Below are positions 1 through 64,000 of a stretch of 64,000 nt of DNA, piece after piece. Both the position numbers and the translations under genes were made by a program. The notes under the pieces are model-generated. The model saw only the letters and a program-made list of their open reading frames with translations. It was not told the origin of the DNA and did no database searches. Position 1 is the first letter of the stretch; every line of letters begins with the position of its first letter. The stretch spans positions 124,001-188,000 of the forward strand of contig JASJFT010000033.1 in assembly GCA_030770425.1 (NCBI GenBank). The letters run 5' to 3'. Source of the DNA: Darksidea phi (taxonomy: Eukaryota > Ascomycota > Dothideomycetes > Pleosporales > Lentitheciaceae).

Positions 1-2
1 CG

Positions 3-165
3 CAAGTCATGGCCAAGGAAGACGCCAACGGAGTGTTCACTTGGCAAAACGGCTACAAGGAAGGCGATAAAAATGCTGGCGCTCCGGAAAATGCAAGCGA
101 TGTCTTGGACGATGCAGAAGACGCCTTGGACGATGTAGAAGATACCTTGGACGATTGGACGCGCT
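3..165 (+). CDS. possible 3' end of a gene entering from the left edge, acidic tail
   Basis: The third frame is open from the left edge to a TAA at 163-165 and would encode about 53 residues. The end is strongly acidic and repetitive: a 7-residue unit of the type LDDAEDA, LDDVEDT, LDD is repeated in tandem from about 112 to 156. There is no start in the window, so this would be the C-terminus of a longer protein. I do not recognise a family. A second open frame (155-361, Ser/Thr/Lys-rich, ending KKAAPTT) overlaps its end and could be the true continuation if an intron removes the TAA. Confidence is low because the fragment is short. Confidence 0.25.
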
Positions 166-361
166 AAAGCTCAACCCCGAGTTAAAGTCTGGCTCTGGCA
201 CTTGCGGCACTATCGGAAAGCGTGCTGAGGCTTCCAATGGCGCTTGCTCGATGAGAACGCCTTCTTCTACGAAGTCCAAATCCTCCACCACTGCTTCTAC
301 CAAGAGATCTGCTAGTGCCTCTGCCACCACTACTACTAAGAAAGCCGCCCCAACTACTTAG

Positions 362-1837
362 CTTCGCTTCGCTCCGTAAATTAAAATCCAAAGATGATAA
401 AAAATGGCATTTCATTCAATATAAGAGAGTTGGGGGGGATGTGTTTGGTGTGAGCGTCGGGGTTCGATGCGTGATTACCCCAGTAGACCTGAGGTCATCA
501 AGCGCTGGTCGGCACATATGTATACCTACTAGAAGTTCTTTTTTTTAGCTTTTTTTATTTAGTTACTCTTCTTCTTTATTACTATATTCCCTTATCCCAG
601 TATGCTTTTCTATACTAATGTGAATCGACATGTAAGAAAATCTATAAGCTAAGCACTCTAACTTTAGTAATAATAAGTTGCGCGCTATAGCTTTTGTAAT
701 ACTAATATCTTCATTACCCATCATTCGTTAGGTCAGCCTTGGCCTCGATCAAGCCGTCTATGACATCGGCGGCAGGCGTGGTGACAGCTGAGGCTACTGA
801 GGAAGTAGGAGCGGTCGCGCGTTCCAAAGGCAAACGCTTTATATCCGCATCAGTGCGTGATCACTATATAGCCGTCGACTAATTATGCCTTCGAGCACTT
901 CTTCGTCGATGCTGCTATCTCTGTTGGACCCGGTAGTAAGTGATAAGATTTACTTCTCCCTTCTAAAAGAATTGAAGGTGAATTACAAACTCAGCATAAA
1001 GTATAAAAGGCAAAATAAGCTTCCACGCCCGCTCCAAGGAACTTCATGAATGTATACAGGCCATAAGGTTCCAAAGTAACGAGCACGCCCTTGACACCCA
1101 CTCCCACCCACCGATCCACAAGCCACGCTCACAGTCCAACCACGCACCCCACACCTAGATAGTAAAACTGTCAAACCAATCCAACTACAGATCTGGATGG
1201 CACTCTTCCAACATACACAAGCTCGATGACGCAGCCATATCTAAGCCAAAGCTTACCTATTCCCCACAACATATCTACTAGACCAGGCTATCCAACGCGC
1301 AGGGGGGCACAGCAGCACCAAAACTAATCTCTGTGTCGTCCCTATGATATTCAATCTCTTCCTATATGCAAATGTTGTACATGCGGGGGCTGGAGATTGT
1401 GAAGAGCAAGAATAATGAGAAGACATACTAACATTAGTTTTGCATTCTGATGTTTTTTACTGCATGGGTACGGGTGTTGTTGAATTAGTCTTGTCTCCAT
1501 ACCCGAAGACCTGGAAGCATTACATACCATTGTACGACTATGTACTCCGCGCGCTCAGTTGCACCGAGCCATGATATAGGAAGCGAGACGGGCCCTTGCA
1601 TATAGGACGGGCGAGTTACGTCGATCAACAATATGCACCAGATGTGTTAGTCTTTTTAAGCCTTGGAGACTATTCGATTGTCTACGAAAATTGTTACAGC
1701 AATTGAGAATGCCGCCATAGTATGGATGCCCGATACGCCTTCAAGCAGAGGTATATTATCGAGGCCATGATAACGTGGGAAGGGATGTATGCTTCACTGC
1801 CTAGTGCTCGCGCCGATGAGGTCAGACCTATCCCTTC
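362..1837. other. intergenic, no gene seen
   Basis: No convincing reading frame. The part from about 540 to 720 is rich in T and TA-containing words (runs of T, then many CTA/TAA steps), unlike the flanks. This is the kind of composition left by repeat-induced point mutation, but no repeat family can be named. The rest shows nothing I can interpret. Confidence 0.4.
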
Positions 1838-4018
1838 CTAGTAGCCACCATATCCACCATCTGTGGCCGATCCGTACCTGGTCCTAGCGCTACTCATCGA
1901 CGGTCCTCCGCCACCTCGTATATTTGACTGAAGCGTCGAGTGGAGCCGCGCTGGTGCTCGGTGCATCTGAGGCGAAGTGTTGGGCGCTGTCTCAAAGAAG
2001 CTGCTGTTGCCGTCCGAAGACGGACCACACTTGGAGGGATGTGCCGGCTTCCAAGCTCGCGTGAAGTAGCTCGATCTGACACCGGTGCGTGACTCCTCCG
2101 CATACTCAGACAGATTCTCAAGAATGCGAGCAAAGAACGACGTGTTCTCGTACTTGGTGCTATCTTGAGCTTCACCGGAGCCTTCCCCAATCGCTCCAAA
2201 GTAGCGGACCTTGTTACGGGCCGATGCTGTTGCTATCAAGCTCTTTGCGTACTCTTGTTGTCGAATCGGGCGCTGGCCATCGCGGAACCAGTTGACGAGC
2301 TTCTCTTCGTCGCCGCCGCGGAAGGTAAGCGAGGCTGTGGGATCATGCGCTGTGGGCATTGACTCTGCGAAAAAAGGGCCGTTGAGGTTCTGCCTTGTGG
2401 GTGCTTGCTGACCGAGGCCGTTCGCAATCTCACGGGCATGGCTTCGGCGAAATCCGTCTGGGTCGCTGAAGTACAAGTTCGCGGCAGGGGGGGCATTGAT
2501 TGCCGTACCGTCCGACTGCGAGTCTTCCGATGCCAGTGTCGTTGTTGGCATACGGGTGTATGGCGCCGCGTTGGCGTTGAGAGTGGACACACCACGATAC
2601 GGGTTCGCAACCGTTGGTCCTGGGGGAAATAGGGCTCGGATGTTGGTGTTCAACATTGGAACATCTGGTATTGCGACATGCTGCTCAGTCGGCAGACTAG
2701 GTCGACGCGCCTGGCCACCAAGTTCCGTCAGCCGGTTCTTTAGCTGCTGTCGGCTATGGATATCTTGCGGGGAGGGCGGCGCCTGTAGTCGGTCAATATT
2801 TATACGAAAACCTGGAATGGCGAAGATGCTAGATGCTTCTTCGCCAAACCCGACCTCGCGAAGATGCGTTGGAGTATCGTGCTCGCGCGGAAGCTCCCCA
2901 GGACGTATTGTCTCGGGCCGCTCCCGCTCGGGTTGTATGCCTGCCGGTCGAGGATCCAAGTTCGTCTTCTGATTTCCAGAGCGCCCCGAAGCAGGTGTTG
3001 ACGAGGCCGGGAACTGGTAACCAAAATCCATAGAGCCTACGTTGTCAATACCAGCAGCTCCTCTAAAGTTGAGAGAGGCCGGTATGGCCGGTACGGCCGG
3101 TTGCGGCGGTTTTGCGGGCGTCACGAACGGGTCCTCCAGATGTTCCCTAGTGATGTTCCTGGAAGAAGCGTATGCTGCAGTTCGTACGTCAGGCGTCTCG
3201 CGAGTCCTGTTCATGTGGGTAAAGGCGGGGAAGATCGAGCTAGGCGAACTAGATGCAGTGGAGAGCGAGGCCATTCTATCCGCTGCGGTGAGGAACGGAC
3301 GAGGCCTGGTGGTCTCGAGCTCCTCGTTCTTGCGACCGCATTCCCTGACGCGCTTCTCTTGCTCCTCAGCTGCAAATTTGAAATACTCGATTGAATTGTA
3401 TGAAAAGCCGGTTTTCGGGAGGCGTTCGGAAGCAAGCGACCCTTCAACCCTGCAACGATTGTGAGACCAGAGCCCAATGTTTTCCCACTGGAACGAAGAC
3501 GACGACCACTGGTGGGCAGACACGTCCCGATTTGGATGGCCTATGAAGACAATCTGACCATCGAAGTCTCCAGTCTGCTCGTGCAGACGTATCAGGTCTG
3601 GGAGCTGTCCGAAGACGCGCATGTAGTTCTCCACCACGTCAAACGGCGTATCTGTGGGACTGATATTGTCGCTATCTTCGCTTCGAAAGACCGGTGCTTC
3701 GTCCATGTTATCGGTCGCGACAGTGTTTGTTTGTGTAGAGAGGGTATCGAATGGAGACGTTTTGGAGTGAGCGAAGTGTGTAGAGGGCGGGCGAGAAATG
3801 TTGAAGGGCTGGAATTCGGAAACGTCAACAGGCGATGAAGAAGCATCAGCCTCAAAGTCGTCTTCACCGCCCAAGTCACTAGGCTGCAGCGGCCGCCAGT
3901 TCTTGTTGCCCTTCCTGTTACGACCAGACTGCAACCTCACAAAGCCTGCCAAAGGCATAGGGCCGGATGTCGGCCGCTCAAGGCCCTCAAGATCCTTCTT
4001 AGTGTAACCGCGCGCCAT
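1838..4018 (-). CDS. Ser/Pro-rich protein of unknown function
   Basis: An uninterrupted frame gives 726 residues from the ATG at 4018 (MARGYTKKDLEGLERPTSG). The frame stays open upstream to about 4366 with protein-like sequence but without an ATG. A good 3' splice site (TTTCCTGTAG, near 4297) lies in that stretch, so the real N-terminus is probably in an upstream exon I could not fix. The protein is mostly low-complexity and rich in Ser, Pro, Thr and Asn, as in disordered regulators. One compact ordered segment, about 115-190 residues after the ATG, runs from YMRVFGQLPDLIRLH through GQIVFIGHPNRDVSAHQW and FQWENIGLW and reads like a conserved domain, but I cannot name it. The C-terminus is Gly/Tyr-rich (DGGYGGY). 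Function unknown. Confidence 0.72.
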   Translation of the reverse strand: MARGYTKKDLEGLERPTSGPMPLAGFVRLQSGRNRKGNKNWRPLQPSDLGGEDDFEADASSSPVDVSEFQPFNISRPPSTHFAHSKTSPFDTLSTQTNTVATDNMDEAPVFRSEDSDNISPTDTPFDVVENYMRVFGQLPDLIRLHEQTGDFDGQIVFIGHPNRDVSAHQWSSSSFQWENIGLWSHNRCRVEGSLASERLPKTGFSYNSIEYFKFAAEEQEKRVRECGRKNEELETTRPRPFLTAADRMASLSTASSSPSSIFPAFTHMNRTRETPDVRTAAYASSRNITREHLEDPFVTPAKPPQPAVPAIPASLNFRGAAGIDNVGSMDFGYQFPASSTPASGRSGNQKTNLDPRPAGIQPERERPETIRPGELPREHDTPTHLREVGFGEEASSIFAIPGFRINIDRLQAPPSPQDIHSRQQLKNRLTELGGQARRPSLPTEQHVAIPDVPMLNTNIRALFPPGPTVANPYRGVSTLNANAAPYTRMPTTTLASEDSQSDGTAINAPPAANLYFSDPDGFRRSHAREIANGLGQQAPTRQNLNGPFFAESMPTAHDPTASLTFRGGDEEKLVNWFRDGQRPIRQQEYAKSLIATASARNKVRYFGAIGEGSGEAQDSTKYENTSFFARILENLSEYAEESRTGVRSSYFTRAWKPAHPSKCGPSSDGNSSFFETAPNTSPQMHRAPARLHSTLQSNIRGGGGPSMSSARTRYGSATDGGYGGY

Positions 4019-4366
4019 GTCAGCGAAGGTGGTGCCAGGAGTGGGCGTCGAGCCGTCGCTAGCAGCACTGCCTCTGCGGCTTTGGTTGAAAGATGGCGGG
4101 AATTGCAGCGACGGCGAACGGAAGACGGGTGTATTGTCTTCGAGAAGGTGGTCCAGACCGCCCTCAGTGTGTTGGTGGCGAGGGACGATCTGGATGTGCG
4201 GGGGGTGCGGGGGGTGCAATGCGAGGCCTCCAGGCTGCCTTGGAGTCCCTAAGGGTAGGCGCCCTGTGGCAGTCTGCGCAGCGGGGGCACGGCGATCTAC
4301 AGGAAAGATATCAGTAATGGCCCATGATTCAAACAATGGGCGGCTAGGAGCAGAAATGGCGCGCAA

Positions 4367-5840
4367 GCTATGTGCAAGCTCCAGGTTGGCTGCGGGGGGT
4401 AATGACGGCGGGCCTACTCACTACGCCGGCCGCGAGTCCTTGTTGGCCTGGACGCCAGCTTGCTTGGATGCGCAGCGCCAGAGGATTCGTAACTGGTGTT
4501 GAACCGTACTTTGTGCGGCAAAAGCAGAGCGAATGCGGACTGACAGCGGCGCGGGTTGGGTGGAAAGAATGACAGCCGCGTTGGTCCACGCCACTGTGCT
4601 TCTAAACGAGAGTCTGACGACGCGGATTGCGGTGGGGGGAGGGAGGAGGGGAGGGGGAGGGGGGAGGTGCGCGTCCGGGAGGAAGAAAGGTGCGATGAGG
4701 GCGGTGATGACGGTTTAATGTTGGCTTGGGCTGCAGTGCGGGCGGCTGCTTGCAGGAGAGGTCCAAGAAAACAACGGCAGCCACGCGAGGAGAGCAGGGT
4801 TTGTTCGGACGGACAAGCAATGCCATTTACGCCGTCGATGAACGGTTTGCGTGGGAGGGGGAGCGGGAAGGGGAAATGGGGTATCGGCCGCTAGTAGGGA
4901 GGGTGCATGCCCATGTCTCACAATTGATATCTCGACCGCCAACCACGACACAGTGCTCTGTCTGCGATTCTCTTGACATGTCGCCTACCTTATGCATATC
5001 GACATAAGAGCTTCCAACATCATCCTGTGCGCTATCTCTTCCTACAAACCGCACCAAGGCCGCATCGGGCGCTCTACACCCCCCAAGTCACCGTGCGGTG
5101 CCTTTCACCCGTCATGCACACTGTCGCCGAGCTGACTTCGGGCATCCAGGTATGCTGTTCCATCAATGCATCTGATGAGAAAATCCTTCACCGACCAAAG
5201 ACAGCAAACAGTGCGAACTCGACAGGGTGCGGCTTTGCAGCAGGCAACTTCACAAGTTGAGCATGCGAAGATGATCCGTCACATTCGCGCATCCTCGTCG
5301 TGTCCAAGAACAGCCCGTGCGGATTAGATCGCGAGAGTAGGAACGATGAGGACCTTGTGGCGGCGAGTGGAAAGCGATTGTGATGCTACAGCACATAGCA
5401 GCTGCATGGCTAGGTGTTTGACCAGGTGCGGGATCACCTATCGTGTTGCGATGAAGATGAGATGAGACGAAGAAATCTGGTCGTCTGAAGTTGGCGTTGG
5501 ACGCGCTTACTCATTATGGAACCGTGCATGCGGCTAGGTATGCAAGCCTTCTCATTGGACACTTCCTGTCTCGCTGGCCCCTAGCTAGCTTCTTGTTGGT
5601 AGATATCGCTGATAAGATGGGTCGGGTAAGGATGTATATGTAGAAATAAATCAGGAAAAGGCAGTAATGAAGCGCCAGGGAAATAATAGCTGTATATCAT
5701 ACGAGCTCACCCAAATAATGCTCCCAGTGCTAGTGCAATACCATACATGCCGAAGAAAGAACAGAGAATATCCTGCACAGAACCAAAAGGCTTGCCGTGG
5801 TCAAAAAGCACGACACCAAGGGCCCAGAGGAGGAAAGCCA
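4367..5840. other. intergenic, promoter region of the 1838-4018 gene and 3' flank of the next
   Basis: The left part should hold the promoter and perhaps a 5' exon of the minus-strand gene on its left. It is GC-rich and contains the polypurine tract. The open frames here overlap each other on both strands and show no family features. I see no further gene. Confidence 0.4.
4631..4668 (+). repeat. G-rich polypurine tract
   Basis: About 38 bases made almost only of G with single A spacers; five G-runs of three to six are visible. It lies upstream of the minus-strand gene ending at 1838 and satisfies the usual G-quadruplex pattern on the plus strand. Confidence 0.7.
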
Positions 5841-7511
5841 CTACCAAAGATCCCTGCTCGCCAGGCTTGCTCCACCAACATCAGTCGGTGTTCCAGGATC
5901 CTCTTTCTTTGCCGGTTTCCTGCTTCCATTTGGGACTGTCAAGTGCTTCCGACATGGTGGATCATGAGGACACACCTGAGTGTAGCCATGAAAACACGAA
6001 TTCCGACTGATATTGGTCGGTCCAGGCTCCGGGTAGATGTGCCGAACATTGACGCATCGCCAATTTCCGCATAGGTGGCTGGCATGCCACCACTCTTCGA
6101 CGATGCCTTCTTTCGCTTCCGAAGTGAGAAGGCCATCGAGTAGCATTATCACAAAGGCGAGGTTGATACAAAGATTGTGTCTTTCGTCCTCATGCCGGAA
6201 TCCAACACTTACTGTGATGGTCTGGGCGCTCCCAGTCCCACCGGAGCCTGTGTAAAGCCAGCATTCGTCTTCACTGTTTGTCGTTGCTAGGTCTCCGACG
6301 AACTTGTCCTTGAGCTGTCTCAGCTTTGTTGCCATTGTCGCAGCGTAAGTGTCGTAGAATAGCCTTTTTTTGTATTTCGTCTTCTCTCTTTGCTCTTTGT
6401 TCTTCCGCTGCTTCTCGTACAACCCGGCTAAGCTTGATGATAGCTTCAATGGCTCGGGAGATCGGGCCGCTTCGTATGATTGCGAGGTCAACGTCTGCGA
6501 GAAAACATGTGCTGAAGACGTCGTATTCTGGCTACACCCCGGCGTCTCTGGATCCTGGCCAAACACAGTCTCCTGCGAGAATGTAAAGCCAGGAAACTCG
6601 TCTTCTGGCTCCATCTTGATCAGACCGCTCTCTTCCCAATCTTCCCAGAATGGGATCTGGGAAGAGATGCGGGCCATGTCTGTTTCACCATCCTCGTCTT
6701 CCCTGTCAATGGCAATGTAGCAGTTGGTGCCATCCTCATCATCTAGTTCGTCATTCTCATCCAAAGGAATGCGGTTGGAGCCATTTTCAGGCTTTTGACC
6801 GTAAACAGGTGTGGTCCTGCTGACGTGGAGATTTGATCCTGGGGTGGGCGTGCTGTTAAGCGTTGGAGACCTAGAGGGTGTGACGAAGTCTTTGCAAATA
6901 TGCTCCTCATCATCGTCGTCTAAGAGCGCTCCACCGACAGATGATCCCGGTACTTCTTTGAAAGGAATACCGAAGTCATTGAAACGCAGTTCCAGTCTAG
7001 GTGAGAGTGAGCGACGCGGCGTTGATGATGCGGTAGATATTGACTCCCTAGAGCTTCGGTCGATCTCCTCATCATTGACGTCTAACTCCTCGAGAGGGGG
7101 ACTTGATGTGCGTATGGTGTCGTCATCGGTATCGTAGATATTGGCTTCTGACGACTCTGGAGTTGGTGTTCTGATTGGCGTTGAGGGCCTCAGTGGGGTC
7201 GGCGATCTCGTGCTATCGTCTTCATCATCAGAAATGAGGGATACCAATACATCGTCATGGATTGTGATCACGTTTCCAGTGACCAATTCGTTTAGTGTAA
7301 TAGGGTCATATCTTGTACCGCTACCTTTTCGTATGACCGCGGGCTCGTCGCCGTCTTCGATGATGATCGTTTCTCTAGGGTGCCTGTCGCTAGTAGCTAA
7401 AGCATGTTCTTCGTGTCTCTTGACTGGTCGATCTTCGGGCTCGTCGTCTAGTGAATCCTCGCTCCGTTGGCGCTTGCTGTAGACCGACGGCCGCGACTCA
7501 TGTTGTCCCAT
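5841..7511 (-). CDS. acidic disordered protein with C-terminal zinc-binding-loop homing-endonuclease-like domain
   Basis: A single open frame of 556 residues starts at an ATG (MGQHESRPSVYSKRQR). Residues 1 to about 370 are acidic and Ser/Thr/Pro-rich (DDEPEDRP, SDDEDDSTRSPTP) with a basic KRHEEH patch, so probably disordered and nuclear. After a basic coiled segment (EKQRKNKEQREKTKYKKR) comes a Cys/His domain: CWLYTG, then WWHASHLCGNWRCVNVRHI, then NISRNSCFHG and CPHDPPCRKH. The order H..C-x3-C..H, N-x2-R-x2-C, C-x-H-x3-C is that of the zinc-binding loop region of His-Me homing endonucleases (Pfam zf-His_Me_endon). In filamentous fungi such domains occur in non-mobile nuclear proteins. Nuclease activity is not shown. 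A GTAAGT inside the domain could be a donor, but reading through keeps a coherent domain, so I treat the gene as intronless. Confidence 0.75.
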   Translation of the reverse strand: MGQHESRPSVYSKRQRSEDSLDDEPEDRPVKRHEEHALATSDRHPRETIIIEDGDEPAVIRKGSGTRYDPITLNELVTGNVITIHDDVLVSLISDDEDDSTRSPTPLRPSTPIRTPTPESSEANIYDTDDDTIRTSSPPLEELDVNDEEIDRSSRESISTASSTPRRSLSPRLELRFNDFGIPFKEVPGSSVGGALLDDDDEEHICKDFVTPSRSPTLNSTPTPGSNLHVSRTTPVYGQKPENGSNRIPLDENDELDDEDGTNCYIAIDREDEDGETDMARISSQIPFWEDWEESGLIKMEPEDEFPGFTFSQETVFGQDPETPGCSQNTTSSAHVFSQTLTSQSYEAARSPEPLKLSSSLAGLYEKQRKNKEQREKTKYKKRLFYDTYAATMATKLRQLKDKFVGDLATTNSEDECWLYTGSGGTGSAQTITVSVGFRHEDERHNLCINLAFVIMLLDGLLTSEAKEGIVEEWWHASHLCGNWRCVNVRHIYPEPGPTNISRNSCFHGYTQVCPHDPPCRKHLTVPNGSRKPAKKEDPGTPTDVGGASLASRDLW

Positions 7512-9995
7512 TACGCCGAATAGCTTGTCAACCTTGCCCTACCAGAATCATAAGTATTGTAGTACCCGACGCAAGTACGTAGGAAAATAAATGTATCCTT
7601 GTCATAAGTGAGAAGCACAAAAGATCCGCCAGCGAGTTCACAATACAGTTCATACCATTTAAGGTAGCACCCCCTGGGCGCTCTGGCTAATGAGAGTAGA
7701 GTATAGTAGGACTGGCGTTCTGCAATTCAATGTCCAGAGTCACTAGCAGTTGCTGTGAAGTATTGCGGAGAGTGGAGGCAGAAAGGATATCTTGACGTCG
7801 TTGGCCTTCAGGGTATTTGGACAGATCTGTTTCTCGAAAGAGGGTACTATACTAGTGGCAACCTTACGGCGTTGCAGACTTGCGCACCTGTCTCACACCG
7901 CTTCTCAAGGGCGAAAGCTTGCTGCAGGTTGAGGTGAGGGTGCAGCGCAAGTCTGTCAGCCTAAGGGTAAGTGTACGTGGCCGCCTGTTCTCCCTTCCGA
8001 TCCTCTATTTGCAAGACCATTCTTTTGATTATTACTTTTTGAACTGCCTGAGGAGAAGGGAGTGTAAAGCAATGGCACGGCTCCAATGAAAGAGTTGCTG
8101 GAGCGGACGTGTAGAACGAGGAATAAGAAAACTTCCATCGTGGCGTGAGGCAGTAGGGAGCTCCCCATACCTTCCCCTCGAAGTAAGAGTGAGAGTATCA
8201 GAGAGTTTAGTCGACCATTCTATCTGCAAGGACGACTGGATGATACCTTCTGATATACAGAGTTGCTTGCAGAGTTGCGGGCTGAAGCTTGCTGGCCATC
8301 TCTTCCGGCTGTGGGGAGAAGCCGACCCTCGAGGAAAAGGCCAGCAGACATGTGCTTCAACAGCGAAGGCCTACCGACATACATGTCTTCTTCCGAGCAA
8401 GATAGACGATGGGCCGGATCTATAGTCTGCCGTGAAGCTTGCGATGCACAGGTCCCACCAACTACGCCACGCGAGGCTGGAGGGGCACGGCGTATCGTAC
8501 CGTGTTCCGTGCGGCCGTTCAGCCTCGATTCTCTTTCGCAGTCGGACTTGCATACAAAACAAGTTGGACGACCGACTGTGCAGCTATGCATGCTTTCGCG
8601 TAGAGTATTGCGACGGTCACGCCCGAGGGTCTCGACGGTCGGGAACGTGGATGGCGGACCGGTTACACCGCGCTTGGGAATTTGGGAACGGGACGGCCTT
8701 TAACGTCTCCCTAAGGCGTCCGCATAGACAACCGCGAGGCGTTGTAGCTGGCGCTATCGCCCGAGACAGCAGCCATCGCTACCCCGAATAATCGAGAGAC
8801 TTCTAAAGATACAATGTGCGCGATTCAGAGCCAACGTCACTCGCAGCTGGCTGCAACATCGGGGCGGACGACCTTTCCACGTAAGCGGCCATTAAATAAA
8901 GGTCAAAGGGCTGGTGATGACTCAAACCTGCATCCCTCCACAACCAGGAGCGCATCCTGCCACGGTACTGAAGTGCGAATTGCCCAGATGAGGCTACGTC
9001 TGTGCCAGACCTCACGCACGACGAGGCCTCGCTCTTCAGCACCTCAGCCACAGAGCGACCGTTGGCGGCGTTCAAGAGTCCTTTATATCACGGCGACGAG
9101 TGAAGATGGCGGAAGGACGCGGTCATGAAACAGAGGAGAGCGTTTAGTGGACGAGGAGGATGCATCGCGTGCTCTGGTTCGCCGGTGGAGGGCGATGTTT
9201 CATGGCGGCCGCTTCGGGCGGATGGCGGTTGGCTACTACCGCCGGCCCATCTCTCAGGCACCACCGCCCGTCCCCCTTAGCGGTCACGACATGCTACCTT
9301 CTACCTTGCTACGATGCTGCGCACCGAGCTCCTCCAACAGCGCCCTCGTCGTGCCTGCGCCTTTGGAGGCCTGAAACAGCTGACAATTAGCCCCGCCGGA
9401 GTGAATGGCTGCCCACACAGCCCGCAATGCGCCCGCCCGCGCCGGCCACCTGTCCGGCTGCCACTGTTCATGCAGCCGGCGAGCCCCAGGCTTTGCCAAT
9501 GTCAATGCGGCCTTCGATAAAGTATTTTAATCTGCCCTCCTCCAGCATGGACGCAGATGTATCCCCTTGGATGCTAGCCCCCCCAGCCTCCAGACCCGTC
9601 CGACGATCCCCCGCCTGTCGCATTCCGCCAATTGCCTGCGCGCGCTGCGGAAGTCTTCCCTGCTGCGCCGACGCATACATCTGCCTTCGATCCGGCGTCT
9701 CGTATCGCCTTGATCACAAATCGCTCTTCAATTTTGGTTGAATAGCCCTGGCCGAGCCGTCCCTCCCTCCGTCACCGAGAACCCGTCTTCACATTGTGGA
9801 ATCACAATATCACGACCCGGCGGTTGGAACGAGCTTCTTCGTTGTGCTAGCACCCTTGTGCGGTTTGCCTTTCTTTGACATATATTTCGCTCTTTATTCC
9901 CACCCCCTCCCCCTGAACATAAATAATACAACCACATCTTTCCAAGGACTCGCAACAACCCCTCGGGAAAACAACACAACGCACGCGCAATTACA
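7512..9995. other. 2.5-kb divergent intergenic region
   Basis: It separates the minus-strand zinc-loop gene from the plus-strand lactonase. Many medium frames overlap on both strands (8.2-8.8 kb, 8.8-9.7 kb) with compositions like random GC-rich sequence. None starts well or shows a domain. A CATATATTTC element near 9878 and the CT-rich, A-rich leader just before 9996 look like the promoter and 5' UTR of the lactonase gene. Confidence 0.4.
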
Positions 9996-11183
9996 ATGGC
10001 ACTCCGCAACTTGCTCGTCGCCGGCCTGGCGACCTCTGCTTCGGCAGTCCAGCTCCTCACGTCTGCTTTCGGCACCGACCCGGTCAATGGCTCGATAACT
10101 ACATTCGAGCTCGCCCCTGGCCTGGGCAGGGCGGCCCTCGCGTCCCTCAACGCTTTCGACCAAGCCGGCGCACAGCCAACGTGGCTGGACACCTCCCTTG
10201 GGGGCGGAAAAGTGGTGGTAATCGACGAGGCCTGGGCCACAAACGCTTCCCTCAGCACCATCGCGCGCGGCAAGGATGGGAAATTCACGCTGGTCAACCA
10301 GATCGGCATCCTTGGCAGCCCCGTAGCCGTCCAATTCTACAACAACAAGAAGGCGCTGGCCGTCGCTCACTACGGAACGGGCGCCGTCACAACCTACACG
10401 CTCGGCGCCGACGGCGCCTTTACTCCTCTTGAACAGTTCAAGTACTCCAACGCCACCATTGGCCCCAAGCCCCAGCAAGCCGATGGCTCGCATGTGCACC
10501 ACGCCGTCCTGGACCCCACCGGCAAGTATCTCGTCTTTCCCGATCTTGGTCTCGATGCCGTGCACGTCTTCTGCATCGACCCCAAGACCAACAAGCTCAC
10601 GGCGCACGACGACATCAAGGCCAAAGCGGGCTACGGGCCCCGCCACGCCGCCTTCTGGAAATCCGGCAAGACCACCTACCTCTTCGTGATCCACGAGCTC
10701 GAAAGCAGAATCACCAGCCACAAGGTCAACTACGCAAGCGGCGGCATCTCGTTCGAGCAGGTCGACGACGTGAGCACCTACGGCTCCCAAGCCGTCAACA
10801 CGTCCGCCGCAGCCGCCGCTGAAATCACCGTCTCCCCCGACAACAAGTTCGTCGTCGGCAGCAACCGCTTGTTCACGCTGCAGAACGTGCCCAACCCCGA
10901 TCCCACCAACAGCACCCAAATCCCCAGCGACTCTATCGTCACCTTCAAGCCCTCGCCCGACGGCAAGCTCAGCTTCGTGCAGCTGGCTCCCAGCGGCGGC
11001 AAGAACCCTCGCCATTGCAGCTTCAACAAGGACGGTTCTATGATCGCTGTTGCCAACGGTGGCTCCTTCAAGCCTTCGCTAGACATCTACCGGCGCGATT
11101 TGGCGTCGGGCAAGATTGGTGACAAGGTTGCGTCGTCGATTGATGTTGGCGGTGGTGTCAACAATGTGCGGTGGATTGAGTAG
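9996..11183 (+). CDS. secreted lactonase-type seven-bladed beta-propeller protein
   Basis: This intronless gene encodes 395 residues. The N-terminus MALRNLLVAGLATSASA is a typical signal peptide, so the protein is probably secreted. The rest resembles the 6-phosphogluconolactonase-like/carboxy-cis,cis-muconate cyclase propeller family (Pfam Lactonase). Recurrent blade motifs are visible: HVHHAVLDPTGKYLVFPDLG followed by DAVHVFCID, GYGPRHAAFW, ITVSPDNKFVVGSNR, GKNPRHCSFNKDGSMIAVAN and GGGVNNVRWIE at the C-terminus. The length is normal for the family. The substrate is unknown; in fungi these secreted members are not part of the cytosolic pentose phosphate pathway. The start has a good context (acaATGGC) after an A/C-rich leader. 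Long open frames on the opposite strand reflect strong codon bias and are shadows. Confidence 0.9.
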   Translation: MALRNLLVAGLATSASAVQLLTSAFGTDPVNGSITTFELAPGLGRAALASLNAFDQAGAQPTWLDTSLGGGKVVVIDEAWATNASLSTIARGKDGKFTLVNQIGILGSPVAVQFYNNKKALAVAHYGTGAVTTYTLGADGAFTPLEQFKYSNATIGPKPQQADGSHVHHAVLDPTGKYLVFPDLGLDAVHVFCIDPKTNKLTAHDDIKAKAGYGPRHAAFWKSGKTTYLFVIHELESRITSHKVNYASGGISFEQVDDVSTYGSQAVNTSAAAAAEITVSPDNKFVVGSNRLFTLQNVPNPDPTNSTQIPSDSIVTFKPSPDGKLSFVQLAPSGGKNPRHCSFNKDGSMIAVANGGSFKPSLDIYRRDLASGKIGDKVASSIDVGGGVNNVRWIE

Positions 11184-11762
11184 ATTTCATGGCGTGCGGA
11201 TACCCTGGTTCTTTTTCTTCTTCTTTTCACTTCTTGTGCATGCATGGACGGCGCACCCATAAAGCTTACACGTACGCATCCTTTTTGACCTTTTTTGGGA
11301 GGGCTCGGAATAAGAGGGTGTTAGCGTCTTAGATTATATGTAGCCCGGCTTATTTCCAGCGAGCCGATCTAGTGTCTTAAATATTCAGCCATTTACCCTT
11401 GTTCATCATGCTTGCCATGTCTTTTCTTGTTGATACCCTTGCCCAATTGAAAATACCTGGTGGTTTTTGCTGCCGATTGTCTACAATCATCTCTCGTGCA
11501 TTTGTACAAAGAATCGCTTCGTGCCTTGTTCAACGACCACCCTTGAAGAAGTATCGAGCATCGAATATCGACCGTGCGGCGAGCGCACCGACCTCCACAC
11601 TATAACCTATAACGCAATTCATCAAACCCGTACAGTACTTGCAAGCTCATAAGAAGCACTGGCCCCACATCAGCATCATGGGTCGAAGTAATTCCCAACA
11701 ACACGAAAGGGTACTATATTAGATTATATACAATGGGGGAGGGGAGGGGAGGGGAAGGAAGC
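11184..11762. other. convergent intergenic region with a G-rich tract
   Basis: It holds the 3' flanks of the lactonase gene and of the HAD hydrolase gene. A regular (GGGGA) tract at 11735-11754 lies just outside the stop codon of the minus-strand gene. No reading frame here looks real. Confidence 0.5.
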
Positions 11763-13046
11763 TCAAGCCTTCCACTGCTCTTGCGCAACGGCCCAGCTGA
11801 CCGCGTCGAAGACGTCGGCTACGATTCGGCGCGGAGTGTGAGCGGGTGTTGTACCTTTTACATACACCCCGGTCTGCACAAGCACGGATACCCAGTCTGT
11901 GCCGTGCGGGCTTTGGTAGCTGTTCCCGCCTAGGATGTCGCTCTCGGGGTTGTCGCCCACCATGTACACGCGCTTTAGATGCCCTAGCTTTCCGTCAAAT
12001 TGATTCAGCAGCTGTGTGCGGTGTGCTATTAAGCGCTTTTCGGCGAACTCGTACGTGGGTTTGTGAGGCTTGCCCATCACGATCTTCTGCAGGCTAACGC
12101 CGTTCTTCTCCCCACCAGTCAGCGCAGTCCATACACCCTCTAGCGCCTCCCGGAAACCGCCTTGGCCTAACCGAGGAAGGTGGTATTTGGCCGCCCATAG
12201 TAGATCAGGGTTCGAGAAGTATAGAGGGGGCTGCCCGTCCTGCTGGTATCCCTTATTCGGAAGCGAAGCATCGCCGTTTTTCGACGACAGCGTGCCTAGA
12301 ATGCCATTCTGCGAGAGAAGTACATCCTTTATGATTTGTGTGTCTAGACCCCAGTCTCGCGGATCGTTGTACACGAAGATGGCGTCGATCTTCAGCGAAG
12401 TGGACGGCGAGGTGGGATCGATCGGTGCAGGAAGCGGTCGCGTGAAGGAGTTGTAGTAAGGTAAGAATTGTTGCGAGAAGGGCCAGACTTCTGGGTAGGC
12501 TACTAGTATGTCTCCTGGCGTGACTACCGTCTTGAAGCCGTACTTCTCTGCCACCACTCTACACCTATCCTCGTCACCTCCCACCACCATGACTGTTTTA
12601 TTCTTGTACTCATCCATGTCTGCAAAGGGTGTGTGGCTTTGCACAAACATACTAGTATCCAACGGGACCTCGAGCTTCTTGCTCAGATCATCGACGCGCT
12701 CTCGTTCATGCTTGCCGCCGCCGTTTGTGAGGAGGATGAAGGGGATGCGCTGGGATTGGAGGTAGGCGAGCGATTGGTGGGCGCGCGGGAGAGGATCGGA
12801 GCTGCGTACTAGAACGCCATCGATGCTGAAGTATGTTAGATGGCGTCCTAAAAGAGGAATGGCATGCTCGCCTTACTCGAAAGCGAATGCGAATTCTGGC
12901 ACGCGCGGAGGGGCCGTCTGCGTCTCGAAGGAACGCCTCGCTATTGGCGCATTTCTGCATTGCAGTAATGACGATAACCGTGCCGAGTAGGCAGAAGATC
13001 TTGAAACGAGCCCATATATATGCTGTGGAGCTCTGGAAGCGGGCAT
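11763..13046 (-). CDS. mitochondrial HAD-superfamily (class IIA) hydrolase, CECR5/HDHD5-like
   Basis: There are two exons on the minus strand: 13046-12877 and 12825-11763, with a 51-nt intron (GTAAGG..CAG). The join makes a perfect HAD motif I (FAFDIDGVLVRSSDPLPRA), which proves the splice. Other landmarks are FILLTNGGGK (motif II) and YMVGDNPESDILGG (motif IV acidic residues). The 410-residue length fits the CECR5/YKR070W family (TIGR01456). The chosen ATG gives MPASRAPQHIY, followed by a basic Ser/Arg-rich stretch and RRSFETQ, a plausible mitochondrial presequence. The frame extends upstream to an ATG at 13142, which is possible but gives a less typical leader. Family members are mitochondrial proteins of uncertain substrate. 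The gene is divergent from the zinc-cluster regulator on its right. Confidence 0.9.
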
Positions 13047-13280
13047 CGTGGTGGTGTTGATGGGTCGTCTCGGAGGTGCGGAGATAACGACGTGTGAGTG
13101 GTTCGCAGGAACTACGGCGGGGCATGCCCACCAAAGACGCACATGTCTTAGTCAGGCGCCTTACATCTTACATATACATGCACCAGCTCCGCCACCTCGA
13201 GGTACGTCAATCGGAAGACTCAAAGCTCTGCAACGCTTGACAACCGCAACAGTCTGAACATCTAGTTAAATTTTCTCACC
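13047..13280. promoter_or_regulatory. short divergent promoter region
   Basis: Only about 230 bases separate the start codons of the HAD hydrolase (minus) and the zinc-cluster factor (plus), so both promoters must lie here or overlap the first exons. No clear TATA box is seen. Confidence 0.5.
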
Positions 13281-15821
13281 ATGGCCGAGACCAGCCCCGA
13301 GAGTAGCAATGGGTCGACCGCTCCACCTTCAGCTGCTGATATACTCGCCCGAACCCCCATCACACGAGCTAGACCTCAACTAAGCTGTACGCCGTGTCGC
13401 CAAGGAAAGCTGAAATGCAACCGTGAACATCCCGTCTGCAACCAGTGTGTGAAGCGTTTGCGACACGCCGCTTGCCACTATCCACCACCGCCCACGAAGA
13501 GCAAACAAGCACAGAATATGCGGGGCAAGTACCCGTGGTAACCCGCCAAGTCCGAGACATTCACTAACTTGAATTCCTCTTTAGGTAGGATTAGGAACCT
13601 CGAAAATCTGGTAGTAAATCTGATCCAGCAGAAAGAGCAAGAGGGTCTCAATGAATTGGCTGGACAAGTGCAGAGCCAGAATCAAAATGGTAATGCCAGA
13701 AGAGACGTCGAGGAGGTTGCCCCTGACACATTTGGCAAACTACGTATCAGCAACTCTGGGAACGAAACAAACTACGTAGGAGCGGGTCATTGGAGTTCGT
13801 TACTAAAGGAGATTGAAGAGGTCAAGAACAGTTTGGACGAGGATGATGTGGAAGAGACCCAAGAGAGTGTGTGGGACGATGCCGCTGCGCGGTCTTCGAT
13901 CACCTTTGGAATGCCGAAGCCTGTCACAAAAGCACAGCTGATTGAACAGATGCCTTCCAAAGACGAGGTGGATCGCCTTCTACCTCTCTGGTTTAACAGG
14001 TACGCACACTGGGTCACCTTGAAAGGTCTCGACTAAACAACGTAGCGCCGACCCCCTACTATACATTATGCATACCCCGAGCTTTCAAGAAGAGTACAAG
14101 CAATTCTGGAATGATCCCTCGTCTGCTTCAGCAATGTGGATAGCACTTCTTTATTCCACCATGGCGCTAGGAATCATCCTCGGTCCTCGTAACCCAGGCA
14201 TCAATGCTTATGCAGCTACCTACAATCTAAACAATCGCAGTGACTACCTTTCGACCTCCATAGACAGATTTCAGCAGCTTGCATCTTCTGCTTTAGTACT
14301 GGGAGACATTACAAAAAGCCAGCCATACACACTTGAGACCTTGATGATATACTCCGAATGCGAATTTCTGAGACGGGATGACAACCATGCAAAGGTCTGG
14401 CTCATGCACGGTGTTGCTTTACGCACGGCAATGAGAATGGGCTATCACAGAGATCCAGCAAACTTCAAGGGCATGTCACCTTTCCAGGGAGAAATGCGTC
14501 GGAGAGCCTGGCATGTCATCAATATGACCGATACTCTCATCTCTTTCGCTATCGGCCTTCCAGCTCAAGTCCGTCGCGTCGAGAGCGACGTCCGCATCCC
14601 TCGAAACCTATACGATGTCGATCTATCCCCGGATATGACCGAACTGCCAAAAGAACGCCCAGACACGGAGATTACGCCAGCTTCGTACTTCAAGGCAAAA
14701 GCCAGAGTGTGCGCGGTCTTTGCTGAAGCTGCAGAGTTATCTCAAAAGATCACGCCGCCAAGATATGCCACGATTGTGGCACTCGAGAAGAGGCTAGAAG
14801 ACGCCCATGATGCAATACCCGAAACGATGCGGGCCCGTCCGATGGAAGCATGCATTACGGACCCTCCTGTGCTTGTCATGAGCCGGCTCAACGTTGAACT
14901 TCTGTATTTAAAAACCCGACTGGTCCTTCATCGCAACTACTTTACTGCAGGTCAGTCAGACCCTAGGTTTGCAGGCTCGCAGAAAATATCTGTAGATACT
15001 GCGATTAAAATCCTCAATTGGAACAGAGTCATCTTTCACGCATGTCAACCAGGTGGACAGTTACACAAAGTATGGTGGTACATGTCTTCGCTTCAGACGT
15101 ACGACTTCTTGCTTGCTGCGATGATACTGTGTTTGGAGTTGCACCATATCAAGGCAGTAGACAAGTCATCGACAAGGGTTGCCGAGTTGTCTGGCATTCT
15201 GCAAACTACCCACGATATCTGGGCAAATCACCCGAACCGCTTCCGAGAGTCGGTCAGAGGAGCTGGAATATTGAAAGCCATGTTGACGAATAGTTCATCG
15301 CCTGGACAATCACAGAATATCGCGATAAATTCCATCTTTCAAAGAATGGAGAAGAGTGAGTGCGCAATGCGACTAAGGTTCTGAGCTAACCATCAAACAC
15401 AGACGTTAGCAGCCCACCTAAGGAACAAACGCCTGAATCTCTCACAGAAGAACCCGCACCACAGATCTGGGGCACATGGCCAACCGCAGACTTGCCGTCA
15501 CTGGACATGCAGGACATGCAGGATATGCCTTCCGAAATCGACTGGGTAAGCTTACCACTGATGTCCGCACTTGACCATTTCTGACCAAGCGGCTAGTCAC
15601 TTTTTGATTCGACGATGCAACACCAGGATCACATGCTACCTTCACAGATGTGGGCATCCAACAACAATGCCACAATGGAGTCTTGGATGGGTGCGACGTC
15701 CAGTGTCGACTACATGATTGCCAATGGCGTTGAGGGCTTCCAAGACCTCCAGGATCCGATGCACATCTACGGGCCTTCGGGCCTCGTGACAACCCCGTTT
15801 TCTACACATATGATGCATTGA
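13281..15821 (+). CDS. Zn2Cys6 transcription factor with fungal-specific regulatory domain
   Basis: Five exons: 13281-13528, 13589-13999, 14046-15355, 15403-15545 and 15597-15821 (778 residues); every junction keeps frame. The zinc cluster is at residues 36-65, C36-x2-C39-x6-C46-x6-C53-x2-C56-x8-C65, with the basic loop RQGKLKCNRE. A short coiled linker (IRNLENLVVNLIQQKEQ) follows, the usual dimerisation element. Exons 2/3 join to give LPLWFNSADPLLYIMHTPSF, the hallmark start of the fungal-specific TF domain. Exon 3 carries its core (YSECEFLRRDDNHAKVWLMH, AMRMGYHRDP, EMRRRAWHVINMTDTL). The tail is Met/Gln/Asn-rich and may be an activation region. The protein is nuclear; target genes cannot be read from sequence. 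For the exon 2 acceptor I used the second of two nearby AGs, because the first would create a stop. Confidence 0.92.
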
Positions 15822-16385
15822 AGCGTATTTGTCGTGTCTCTTGGTGTTACCGAGTCGCATATGTTTCGCTTGTTGTGTAAGCCATGGTAGTATGTCTTCA
15901 AGCCCTGTTGATCTGGAGCCAATGAAAATATATCAGGTTAGCTCATATAGTATAGCTACCCCTGCATATACTCCTTGTACACGTATATAAGCTCTCTTAT
16001 AGAGCTATTACAATCAACGCACTTCTTCAGATCTGCCCCTCGCATCACTGTGACAACATACCAATCGTGAATGAATGTTCATTCAACCCAGTCAAAATCA
16101 TATATCTTCACGTGGAAAGGCTAGCTTAACCATCCCTAAGTGGCCCTATCAACAAGACCAAGTCGACCCGACAGTTGAGGGGAAATAATGAATGCCGCAG
16201 CCATTATTGCGGCAATGAAGTCATGCAAGACTAGAACCAGGTCTGGCGTCGACGCCCCCTTTGAGATGGTTAGAACACCGCACAAGACCAAGCGAACAAC
16301 GAATCATCTGTTTTCCCGTTTTTTCCATTTGGACATCTTACCTTTCAATTAGGTGGGGGGTCCGGGGTCGGCGAGGTCTAGCGTT

Positions 16386-16456
16386 GGGAACAATATTAAG
16401 GAGAACAATATTAAGGAGAACAATAGTGAGAACAATATTAAGAGGTACAATAGTAA
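16386..16456 (+). repeat. 15-bp-periodic array of AACAAT (HMG-box-like) sites
   Basis: AACAAT occurs at 16389, 16404, 16419 and 16431, with a variant TACAAT at 16446. The repeat unit is about GAGAACAATATTAAG, and the steps are 15, 15, 12 and 15 bp. AACAAT/ATTGTT is the core bound by SOX/MATA-HMG type proteins, including fungal mating-type HMG regulators. Binding here is inferred. The array ends about 200 bp before the ATG at 16658. Confidence 0.75.
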
Positions 16457-16559
16457 GACCCCTTGCCCACCCCACATCGCATTTCTCCTTTGACTTTCCC
16501 TACCATCAAAGAACTGTACTCACCTTGTGACAACTGCTTGCCAAGCGGGTCATTCCAGC

Positions 16560-16567
16560 ATAAATAA
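16560..16567 (+). promoter_or_regulatory. TATA-like element
   Basis: ATAAATAA lies 91-98 bp upstream of the ATG at 16658 and downstream of the AACAAT array, a sensible position for the TATA box of this short gene. Confidence 0.45.
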
Positions 16568-16657
16568 GCCCTCTCATAACGCCCCCCATCCATTCCTCCA
16601 CCCACCAGAACTTCCAATCCTTACAACAAACTAAAACACTCTTTACCAACGAACAGA

Positions 16658-16771
16658 ATGCTCGGACCTACGCCAGGAGGCGGCTGCACCGTCATGCGTG
16701 GCTCTAACTCGGGAGTGGGCTACATCGTCATGTATGGGCCCATGCCGGGCAGCCACTGTATCATCTACTAG
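16658..16771 (+). CDS. 37-residue three-repeat CaaX peptide, candidate hybrid-type pheromone precursor
   Basis: After the initiator Met the ORF is exactly three 12-residue units: first LGPTPGGGCTVM, second RGSNSGVGYIVM, third YGPMPGSHCIIY, then TAG. All share the pattern xG(P/S)x(P/S)Gxx(C/Y)(T/I)(V/I)x. The last four residues, CIIY, form a C-terminal CaaX box, the signal for farnesylation. The first unit ends GCTVM, itself a canonical CaaX-type motif. Fungal a-factor-like lipopeptide precursors are short and end in CaaX. The h-type precursor HPP1 of Trichoderma reesei carries three copies of (L/I)GC(T/S)VM, one at the C-terminus, which is the same design. Unlike HPP1, no Lys-Arg Kex2 site is seen; only single Arg follows unit 1. 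Promoter elements (AACAAT array, TATA, leader) sit upstream. The ORF is seen; the pheromone role is inferred. Chance origin is unlikely but not excluded. Confidence 0.6.
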   Translation: MLGPTPGGGCTVMRGSNSGVGYIVMYGPMPGSHCIIY

Positions 16772-18023
16772 ATGTCCGCCACTCGCCTGAATGAAGCATA
16801 GTCTGGGGGTGTAGCTTGGGACCGGCCGACCCACTTAAAACGGATGCGACAAAACAATTTCTTGGTCCTGTTTCCTCACACTGTCATGCCGAATTGCCTT
16901 TAGTTCATAACGACGATATCTTTTTTGGTGTATACGAGGGCTGTCCTGATGCGCTTGGTCCAATTCCAATTTTTTAGCATCGGTGAAGCACTCACGCGGA
17001 TTCGATTACACTGTCCTCCTTCTTTCCACTACTGACCTTGGACTACTCACCCTGGACAACTACGACACATCCCCCACCAGACACGATAGGACATGCACAC
17101 GCCATGTCCCACGGGATGAATTGTATGCAAGTGGAAGTTTCGGCGAGGGAGGATACCACACTGTACATGTAATTCGAAGACTGCTTTTTTCTTATCATTT
17201 ATCATTAAACCCCTTTCGGAAATGTACCTCTTGCTTGCCTTTTCTGGGCTGCTTTCGATTGTACGGTTCTGGATGGAAGACTCTCTGGCTTTTGTTTCAT
17301 TTCGTAAGGATAGGCCCGTCACGTAGGTACAGCGACGGAATAAAGAACCGGAAAATCGCTAAAGTCTAGTGTCTATGATTACTCCTTGCACTTTTAAATG
17401 ATATATTGATATTCATGCGTCGATAATGAGGCGAAACATTCATTCTCAAAGGGTGTTTTGTCCTCCTCAGCGTGGCAACACGAGCCTACTTGGTTCATCT
17501 CTCGCGGTGATGCCCTCTTGATGCATCACCCGCAGCCTTCGATAGATCTCGCTCGCCGTGTCTACCGTCCTACGAAGAGAAAGCGTTACCGAGGATTGTC
17601 TCCCAAGGGATACCCGGCTCCTGGTTCCTAATAGATCGTCTACTTGCGTGAGCCTAGTCCCGAAAATTCTCGTATCTATAGTGGTGCTGTCTACGAGCGC
17701 TCCCGGAATAGGTGAAAGTTAATTATCTGGTCTTGATGGGTGGGCTGGTCCGGTGACACTGTCTTTGGTGCGTGTTGTGTCTGAGACCAAAATCCTAGGC
17801 GGTATGATGGCGGATGATGTAGCGTCGGCGCGCACCGAAATGTCAGGCACTTTTCCGGTTGCGTGCTCCTTCTCGGTTTGTTGCTTTGTGGTTTGTGTTT
17901 CATTGAGTCGAGAGTTGGTCTCCTTCTAGACAGCTTTTCGATCTCGATCCCTTGGTTCGTTCTTGATATCGAAGAGGTACTTCGCGAGCGCCGTCTGAAC
18001 AAGGAAGACTGGGATGAATTTCG
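16772..18023. other. intergenic / 3' flank of the CorA-like gene
   Basis: No independent gene is evident. From about 18003 down to 17691 the minus strand stays open in the same frame as the CorA-like protein after its TAA, and would encode a Ser/Arg-rich basic tail (FRRRSRSTSSISRTNQG). This may be a lost or alternatively spliced C-terminus. Confidence 0.35.
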
Positions 18024-19570
18024 TTACAAAATATCTAGTAGTTTCACATATCCAAATGCCCCAATAAGAGCTGTAATGAGTACTGGGGCCCCTGCCGCCG
18101 CGTACCAACGAGGCGATACGTGTAATTCTGTCATGCCAAACAAAGTCGGGGAAATAATTAGTACAATATAAAACACAAAGACAGGTAAACTTACCGCAAC
18201 GTACGATAGATGGATGAAGACAAATGTTAGTGCACTAAGTCTGGTCACCGTTTTACCTTGCTCAATCGTCTCTATGTTGAATGACTAACGCCAGTCAGTT
18301 ACGATGGGAAGCCATAACGTCTATGCAAGATCGACTGTACCAGGCTCAGGAGATTATTTAATTGTTCCCTAACTGTACTAACGACTCTTTCGTGATGCAC
18401 CAACATTTGGCACGTTCCCGTCAAGCGAGGGAGAATCGAGTTGGATGGGTGGCCTTTCGAGGGTCCCTCGATCATGTACCTTTCCTTGATATGACTTCGA
18501 ATACGCTCGACTGTCTCTTTGTGCGCCCGGCAGATATTCCCGCAGTTCTATCGCGGTTAAGATATCCATGTTTAGAACCCTGGCTAGAGATGACACCGGT
18601 AGCATCTTCTTGTAGATAAGAATCTCCTATCACGGAGTCAGAGTTGCGCTACGCTAGAGAAAATAAATGTTTCAGCGGCCTACGAGTTAGGTTGATCATA
18701 CGTACAATAGTCGCGAGACTCTCAGTCGACGCTTCCATGATTCTCTGACCCCTCTGACGGTGCTCCGTGAGATATATTGCTTCGATTTCTTCGATGAGAT
18801 CACGGCCTGCTTCTGTAGCGATGATTAATACTGGGTGATCGGGATGTTCCGAATGGCACCCCTGAGGGACATCTAGCGAACTATTCGTACGAAACGTGAG
18901 ATATCTACGTTTTAAATTAGAATTATAGTAAGTGAGCTTAGAGAGAGTGCGTATAGGATGAGCTTAGGTTCAAGTACCTACCCTCGGCTTCACTAGCCTC
19001 ACAGGCGTAGACGTGGTCGACGGCAAACGTGAGTTCTAGAAGAGAGCTAGGAGCATGTCTAGTCGGAATTCTGAAGATGCCAGTTCACCTTTTTCGTCAA
19101 TCCCAGGTACGGCAGCAGAGCCGCCACCGCTCTTAATCAGCGCTTGGTTATGAATTAACGACGGCATATTCACAAAGGTGTCTTTCAACATATTTTCGAT
19201 CCAGAGCGCATGGCCTTTAATAGCTCTGGGCTATGGTTAACATATCCTGCTGTAGAAAGTGCAAGTTGTACGTTTACGGACATGGGGCCAAAACCTGTCG
19301 AATCCTGACATTCTTCTATCACAAAGTCGTTGAATTGCGGAGTAAGATCTACATCCACTTCGGTTTTTGCAAACTCTAGTGAGCATGGTTAGCCTTGTTC
19401 GTGCCTACGATGAGCATAGCCTTGTCGTACTCGTCAAGGCCTATTTCTGATCTGACGGGATATGGTCTTTTTTTGCTTTCGAGTGTTTCTTGACTGTTAC
19501 CATCATCGTGTATTGATTTGTAGTTGCATGAATTATGGAGGTCGTAATGAAGGCCGTCGCATGGTGGTGT
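18024..19570 (-). pseudogene. CorA-like Mg2+ transporter-type membrane protein gene, multi-exon and probably damaged
   Basis: Read on the minus strand, the 3' end carries the signature of fungal CorA-like proteins: FNIETIEQGKTVTRLSALTF then VFIHLSYVA, LFGMTELHVSPRWYAAAGAP and a second hydrophobic helix (VLITALIGAFGYVKLLDIL) before the stop. Upstream are coding pieces joined by likely introns: DHPVLIIATEAGRDLIEEIE, LTFAVDHVYACEASEAEG, ALWIENMLKDTFVNMPSLIH and EFAKTEVDVDLTPQFNDF. The complete exon chain could not be built without frame conflicts near 19.2-19.4 kb. The intron expected inside TM1-GM has a good donor (GTAAGT, 18194) and branch point but ends in CG instead of AG at 18147, so it cannot splice normally. 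Reading through it is open and adds 16 residues. I therefore call it probably decayed; an expressed variant remains possible. Confidence 0.55.
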
Positions 19571-20735
19571 TTCCTAGGGTTTTTGAGGTTACCTGTCTGG
19601 CTCGTCACGAGTCCTTATTTTAGGCCCCCACGGATCCCTAGCGCTTCCGTGATTTGATCGAATTCGAAGAGATGCTATGGATAGAGTACGTAGAGCAGCT
19701 GTAATACCTCCACCTGAGAACTTAGCCTTTCATCTTCGTCCCATTAAAGCCGGTGTTCGTTTAGAATTTCTTAGGTTTGCGTTAAGCCTATACACGAACA
19801 CTAAGTAGGTAGCTACTGTGGTGTAAGAGGAGGGGCCCGATCGAATATCGAGGCCGGCTGCTTCTATAAGCGGAGGTTTATAAGACTAGCGCCCGACAAG
19901 AGGTTAACCCTAAGGAGGCAGAAGAACAAGACTATCGGCGATGTAACCGGGATTGCAATTCAATCCCGACGTTGGTGGAAAGGAAAAGAAAGGGGGCCGG
20001 GGTCTTGGCTGCAATTTAGTAGGAATCCCGTGAAAGAATTGCGCTATCGCCATCGCTTTCGCTTTTGTATACGACATCCAAATACGACACCAATCGCACC
20101 GTCATATTCAAATCGCAAACCCACAGCCTTTTCCATATAATTACAGCACATGCGCATCGGTCCCGCCCACAAAACAAACGAGGCTCAGCCCCACGCCTCC
20201 CACACCCCTGTCCCGCTTACCACCTAAGCCCTACCTAAGCAGAGTGGCAGCAAAGCTCAACCCAAAATAAGCGCCAAAGCTCGTACCCACAAATGCACTA
20301 AGCCTCCCAATCTTACCCAAAGGGGAATTTCTCACGTTTTCCATCGCCTTCGGACCGGGAACGGGAACGGGAACGGAATGCGCAACGATGCCGGGGCTTA
20401 TTTTGGGGTGCACAGTTGGTTAACCCAAGCCCCAAGCCCCCAAAGAAGACGCAGTGTTTGCTACGCATGTGCTTCGCCTTTGTACGAGGTGTTAAAAAGT
20501 GAATTACGCCGGTTGTTGATTGTTGCGCTCAATTTCCAGCTTCCTTTCCAACTGACCTTTCCGCTTCCCTATTCTTCCTCTACCTTCACAATCTAATCTC
20601 TTCAAGTCAAACATAATCGACTTTCTTTACTATTTCATACTACACTGGGGTACAACAAACACATTCATTGATTACAAGCGCACACGCAACAACACCTCTA
20701 TCTCCTAAACCACCGACTCACCACTACATTTCACA
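19571..20735. other. intergenic, promoter of the GPI-type protein gene at its right end
   Basis: No supported gene. A short minus-strand frame (20231-20344 from an ATG) ends in a hydrophobic stretch (SAFVGTSFGAYFGLSFAATL) and could be a tail-anchored micro-protein or the last exon of one, but there is too little to call it. The stretch from 20540 to 20735 is C/A/T-rich and looks like promoter and leader. Confidence 0.4.
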
Positions 20736-21344
20736 ATGCCACATCTCACCAGCACACTCTCCCTATTGCTCTGCACCCTCTCTCTTTTTCAAGAAACAAC
20801 AGCAACATATGTAGACGACTACTCCAACCCCTCCATCCCCAGCGTCCCACCCATCTATCTCTCCCCCACCCTCACTACGTCAACCCACGACGCTTTCTAC
20901 GCATACCCAACATCCTCAGCTTCGAACTGCTCCTGCCACCACCACACACAACCACAGCAACACCCGAGACCACAATCGACGTATATTTCGGTAGTCCACG
21001 GGACGGCGAGCCATGCGAGTGGGTGTGCGAGTGGGTATCCCGTAGCGGGCGAGAGTATGAATGGGACGTACCATTTGCCAGCTTTGTCGGCTACTAAAAC
21101 GGGTGTTTCCACGACTGTTCTGTCGACTACTTCCGCTACGCCGTCGAATTCAAACGTCTCGACGTCCTCGGCGAGTGGGACGACTCAAGAGGTGACTACC
21201 ACTTCGCAAAGCCCGTCGCCGACACAGTCTGAGCCTGCGGAGCCGATGTTTACCGGGAGCGCGCTGCGGTTACCGGAATTGCAGGTCTGGAAGTGGAATA
21301 TTATCGTTAGTGTGGGGTTGGGGTTGATGGTGATGTGGATATAA
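20736..21344 (+). CDS. Ser/Thr-rich GPI-anchored-type cell surface protein
   Basis: An intronless frame of 202 residues. The N-terminus MPHLTSTLSLLLCTLSLFQE is a signal peptide. The middle is rich in Ser, Thr and Pro, with N-glycosylation sequons (NCS, NGT, NVS) and a His-rich patch (CSCHHHTQPQQHP). The C-terminus ends in a hydrophobic helix (WNIIVSVGLGLMVMWI) with no residues after it, the arrangement of a GPI-attachment signal; GSA about 30 residues before the end could be the cleavage site. It is probably a plasma-membrane or cell-wall mannoprotein. No enzymatic domain is seen, and such proteins diverge fast, so I cannot assign a family. Confidence 0.75.
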   Translation: MPHLTSTLSLLLCTLSLFQETTATYVDDYSNPSIPSVPPIYLSPTLTTSTHDAFYAYPTSSASNCSCHHHTQPQQHPRPQSTYISVVHGTASHASGCASGYPVAGESMNGTYHLPALSATKTGVSTTVLSTTSATPSNSNVSTSSASGTTQEVTTTSQSPSPTQSEPAEPMFTGSALRLPELQVWKWNIIVSVGLGLMVMWI

Positions 21345-21744
21345 GGACGACGCTTTTCGACTTTGCTTTCGGTTTTGCATAATCGGCGTTTTCGGATGAA
21401 GTGTATACCCTGGGTACAGGAATTCGGGGTGGGATGGACTTTATGAAGAGCGGGTTCCGACTGTACCATAGATGATTACGAAGGGGCCCGCTCCTACGGT
21501 ACAATAGATCACGAGTCGAACGGGACTGTAAGGGGACGGGATGGGACGGGATTTTGATACCCTTTTCTTAATCCATGTATGCAAACGCATTAGCACATTA
21601 AAGATTAGACCTGATACTCAATTCTTCTACTTGGTACAGCCCGGCTTGTGCTTATCTACAGGTTGCGAAGCCATCGCAGTAAGGAAATGTGACACTCGAT
21701 GTGTATTGTCTAATGAGGTAATGGAAGCGCCGGAGTCGGGCGAT

Positions 21745-22461
21745 TTAGAAGCCCTCCTTGCCCCACTTGTTGTACTGGTCATGCAGTTCCTAACATTGTC
21801 AAAAATGGTTCAATGATGTTATGGAGCATTATACCTTCGGCAGCGTCACGTTCGGGATGACGACGACGTTCAAGGCGGAAGGAGCGTCCTTCTTGGGGGC
21901 GTTGGGGTCACCGCCGGGGTGATACTGGTACTTGCCCTCACCACCGCCTTCTTCCCACGGCTTGCTGTTCGGGGCCTGGCTGACGTTGCGCTCGGACGAG
22001 GCGCTGGTCGGGGATCGCGCTGTGACTGTGAGCCTTGTCCGTCTCAAGGTGGACTTCCGAGGTGGAAGGGGCTCGGGAGATTAGAGAAGCTTACAAAAGT
22101 GCCATCCCGCGATACCAAAGATGCCGCTCATGATAGCGAGCAGGACCTATCCCTAGGATTAGCTAGTGTCACAAAGGATGTCGAAACCGCCAATGGCAAA
22201 TCCGGCGGTACAAGGGCGAGTCCGGGTTTGGATACAGGTCATGGCCCCATGGTATGCCCAAACCTGCCACTATCCCACCCCTAGTATGAATGACGGCCAA
22301 CGTACGTAGAGCTCGGGATCACGCTTGGCTCCGGTCTTGAGGGCGTTCTTGCTGGCCTGCCTGTCGTCGGTCGCGGCGCTGCTGGCGAAGCGGCGGGGGA
22401 TGGGGCCGGCGCGGAGCCGCGGGGCGGCACGGAGAGCGGTGCGACGGACGATGCTCGACAT
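21745..22461 (-). CDS. small mitochondrial single-pass membrane protein of unknown function
   Basis: Four exons on the minus strand: 22461-22306, 22146-22095, about 22019-21835 and 21789-21745. The product is about 131 residues. It starts MSSIVRRTALRAAPRLRAGP and continues IPRRFASSA, a clear mitochondrial presequence. Exon 2 encodes a hydrophobic segment, VLLAIMSGIFGIAGWHF. The rest is polar and conserved in style: GKYQYHPGGDPNAPKKDAPS, LNVVVIPNVTLPKE, LHDQYNKWGKEGF. Joins are phase-consistent, and the last exon is only 45 nt. I recall similar small fungal inner-membrane proteins but cannot give a name or role. The exon 3 acceptor is doubled (TCACAGTCACAG), allowing a two-residue difference. 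The gene is divergent from ERF2. Confidence 0.8.
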
Positions 22462-22989
22462 GGTGTCTGCAATTGATGGGGGCGGACGGTGGAGTAGAGA
22501 GCTGGGCGTGGGCGCGAGTGTGACGTTGCTGAGGACGGGCGGTGATGGTTCGACTGAGAGCTGTGTCGCCAAGCCTTATGTCATGCGTGCCTTGCCGGTC
22601 CGGAAGCAAAAGAGCAAGGCTAGGGCGGAGACGGCTAGAATGTGATGCAGGCCTGCAGGTCCATGTGCAGCACGGCATCACCCCTTTTAAAACAACGACG
22701 ATATTGCTGCCAGCCCTACAAAGGGCATCCTGGCCGCCGCCGCCGCCGCCGCCTCCGCCGCTGCCGCTGCTGTCTTGTCGTCGAGCCCTGCTTTCTCGCC
22801 GCTCTTTACCCCCCAAAGATTGCCATTTTGCCTTTCGCTACTACTGCAGGTGCTTGCTTCGCACACGCCTCGCTCACACTCTCGCCGGTTTGGATTTTGG
22901 AGATTCGAAACATTCCCTGACATGCCCCGATGTCATGCCGCTGCCTATAAGGAAAGCTTTTTGAGACTGTCATCGCCTCACTCCGCGCA
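22462..22989. promoter_or_regulatory. divergent promoter region with GCC-type triplet repeat
   Basis: It lies between the start codons of the small mitochondrial protein (minus) and ERF2 (plus). An imperfect CCG/CTG triplet run lies at about 22733-22778. Open frames across it are artefacts of the triplet repeat. No TATA box is obvious. Confidence 0.45.
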
Positions 22990-25092
22990 ATGACGACACC
23001 CGCGGAATCTCGTACTAATACCTCGAATGCTGCCATGGGTGCACAGGATGAACAAGCCGCTCGCGAACCTGCCGCCTCCGCCGCCGCCGCCGCCGCCGAC
23101 GACGAACAGAACGACACCAGCGCGCAACGAGCGACGTCGAATCGCAACTCAGCCAGCAGTCGAATACTGGGCATGACCGGACCTGCGGGGGAGCCGGGCC
23201 TTCCGCCCTCGCGACCGTCGTCGATTGCGACGGCACAGTCAGGAGGGAATCCGCGGAGGTGGTCGCAGGCACCGCCGACAGGGCGAGGAGGTGCCCTCAG
23301 TGGCATAGGACCAGGAAGTGCCGCTGGGAGTCTGTCGGCGCAGAGTCGGCCGACGACGTCCGCAAGCAGAACCCACGTCCCACTGGCCGCCCATGGCTTC
23401 TTCCGCCCGATGAGTTCTCAGCGACTGCAGCAGCAGCGCAACCAGCGACCGACTTCTCTGCTGGGCCACGCCTCGCTCTACACGGACGGGGCGACCGACT
23501 TTGGTGGAAACCCATACCGACAGAGCATCGGATCAAATAACACCATCAAGGGACAGCACCCACTAGGCCTCCACCACGACCTGGACCAGCCTCCGCCACC
23601 GTCGCGCGGAACCGATGTCACCGACCGCGACTTGCCAGATCGCACCACCGCAAACACTACTCCCACAGGCGCAGAGACGGTGCGAAGCCGTGGAGAGAGC
23701 ATAACACCCTTGCAACGGCCAAAACCCCAGCACTTGGACCTCTCCAAGTCACTCAAGGCCGACTCCGGGAAGCTGCCCACACCCGGCAAATCGCCTCGTT
23801 CCTTCAAGTCCGGCTTCATGCTTCCATCGCGGGACGGCAGGTCCTCGCAGATGCGGCCCCAGCAAGGCCACGAGAAACTGGCATCAGCCGAATCTTCACC
23901 GCGGATGGCTCGGAAAGAGGTAACAAAAGAAACAGTGAAGAAGGAGCTGGGCAAGAATCACCAGTACTTTTCTGGAAACACCGTTTTCTGCTGGGGCGGG
24001 CGATTACAAAACACTCGCGACCGTCCTGTGAACATTGCGACCGGACTTTTCATTGCGCTGCCAGCCGGTCTATTTTTTGGTTTTTCGTACGTATCAACAC
24101 TTGCGCGCGGCGTAAACACGTGCTAAACTACCTTAGTGCGCCATGGCTATGGCATCACGTTTCTCCTTCGATACCCATCGTCTTTGCGTACCTGTTTCTG
24201 GTCTGCATGTCTTCCTTCGTGCATGCGACCGCTTCTGATCCGGGCGTACGTAGATCTCGCCGCTGATTTGGACTTGCGCTCACGGCTCTAGATTCTTCCC
24301 CGCAATCTGCATCCGTTCCCGCCACCTAATCCTAATGATGACCCACTGAGCATCGGCCCCCCCACCACCGAGTGGACCATGGTCGTCTCAGCAACTGGTG
24401 CCAATGCCGCGATGGAGGTGCCGACAAAGTATTGCAAAAGTTGCAACATTTGGAGGCCACCAAGGGCACATCACTGCCGCGTCTGCGACAATTGTATAGA
24501 GACCCAAGATCACCATTGCGTCTGGCTTAACAACTGCATCGGGCGCCGGAACTATCGATATTTCTTTACTTTTGTTTGCTCAGCGACCCTCTGCGGACTT
24601 TACATATTCGGGGCCGGCCTGGCCCAAATCCTACTGTGGCGGGCGCAAAACGGCGCGACCTTTGGGGAAGCAATAAGCGAGTGGCGCGTTCCCTTTGCCA
24701 TGTGCATCTACGTTGTACTGGGCACCCCGTACGTGTTGAGTCTGGGCGGCTATCATTTGTTCCTGATGGGCCGCGGCGAGACCACTCGAGAGTACTTGAA
24801 CTCACACAAGTTCTTGAAAAAGGACAGGCATCGGCCCTTCACGCAAGGCTCCATATTCAAAAACTGGATTGCGGTGCTGCAGAGACCGCGACCTCCAACA
24901 TATCTGCATTTCAAGCAAAAGTACGAGGAGGGTGATCAAAGGTTCGGCCCGCGCAGAGGCAAGCGGACAGCCCCTCTTACGGCCGAGCAGCAAGGCGGCG
25001 GCGTAGAGATGCAGGACGTGCGTGCAACCCAGGCCTTTCAGGGCCCGACCACTAGGATACGACGGGACGATCCTGGCGTAAGCGCTGTCTGA
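22990..25092 (+). CDS. ERF2: DHHC palmitoyltransferase, Erf2 type
   Basis: Three exons: 22990-24086, 24137-24245 and 24292-25092, 668 residues, all junctions in frame. The first about 340 residues are Ser/Pro-rich and disordered, with a poly-Ala run from a GCC repeat. Then come NTVFCWGGRLQNTRDRPVNI and TM1 (ATGLFIALPAGLFFGFS), TM2 in exon 2 (IPIVFAYLFLVCMSSFVH) ending ASDPG, and the cysteine-rich domain from C450 (CKSCNIWRPPRAHHCRVCDN) with the catalytic DHHC at 475-478. TM3/TM4 follow, with the TTxE-type motif TTREYLN. Erf2, with its partner Erf4, palmitoylates Ras at the ER/Golgi; this job is assigned from family knowledge. The DPG and TTxE motifs and the four-helix layout leave little doubt. 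Confidence 0.93.
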
Positions 25093-25738
25093 ATCGTTGT
25101 TGGCTGGAAGTCGTGATATGGGTAGTCTACAGACTGCCGTACACTCGTAATCATAATTCTTTATCTAATGTATCATTGCACATACCTAGGGATTGCAAAC
25201 CGGCAGTGTTTGCTGCAGCTGTAGGATAGAACAACCGCAGTGGAGGGAGTAGTACCCCAGAAAGAGCACAGTGGGAGGAGCTCAGCGTTAACTGTAACTT
25301 TAGATAACCACAATTGACCAAGTCAAGACACGCTACCTCTTCCGCCCGAGTGCTAATCCCCTCTGCGAAATCGCGCAGCATGGGTGAGAACGGAATGCGA
25401 GGGTGGTGGCACAGGCTGATTAGGAATAGCGTTATTGGCTCGATCACTGCTAGCGGTGATGTTTACCTCTGCCTCCCTCACCATCCCCATATCGGAGACG
25501 AAATCTCGCTCCGGGGCTCTGTCGCGCTTCAATTCATGGTGCATCGCTTCGTGCAGCTGCGACTGACGGTTTCCACTGGTTTTCGGCGTTGTTGATTGCT
25601 CCCAGCGGCGAAACTATCGCAGTGTCCCTCCCCCGAGCGCCCTGGATCCGCCCAAACCTTGAACCTCCAACGCGTCCACACCTCACCCTCACCACCACAC
25701 GGCCACCACGCCTCCGACCAACGTCGCCTACCGCGAGC
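25093..25738. other. intergenic, promoter of ASH1
   Basis: No separate gene. The frame of the next gene is open upstream to 25589 without an ATG; the C/A-rich stretch just before 25739 is probably its leader. Confidence 0.5.
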
Positions 25739-28483
25739 ATGGCTGACCGCGATGCATCACCCGTCTCGGTTGCGTCAATGCGTTCCAACATCACCGTTCA
25801 CACAGAGAAGGGGCCCGCCTTTCGCGACTCCTCGACCGCGTCACCTCCGACTTCCACGCCGCCGACCAGTCTCGGCGACGAGGCAAGCATACTGTCTGAC
25901 GTGGCGAAGATGGAACACACGGTAGAAAGCATGGAGATGTCGACCCCGTCGGCGCTCGCTGCGGCACCTGTGGCGCCGCAGTCCGCTGCAGACGCTCCCA
26001 ACAGTGAGGCCAGGCGACCCACACGAAGCTCGCGCAAGTCCGTCACCACCTACAACGTGCAAATTCTCGCCGGTACCGCAATACACACGCCGACCAAGTA
26101 CCTCGAGAAGCATCACAAGAATGTACTCCACGGGCCTGTGGACGCCGCCGCGAAGGCGAGCCCCGCTTCGACCCCGAAGAAGCGGGCCTATAGACTCAAG
26201 CCTGAACCTACCGATACCAGTGACCCGGCAGAGCAGCAGCTTGCGGCGGAAACGGCGCAGGCAGCACAGCGTCGCACCTCATCGCGCACTTCGGTTACGG
26301 ACTTCCGCCGCGAGGCTACCCGGAACTTTAGTGGCGTCGGCGAGGCTGTTGCAAATACATTCTTAGGTGGAAAGGCACTCGTGAAGAGTGTCCTCAAACG
26401 CAGTGCGTCGGATTCTCGGCTGCGCTCGACCACCCGGACATCGTCGTCAGCCTCGCTCAAGCGCCGGCGCACTAGGCGGGGCGCCGACACTGACGATGAT
26501 GACGACGAAGTCGAGGACGAAGAAGAAGAGGAAGAGCAGGAAGAGAAGGTATATCTGAAGCCCAAGACAAAGCAGTGGATGCAGCAGGGTCTGTTCGTAG
26601 GCCAGAACCGTGATTTTGACGCTCGTCTGACCGAAAATCAAAATCGCACGAGGAGGAAGTCGCGCCATACCAAGGAAAACAAAGTCTTGCCACTTCCCAT
26701 GTTCGCGGCAGACCGTATGTTAAACGAGGATCCGCGAATTTTCCACCGCGCGTTCAAGCTGCCTTTTGATGTTTACAACCCGCTGCCCCGCAAAGTCAAA
26801 GTAGACGGGTGGGTCAAGCTTTCAAAAAGTACGTATCGTCCATCCGCAATTTAGCTATCCCCTCTAATTTTCGACAGACCGCTTCATTGGCGATGCTTCT
26901 GCTTTGTGGAAACGGGACAAGCAAGACAACTCCCACTGTTATTGCAAGGCAGAGGATGGGTGCGGGGAAGCCTGCCACAACCGCATCATGGCCTACGAGT
27001 GCGATGACACCAACTGCCAACTCACAGCAGACCAGTGCAACAACCGTCCTTTTGCACAGCTCAAGAAGCGCGCAAAGGGTAATCGCTATGACTATGGTGT
27101 GGAGGTTATGGAAACTAACGACAAAGGTTTTGGGGTGCGAGCCATGAGGACCTTTGAGCCTCATCAAATCATTGTTGAATACGCCGGCGAGATAATCACC
27201 CAGAGCGAGTGTGAAAGACGCATGAAGCAAGTCTACAAGAAGGATAAGGTTGGTGTCCCCAAGTTTTCTTGACGGATGATCGCAGATGGCTTACGCTTGG
27301 CAGTGTTACTACCTCATGAGTTTTGACAACAAGATGATCATTGACGCAACCCGCGGAACGATCGCACGCTTTGTCAACCACTCCTGTGAGCCAAACTGCG
27401 AAATGATCAAGTGGACCGTGAGCGGTGAGCCTCGCATGGCACTGTTCGCTGGTCGCCGCGGGATCATGACCGGAGAAGAACTGACTTATGACTACAACTT
27501 TGAGTGCGTCTTTATCGCGGAAACTTTTCTCAAACGCTGCTAATGTCTACAGTCCTTTTTCTACCAAGAATATCCAAGAATGCCACTGCGGAACTCAATC
27601 ATGCCGCGGTGTCCTGGGTCCTAAACCGAAGAAACCAGCCCAGGAGATGTCTTTTACGTCTGCAATCATTGCAGGAACCAAGCGCAAGTTAACTGACCTT
27701 TTCAGCGCAGATAGACGATCAGAGAGTGCGCCCAACTCTCCCCGGAAGCGATTCATGGGCAGTTCTGCCATGACCAAAGCAAGGAACGCACTCGCTCAGA
27801 CAGAAGCGGATCGTGAGAAAGCTAAGAAAGAAGCGAAGGCGCTTGCTGCTCAGATTGCGTCCCGTGAAAATCGTGCAATGAAGCGAGGCAATCCGACGAC
27901 TTCTTCCAGGCGTCGAGGCGGCGTCATCACATCGTCCCGCCAAACTACGTTCAACATCCGACGCGGCAAAGTCCAGCACAAAGTTCAGCACAAAATCCAG
28001 CACAAAGTCCAGCACAAAGTCCAACACAAAGTTCAACACAAATCTCAACACAAATCTCAACCCAAAGTCCCAAGATCAGGCGCACTCAAAAAGCCGTCTG
28101 TTGCTCTTCGCCACAACGCGGCCGTGACTAAAATCAAAAAAGGCGTGCTCCCACCCAAGTACACCAGAAAAGCGCAACGAAGCACTACTCCAGACTCCTT
28201 CGACGACAAATCTCCAAATATTACTCCAGCCTCGCTCCGCAGCGCAAATAAGCTAAAGAACCCCTCGTTTCCAAAAGAACCGTCGTCCTCGCGTGACTCG
28301 ATGTCCATGAGCGCAGGCAGTGATGATGACGAGAATGTGGGGCTAGAGCTCGCCATTGGCAATATCAGGGGGAGGAAGAGGGGCAACGCTCCTGCACCGC
28401 GTGATATGCACAAGACCGGGGCGGGGGTCAGCAAGGCTTCGAAGCGCGTCCGTAATGAGAAGGGATGGTTCGTGAAGAAGTGA
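25739..28483 (+). CDS. ASH1: histone H3K36 methyltransferase, ASH1-like (AWS-SET-postSET)
   Basis: Four exons: 25739-26828, 26878-27248, 27286-27503 and 27553-28483 (869 residues). The ATG at 25739 has a good context (gagcATGGC). The N-terminal 300 residues are disordered, ending in an acidic patch (DDDDEVEDEEEEEEQ). The AWS Cys cluster starts at C384 (CYCKAEDGCGEACHNR). The SET domain runs from YDYGVEVMETNDKGFGVRAM through VEYAGEIIT, FVNHSCEPNCEM and GEELTYDYNF. Post-SET is CHCGTQSCRGVLG near 570-582. This order fits ASH1, which deposits H3K36 methylation in filamentous fungi. Set2 is the alternative, but the WW and SRI regions expected at a Set2 C-terminus are absent. The tail is basic and contains an eight-copy tetrapeptide repeat. 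The intron 27249-27285 is only 37 nt. Confidence 0.9.
27968..28063 (+). repeat. 12-nt tandem repeat inside ASH1
   Basis: Eight near-identical copies of a unit like AAAGTCCAGCAC encode K(V/I/S)Q(H/P). The copies are in frame, and divergence grows toward the 3' end. The repeat lies in the basic C-terminal tail outside the catalytic part. Confidence 0.9.
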
Positions 28484-30248
28484 AAAGCCTTCCTATCACG
28501 GAAATCTTTCTCCATATCCTCTGCTTTTTTAAGGTACCATGTACCTCGAATCCCTCTTTTTCAACACGAGTCTGCCGAGGAGATGGTGTTCTGTTCTTTT
28601 TTTCTGTACGATGGATGGCATGCGTGCGTGCTGCATTCATGCATATGGTTTCATGGTGCATAGCGGTTGTTTTTACCCGTGCGTTTTGCTTTTGCTTTTG
28701 TGAAAGGAGAGAGAAATTATCTGGGGGTTTCAGACGCGGTTTGTGGGTGTGAGGTGGTGGAAAGGTGCTGCAGACAGATGGCTAGATTCTGAAGTGCGAG
28801 GGCAGAGGGGAGGATAGGGGGAACGGCAGAGGCAGATCGATGAGCAAGCGGTGCACCCGTGTACGGATACTATACGTTAGGGTTTTTCTTCTTCAAGTAG
28901 GCTATTCAGTGTCTGTCCTTAATTTGTTCGGTTGCTTGAGTATATTAACGGTCTTTAGCCCAAGCACAAAAAAGTACCCTCCCACGCCGGATGAGCTCAT
29001 AAATATGCCATTGTTCTTCTCAAACACGAAAGCGCATCCATGATCTCTCTAACTTGACTCATCTAAGTCGATGACATTCCACCTCTCTTGTCTCCTCTCC
29101 GCAAAATCAAGCTTTCCCATTTCTCCATGTCTCGGCTCGTACTGGGGAGGGTAACACCCTTTTCAACCCTCATTAAGCAATAAACCCCCCATACGAATGT
29201 CCATATCACGGCCCCACCCGCCTCGTCAGGCTACAAACATACACGCATGCACGGAAATTCTTTGTTTGACGCAGCCTATCGGCACACTACAGCTTACATC
29301 CAAGCCTACGCCGTTAGGTTGGTTAAAGGCTTCGTAACAACTAATACGTCGTACATGCTCCCTAGAACAAGGGATCAGAAAATTACAGCAACTGAAAGTA
29401 TTTCAACGAGATTCAAGACGGGAAAGAGACGCGCCATACCTCCCCCATCAACAATAAAACAAACTTTACAACCCACATAGCTAATCCTACACTGTCGCAA
29501 ACCGCGTCATTAGGGCTACCGGCGACTCCCTTCGCCCAGACAAGCTTTATGAATGTTCTTCACATCGCCAGCTACCCTTCAAGTACTTTCCTTCTCGGAA
29601 ACCCTATCATAGACGTACGCTACAAGTCTACCAGGTAACTACGGTGCACCTAGCTAGCGAGCTAGCTACTCCTGGACCCGAATCGCAAATATCTGCATCG
29701 TTACATATGTAAAACTTCGTCGAAGCCCGGGAAAACACCACACCAGCGCGGCGGGACGGTCACGGCCCATCAAAATCGAAGCAACATGCACTCCACAAAC
29801 ATATACCACATTAAAGTATTACCACATCCATGTTCATCTAACAAACACCGCATATCCCCGACGTATGAAACTAAGCCAAGCCCACCACCCCGTCTCAGCA
29901 CCCTCAATCAAAAATACCCTAGAGACCCATACCCATGCCAATAATGCCCAAAAACGCTATGTCGTAATACACAGAGAGAGCGCAACCTATACCCCTAATA
30001 CCCAAGACCTCGTAACTAACACCGTAAGGACAGACCCGAAAACGCCATATCAAATAAACGATCAGCATTCACCTCCGAAGCGGCAGCCTCCCACTCCTGC
30101 CAGTCGCAATCCGCGCCAAACGCGCTGTATGCGTGGTTGGAACGGAAGAAACGGTCTGTTTGCACAGCTGCGTTAGAGCTGTTATATGCAAACAAGACGA
30201 GTATGTGGTATGAGATGTAGTGATGAGGAAGGTGGGGCAAGGATGGGA
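28484..30248. other. 1.8-kb convergent intergenic region
   Basis: It holds the 3' flanks of ASH1 (plus) and KOG1 (minus). The plus strand is T/G-rich on the left and A/C-rich on the right, as expected of 3' UTRs reading toward each other. The short frames here have no coding character. Confidence 0.5.
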
Positions 30249-33200
30249 TTATGCCCCACCATCCCAAATTTTGACCGTCTTCGACGCCCCTGAGTGCTTG
30301 ACCTCTGAGCAAGCATTCATGCTCACGAAATTGGTATGCGCTGCACTAGCAGCTAGTAATAAACGATGTGGATGGAATGCTGTTGCAGCTACAGGCTGAC
30401 TCCGGTCCCTTAGGAATCCTGAATATGGCTCCCAAGTCGAGACCAGGCTGCCATTATTGATGTTGAACAGCTTGACCTGGTGTCTTTGCGTGCCGACGGC
30501 GAACACCGGCGCGTGTTCATGCACCGACAGCGTCTTGAGATTATCGGTAGTAGCTTTGATGGTCTTGACAGACTTATCCATACGGATATCCCACAGTTTG
30601 ACTTCGCCGTCGCGACAGCCACTGATGAGTTCGCGCTGACCGCCACGTTGGAGATGCACGTTTGTGATCCATTGTTTATGCTCTTTCCAGACTTTGACCA
30701 TGGCTGTGGCAGGTTTCTCGCGCTGGTCGTAGACTCGAACTGCGCCATCGCCAAAGCCGGCGATGAAGACGTGACCTTCGACTTGGTCGGAGGTGAGGGA
30801 TGTGATGCAGGAGCCGGAGCGCGCGGGAATATCCTGACAATGTTAGTCGGGAAAATGACGGGGAAGAAGCAAACTTACACTTGTGCATAATTCCGTGCCG
30901 GCGTTCCAGACACGGATTACTCTGACGTCGCCGGCGACCAGTATTAGGCCCCTACCCTGCTGCCAGTCAAAGACGAGTCCAGCATTCTTGTTGCTCGGTA
31001 CCAGGTCAGTCAAAGCACGGAAAGCGGTGACTAGCTCTGTTTTGCCCCTGGTATCATAATTGCGGAAAATCTTAATTACACCATCCGAAGACCCTGTCAT
31101 GAGCAGCGCCTGGTCGTCCTCGTTGATAAATTTTGCTTCAGTGATCTTGGAGTCCGTAGGATTGCCATTCGAGAAGCTGTTGAGTCTCTTGGTTGGGCCT
31201 CCAGTGTACTCTACTACATTGACTATGTCGCGATTATCGGTCACAACGACGTGGTCTTCGAACTGATGGAAGCAAATCTTCATTGGCTGGCTTTGGTTGT
31301 CGAAGAGAGCGTGTTGGTGCGTCCATTGATGCGTTACCGACACCTCCTTGAGTGGCTGAGTTTCGGCAATAATTTTATCATTACGATTACGTCGCCAAAG
31401 CCTGCCATTGTAGTCTGTACTGCCCGGCTCATCGGCCTCCGTTGGCTTCATCTGTGGCTCGCGAAAGTACTCCACCGACCAGTCAAAGAATCTGCTTATG
31501 AGCGGTAACTTTGGCTCTATAGTAAGATTACGGGGTACGAATCCCCTTGTTTTCGGCTGCTCTTCAACGCGGTGCTTCTCTGGTGGGTGGAGATTCGGGA
31601 CTGTTGGGGATGCATTGGAGTCTTCAGTCTTCGCTCGACTTGGGCTCTTCTGTGGCGAGAGAGGGGGGTCGTGTGACCCCAACATTGTCTTGAGTGAGGC
31701 GGCGAAACTCCCTGACCTTCGGAGACCACCGAAAAGGGAGAGATAGCTGGCTTCTTTGGAAGGTGTACGCGGCTCTGGCGTCGGTGGAACAGGCTTGTCT
31801 TCGAACTTGCGGCGTTGTGTCCGGTTCACCGGCTTCTTTCTGATGAGCTCATCAAACTGAGGCTGAGCATATTTTGCCAGGGAAGACTGTAGGAGCGCCA
31901 TAAGAACGTAGTCAACCACGATACCGGCATCTCTAGCGATCTCAGGATGGGGATCAGTGGACATTACAAGTGTCTCTCTCCAAATAGTGGCGTAGATTGT
32001 ATTTTGCGAGCACGAATTCTGAAAATCAGTTGCTGCCGATACTGCTGGCCGCGTTTTCATATAAAGACCGTCGATGTTTTTGTCTTCTTTCCCCACGGGT
32101 TGGTCGTTGTTGACTTCCTCGGAGAGCTGCTCAAAGGCGGCAACCAAGAATTTTGTCTTATACCGAAGGATAAAGGTCGAGAAAAATATTAAAAGCTCTC
32201 TTCGAACGATGCTGTTCCCGTCGGTGGTCATAACAAGGATCATAGACGCAATGTTCTCCTCGATAGCGGCAACCTGTGGAGTGACATCACGGATACCCAA
32301 AAAGGCGGTCAGAGCGTTCAACATTGCGGCTCGTACCTCGGCGACAGGGTCAAAGACTAATTCGCACAGACGCTCATGGGCCATGCATCGAATCCCTACC
32401 CACTTGGCCTCTTCATAGTTGACCCAAAGCTTGCTTAGACACAAACACGACCATTGGCGGAGTAGAGGATTACGCATGTCTTTGAGGTGGTCTAATGAGC
32501 TCTCAACGAGCTCTGGACTCAACGAGGCACGCTGCCCTTGGTTGTAATCCTTGCAGAATATGGCAATGATGAATGCGCACATCGCTCGGTGTTCACTGGC
32601 GTTTTGAATCGGGATTCCTGGTATACGTGAACAAAGGACGACAACAAGCATCCCCAAGGCACATACCTGAGTTCGGGTTGAAGATGTTAATGAAGTACTG
32701 GTAGCCATTATCTTTGAGCAAATCAGCCTGGCAAGACTGGTCAACTGCGAGTATTCGAGCCCAAATAAACACCATGACGGGTTTCAGTTCGTTCGCTTGT
32801 GACTGTAAAAGCTTGAGAACGTATGGAAATATGCCAATGCTGAGTGCGAGATTCACAGCCCACGGGCCGTGGTCAAGAAAGCTTGAGAGCAGGATGAGGG
32901 CGCGGAGTCGGTGGACTTGACTGAGAAGCACCTGGAGAACGATAGGGAGTTGCTCGGGTATCTTTTGTTCCACAGCGCCCTGCGAGAGATAAACCTCGAA
33001 AGCCGTCAGTTGCTCAGAGAAGAAATCAGAATGTCTGTAAGAATACTCCTTCTCGCCTCTCGCCTCAGCTTGTAAATCTGGAAGTTGGGCTAGAATCAAC
33101 TCCACTGCAAGATCCCAACTGCGCCATAGCGGATGGTCATGTGTTTGAGGGATTTCGGGATGCGAAACTGGGTGGCAATGATATACTCTCATGATGCGTT

Positions 33201-34590
33201 GTGCCAAAAGATAGTTGCGGAAGAGCGCGGCGACCATTAGATCTTGCCGAAACAGTTTCTTGAAGAGGGGCTTGGACAGCGAGTTCCATGCAATAGTATC
33301 GGTAATGGCCGTGAATATCCAATTTAGCTCGCCAATGGGCGTTCTACGCTCAGAGACCTTGCCAGGGATGTTGTGTGCGTCCCGTAGCGTCACATTGCTT
33401 GGCAGCGGATTCTGGAGGATGAAGAACCTCACGGCCATAGTGATCGGATCCGTCAGACAGGAGGTGAAGATATCGGCGGGAAGATCTGGGTTTGTGGGTA
33501 GCGACTCCTTCTCTCTACAGGCAGCGAGATGGATGCAGTCGTTGAAGTCCACCACCTCCACGTTGGGATCGCGTCGGCGTGCCTCTTCGATTTCATCCTG
33601 GTGTTTTTGAGCGAATTTGATGAAATTGCTGATGATGAGACCTGCGTCTGAGCAGTCGTACACGAACAGGCTGGGGGCTCCGATCCAAGATTGGAGGTCG
33701 TACAACGATAGCGGTATGTACTGGGTGTAGTTCCGGTTGAAGACCCAGATCTCGCCCGAAGATGTTGGTTTGGGCACACCATGGCCATTGTAGTGGAAGA
33801 GAACCCGTTCATTCCGAGCATTGCGTCGTAACGTGGACGTGTACTTGCGAGTCTCATCGGTCGTGGGATCTAATAGTAATTTGTACCGTGTGCGCATACT
33901 CAGCTGTTCATACTGAGTTTGAAGAGCCTTTCCGATCTGGTTCATGGGGGTATGTCCCGGCGTTTGCGATGTTACTGTAGGGTCTATCCAACATTCCGAG
34001 TTGGCATGCGGGTTCGTCTTGATGACATCCGGTGGATCGACGCCAATGTTCAGGCATAGCGCAAGCACGGCGCTGACGGTCTTCAGGCGGTCCCGCATTC
34101 GCCATTCCTGCAGCGGGTAGGCGCTGTTCTCGCTCTTGGGGATTCCGCCCGTCTCGTGCATTTTGGAGGTGTAGTACATGAAGAAGGACGACGTTAAGAG
34201 ATGATTGTACTCTTCGCTATTCAACTGGTCGTCCCAGCCGTGCCGTATCTTGAAATGCCCGTCGGTATTGGGTTCTTCATCCGCGCTCTCTGGAGGCTCG
34301 AGATGTCGCGGCCCTATATCCGACTTTGCGCGCATGAGGGGTGGGCGAGTGCCCAGCGTTGCGTTGGAGCCGGACCGGGCAGTGGGCGGTCTATGTCCGT
34401 TCACCTCTGGAACGTTGCGGCTGGATGAGGCGGTCGAAGGTCGCGCAGATGTTGCACCTTGGCCATTTTGTGACGCCGGTGGCGCAGGATCCGCCGTCTC
34501 CATGTCGTCCTCGACGGGCGTGTGAGAGGCGAGCGGATTTGGGTGGGAATGGGCGCTGAAGACGGGCATTTCTGTTCTCATCTCGAGCAT
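30249..34590 (-). CDS. KOG1: RAPTOR homologue, TORC1 subunit Kog1
   Basis: Three exons on the minus strand: 34590-32667, 32617-30879 and 30833-30249 (1415 residues); introns of 49 and 45 nt, both in frame. Exon 1 encodes the raptor N-terminal conserved, caspase-like domain: YKLLLDPTTDETRKYTSTLR, NERVLFHYNGHGVPKPT, GEIWVFNRNYTQYIPLSLYD, APSLFVYDCSDAGLII. HEAT-type helices follow into exon 2 (NPLLRQWSCLCLSKLW, DPVAEVRAAMLNALTAF). After a Ser/Pro-rich linker comes the C-terminal WD40 propeller (HQWTHQHALFDNQSQPMKIC, SGCRDGEVKLWDIRMDKSV, KTVKIWDGG). Kog1/RAPTOR recruits substrates to TOR kinase and couples growth to nutrients. The length and order match the family. The promoter is shared with TEA1 to the right. 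Confidence 0.95.
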
Positions 34591-35782
34591 GGGCGGCGAG
34601 CTGCGGTGACGAAATGCGAGGTCGCGCCCATAGCGGAGGGCTGCCTCTTATGTGAGTACGGGGAAAGCGGCTAGTGAACTGTAAGCGGTCGGAGGGGGGC
34701 GGATTGGTGGCCCGGTGAGTGTCGATGTGATGCAGCCCGACCCGCGTCGAGGGAGCTGTCTCTCCCGCGGTCAACGCTTTGGACGTGTTTGTCGTCAAGC
34801 TTTCACCGTTGCCCGTTTGGGACTAGCGTCGAATGAAGAAGCCTCAGCACGTGACCTCACCCGACGACCAAAGGAAGATGCGCGCTTACCCCCGACCTCG
34901 AGAGACGCCGATGCGCCGGAGATGGAGATGAGGGATCAAGGCGTGCCATTTCATCGTCAGCGACCAATGTTTCCGTGTCTCGACACCTATGACTTAAAGT
35001 ACACAGCATCGAGTAGGGCTTGCGGCTCGGGCCAGGGTGCAGGGGGACCTTGTGCCGCCGTGCTCGTGCAAACAGCCACACTAGATGGCGGTAGACGGAC
35101 GAGCGAAGGGACCATGGCGGCGCAGACGGCGTCACGGTTCATGTACTTTGGTACTCGGTGGCCCGCGGTGCAGCAGCGCGACTAACAGGCTGCATGGGCG
35201 GGATAGCCAATCCCCATCCAAGACACCTGCCCCCTCCCCGGACCGGCTCAGGGGCATCGATGCAGGCTGAGTGAACGATGCGAGCTTGTTGATGCGGCGA
35301 CCAAGATAGCGCATTTGAAACCAACGAGCAGCATGTGCCATAGCGAATCGCAGGCCGGCGGGTTGAGTGGCTCCCGTAAGCTGGCCTAGGTGCGTGTCTC
35401 CATTCAGGAAATCGCATCTCCTCCATTGCCGATCATTCACCTTGGCGGCGTCCGTACTCAAACGCAAGTTAGAAAACACTCTTCCCACATGCACCCACCG
35501 CTGCCACCTCCGCCCTCTGTTCTTCGTACGCACGCACGCCCGCCTCGATCCGTCTTCCCGCCGTCCCCTCTTCCCCGTTCACGCCTTCGCAAGACATGCA
35601 CGCCGCCAAGTGCTGATCCCTAGCTCGACTAGCCGCCAGAATCCCCCAGCCCCGACGGCTTCGTTCCAGCACCCCGAGCCGGCGTCGCACGCTGCTGTCC
35701 GCGTCCATAGTCTGCAGGGCGAATGCGTCTCTGAGCGGCGCTGGCACTTGATTGACGTCGCCCTCGGTGCGAACCCGCCACC
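34591..35782. promoter_or_regulatory. 1.2-kb divergent promoter region of KOG1 and TEA1
   Basis: GC-rich, with overlapping open frames on both strands that show only composition bias. The part from about 35490 to 35660 is C-rich, like the leader of the plus-strand gene. No specific site is assigned. Confidence 0.45.
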
Positions 35783-38700
35783 ATGTCGTTTCTCTTCGGA
35801 AAGAAGTCCAAGCAGCAGAACAATGCGCTGCCACCCGCGACTCGAGACATCTCTTCCTCGTCCGGCCCCCCAGCGAACGGCGCAGGCGGTCGCGTCGGCC
35901 CGTCGTCGCAAACTCCCACGCCGGGCGCATCCGTAAACAACTCGCTCAATAATTTGCAGTCACTGGGCAATGCGCCAGGCCCTACGGTGAGCTCAGGGCC
36001 CGGGCCCGAGCAGAAGGCACTGCGCGAGCGAGCAGACACAGCAGATGTAGGTCCAGCGCTCTTTCACACACCACAGGAATCGCTAACAGGGCGCCGTAGG
36101 GTGCACGACCTCGCGGGAACCCCCAGGATTCTCCATACCCGTGGTCCTTTCGACGTCTTAACTTCACCACCACGGCCGCGCCATTCCCGCGCTATGGCGC
36201 CGCCATCAACGCAAACGCCAGCAAGGACGGCTTGATCTACATAATGGGAGGCCTGGTGGCCGGACAAAGTGTCAAGGGAGACCTGTGGGTCGCTGAGATG
36301 GGCAACGGGAGCATGGCGTGTTACCCAATATCCACAACCGGCGACGGCCCCGGGCCCAGAGTCGGCCATGCCAGTCTTCTCGTCGGCAACGCTTTCATCG
36401 TCTTCGGCGGCGACACGAAGCTGGACGAGAACGACGATTTGGACGACACCCTGTACCTATTGAATACATGTACGTCCCAGAAGGGAAATGCAGAAGGAAG
36501 AGTACTGACAGTCGCAGCCACAAAACACTGGTCGAGAGCATTACCCCAAGGCCCAAGGCCAACGGGTCGCTACGGGCATACGCTGAACATTCTAGGGTCC
36601 AAGATTTACATTTTCGGCGGCCAGGTGGAGGGCTTCTTTTTTAATGACCTAGTGGCCTTCGACCTCAACTCTCTCCAGTCTTCCACAAGCCGCTGGGAGG
36701 TTCTGCTCCCCAATACCAACAAGGACGGAGTGGTTTCATCCCCTCAGGTCCGCGCACCGCCCGCGCGAACAAATCACTCCGTCGTCACCTGGAATGACAA
36801 GCTCTTTCTGTTTGGAGGGACAGATGGCGTCAATTGGTTCAACGACGTGTGGACCTACGATCCTCGCACCAATTCTTGGACTGAGCTCGATTGTATAGGC
36901 TACATTCCGGTCTCACGAGAAGGACACTCCGCAACCCTCGTCAACGATACCATGTACATCTTCGGTGGTCGCACCCAGGAGGGCGTTGATCTTGGAGACC
37001 TGGCGGCCTTTCGAATATCCTCACGGCGATGGTACATGTTCCAGAACATGGGCCACTCTCCATCCGCACGGTCTGGACACAGCATGACTGCGTACGGGAA
37101 ACATGTCATCGTCATGGCCGGTGAACCATCATCTTCCATTGCGGACAAGAGCGAATTGAGCCTTGCATACATTCTGGATACTTCTAAGATTAGATATCCG
37201 CCCAATGAAGCACCTCCGGCGCAACAAGGATTGAATGCACCCAGGAAGCTCAGTGGCGGCGAAAGAAGCAACATCCCCCTAGGCAAGACGGGTTCACCGC
37301 CCAATCGTCAAAGTGTGCTGCCTGGCCCAGAACAACCGAGGCCGCAAGATGCTTTGGTAAACGGATCGCGGTTACCGCGTGTCGCTGGACAAGCACCTTC
37401 TGGGCCTCCTCCACTTCAACAAGCCCCTCAGCCCAGAGCCAACGGACCAAATAACGGTCCCGGCTCTAGAAGCAGGACGCCCACGAAGGGCGAAAGAACT
37501 TATGGCCCGCCCGTAGATACAACAAGGGCCGCTTCATTCGACCGCGAGAATTTGTCGCCAAGTTCCAGAGGAAGTCCTTCAAACATTGAAATGCAGGGCC
37601 AGCCACTCAAAGAGAAAGCCATGGCCGGCTCCCGGAAGGCATCGGACGCGACCAGCCAGCGGGAACCAAAAGAATCGATGGACACTTCGCGGTCGGGGAG
37701 CCTCCTGTCCCGTAACACTTCGAAGTCACATCGACCACAACATTCGCTCGAAAGCGTGGAACAGGACACGCCAAAGCGATCAATGGACATTCAGCATCGA
37801 GGTACGAGCCGAGAGACTGATCAACGACCGATTGATAGTGGGCTCGGCGCGTCTCCCGCCTTGACCCAGCAGAATGATGAGCTACTTAGAGAGCTTGAGA
37901 CGGCCAAGAGTCGCAATGCGTGGTATGCATCGGAGTTGGCGCTTGCTCGCAAGGCAGGATACAATCCGGGGTCAGCAACGAGTCCTATATTCAACGAGCA
38001 GGCGGCGGATGCATTCGGCGATGAAGACCGACCACTTTTTGAAGCGTTGCTCAAGATGAAAGCTGAACTAGAACGGGTTCAGAACTCGATCAAGGTCCAG
38101 GGAGCAGATGCGGCCAGGCGGATTGGGGAGGTTGAAAGGCAACGTGATGCAGCTATCAGTGAAGCAATCTACGCGAAAGCAAAATTGGCAGCTCACGGCG
38201 GTGGCAGTCAAGCTGGCACACCTCAGCCCGATGGTGCCAGAAGTACCGCGACGCCTGATATGGATCGAGTCGCTGACATTAACCGTCGGTTAGCAGGCTC
38301 GTTGGCCGCGCAGAGTGAGCTTGCCGCCAAGGTCGACAAACTCACGGTCGAGATTGAGGCTGAGCGCAGAGCGAAACAGTTGGCCGACGACACCGCGGAG
38401 GCTGCCCAGAAGCGCGTTCAAGAGCTCGACTCTACACGACAAAAGAATGCTGCAGAGTTTGAGGAGTTGCGAGCTGCATTGCATGAGACTGAGCGGATAG
38501 CAAGAGAAGCATCGGTAACTGCAGCTGAAGCTGAAGCATCGTCGAAGCTCCTCGCTGTGGACAAGAGTGAACTAAGCGCCAAGCTCGCCAAAGCTACCGA
38601 AGAGTCGCGGAACCACACCATTGTCCTTAAGTCGCTCCGTGATGCTCTTTCGGCTTCTTCGGACAAGTCCACTTTGCTCGAAAAGAAGCTGGAGGAGGAA

Positions 38701-40374
38701 AGGTACCAAAAGGAGAGCCTACGACAGAAGATGGCGCAGCTGCGTGCAGAGCACGAAGATCGAACCACTGAGCTAGAAGCTGCATCAGAAAAGCTGCGCG
38801 ATGCTGAGGAGCTAGCCGAAAAGTATGCAGAAGAAGCGCGTCTTCATCGACAGGCTGTTCTCTCCGGTCTGGGTCAGATGGCCAATCGCGACGTCGACAA
38901 CGACGCCACTGCGTCAGATGAACGTGTTGCAATTCTTACGCAGCAGGTGGAAGCTGCGAACATCATGGTTCGCAAGAATCAAACAGCTGCCGACGCAGCA
39001 TCCGAGAAGCTTCGACGAGCAGAGGAACGAATTGCGGGCCTCGAAGCCTACCAAGAGCAATCAAGTCGCGAAGGTCTCACCATCCGCAAACAGCTACAAC
39101 AAGCCATGCGGGACATGCAGGCATCCGAAGCCGAGAAGGCCGAGTTTCACCAGCAGTACGAGCGGTTGCGACTGGAAAGCAATGCATTCGAGGTTCAACT
39201 GAAGACTCTGAAGAATCTCCTAGAGGAACGGGGCGTTACTGCTGTTGATGCACGCCGCTCGAGGGTTCTGGATAGTCCCAGCTCAAGATTCGGTACTCCG
39301 GAGCTCAATCGCGTCCGCGAACTGGAACAGCAAATCGACTCAATGAGCAAGGCCCACGAGGAGCTGCGGACTGCTTTCGAATTGCGCGAGCACGATGTTA
39401 GCAAAGAGTGGGAGGAGAAACTGCAAGCACTGCATAACGATCATCAGGCTGCTGTCAAATACCTCCGGGGCACCGAGAAGATGCTCACGAAGATGAAGCA
39501 AGAACTGGACCGCTACAAGAACGAGAAAGCGAAACTGGAAGAAGAACTCGCGTCGACGCGGCAGGCATCTCGAAGCCCTGCGAAAGCGCAGTCCGCCGAA
39601 TGGGAGGCAGAGCGAGCATCCCTTCGCACCGAACTTGCCACCGTACAAGAGAACATGAGAGCTACAGTAACTAAGCTCGAAGGGCAGCTTGCCACACTCC
39701 AGTCCGAGCTCGCTTCTGCTCGTCAGGAAGCAGAAGCAGCTGCGAGGCGTGCAAAGTCTGCGGAATCATCCGCAGAAGAGTCACGCAACGATCTCGAAAC
39801 CCTACGTCGCAACAATGCAGATTTAGAACAACGCGCTCGCGAGGCTGAAACTCGCGTGCAGATGTTTCTCGATCAGTTTGAGACGTCTGTCGACAACTAT
39901 CGCCGCCAGTCTCAAGTTCCGGCTGAAGCCGTGAACGGCGGTCATGGGCATCGTCGCGCACAAGATAGCGTCGCTTCTGGGGACTCCATGTACAGCGATA
40001 ACGATGGCTCTAGTACACCAGAGGGCAATGCACCCAATTCCGCAGCGACCCGTAACTCTATGGCACTCGACAATCTGGCGTCCGAGCTAGATGCTCTGCG
40101 GAGTCATTGGGAGACAACGAATAAAGCATATCGACTGAGCGACCGTTTCGACTTCGAACGCACTCCTACGAGTGAGAAGGGCGAGTTGACAGAAAGCCTT
40201 TCGCAGTGGAGACAACGGATGGATATGGACGACGACGATGGTGACATCAAGGAAATTGAGAAGAATCCTATGCAGGCCCAGGTGCTGTCGTCTACGTCTG
40301 TGCCCGGGCCAGCGCCCTCCGCTACGATGACGGCTCCAGCACCTTCGGGGCCTGGTGGCACTACCATGATTTAA
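35783..40374 (+). CDS. TEA1: kelch-repeat and coiled-coil cell polarity protein, Tea1/Kel1-like
   Basis: Three exons: 35783-36046, 36127-36469 and 36518-40374, 1487 residues. The start gives MSFLFGKKSKQQN. The first splice restores the conserved entry DSPYPWSFRRLNFTTTAAPF followed by PRYGAAINA; the second (48 nt, in frame) joins LYLLNTS to TKHWSRALP. Six kelch blades follow: IYIMGGL, FIVFGGDT, IYIFGGQVEGFFFNDL, LFLFGGTDGVNWFNDVWTYD, MYIFGGRTQEG, and a last one at VIVMAGE. A Ser/Pro-rich linker precedes about 700 residues of heptad-rich coiled coil (ELETAKSRNAWYASELALAR onward). Tea1/Kel proteins sit at cell ends and, in filamentous fungi, at hyphal tips, where they link microtubules to polarity sites. 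The order and size match. Alternative splicing within the 80-nt first intron cannot be excluded. Confidence 0.93.
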
Positions 40375-41490
40375 AAACGGTTAATCTGGCGGGGGGTTTC
40401 TTTTTCTTTCGGCACGCAAAAAAACACTCCAGCAGCTTCTTCCGGCTTTGAGGGGGATGGACCGGCGATTTTATATTGGACTGGCGCTGGACGGCCTTTT
40501 TCAACCCGGGGGTCTCCCTGCTTAACTTTTCTTCTGCTTTATCGCTCTTGCGAGGGCTGTTTCTTCTTTTTCCGCGTATTATACCATGTTCTTTTATGCC
40601 TGTTCCGCGCCCTGAGCACTTCTATTCCATACCCTCGCTAATCAGTTCTTTTGTACCCTTGTCCTTCTTGGGTCTTGGTGTATGCCAGCTGTTTTAGTGG
40701 TGGGGCGTTCAGTGTTTCTCATTTTGAGAGGTTTGTAGGGTCTGCTTGGGCTTTTGCGGGATATCACCTCAGTGTGAATGTTTTGTGTTTAATGATTAGC
40801 GTAGGGCGGAGATGAGAAGATAGGGTATGAAATGCCACTTTTTTGTTCTTTGGGATGTTCCGTGACGTCGATGAACTACCTCCTGTTCCGTGTTTGTACG
40901 GTGTCCTGAATTGGCCTGGAGACGCTTGACTAGGCAAACGTCAGCAAAAGTGAGGCTTCATAGACGTTCAATTTAGTACTTGGTCTGGGTAGCCAGTGGT
41001 GTCTCTGGCGAATGATGTCATCAGATCACGACACTCGACCACCATAAACCATCAAGGCTCCAGCCCGGGATACTTGTTTAGCAAAGTCCACAGATATTGG
41101 TAGGGCAATTCGTATGTGATCCTCCATGTGGGCAGATGCAGGGTATGTCCAGGCTTCTGCGGCCTGGACGCGTTTCTAGCGTGAGGGGCGCGCGTGTCTG
41201 CCTGGAGGATCGCAGGCAGCATCACGACAGCTTCGCGAAAACAGGTGACGCCGCGCCGTTCACGCTCTTTACGGTTTCTCGTGACGCTCTTTAATATGAG
41301 ATGGCTTTTTCCCGCTCTCTTAATATAAAAAGCGACGCGCTGTCTGCACCTACCGCTTCTGACCTATACACTTCTGTCTCGGCTGCACTGCTCTTTACTT
41401 AAGCAAGCCACCACCACTCACCTTCGTGTTCCCTCTCCACACCTTGATTTGCGTTTCGTTGGACGTCTTACATCGAGACGATTCACATCC
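40375..41490. other. intergenic with promoter of the ankyrin gene
   Basis: The left half is T-rich 3' flank of TEA1. A TATA-like AATATAAAA at 41322-41330, followed by a C/T-rich leader with CACC and CTCTC words, precedes the ATG at 41491. No gene seen. Confidence 0.5.
41322..41330 (+). promoter_or_regulatory. TATA box candidate
   Basis: AATATAAAA lies about 160 bp before the ankyrin gene's ATG. A second similar word, TTTAATATGA, lies 30 bp upstream, after the same CTCTT context. Confidence 0.5.
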
Positions 41491-44400
41491 ATGGCTATGC
41501 CGTCTACACTCCCCGAGGTGCCGGTCAAACACGCCAGCTTCATCGAGCACGTCTCAGCTCACCCCGACACACCGCTGCCAGAGCTTTTGGAGCCGTACAA
41601 AAAATATGACGCCAAGCTCCGCGAGGTGTTTGCTCAGGAGCCCCATCATCCGGCCTTAGCTGACCCACATTTGAATGTTCTCCCTGTCTTTGACGGGAAC
41701 GAGAAGGATGTCAAGATTAAGGCTCGGGATTTGGGAAGCGAGTCTACGGAAGAGAAGGAGCGGTATGTCATGCCTCTTGACGAGAAAGACAGGCGTCCTA
41801 CTGGCTCGCCAGCTATCGTTCAAAACATCAAGGAGTTTCAACAAAACTTCGCTGTCTTCTGCGAGTCGTCGCTTGTCGATCTGGACTGGAGCAATGTCGT
41901 TGCTGCTGGGTCATCGGTCGTCACCTGTCTCCTACCCGTTCCTGACAAGCACAAGAAGTCGAAGCGAGCTCTGCGCCGGTACTACCACGAGATGGTAGCC
42001 CCTGCATCGGATGTCGACCTCTTCCTTTACGGTCTGAGCGAGGAGGACGCCACAAAGAAGATCATCGAGATCGAGCAGCGTGTCAAGGACAGCATCCTAA
42101 CTGAGACGACTACGATTCGCACCAAGAATGCCATTACTATCGCTAGCCAGTATCCAACCCGTCACATACAGATCGTGCTTCGAATGTACAAATCAGTATC
42201 CGAGATCCTCACCGGCTTCGACGTCGACTGTTCGTGTGCTGCCTACGATGGGAAGCAGGTCTGGGCTGCGCCGCGAGCGTTGACAGCCTACATGACGCAG
42301 ACTAACACCATTGATCTCACACGTCGCTCACCCTCATACGAGAGCCGTCTTTCCAAGTACTCACATCGTGGTTTTGAGATCTATTGGCCTCTTCTAGACC
42401 GCTCACGTATCGACCCTACTATCTTTGAGAGAAACTTTGCCCGCACTGTCGGTTTAGCAAGGCTCCTCGTTTTAGAGCGCCTTCCATCGAAGAATGAACG
42501 CGAGGCATACATGGATGAGCGCAGAAAAGAGCGAGGACGGCCTGAGATCAATCGTTTTTATAGATATAACGGGCAAGATAACATCAAGGAGAAGTATGAA
42601 GATGAAGTTGCTGAGTGGGTGTCCCAGGAGGAGGTGAGCGACTATCGTGAGTATCCATTCTATGTAGGCTCTACACCTACTAATGAGCCCAGACACATTC
42701 ACTATCCCCTACGGTCCCAAGTACCATGCGAAGAAGATTGAGAAGCTACTTTACACCAAGGACCTCTTGCTCAATGCAGAGTGGAACGTGAAGGACCGGG
42801 AGGTCAACCTTCATCGCCACCCTGCCTTCTTCGGATACGCAGAGGACATCATCCACGATTGCTGCGGTTTCTGTCCCAAGCCAGTGACCCCGGAAGAGCA
42901 CGACGTTGCAGAGGAAGAGGCCAAGATCTACGTGTCCGGTGAAATCTGCTTCATCAGAGATGATCCTGGACGACAGGCTATTGGTTCCTTCAATCCGATT
43001 ACGGACGACGATTGGACCGAGATGGCGTATGTTGGAAACACTGAACGGTTGTGCGAGGCGATTATTGACCAAGATGTGGATCATGTGGAGGATTGGCTGT
43101 CGCAGGAAGGCTCAGACCCTAACTGTCGTGATTATAGTCAGTTATTTGCACCTTGTTACACTCACGCCCTGTTACTAACGTTCCGCAGCTGGCCGCACTC
43201 CTCTACACCTTGCCGTCATGTCTTCTTCTTCCGAAATCGTGCGAATCCTCATCGATCATGGCGCTCGTCTTGTTGCCCGTCTTGCGGACGGGAGAACCGC
43301 ACTTCATCTTGCCGCCGCCCGTGGTGATGTGGAGATGGTGAAGATGATTTTGGACAAGAGTGAGGCGAACGAGGAGGAGGAAGCTAAAAAAGAAGACATT
43401 CGAAAGCAAGCAAGAATGGCAGCTAGGGAGGGCAAGGACGAAGCATCAATTCACGATACGAAGCTGACTGCCACTAACGAGGACAGTGATCTGGAAGTGG
43501 TCGAAAAAGGAGAAGATGAGAGCGATGAGAATGATGAAGGCATCCGCTCCACAACCACCGGATCTTTTGTTAAGGTCAAGGACGCAGACAAGAAGGTCCA
43601 AGAATTCATACCCGAGGAAGAGGAAGACGAACCCGACGTCTATGATGTGAACGTTCTGGCCTGGGACACCAAATGCTCACCGCTTCACCTGGCCATCCTG
43701 GGTGGTCACATCGACGTTGTCAAGGAGCTGGTCGAAAACCATGGGGCCGACATCCTCCTGCCAATCAAGCTCTTGAATGACTACGACAAGTCACCCCGAG
43801 GCGCCATCCTCACCCTTGTTCTAGCTTTGAACCTACCATTGGAAGAGGCGAAGGCCATGACCAAAACCCTCCTACAACTCGGTGCTTCCTCGGCACAAGC
43901 TGACACGAAGCAAACCACTGCCCTTCACTACATCTCTACTGCAAAGCCTGAGATCCTTGAAACTCTGGTAGAATTCGACGAGCCAGCAGTCAAGCGTGCG
44001 ATTAATCATCTTGCCGTCGCTGGATCCATGTGGAGCCCATCTGCATCAAGCCCGTTGATGAGTGCCATCTCCAAGAAGAACACCCTTGCTGCACTGAAGC
44101 TGCTCGATGCTGGTGCTGCAACTAACATTGATTTCAAGGATTGGTTGAAGTCGGTGGAAGCCCAATACGACAGTGTCCATACTCACAACTCCGAGCAGAA
44201 CAAGAGCGACTTCGAGCGAGATGTTGAGCAACCGATCATTTTGGCGGTCCAGAACGAGTTGCCTGAAGTTGTGGCTCAACTCTTGGAGAGGGGAGCGGAC
44301 CCGAACACCCTTACTAAGTCTACCAAGCAGAACCTTGCGAATACATGGTATGACGCACGACATTATACGAGAATGTGCTAACTTGTGCGCAGTGAGAAAC

Positions 44401-47358
44401 TCCTCTTTCCAAGACAACTCTACAAATTGATACAATATGCGATATATGTGTTCTTCTTTATCATGGAAATTGCTAATTACTTCCTCCGCGTAGATTACCG
44501 TCAAAACAGCAGTCCGATGTATACACTTCTGGACCTTGTCCGCGAGAAAATCAAGAGCTTGGAGAACTACCAGGGCGAAGACGCACCTAGCATTCCTCAT
44601 ATCATGTTGAAGGAGGGCGTCAATTACTTGTCCAAGTTCGATGAGGGGTCCTACCAATGGTTTGCGGCCAAGGGGCAGGTGGATGCTGCTCGGAGCCAGG
44701 ACAAGCGCAACATGGACAATTACGAGAAACAACTGAAAGAGTACGATGAACGTGAAGGCGTTGAAGAAAAGAAGGATGCTCTTGAAGCTTTGTGGAAACA
44801 GTTCGTCTCGCTCGAGAAGTTATTACTTGACAAAGGCGCGAAGACTTTCCGGGAACTCCATCCGGACACTATTGACAGCCAAGTCCGAGACCACGCCCAC
44901 ATTCCCTACACCCCGTCCCCACCCAAGCCTTTCGAGATCAAATTTGATTTTCGCACCCATGACATGACCGATGAAAATCGAGAAGGCTACCTGAAGCTGT
45001 ATGTTTACTTCTCGGGATATGAGCCCTCTTTTAACACCACTGTAGGTTCCAAGCTGCCTGGGATGGTGATCTTGATACGATCAAATCGTTGACTCGTACG
45101 TAATTCCGTGGTACAGACCACATCACAATTCGCAAGACAACGCAACATACAAGCTTAGCGTCGACGCCCCTTTAGATGAGCTTTGCTGACTTTGTTCCCC
45201 TACATGTAGTCGCTCCATGGGGTATCTCTAACAACACACCGTTGAAAATCACAGTCCGGGACAGGGATTGTTATTCCCCATTCCACCTCGCAGTCCTTCG
45301 TGGTCACCTTGATGTCGCACGCGCTATCGTCGAAATCTCGTTCGCTCAGTATCAGCTGCCCGATGAAGAGCAACCAAAGACATATCGGATTGGCGATGAA
45401 AATGACGATCATGTGAACGCGTCCAACGAAGTGGCTGTGTATTCGGAGATTGTTGATGACAAATTTACTATCGAGAACATTGGCGAAGTGGCTACCCAAG
45501 TCAAGAGCACGACATCACCCCTTGCGTATGTTTCGTGGGTTTTCCCTGTCTGGAAATACGTGCAATGCTTCCTTCCAGACAAGAAGTTCACCTGTGGTAT
45601 GGACAACCGCGAGATTGACGAGCTGAAGAGTTTTTTCAGCCTCCAATCGTGGGCTATCGTTGCCAATGACAGGCCTCTCTTTTCCTTCCTTCTCGATCTT
45701 GATGTCGAATGGACGGATCGCCTTGCGATAATGTTGGATGGTTCTTCTGGTATACCATCATTCGCCGAAACCGATTTTGAGCTTGCTATCAGGTATGGTC
45801 GGATTGATCTGTTGGCTGAAATGATTAAGCATGGTGGCGCCGGCATGGAGCTATCATCGCTCGTCAAGAAGTCGGGGGTGAAGTATCGCGAGAAACCGAA
45901 ATATTACCAAGGTTTAAGCGTGAGTATAGTCGCGCCAAAACACCAATATTCATGCTAATACATCTGCCATAGGTGCATGGTAAGAAACGATCGGATTGGG
46001 TTTCTGCTGCTCGTGGGACGTTTAACCGGAGAGTTGCTGATTCCAAACCACCGCTCCTGCGGGCTGCTTTTGAGGGGAGCCTTCAGAGCGTGGAATGGCT
46101 CCTGAGTGATACGCCTTCGCGCCATTACCTTGACTTTGCCGAAGCCTACAAGAACGACAAGTTGATCTCGCATCTAAATCAGAATGCTGGTGGCTTCGGG
46201 AAGGTGCTCCGCACATGGCTTGATGCCCGACGTAAGCTCACAATTCTCCTTGTGTACTATTCACGACTAACCTCTACAGACGAACTCGCTCTACATTGCG
46301 CTGTAATGGCGAAGCCACGTCCAGAGACTTCGAAATTAATACAGTACCTGATCCAAGCTATGCCGGAGGCGTTTGAAGCCAAATCAGCCGACGGATATAC
46401 CCCTCTTGCTCTCGCATTTTCCCTCCATCGACTGGACGCTGCGAAGATCCTCATCGACGCTGGCGCTAACCAGACCGCACGTGACAACAGTGGCAACAAC
46501 ATCATCCACCTCTTGCTCTGCCCGGTTAACTCTGGTCTCTACGGTCAGAACAAGGCTGCAAATGATGAGAAGACCATTCAACCCTTGCTCGATCTCATCG
46601 ACAAGCGCCTGATTCCATACCTTCTCACCGAGCGCTCCTCTCGCCGGCCGGGCTCTCTCACACCCATCGCGAGCTGGCTGCGCTCTTCCAACACTGAAAA
46701 CGCTAACGTTCTCCGCGCCTTGCTCGATTTTGCTGAGCCGACTGGCAATGAGCATCTGGAGCTCTTGGATGCCTCCGGTGACACACCTCTCCATTACGTG
46801 GTCAAGGCCCAGAAACAGTCTTGGCTGAAGACGATCCTAGAACGTCGGCCGGACCTTCTCTACAACGAGAATTCCGTTGGGCGCACCCCTTACGAACTAG
46901 CTGAGGATGCCTACATCGCAGAACTCGTGCAAATCATGCCTGCAGGCTATGATGGCATGTTCTCGCACCGATATTACTATGCACAAAGCCTCCTCGCAGG
47001 TCTTTCCTCCCGGACCTTTGCTCCAGGTTACAAAGAACCGGAGTGCGTCAACAAAGAGAGCATCTGGCGGGTCTGCGACGAGTTCGTCAAGAAACATCCA
47101 GGAAGGAGGAAGCTAGTCAGCTTGCTAGATGCTAACGAGGTGGCAAAGAGGTTGGCGACTCGAAACAAAGCCGCACCGGTAACGAAGGGTGACGAGGGAA
47201 GTGAGGCTGGATCGGATGTTGAAGAGGATGACAGGAATTACGATGAGGTTAATCTGTGGTATGGATCTGCGCCTGCGAACCCTGAAGCGGCGGATAATGC
47301 GCAGTCTATGGATGGTTGTGGACAAGCATATCAGCTAGGGTATGACTACAGTGTTTGA
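41491..47358 (+). CDS. large ankyrin-repeat protein with N-terminal nucleotidyltransferase-like segment
   Basis: Eight exons: 41491-42646, 42693-43136, 43189-44347, 44393-44998, 45046-45095, 45210-45919, 45973-46231 and 46280-47358; 1820 residues, every junction phase-consistent. Residues 138-181 contain AAGSSVVTCLLP and SDVDLFLYGL, resembling the nucleotidyltransferase signature hG(G/S)...(D/E)h(D/E)h with G140/S141 and D174/D176, though the spacing is long. Ankyrin repeats follow: GRTPLHLAV, DGRTALHLAAARGDVEMVKM, CSPLHLAILGGHIDVVKELV, YSPFHLAVLRGHLDVARAIV, DGYTPLALAFSLHRLDAAKI, GDTPLHYVVKAQ. Charged linkers (EANEEEEAKKEDIRKQ) separate groups. Such long ankyrin proteins are conserved in filamentous ascomycetes without a known role. 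Exon 4 begins with an unusually hydrophobic, AT-rich 100 nt that may hide another intron. Exon 5 is only 50 nt. Confidence 0.85.
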
Positions 47359-48291
47359 GGCACGGGGATTGGCGGTTTGTCCTCTCATTGATAACGGGGA
47401 GTATTGGGAGTATGGCATGCGTTCGATCTCAGGCTTCTCTTGTGGCGTCGTGGGCAGATGGAAGTATACGAGATGAGCTCTTTGGGTTCTATCTAATGCG
47501 TTTACGGTAATGACTTTAAGATTCAAAACTCTCTTTATGAGAGGCTTATTGGTCTCTGCATAACTACCTTTTGCTTCTAGATGTACGCCTTGACATCCTG
47601 TGAAGACTTTTGCTCTTCAATTGTGCGCTGAGCTAGGATGCGCCGTGTCCAGTTCGGTTTCATCTAATGACGTAATCTTGGTGAACAAGCAGAAGCTTTT
47701 CAAGCAAGCGCTCCCTCAGTACGATCGCGGTGCTCTGTAACGTTTGGCTCCTGCCAAAGTAAAATCTACAATATTTATATTCAATCCTATTATCCTTTCA
47801 TGAGCTCCCTGCGCCAAGCCTCGTCTACTCGCTCTTCCCTATTTTCTCAACCCACGACAATGCTTCTTTTCACTCCAGTGAACGCTGCGCACGGGCTCTC
47901 CTCGACCGCACTCCACCCCTCACCTTCTTCACCGCTCGCAAAGAACAATACGATGAATAGGGCTGCTCTCACCGTACACCTGAAAGGTGGGGCTCGTATT
48001 GTACCTATTGGCAACAATCGCGGAGGTTTGGAGGGCCCCTGCTCAGCGCTCTGCGTTCTTTTAAGCCCTGCCTCTGCTGCGAGTTCGAGAGTTAAGCTTT
48101 TCTCTTCTTCCCTCTACTACAGCTGATCTGGTCCTTTCTTCGGTGCAGTTCTCTTCTTCGACACGGTGCTTCCTATACAGTAGGCGCTCCTTCACTGCCT
48201 TGACGGTATTCAATTCGATTGACGCCGGTCGTCACCCTACTAAAGCCTTACTCCTGCTTTCTGCTGAGACTGGTTCTCAGCTCTGGTCACT
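47359..48291. other. intergenic, promoter and leader of the next gene
   Basis: A TATA-like TATTTATATTC near 47774 is followed by a T/C-rich region. An ATG-started frame of 108 codons (47803 onward) with no domain lies in the probable leader and may be an upstream ORF or chance. Confidence 0.4.
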
Positions 48292-50220
48292 ATGAGCAAC
48301 TCCTTCAAGGCCAACGGCCCGCCAGCGGGTCAAAGCATGAATTCTGCGAATCAAGATCTCAGTTCCGATGAGCTCAATGCGTTCATGGCGAGCTACGGCA
48401 CTGGAGGCTTAAACAATGGTTTCGGTCTTCCTGGCGAAACCGACAACTCCAGCAACCTCTTCATTTCCAATACCTTCACGCCTTCCAGCGGTGCTGGACA
48501 CCATTCGATGAATGTCAATGCTTTTGCTCCTGGCGAGTTCAGCAATGACCAAGGTCAAATCCATAACGATCTTCTCCCCAATTTCAACGGCCCTGAGTTG
48601 TTCAATGTCAATGGCGGTATTTCCGGAAACAATGAAGGCATCCGGTCTAGTGCTGCGCACTTCGATTCGGACGACAACTACGAGTACCTCAAGCAGCAAT
48701 ACAACCAAAATTATGGTATCTACAACGATGAAAATGCCGCCGCCCATGACGACTCTGGATTCGTCGACGGTGACCAGTTCGCTACTCTGGAGGAGTCCAT
48801 AGACGTCCCCTGCCCCGGTGTCGAGCGCTCGAACAGCTTCGCGTACAATGCCGAGCAAGTCAATACCTCTGGCTACACCCACGCTTCTGACCCTTCCGAG
48901 CTCCCCGTCAATGTCACCTACAAGAATGGACACAACAATACACGTGGCTATGTCCCAGCATCCTACACTCCAGAAGCCTCCGGAAACCAAGCCTACGGGC
49001 TTTCTAGTCAGTTCGCTAACTCTAGTTACGGCCAGCACACCGCACTAGAGCGACCAAACAACACTGCCTACGCTCGACAACCCGCAGTCCCGGCTGCATC
49101 TGAAACTGAGGTCAACGACGTTGAGCTCAACTTTCCCGACCTCCCCAGCACAAACCACATCAACCTCGCTACGTACTTGGGGCTTGACTACGACCCCAAG
49201 ACTATGACTTCTGAAGACCTAGCTGCGAAGGGTAACCAACATCTCAACTATGTCTATAACAAAGTCAAGCATCTCCTCAAGCCTACCTACCTCCCTCTTA
49301 ATGCCGAGGATTTCGAGCCATTACCTGCCGATACCCCTCCCCCATCGCCTACTGGGAACGGCGATGAGAACGGCAATGAGAACAGCAATGAGAACAGCAA
49401 TGAGAACAGCAATGAGAACAGCAATGAGAATGGCGACGAGAACCCCGAGGAGGCGCATGGAGAGACTCCCGCAGCCCCTGCCACCGATGCACCCCCAAAA
49501 CCACGTCGCTTGCCTATATACCCCGCCTATACCAGCCGGTTCAAGACCTCCGAGGAAGCAAGGGCGCACCGCAAGCGCAGCCGCTATGGTCCGAAGATTG
49601 CCCCGGACACGGAGCGCGTCAAGAAAGAAGGCCGCGCGTACTGGGTGAAGCGCATCTACAACGCCATGATCAACATCCACGGCATCGTAGATGGCGACAC
49701 ATCCATCCACCGCCAGCGCTTCTGCAACCCAGTCATCCGAGGGTTCGACCCGCTTGACCTCGAAGCCGCAGCCCACCATGTCTTCGACGCTGCCATTGCT
49801 GTGCACGAGCGTGGCTGGAACCGTCCTATCGCGTACCACAAGAAGGTTATTCGTGGCAACTTGATGGATATCAGCGCCACGAGTGTTGAGCGACGTCTTG
49901 CGCGTATCTGCGTCAAGCTTTCGTCGAACAAAGCATTGGTGGACGATGCGGTTCGTGGTGGTGTGACACTTGCGTTGCTCTGTGACAATCCTGAGGCCCG
50001 TGGCTCTACCAAAAATTGCAACAACGCCGGCAACAAGAAGCGTGGTGAGCGGCTGGCGCTGGCTCCACCAGAAACTGTGAAGGGTGGCGCGAAGGGTGCG
50101 AAGGGTACGAAGGCTGCAAAGGGCGTGAAGGGTGCGAGGGTTACGAAGGATAGCTCGAAGGGCGCGAAGGGCAAGAAGGCTGCAAAGGCTGCTAGTGCCA
50201 CATCTGGCGCGCAGCAGTAG
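48292..50220 (+). CDS. Asn/Ser-rich protein with a conserved basic helical core and lysine-rich tail, function unknown
   Basis: A single open frame of 642 residues. The first about 340 residues are Asn/Ser/Tyr/Gly-rich and disordered. A 12-nt repeat (49354-49443) then encodes NENS units. A compact core of about 150 residues follows, from YTSRFKTSEEARAHRKRSRY through AYWVKRIYNAMINIHGIVDG, AAAHHVFDAAIAVHERGWNR and SVERRLARICVKLSSNKALV to GVTLALLCDN; it is helical-looking and basic. The tail is a run of KGAKGTKAAKGVKGA-type repeats, like linker-histone tails, suggesting nucleic-acid binding. I do not recognise the core. Strong codon bias and absence of introns support a real gene. Confidence 0.75.
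   Translation: MSNSFKANGPPAGQSMNSANQDLSSDELNAFMASYGTGGLNNGFGLPGETDNSSNLFISNTFTPSSGAGHHSMNVNAFAPGEFSNDQGQIHNDLLPNFNGPELFNVNGGISGNNEGIRSSAAHFDSDDNYEYLKQQYNQNYGIYNDENAAAHDDSGFVDGDQFATLEESIDVPCPGVERSNSFAYNAEQVNTSGYTHASDPSELPVNVTYKNGHNNTRGYVPASYTPEASGNQAYGLSSQFANSSYGQHTALERPNNTAYARQPAVPAASETEVNDVELNFPDLPSTNHINLATYLGLDYDPKTMTSEDLAAKGNQHLNYVYNKVKHLLKPTYLPLNAEDFEPLPADTPPPSPTGNGDENGNENSNENSNENSNENSNENGDENPEEAHGETPAAPATDAPPKPRRLPIYPAYTSRFKTSEEARAHRKRSRYGPKIAPDTERVKKEGRAYWVKRIYNAMINIHGIVDGDTSIHRQRFCNPVIRGFDPLDLEAAAHHVFDAAIAVHERGWNRPIAYHKKVIRGNLMDISATSVERRLARICVKLSSNKALVDDAVRGGVTLALLCDNPEARGSTKNCNNAGNKKRGERLALAPPETVKGGAKGAKGTKAAKGVKGARVTKDSSKGAKGKKAAKAASATSGAQQ
49354..49443 (+). repeat. 12-nt tandem repeat encoding Asn-Glu-Asn-Ser/Gly
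   Basis: About seven copies of a unit like AATGAGAACAGC, the middle ones identical, in frame within the Asn-rich protein. Confidence 0.9.
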
Positions 50221-51999
50221 ATGACCGTTGGAGTCTGCACCGAGTTGGTTTCTTCTGGTTTCTTTTCTACTCGACTTCTGCCTGATCTATTGGTCGTTTT
50301 CATGTTTTCTTTGGCACCCCAGATCTCATCGCTTGACCAGATGGGTCCCCATTTACGACTTTGTTATGTCATACCCTAGATTTCTTTTGATCAGCTTGAA
50401 AGCTATCATTTTCGGTCTTAGTTTCCTAGTATAACTCGGTAGTACATTCGCGTCAGAGTTACGGCTTCGGCTTTTGGTAGTGTAGCATCTTCAATCCATT
50501 TCTACCTTTACAATCATCGTGCCTCCAGATTGTGAGTATGATTGCAGCAATGTTGTGACATAAGTGGATCATGAAAGCAATGCGAACGATAGGGTCCCCA
50601 GAGTGTGGCCCCTTTATTTCCCGTACTGGTATCTCACCTAGCATCTACTCTTCATCCTCCTCATACCCACTCCCTAATATACACCAACCTCATCAATCCC
50701 ACCCTTTGCCTACAACCACTTATAGAGGGACACTAGGCCTTCTCCTCACTCCCCTCCATGCTCGGCAAGAAGTAGTGGAGGGAACAACACAGGTTGAAGT
50801 ACGGTTCGAATGAACGCTAACACGTTTTTGCTCGAAGCTGGGCTGCTTGTAGAGGCGAGTGTACGAGCAGTTGAAATTTAGCCCGACGTCGTAAAGCCCT
50901 AGAGCATTGATGTCGATGGTTGTATCGGTGATGCGTGTGTAAGTATGTACTTGAGCGTCGTAGTAATGGGTATAGTGTTCGTTTGTGTATTCGGGATGAT
51001 TCATAAAGACTTTGACGGAATTGCTGAGTAGGCGTCTCAATAAGTAGTATTGCGGCGGCAGCAACTGGAAAAGAGCTGTTCGTCTCATGAGTGACTTCCG
51101 AGTGTCCATGGTAATGCTGCGCATACCACCAGAACAGGTGCGTACAAGGACAGCTATGGCCGCCCTAGGCCGAGGATGTGCGTTTCTTTTAGCTTTGGCT
51201 GAGTTAAGATACGCCGCCGCGGGCCGCGAGGAGATGATTAGACAGATAGGCAAGTCCGCGGGTGGAATGCTACTCCAATATTATCTGCCAGAGATCGCAC
51301 GGTAGTGACTGTTGCTTGGTAGTGAACAGGCTGCGAAATGGTTTAGAACGGAGTGCATTAAGAGGATTGCGAAGGGTTGCATCCGGAAACTCGAGTTCCG
51401 CTACCTTTGGGCCTACACCTCGTTGCAGAATGAATCACTGCAGGGCGTCTGTCTCCAAGTAGATACATCTGCGTTATTTCAATGCAGTCTTTGTTTCCGG
51501 TACTGTATTTGTGCAATGCCTCCATGATGCGGTGGAGCCAAACCGTGGCGCATGAACAACCTAGTGGCGTTTTTCCCGCCCATTAACGACCTATGCAGTG
51601 GGGTTTACACATGCTTCACTATTGTCTACAATAGTTATTGGTGTGGATTTTCATAATGGGAGTCTCTTTTGAAGGTCCGTACAAAATACAGTAGGAGTTT
51701 GTAAGCGGCGGAGGTGCTATACTCGCAGTTTAGACACGATAATAGACCTGTAGATACCACTGAAAGAGAGGCAACTGACACAAAAACGGGGTCGAACAAG
51801 AACTTTATGTATTCTCGTTAAGAACGTGGCCTATTCTCGTTGGAAGCCGGCGGCCTATTTTAGTTGGTGCGTTGGAGCCAGGTGTTAACCGACCCCAGCT
51901 ACAAAATTCACTTGAGGAAGGAGTCTGTGCACGTGAGGCATCTCTTAGTCGTATGTCCGTGGTCTCTCACTCTCATGTGTTCCTTCATCCATCCCCCAA
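50221..51999. other. gene-poor region with one doubtful minus-strand frame
   Basis: On the minus strand, 51109-50720 encodes up to 129 residues starting MDTRKSLMRRTALFQLLPPQ and containing FMNHPEYTNEHYTHYYDAQV. The composition is protein-like, but no domain is recognised and the end (after about 50810) looks random. The plus strand is also open at 51087-51305. I do not call either a gene. The remainder is AT-richer and empty. Confidence 0.3.
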
Positions 52000-52635
52000 A
52001 TGCCCACTGACGTACAAACATTCGCTACCCCCTCAACCTTGCCAATTTTAGAATCTCCCACAATGTACTCTCTGTCTTGGAATTGGCACAGTACTCGTGA
52101 GGGTCAGTCGAATATACAAGAGCGGTTACCCATCCCCCAGACATACAGCAAGCCCATTCATCCAATCACTTCCGTGCCTACTCTGGTATGTCCAATCGAA
52201 TCCGCCTTTGGACCCGGCCTTACAATGTCTCTTGTAGGCCAAGTGTTTAACAAAGCTCTTTCCAAGAACGTCTCGGTCTACATCTCCGAGTCAGGAGACG
52301 GCTTCAAACGCCTCACTGGCGGCGTTAGCCACATTGTGAAGAACGCGGCTCTTGCTAAGATCGAGAAGCGCTTTGAGAATGGTATTCTATTTAATGACGA
52401 TGACACGAAACTAATGGAAAGTCACCATTATGTGGGTCACCACTTCGACCTTTCTACATCATATTAACTAATCACGATCAGTAACATGTATCACCAGAGC
52501 GAGGGTGATTCTAGCGCTTGCTATTCCGTCCAAGGCGAGACTATAAGCGGTAGCAAGGTCAAAGGCAGACACGTCACTGACGACGCGTCCAAGCAGACTG
52601 TAAGATTTCTACTCCACCATCTCACGTGGGACTGA
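52000..52635 (+). CDS. doubtful two-exon gene, unknown protein
   Basis: Exon 1 52000-52431 and exon 2 52498-52635 join in phase (GTGGGT..ACCAG, branch-like TTAACTAATC), giving 189 residues. Without the splice the frame stops at 52467. The middle part, MSLVGQVFNKALSKNVSVYI followed by SESGDGFKRLTGGVSHIV, looks like folded protein. Exon 2 is polar (SEGDSSACYSVQGETISGSK). An alternative GTAAGA..ATAG intron after 52599 would end the protein a few residues later in another way. There is no signal peptide and no known domain. It lies alone in a gene-poor region and may be a lineage-specific or decayed gene. Confidence 0.4.
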
Positions 52636-53697
52636 AGATGTGGTTAACCTCGTCACATAGCAAGCCAGATAAGCATCCTCGTTGCGGTATCGAGTTATTT
52701 ACTCGCGCCTTGAAGTATCTCTGGAAGTCGGAGCAATTATTGGTCCTTGATGCGTGTTATTATTGTGACGAAGTGAAAGCAAATTTGTCCAACTCTCATT
52801 ATTCTCTAGGAATATGCCAACCTGCAATTGCTATTTATTGATTTGTTTGTATGTAAGCTTGAAAAGCCCAAAAAGCTTTAATTCTACCTCTGGGCGACAT
52901 TTCAGCTTTCGGCCTGCTTGTGCGGATGACCTTCGGAAGATCGAACTATGATGGGGATGCGGACGGCCTTCCACGGTAACAAAAGGATGTGTAAACTGTC
53001 TCTTCTTTTTACTATTCTCGCGTCCAACTTTGAAGAAGGAACAATACCTGTGGCGCGAAGAAGTAGGGTAGGTGAGAGGTGAGCGAAGGTAATGCGGTAT
53101 TGCGGTCGCGCACGGTAGGTTCGAAATTCCGATACGGAAGGCGGGATTCTTGGGCTTTTTATCTACATATATGAGCATGATAATATAGTTGAATGGGCGA
53201 ATAAAAGTGGTCGAGACGATTCATTGTTGTCGAACGTCGCAGACATAAGCGGCTGCTTACGTTATGAGTCGTTCGCTGCTCGGCCACCCAAACACCATCT
53301 CCATGAGCACTCGCGTGACCCCTTTCTTGTCTCCGTCGCCACGGCTGACGCCCCAAAACTGCTAACAGGATTCGCTTCAACAACCAATCGAAACCATGGG
53401 GAGGGCGATTTTAGCAGGCGGACTAATGCAGATGCAGAGTGAGGCACGCGACTCGGAGTTTTCGTGCCCTCAATTTCCTTAAACCCGACTGACGTAGCGG
53501 TGTCCGCCAACTTTGGTAGGCAGTAGGTATTGAATAAAAGGTGCGCTGGAAGCAAGTAACCAGTGGTTGTGTGTATCTTAGACGCATGCCTAGAGTCTCC
53601 CTGCGGCTTTTTCGTCATTCATCACTTCGATTTCAATATCTGCACGACTACATTCCCGACCTTGGCCTTAGATTCTATCCTGCTCCTGTATCAGTTC
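52636..53697. other. intergenic, nothing distinct
   Basis: Short frames on both strands without domain features. The right part should contain the promoter of the MFS transporter. No motif is assigned. Confidence 0.4.
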
Positions 53698-55546
53698 ATG
53701 GCGGATCTACGCCTAAGTCGAACGCACGCATCGTCAAGAACGCGATCACGCTCTCAGTCCAGTCACCCTAACAGTCTACCGCTACCTCGACTTCTCTCAA
53801 GCCAGTTTCCGGATGATCATTCCGTATACCACCACGACGATGGCGAGGGTCATGTACAATCAGACGCAGAGTCACTGCACAAAATTGAGAGTGAACGCAG
53901 AGGAAGTGCGAGCGAGGACGATAGCGATAGCTCATCTGAAGCTGATTCCTCAGAAAAGAAAGATGATGAGGTAGCGCCAATAGAAAGTGGAGGAATCATG
54001 GTTGAGGAAATGCGAGATGGTATCCCGGATCAACGCGATATTGAAGCACAAACACCACAATTGGAGAAGAAGAAGTCTTCGCGGTCGATCAAAGATCCCA
54101 ATCTAGTAGGATTCTTGGGCGAGGTGAAGTCTATGCGCTAACAATAGGCAGGTCACTTGGGACGGTCCGGATGATCCTAAGAATCCGAAGAACTGGTCGA
54201 TGAAACGAAAATGGGCAGCAACTTTGATCGTGTCATCGTTCACATTACTTTCGCCCGTATCCTCGTCGATAATCGCTCCAGCTCTTACCGCTATTAATAC
54301 GGAGTTCAACATAACCAACGAAGTCCAATCGCAACTTACGCTCTCTATCTTCGTTATTGCATACGCGATTGGGCCCCTATTACTCGGTCCTTTATCGGAG
54401 ATCTATGGGCGTGTGATAGTCCTGCAGCTATCGAACTTGTTCTACCTAGCCTGGAACATTGGGTGTGGATTCGCTCAGACGTCTGGGCAGCTGATGGCAT
54501 TCCGATTCCTTAGCGGGTTAGGAGGCTCTGCGCCTCTTGCTATTGGCGGAGGGCTCCTCAGCGACTGCTTCTACCCCGAGCAGCGCGGTAAAGCTATTTC
54601 CATATATTCTCTCGCACCGCTTCTTGGTCCAGCCATTGGCCCCATCGCAGGCGGATTCATCGCACAAGAAACTACATGGCGTTGGTGTTTCTGGTCCACG
54701 TCTATATTCACAGCGGCCGTTCAGGCCTGTGGTTTCTTTTGCCTGCAGGAGACATATGCGCCCAAGCTACTCGCTTGGAAGCGCGATGCTCTGAGAAAGG
54801 AAACAGGAAACACGGAGTTGCGTACTGAATACGACAGCCCCGACAAGACACTCGTCAAGACTCTCCAGACCGCGCTGCAGAGACCATTTAAGCTGCTCGG
54901 TACTCAGCCCATCGTGCAAGTCCTCGCATGCTACATGGCGTATCTCTACGGTCTCATGTATCTCATGCTCTCAACCTTCCCCGTGCTCTGGTCCACACGC
55001 TACAACCAGTCCGTCGGTGTGGGCTCGTTGAATTTCATCACCATGGGCTTAGGCTTCTTCCTCGGGACGCAAATCTCCGCACCATTGAACGATGCCATAT
55101 ACCGACGTCTCAAAAAGAGGAACAACGGCGTCGGCAAACCCGAGTTTCGTGTGCCACTAGTGGTTCCAGCGTCGTTCTTGGTCCCCATAGGTCTGTTTTG
55201 GTACGGATGGAGCGCGCAGGCGAAGGTGCACTGGATCATTCCCAATATCGGGGCCTGTATTTTCTGCGCGGGGGCAATTGTGGGGTTTCAGTGTATTCAG
55301 ACGTATTTGGTGGACTCGTACACCAGATACGCAGCGAGTGCGATTGCGGCAGTTACCGTGTTGAGGTCACTGGCTGGCTTCGGCTTTCCGTTGTTTGCAC
55401 CGGCAATGTTCAATGCCTTAGATTTTGGATGGACAAACAGCTTGTTGGCATTCATAGCTATTGGACTAGGCATACCTGCACCTTTCCTGCTGTGGCATTT
55501 TGGCGCTCAGTTAAGGGCGAGGAGTCGATATGCTGCTGGTGGTTGA
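53698..55546 (+). CDS. major facilitator superfamily transporter, DHA1-type drug/polyamine exporter
   Basis: Two exons, 53698-54105 and 54152-55546, 600 residues, with a 46-nt intron between NL and VTWDGPDDPKNPKNW. That WDGPDDPxNPxNW motif marks the start of the membrane part in the fungal DHA1 (FLU1/TPO-like) group. The first about 135 residues are hydrophilic and Ser/Asp/Glu-rich, with many possible phosphorylation sites. Twelve hydrophobic helices follow. Signature motifs are GPLSEIYGR (loop 2-3), LSGLGGSAPLAIGGGLLSDC (helix 4), APLLGPAIGPIAGGFI and WRWCFW (helices 5-6). These carriers export drugs, polyamines or toxic metabolites by proton antiport at the plasma membrane; the substrate cannot be told. 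No biosynthetic cluster is beside it. Confidence 0.9.
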
Positions 55547-56598
55547 AGAGGAGAAAGGTAGCAAGGTTCGGGTTCGATGTGTCTTCCTAGGTGCAAGACG
55601 TTTCAGCGAGCAATGCATTGATGGCATTGGTATCTGCAACATTAAATCTTTCCTGGTCTCTTTTGTTGGGTAACTTGGCCGCTAGAGCTGCTGCGTGGAA
55701 ATACCGAATGGATCACTGCACCTGTCCGCGTATTAGTTAGCCATTATTATGGAGTAGAGGCAAATAATAAGTCGAGTAATCTATAGTCAGGCTTAATAAA
55801 TAAATCTTTATCAAAGAAACTAAAATTAAATTTAAACTGACAGCGTAGAGGGTGACGGAGAATAGCAAGTGCTAGGATGGGATATTCGGGACTCTACAGT
55901 CCGGATTACTAAGCCAACTATCTCAACTCCTACTCTCGAAAGGTTCACGAGCTCATCGCCAACTTGCCGTAGGCTATGTGACGACTTTCTCGTGCTGTTT
56001 TAAAGGAGACAAATCGGAGCGGCGGGGGGAGACCGTAGGTAAGAGGACCGCGAAACACGCGGCTAGAGCTTCTATGAGCCAGAAGTGTAGGGAACATTAT
56101 TAATAATTACTTGGCTTTGGAACCGAACAGCGGTAGCTGTACGCCATACAACTTGGCAAGATGCCTCCGCGTCAACAAATCGACTACGACGCCGAGATTG
56201 GATAGTCTCGGGCGCTCCACTACCATCTTTGCGTTTATTGTAATCTACATGGAGTATGGTCTAGATCTCGCGCTGTGTTGAAGATGTACTTGTTGATGCT
56301 CGCCTTCCTCGTCGTGAGCGATCCAGAGGAACGTATTACTTAGTCCTTCTCGAATGATCTTCTAAAGCAAGGACAATGAGTAGAAATTATATGGACTCAG
56401 AATTCGACTCGATAAGGATGTACACATATAGGCCCATAGAGTAGTGAATTCTGAACTTGGAGCTGACCTGATTGGCTATTTTTTCAGCGCACAGGCCACC
56501 TTGATTTTGGGAGCTCTGTCATCCAATGTCAAAGATCAGACAGCTTTCCGCACCCTCACGGCACCTCTGCCACACCTCCTACCATCCTGCACACTACA
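55547..56598. other. intergenic with AT-rich, possibly RIP-decayed segment
   Basis: About 55740-55845 is strongly AT-rich (AATAAATAAATC, AAATTAAATTTAAAC). The frames from 55850 to 56380 are interrupted by stops on every strand. This is compatible with a degraded mobile element, but no terminal repeats, target duplication or transposase motif can be shown. Confidence 0.35.
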
Positions 56599-57869
56599 AT
56601 GGACATGTCTTCGGCATGCAATTGTATGGCTAGGGTACCCAAGACCCTCAGACTCGCCCCAGCGCTGCGCGTTCCCGCCCAATCCTCCGCGCGCCGAACC
56701 TTCGCATCTTCCCACAACTCCAAGCCGGCTACATCACTGCGGATTGTAACGGAAAAGGGTACATCATGTGCACTGAAGGCGAATCTTAATGTTGGAAGGC
56801 GGACAAATGGCGTGCAGGGGCAAATACGGCTGTTCTCCAGCTCAACACCACGACATAAGCTCAAGACAATAGAGCAAGTGCGTGCAAGGAACAAGGGCGG
56901 GGTAAGGTTCTTCTCATGACCCAATAACATTGCCTACGAAAGGACAAAGAGCTGACTGTCTGCAATTATAGCCATTCAATGTCACGGCCGCTCTCCTCTT
57001 CCTCGGAACCGCAGGGGGGCTGTACATCTACTTCACACAAGAAAAGGAGCGCATGGCGCGGAAACGGATTGCAGAGCAGACAAAGGGCGTCGGAAAGCCG
57101 AAAGTCGGGGGACCGTTTGAGCTGGTGGACCACAATGGTCATGCGTTCACGAGCGATGATCTGCTGGGGAAGTATTCGTTGGTACGTTGGCTCCTATATA
57201 TACGCATGGCAGTCGGAGTCTTTGACGTGTGACATGGAAGAGTCGAGGTTCAGGTCTTCCGCAGGAAGTATGAGCGCAGGTGGAACAGATGCTAACGGAG
57301 ACTCCTCAGGTTTACTTTGGCTTCACCCACTGCCCTGATATCTGCCCCGATGAGCTCGATAAAATGGCCCTGATGTATGACAAGGTGGTGGCGCAATGCG
57401 GCGACATCCTCGTTCCAATAATGATAACCTGCGACCCCGCGCGCGACAACCCTCAGGTGTTGAAAGAGTACTTACACGAGTTCCATCCAAAGATCATTGG
57501 CTTGACTGGTTCCTACGATGCTATCAAGGACACATGCAAGGCGTATAGAGTGTACTTTAGCACACCACCGCATGTGAAGCCAGGTCAGGACTATTTGGTG
57601 GACCACAGTATCTACTTTTACCTCATGGGTATGTTAAGCCATCTCCTATTCTCTTGCACATGGTCGGACATTACGATGGCGATCCACAGCCTTGGGATTC
57701 ACAATATCGCAAATGATAGACCCAACTGACGTCAGGCGCAGATCCAGAGGGTGACTTCGTAGAAGCTATCGGGCGCAATTTCACCGCGGACCAGGCTGCG
57801 AAAGTGATCTCCGATCATATCAAAGATTGGGAGGGACCGTTGAAGAAGAAGGATAGGTGGGCCGATTAA
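56599..57869 (+). CDS. SCO1: mitochondrial copper chaperone Sco1
   Basis: Four exons: 56599-56901, 56972-57181, 57310-57628 and 57736-57869; 321 residues, junctions in phase. The N-terminus is basic and Ser-rich (MARVPKTLRLAPALRVPAQS within the first 30), a mitochondrial presequence. A single membrane helix at about 104-122 (VTAALLFLGTAGGLYIYF) is followed by a thioredoxin-like domain: GGPFELVDHNGHAFTSDDL, then VYFGFTHCPDICPDEL with copper ligands C179 and C183 (CxxxC) and H270 in YLVDHSIYFYLM. Sco1 delivers copper to the CuA site of cytochrome oxidase subunit 2 at the inner membrane. All ligands are present. An upstream ATG pair adds a few residues; the second or third Met may be used. Confidence 0.93.
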
Positions 57870-60489
57870 ACCGTCTACATTGACGTCGTTTGGCTACCAT
57901 CGAAGGTTAGTGGTAGGCTGGAGGTTCTAAGCGACACACCCCCCTCACTCTATTCTTCGGGGGTAGCAGTGTGTGGCACAGCTGTATCGCGTCGCTGCTA
58001 ATGGTGACAGGTAGCATAGCGGGTAGGTCGTGTATATGTATGTATCTTGTAGGTATGTAGGATTAACGTGTAGACCGCATCGCAGCATCCCACTCCGTAC
58101 ATTGATTGTCTTTGTTCCAGCTAAGCGCTATGCCGTATCTTAAGGGTCATCAACATCAACAGCTCTGGCCTCGGTGCGAAGTCCATTCTGTCGGTGACAG
58201 ACCCTTTGAGATGAGGTCCTATTAGTAGATGGTCTGGTGACGAAGACGAAGCAGCATCTTTTTGCCGGCCTCACATTGCACGGCGCGGGCGGGCGGCACG
58301 GGGCTGGAATCTTGGGGATCACTCAGCACCGGTGGTTCAGTTCGCAGAAAGTGGAAGGATGAGTTCTCTGGATGGAAAGCCGTGCAGGGTGATCCTTGTG
58401 CTGTTGTTGGTGTTGTAAAGGCTTATCTTTTGCAAGGCTTGGACGAGGCAAATCAAGAGTTTGGCGATGCTGCGCTGATGCATATGCAACTGTGAGGGAC
58501 AGCTCTAACCGCTAGTTGGAATGCAGCGAGTAAACCCGTTGCTAGAGCCACGCCCTTGTGATTCTAAGTCAAACGAGACCAATTGCTTCGTGGAACTTCA
58601 GGCGTGAAACGTTGACAAGCTTGAAATTTTCAACTAGTGACGATGGCTGTGATACGCGGTTGTTGGATGAGCGATCGATTAGGAAATTACTGTGGCAGAG
58701 AGTAGAAGAGGATCATGTGAATGTCGCGCGCGCGCATCAAGATAAGCTTTTCACTTAGGCCGTGTCGGCGCGCACCGTGCGGGGAATGCCCTCGGTATCG
58801 CCGTTGAAAAGAAGGAAGACCCATTATAACCAGCGCTCATCAGCAGGGCGTTCCCTTTGTACGCCCGAGCATCAGCTTACTAGCCCATAACCAGTTCAGC
58901 TTCAACATCGGTCTCAGGCCTATCCATGCCTACCCACCGCATCCGTAGCCAGAGGGGAGCCTCACGCGACATGAGATAGACCCCCGATAAGCTCCTTCCA
59001 ACTTCAAGTTTTTGTCCCGGGCCGCTTGGCCCTCGATCGACTTCCTAGGCGATGCCACTCTTGTTCAAGGATGCTATGCCTGTTGAGGATTCAAGGCCGA
59101 TGCTGATGGTCTCGATGGTTTCCGCTGGCCGGGTCGCTACATGAGTGCAGACTCCGCTGCATCGGATTGGTGCCGTCTTGCGTGCAGGCGCGTAGGGAAC
59201 GAGCTCAATGCCCAGATCGTATATCGTGAACAGTTAGATGGAGGGTGTAGGGATTGCGGTGGTTGCCCCTCAATGTGCGCCTGCGCATGTCAAGCTAACG
59301 TCATAGTTGTGGTCAATCACGGCTCCGTCCCAACAGCCTCGCCATCTCAATTCTCCCTGACCGCAAGCCATCTCTTCCTCTTTCGCCGCCACCATCTACG
59401 CCTACACGCGCGACGCCTCGAAGCCCCCTCACCTTCCTAATTAGGATTAATAGACGGCTGCCACTAACGTGCTTCGTGCAGCCTATCCGCGCACAAGCAT
59501 TTGCCGGGCCGCATTGGTCGCCAATTTGCCCGACACCGACATTAATATGGCAAAAGAAGGAGAGCGTGGAACGTGGAAATGGAGCACATGAAGGGGCAGG
59601 GGAGGTGCTCCTACTGACCAGTCAATTGAAGCGTTGGATATCAATTGATCGTGTTGTAGACGCCCCAACCTGAAGCCCTCATGATAACTTCCGTCAGCAC
59701 ATCAGCCATTAGATGGAAGACACCATACATATGACTACCGGGCTACAGAGTAACCGCGGGATACTTCCCACCTCGCGCAGATCGCGGCTTGAACGGCGCA
59801 TCTGCAACCGCTGGCGCAAGGAACAGACCCGCCACCGTTTCACGCAAATTTGGACATCTCCACGAACCAGCGGCGCGCTGCTATCGCAGACACAGACAGC
59901 TGGTCAAACCTTGCCACAGCGGAAGCCCTTCTCCAGACTTTGGCGTTCCTTAATGTGAGATACCGGGCACACGATCAACTCACCTGTGTGGCACAGACCC
60001 TTACTCTCCTTCTTTATCCTGGTGCGATGCATTGATGGATGCGCGAAGCCCGAAGACTGGGCCAGCGCATCTTCATCTGCGTTGCCCAATGAGGTTTCAA
60101 AGCCCGGAAAAGAGGCGTCCCGAGTGATAACCTCGAAGTTAATTCGAAGAGGCGTCGTGTGGTTCAATACGTAGGTTGCTGTGCCGTCGGATGCGCCCTT
60201 ACCCCGAGGGGCAGGCCGTGAGCTTCTACGAATGCTTCGATGCATCTAGCTCCACTAACTGGCCGAGGTCCGATAGCAAACGTATGGGCCATGATACAAA
60301 ACGACAGGGTACCAATGCTGATAGAGCATGGGGTGGCTTCCCTACCGCGGAAGGGGCTAGCTCTCCCCCGCATGCACTAACAGCATATATTGTGTGCTAG
60401 ACCCTCTCACCTGGCCCTTCTCGCGCGAGTCGCCTTGACTTCTGTGGACATCCATCTCATATTCCGTAGGTACGGTACACTAGTCCAAA
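57870..60489. other. 2.6-kb gene-free region
   Basis: No frame shows domain, signal peptide or intron structure. Composition is mixed. The last 300 bases should hold the promoter of the OPT transporter. Confidence 0.45.
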
Positions 60490-62947
60490 ATGTCCACGAA
60501 TCCGGAGGTCGTCAACGTGAATGTGGAGCCGATGGGACAGGTCAACCCCAAAGTGTGAGTTCTCAGCTTTGTGTAACATCTGGCAGGACATTCCTCTTTA
60601 ATGTGACCAAGCTGACGACGTATAGCCCAGCGAACACTGAGAAGGAGAACACGTTCAATACGCCGGCGCACGCTTACCCGACCGACGAGAAGGATCTCGA
60701 AGTTGAGCGCGTCAAGTCGCTAGAACTGGAACACCATGACGACTTCATTATCGATCCCTTCAAGCCATTCGACGATCTTCCCGAAGAGGGTCGGAGCATT
60801 CTGACCATTCGTGCTTTGTTCGTTGGTCTCTGCTGTGGTGCGCTCGTGAACGCCTCGAACGTATATCTAGGTCTGAAGACGGGATGGACTTTCACGGCCA
60901 ACTTGTTCGGCGTAAGACAACGCTCGATTCATACCGTACGTCTGACCACTAAAACGACTCTAGGCTATCGCCGGTTTTGCTGTGATCAAATTTCTCTCAA
61001 CAGCTGTCCCGAAGAGCTTCCCTCTCCTTGGTGGCGGCTTTGGTCCTCGTGAAAACAACATCTGTCAAACAGCAGCCATGGCTTCTGGTGGTCTCTCCAA
61101 CGTCTTCATATCCGCTTTCCCTGCTATGTACCAGCTCGGTTTGCTAGGCGCGGCGCCTAAGGATGACTACTGGACTATTGTTGCTCTTGCTGCTGTGTCC
61201 GGCTACTTCGGGTTTTTCTTCGCTACCCCTCGTAAGTCCAGACGTTCCAGTTGCTATCCCAGGATTAAACGGCTAACAAAACGCAGTTCGCAAGTTCTTC
61301 ATTGTGTACGTTGCGCGTGAGCTCCGTCTCATCTTCCCTACAGCCTCTGCGACTGCTATGACGATCCGATCTATGCACCAAGCCGTTACTGGTGCAGCTA
61401 TCGCAAAAATGAAAATGACAGGTCTTTCGATCGCATTCGCGTGTGCGCTCGTCCTGCGTGTCGTCTCGCAATACTGCCTCGGTATTCTTTGGGATTGGCA
61501 TGTTTTTTCGTGGATCTACATTTGGGGTAGCTACAACAACGGTGCCATCCATGCAGAGAGCTGGGGCTGGTTCCTGGAGTGGACCCCGGCCTTCATTGGC
61601 TCTGGTATGCTCGTCGGTCTCAACGTTTCCATCTCTTTCCTCGCCGGCTCTGTTATCGCCTGGGGAATCATTGGACCGTCGCTAATTGCCAACGGCGCCG
61701 CTTGGGGCATTAACCTCGGTGAAGGTGACGAGCATTGGGATGGCCTCATGTCCTACGCGTCTCTCAGTTTGAAGGCTTGCAACAAGGATAACCCGTCTCC
61801 TCGCTACTGGCTGCTGTGGCCGGGTGTGCTCCTCATGATCGTGGTTTCATTCACGGAGCTCGCTCTCCAGTGGAAGATTCTCTGGTTCGCTTTCAAGGCT
61901 CTTTACCGTGGTATTGCTGCTGGTATCTATGCACTTGGCAGGGCTGCCGGCAAGGAGCTGAAGTTCTTCGGAAACATCAGCGCACAGGCTGAGGAGGACC
62001 TCGTCGAGGACTCTGCCTCGCCCGAGGAGCAGGTCAAGATGTGGATGTGGGCACCTGGCCTTCTCCTCACCATCATCTGCATTTGCATTGTGCTCGGCAT
62101 TCAGCACAATATGCCGGTGGGCATGTCGCTCCTGTCCATCTTCCTGGCTTTCTTCTTTTCCTTTGTCGCCATCCAGTGCACCGGTGTCACCGATATTACG
62201 CCTCTCACTGCCGCCTCCAAGGCTTCGCAAATCATTCTCGGTGGTGCCACCAAGGGTGAAGGCTGGGATGTCACTCACGCTCAGCGCCTCAATCTCATCG
62301 GCGGTGCCATGTGCAACATGGGCGCTAACCAGTCGACTGATTTGGTCTGCGATTTCCGGACTGGGTTCCTCCTCCGTACTCCGCCAAAGTACCAGTGGTT
62401 TGCTCAGGGTATTGGCACAATCGTAGCCGTCTTCCTGGCACCCGCCATGTTCCAGCTTTTTACCACCGCCTACCCTTGCATCATCGACATCAACGCCGAT
62501 ACCTGCGTGTTCGCCATTCCCTCCGTCTCCGCCTGGCGCGCGACCGCCGTCGCCGTCACTGACCCCACATTCCCGATTCCCCCCTCTTCCGGCTACTTCG
62601 CCATCGCCTTCTCAATCTTCGGCTCAATCATGGTTCTTATCCGCCATTACCTATGGGTCGGCAGACTCGAATGGGTGAAGAAGTACCACCCCAACATGAT
62701 GTGCGTTGGTCTCGCCTTTGTGCTTGCCCAAACACAGTACGGTACCGCCATGACCATTGGCGCGACTTTTGCTGCCATCTGGCAGAGGAAGAGGCCTGAG
62801 CATTTTGATATTTATGGTTATGCGGTTGCGGCTGGCCTCATCGCTGGCGAGGGCATTGGCGGTGTCATCAATGCTGTTTTCCAGATTGCGGGTATTTCGG
62901 GCTCTGTGTATGGTTCGCATGTTGCATGTCCTATGACATGCGAGTAG
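60490..62947 (+). CDS. OPT-family oligopeptide/metal-chelate transporter
   Basis: Four exons: 60490-60554, 60626-60911, 60964-61231 and 61287-62947; 759 residues. Introns of 71, 52 and 55 nt all keep phase. After an acidic N-terminus (DDFIIDPFKPFDDLPEEG) come many hydrophobic helices beginning ILTIRALFVGLCCGALVNAS. Family landmarks are NVYLGLKTGWTF, FGPRENNICQTAAMASGG and LIFPTASATAMTIRSMHQ near the N-terminus, and GGAMCNMGANQSTDLVCDF in the second half. The ending AGEGIGGVINAVFQIAGISG is also typical. It belongs to the yellow-stripe-like/OPT group with NICQ and GANQSTDLM-type motifs rather than the classical NPG peptide-transporter group. The substrate is unknown; proton-coupled uptake at the plasma membrane or an endomembrane is inferred from the family. 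Confidence 0.92.
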
Positions 62948-63175
62948 GCGTGCTTTGCTGAGGCGAAGGGTTCGGAGGATGGTTGTTGTTGGATGTTTGA
63001 CGATGATCACGATGTTGAGAGATGGATATACCACGGCGTGTCTTATGACCATTCCCATAATAGTTAATACACTCATTAATCTTGAGAATCATACTCTCCG
63101 GAAGCCAATGTGACGCCTTCCAGAATTCTGATACAGCACAGAACGGATCGGTGTCCCAGTTTCGCACGGTATTCC

Positions 63176-64000
63176 TCAACCCGTCCACAAACCCGTCGCA
63201 ATAACTTCCCGACACTTCGTACTTATATAGGCCATCATCGATCGCGCCTCAGTAGATTCATTACTAGCAAGTGTAGTCCACGCCGTTGTAACAGACCAGT
63301 GAACGATAGGTGCGGTATGTTTTCGCGTACAGGCTGAGTAATACGAAACGCAGCGGCAGACATCCAAGGCTGCTGAGCATTCGGCGGCGATGTACTTGTT
63401 TTTGGTGGATTTCCAGGCCCCGTCCGGAGCTTCTTGGTCCTCTGATGGGTCCTTCGTTAGGAGCTGGTAAGAACGGTTGGGGTCTCTTAGTTGGAGGGAG
63501 GCTAGTATGCGCAGGATGTAGATGAGGGTTGTGTTATAGAACATGAGCATGATTGATGCAGATTCGTTCTCAAACTCGAAGAAGGTAAGCGGCGGCGGCG
63601 AGGTGCTATCGTCAGACTCCTGCGTCGGCGCAAAAACTTCAGAGTAGCCATTCCATTCATAGCTTCCCCATCGCTGTCTCCAAGTGCAAAGCTGTGTCTG
63701 TAGACACAACGCGACTTGCTCCATCCGATCTCGCAAGCGGGAAAATGCTGCGGCATCGAGTTGACGATTCGCCAACACCTTGTCACGCCCTGCAGCGAGG
63801 ACAGTACAGTCTGCCAGGATATCGAATAGATCCTGCTCTTGCATCTCTTGTTCTAAGCAGCTTGCTCGCAATACTTTTTTCCATTCCAGTTTCGCTAGAA
63901 TGGATGGTCTTCCTGTATGTAGTGATGCGAAGAGGATCATATGCCGCACGCTCTTGTATAACTCCAATGATAACGGCGAGGAGTATTCCCTAGGGTCGCG
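63176..64000 (-). CDS. C-terminal part of a fungal zinc-cluster-type regulator, cut by the window edge
   Basis: The minus-strand frame is open from the right edge to a stop at 63176 (274 residues), with no ATG required inside the window, so the 5' part lies outside. The sequence fits the C-terminal regulatory domain of the Fungal_trans_2 type: ELYKSVRHMILFASLHTGRP near the edge, then RDRMEQVALCLQTQLCTWRQ, SIMLMFYNTTLIYILRILAS, ALDVCRCVSYYSACTRKHTA and EARSMMAYISTKCREVIATG. These proteins normally begin with a Zn2Cys6 cluster, not visible here. A possible last intron (GTAATG..AAG near 63220-63270) would extend the protein to about 62931, but the direct stop gives a more family-like end. Confidence 0.7.
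   Translation of the reverse strand, partial: RDPREYSSPLSLELYKSVRHMILFASLHTGRPSILAKLEWKKVLRASCLEQEMQEQDLFDILADCTVLAAGRDKVLANRQLDAAAFSRLRDRMEQVALCLQTQLCTWRQRWGSYEWNGYSEVFAPTQESDDSTSPPPLTFFEFENESASIMLMFYNTTLIYILRILASLQLRDPNRSYQLLTKDPSEDQEAPDGAWKSTKNKYIAAECSAALDVCRCVSYYSACTRKHTAPIVHWSVTTAWTTLASNESTEARSMMAYISTKCREVIATGLWTG

Follow-up and report, generated by a model that had tools for sequence, protein, structure and literature searches.

Does a 37-codon open reading frame (ORF) in the Dothideomycete Darksidea phi encode a mating pheromone? a-Type pheromones are hard to find outside the Sordariomycetes: each gene is very small, with almost no conserved sequence. A candidate from a Leotiomycete was called the first a-factor from Pezizomycotina other than Sordariomycetes, and in the same account its mating-type-specific expression is unsupported (PMC10569646). 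In the open-licence literature that we searched, no title reports an a-factor from any other class in this subphylum. The ORF, which we will call P0001, lies in a window of 64,000 nucleotides, and it is probably a mating-pheromone gene of one mating type, of an unusual kind.

A short ORF built of three repeats

The initial annotation described P0001 as three 12-residue repeats within a 37-residue ORF, and our analysis bears this out. The features of the ORF in the window are as follows (the units are given in the period-36 register):

16658..16771, + strand: P0001, 37-codon ORF including the stop TAG (translation of the window sequence)
16658..16693, + strand: repeat unit 1, MLGPTPGGGCTV
16694..16729, + strand: repeat unit 2, MRGSNSGVGYIV, with Tyr replacing Cys
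16730..16765, + strand: repeat unit 3, MYGPMPGSHCII, which together with the Tyr at 16766-16768 gives the C-terminal CIIY
16560..16566, + strand: TATA-like ATAAATA, 98 bp 5' of the P0001 ATG

The translation is MLGPTPGGGCTVMRGSNSGVGYIVMYGPMPGSHCIIY. In register, it reads MLGPTPGGGCTV / MRGSNSGVGYIV / MYGPMPGSHCII / Y and then the stop, and an ATG opens each unit. Unit 1 is followed by Met-Arg and hence reads C-T-V-M-R. The three 36-bp copies have diverged, with an identity at period 36 of 40/72 bases. None of 20,000 codon shuffles reached this score; across the whole window, 0.23% of the 108-base segments did. Immediately 5' of the ATG and 3' of the stop, the similarity at period 36 is at background. 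Because the signal is bounded by the start and stop codons, the repeat is part of the coding frame and not of the surrounding DNA. By exact-residue periodicity, P0001 ranks second among the window's ORFs of at least 30 residues, after a low-complexity Ser/Thr/Lys ORF.

The codon use of P0001 is gene-like. Its GC3 is 0.75, compared to a G+C content of about 0.48 in the 200-base flanks. As a control we used 134 small ORFs drawn from regions that we assumed to be intergenic, a set that still contains P0001 and its internal ATGs; two of the 134 score as high as P0001 by codon log-likelihood, and nine do by a CAI-like measure. The start context is AACAGAATGC, and there is no other ATG in the 100 bases before it.

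P0001 has some features of a-factor-like precursors: it is short (37 residues, under 100) and it has a Cys at position -4. Ile-Ile follows this Cys, and then Tyr as the X residue. The N-terminus is not rich in Ser or Thr, and GY is absent beside the terminal CaaX-like motif. The window has 447 ORFs that begin with ATG and encode 20-60 residues; 17 of these have Cys at -4, and two (including P0001) end in C-aliphatic-aliphatic-X. Tyr had been flagged as an unusual X residue, and we agree that CIIY is a doubtful CaaX. GGTase-I is described as accepting Leu, Phe, or Met at X, and FTase as flexible there (PMC9231725). We found no report of CIIY being tested as a CaaX in the literature that we searched. 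Reading donors and acceptors by eye, we found no intron whose removal would improve the CaaX ending of P0001, and no signal sequence is evident by eye. P0001 has no hit to any Pfam family at E ≤ 1. Among the best-scoring candidates for a second copy in the genome, the sole match was P0001 itself.

A promoter motif in common with STE2 and RAM1

About 210-270 bp upstream of P0001, the window contains a tandem array:

16388..16457, + strand: five GAACAATA-type sites in tandem in the P0001 promoter, a candidate MAT1-2-1 (HMG) operator
16388, 16403, and 16430, + strand: GAACAATATTAAG sites
16418, + strand: GAACAATAGTGAG site
16445, + strand: GTACAATAGTAAG site

The three copies of GAACAATATTAAG in this array are the only ones in the genome of 51.35 Mb. 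We derived the motif GAACAATANTAA from the promoters of P0001 and of an ORF on contig C117 (described below), and we ran one search of the genome with it. There were 28 matches in 51.35 Mb, or roughly 0.0005 per 1-kb promoter, and the reversed-pattern control gave 15. Within 600 bp of the matches, we counted five GAACAATA sites on contig C89, four at P0001, two at the C117 ORF, and one at each of the remaining 20 places. Thus, around the 28 matches, only P0001, the C89 gene (STE2), and the C117 ORF have at least two. If the 28 matches were placed at random, 0.009 pairs within 600 bp would be expected. Since the motif was written after seeing the promoters of P0001 and C117, the only independent evidence is from STE2 and RAM1, whose promoters were recovered without having been used in writing it:

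C89:28965-29278: STE2 promoter motif (L042; GAACAATANTAA matches)
C235:261178: RAM1-type CaaX farnesyltransferase beta (L053; single GAACAATANTAA match)

The C89 gene is STE2, the alpha-pheromone receptor (PF02116, E = 7.8e-78), and five GAACAATA sites lie within 1.2 kb 5' of its ATG. The closest solved relative of the protein from C235 is Ram1 (4l9p, E = 4.8e-107). The motif is 86 bp before the assigned ATG of RAM1, with a second GAACAAT at -54; these offsets may change because there is an extra ATG within the 100 bases before the assigned start. To see what lies at the places with a single match, we gave the largest ORFs from 18 of these 20 places to Pfam (20 ORFs), and RAM1 was the only evident pheromone-pathway gene among them. 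The two places left out, L036 and L054, are A+T-rich: their G+C content is 0.20 and 0.25 over 3 kb, while the other loci that we extracted are near 0.5. This might reflect repeat-induced mutation.

A STE3-type receptor, whose presence had been proposed as a check on the pheromone reading, is encoded in the genome. STE3 is the receptor of the opposite cell type, and there is no AACAATA in 1 kb of its promoter. TGAAACA boxes are absent from the 1-kb promoters of P0001, STE3, the C117 ORF, and a frame on contig C429 (see below).

In ascomycetes, the control of a-specific genes by HMG proteins has ancient roots (for instance, a2 of Candida). In Podospora, the MAT1-2 HMG protein FPR1 is reported to activate the lipophilic pheromone, PRE2 (STE2-type), and RAM1 (PMC3125171). 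For MAT1-2-1 of Fusarium graminearum, two protein-binding arrays gave a likely core of ATTGTT, which is the complement of AACAAT (PMC4559316). AACAAT is also the proposed site, without a test in that account, for MAT1-2-1 of Penicillium chrysogenum (PMC10512297), and in Verticillium dahliae it is reported from the VdPpg2 promoter, where MAT proteins bind it (PMC11077750). The related core described for P. anserina is A(A/T)CAA(A/T)G, with ATCAAAG in the pheromone genes (PMC3730723); it differs from AACAAT, so the exact site varies between fungi. Because the genes with our motif match the set controlled by the Podospora HMG protein, and because the motif contains the AACAAT core measured for MAT1-2-1 of F. 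graminearum, P0001 is very probably controlled by MAT1-2.

We looked for the mating-type genes as well:

C252:4600-14500: candidate MAT1-2-1 (L074), with an HMG box split by an intron

The candidate ORF is 1.3 kb from an Exo_endo_phos/GRF ORF, and we read the HMG-box gene and its neighbor as a MAT1-2 locus beside APN2. The promoter of the candidate MAT1-2-1 has no GAACAATA cluster, and the sequence of this gene looks like that of a Dothideomycete. We also sought rDNA as a marker of the lineage: a 5.8S query had no match, and an Rfam search in which 39 of 1495 candidates were scored gave a single match above the cut-off, which we read as divergent. A search of the genome for the MAT1-1 alpha box, run without a working positive control, had no match. 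For the alpha-factor gene, the pattern CxxxGQxCW gave six matches, none of them clustered, and there were no repeats in the three that were examined further.

Paired ACAATAYTAA sites on contigs C146, C105, and C1 (from the 100 places listed out of 134; a wider pair on C223 was left out) lack GAACAATA pairs, and we rejected them. The site on C146 (L071, at about 2950-3040) is a minisatellite with unit CACAATACTAAGGTGGAGGAAGATTGGG that lies partly within an ORF and carries the motif core. It seems to be unrelated to mating.

A second candidate, and comparison with described precursors

The genome has 14 matches to CTVM followed by a stop, and the reversed-pattern control has 6. Two of the 14 read TGG instead of a stop, and three look like the C-termini of Rho, Ras, and RING proteins. 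The narrower pattern GYxCxxM-stop has two matches, and its control has none:

C117:70833-71264: ORF of 143 residues (L009/L028), ending in APTGGYNCTVM and a stop
C429:232335-232358: second GYxCTVM-stop frame (L013/L029), ending in SGEGYHCTVM and a stop

From its sequence, the C117 ORF looks like a conventional a-factor. Its GY motif and CTVM ending are like those of the a-factor-like precursors described from Sordariomycetes and Leotiomycetes (PMC10569646). An internal ATG would give a Ser/Thr-rich form of 58 residues; the longer reading, of 143 residues, has gene-like codons as well. The upstream 1 kb contains GAACAATAGTAA, GAACAATACTAA, and a third AACAATA. We set aside the C429 frame as a second a-factor because it contains no ATG from the preceding in-frame stop to its end, and because its promoter has only ACAATATTAA at -11. 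An intron would be required to make it a gene; otherwise it is a relic.

The end of unit 1 of P0001 (PTPGGGCTVM) and the end of the C117 ORF (PTGGYNCTVM) agree at 3 of the 7 residues preceding CTVM, which was the best of the 14 ends that we compared. This hints at a common origin.

The closest architectures to that of P0001 are VdPpg2 of V. dahliae and HPP1 of Trichoderma reesei. As it is described, VdPpg2 resembles P0001 in being short and made of tandem modules (and has no predicted signal peptide), with internal CaaX-like motifs, a C-terminal CaaX, and an AACAAT promoter bound by MAT proteins (PMC11077750). We compared them by that description: VdPpg2 has 66 residues and five 11-residue repeats (PMC11077750), while P0001 has three 12-residue units. 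HPP1 is likewise described as having three modules, the last of them C-terminal, with Cys at -4 and no signal sequence (PMC3068285). A further mark of the h-type is that it is required for male fertility. The rhodotorucine A precursor also has tandem pheromone modules with CaaX-like spacers between them, but it belongs to a basidiomycete system, and again we compare it by description (PMC3068285). The a-factors described from Sordariomycetes and Leotiomycetes start with a Ser/Thr-rich stretch and end in GY-CaaX, and P0001 has neither; in the same account, these features are common, not strict (PMC10569646). A promoter element in common with other a-cell genes is another mark of a-factor-like precursors, and this P0001 does have, in the motif at STE2, RAM1, and the C117 ORF.

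The initial annotation went further and placed P0001 with the h-type pheromones such as HPP1. This assignment fails: none of the three units (GGCTVM, GYIVM, and HCIIY) fits the h-type consensus (LI)GC(TS)VM (PMC3068285), and the terminal motif is CIIY. The GCTVM of unit 1, which had been taken as a match, fits only in part because Gly precedes GC, and neither unit 2 nor unit 3 fits. As had been noted, P0001 has no Kex2-type dibasic site, unlike T. reesei HPP1. Among h-type precursors, Kex2 sites are reported only for T. reesei HPP1 and are described as not essential, and processing of HPP1 that exposes the internal CaaX was proposed by analogy with rhodotorucine A (PMC3068285). What stands of the earlier proposal is a repeat-built mating pheromone: the promoter motif in common with STE2, RAM1, and the C117 ORF argues strongly for it. 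The failed HPP1 consensus and the unusual Tyr speak against the proposal as it was made.

Explanations for the locus

In our view, P0001 most likely encodes an a-type pheromone precursor built of repeats. We favor, by some distance short of certainty, the full statement that it is a MAT1-2 cell-type-specific gene, most likely encodes an a-type lipopeptide pheromone precursor, and is co-regulated with STE2, RAM1, and the C117 ORF. In the mechanism that we propose, the five GAACAATA-type sites are occupied by MAT1-2-1 or a partner HMG protein, which activates P0001 along with STE2, RAM1, and the C117 a-factor candidate. The peptide, with its three 12-residue modules, would then take the a-factor route: a module cysteine would be prenylated, the last three residues removed, and the product methylated and exported. 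It would be sensed by STE3 of the opposite mating type. Two modules could yield a lipidated Cys, the terminal CIIY and, if cleavage exposes CTVM, unit 1; unit 2 has Tyr for Cys and would not be lipidated.

Several observations count against this explanation. CIIY is an unusual CaaX, unit 2 lacks a Cys, and a dibasic site of the Kex2 type is missing. The reversed pattern had 15 matches to the 28 of the motif, and the promoter of the candidate MAT1-2-1 lacks the cluster. Also, in V. dahliae, AACAAT is reported to mark VdPre1 as well, and both MAT proteins bind (PMC11077750). A separate a-factor gene had been named in advance as a finding that would speak against P0001, and in the C117 ORF there is indeed a separate, more conventional candidate. 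P0001 might thus be under MAT1-2 control without being a working lipopeptide pheromone: it could be a decaying or spare copy, with C117 doing the job, or it could encode some other a-cell-specific peptide. The C117 ORF has the ending of described a-factors (PMC10569646) and carries the same promoter motif, CIIY is a doubtful CaaX, and the Cys of unit 2 was lost or never present. But the P0001 and STE2 arrays are equally rich (four and five GAACAATA sites), the frame is open with gene-like codons, and position -4 of the peptide is a Cys. On balance we consider a spare copy or other peptide somewhat unlikely.

It is improbable that the promoter is a true MAT target whose transcript is not translated as P0001, or that it serves another RNA. 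P0001 is short, as such a reading would have it, but its ATG is the first after the TATA-like box, the repeat coincides with the start and stop of a frame with gene-like codons, and no gene at 15.8-20.7 kb of the window has Pfam support among the subset of ORFs given to Pfam. Chance, in the form of a diverged minisatellite ORF beside an unrelated tandem repeat in which AACAATA occurs by accident, seems very improbable. The promoter array is itself a tandem repeat, the C146 minisatellite shows ACAATACTAA inside an ORF, and a Cys at -4 is found in 17/447 small ORFs. Against this, STE2 and RAM1 were returned by a motif that was not fitted to them, and the motif is rare in promoters.

We can tentatively suggest, as a possibility, that the a-cell genes are marked by a single MAT1-2-1 operator, GAACAATANTAAG, and that they include genes for two lipopeptide pheromones of different structure, the conventional one ending in GYNCTVM and P0001. 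From its internal C-TVM-Arg and terminal CIIY modules, P0001 would release at most two lipidated mini-peptides, and the use of CaaX would extend to a Tyr ending. It is a promoter signature, not peptide sequence, that links the two candidates to STE2 and to a farnesyltransferase gene in one genome. The presence of GAACAATANTAA at STE2 and RAM1 suggests an a-cell operator that could be used in genome scans, and if this is true, GAACAATANTAAG would offer a route to a-factors in fungal classes where they are still hidden.

Upstream of P0001, on the same strand, is a gene for a regulator with Zn2Cys6 and Fungal_trans domains (window 13266-15384). On the opposite strand, at 5841-7538, a 565-residue ORF matches zf-His_Me_endon above the Pfam cut-off.
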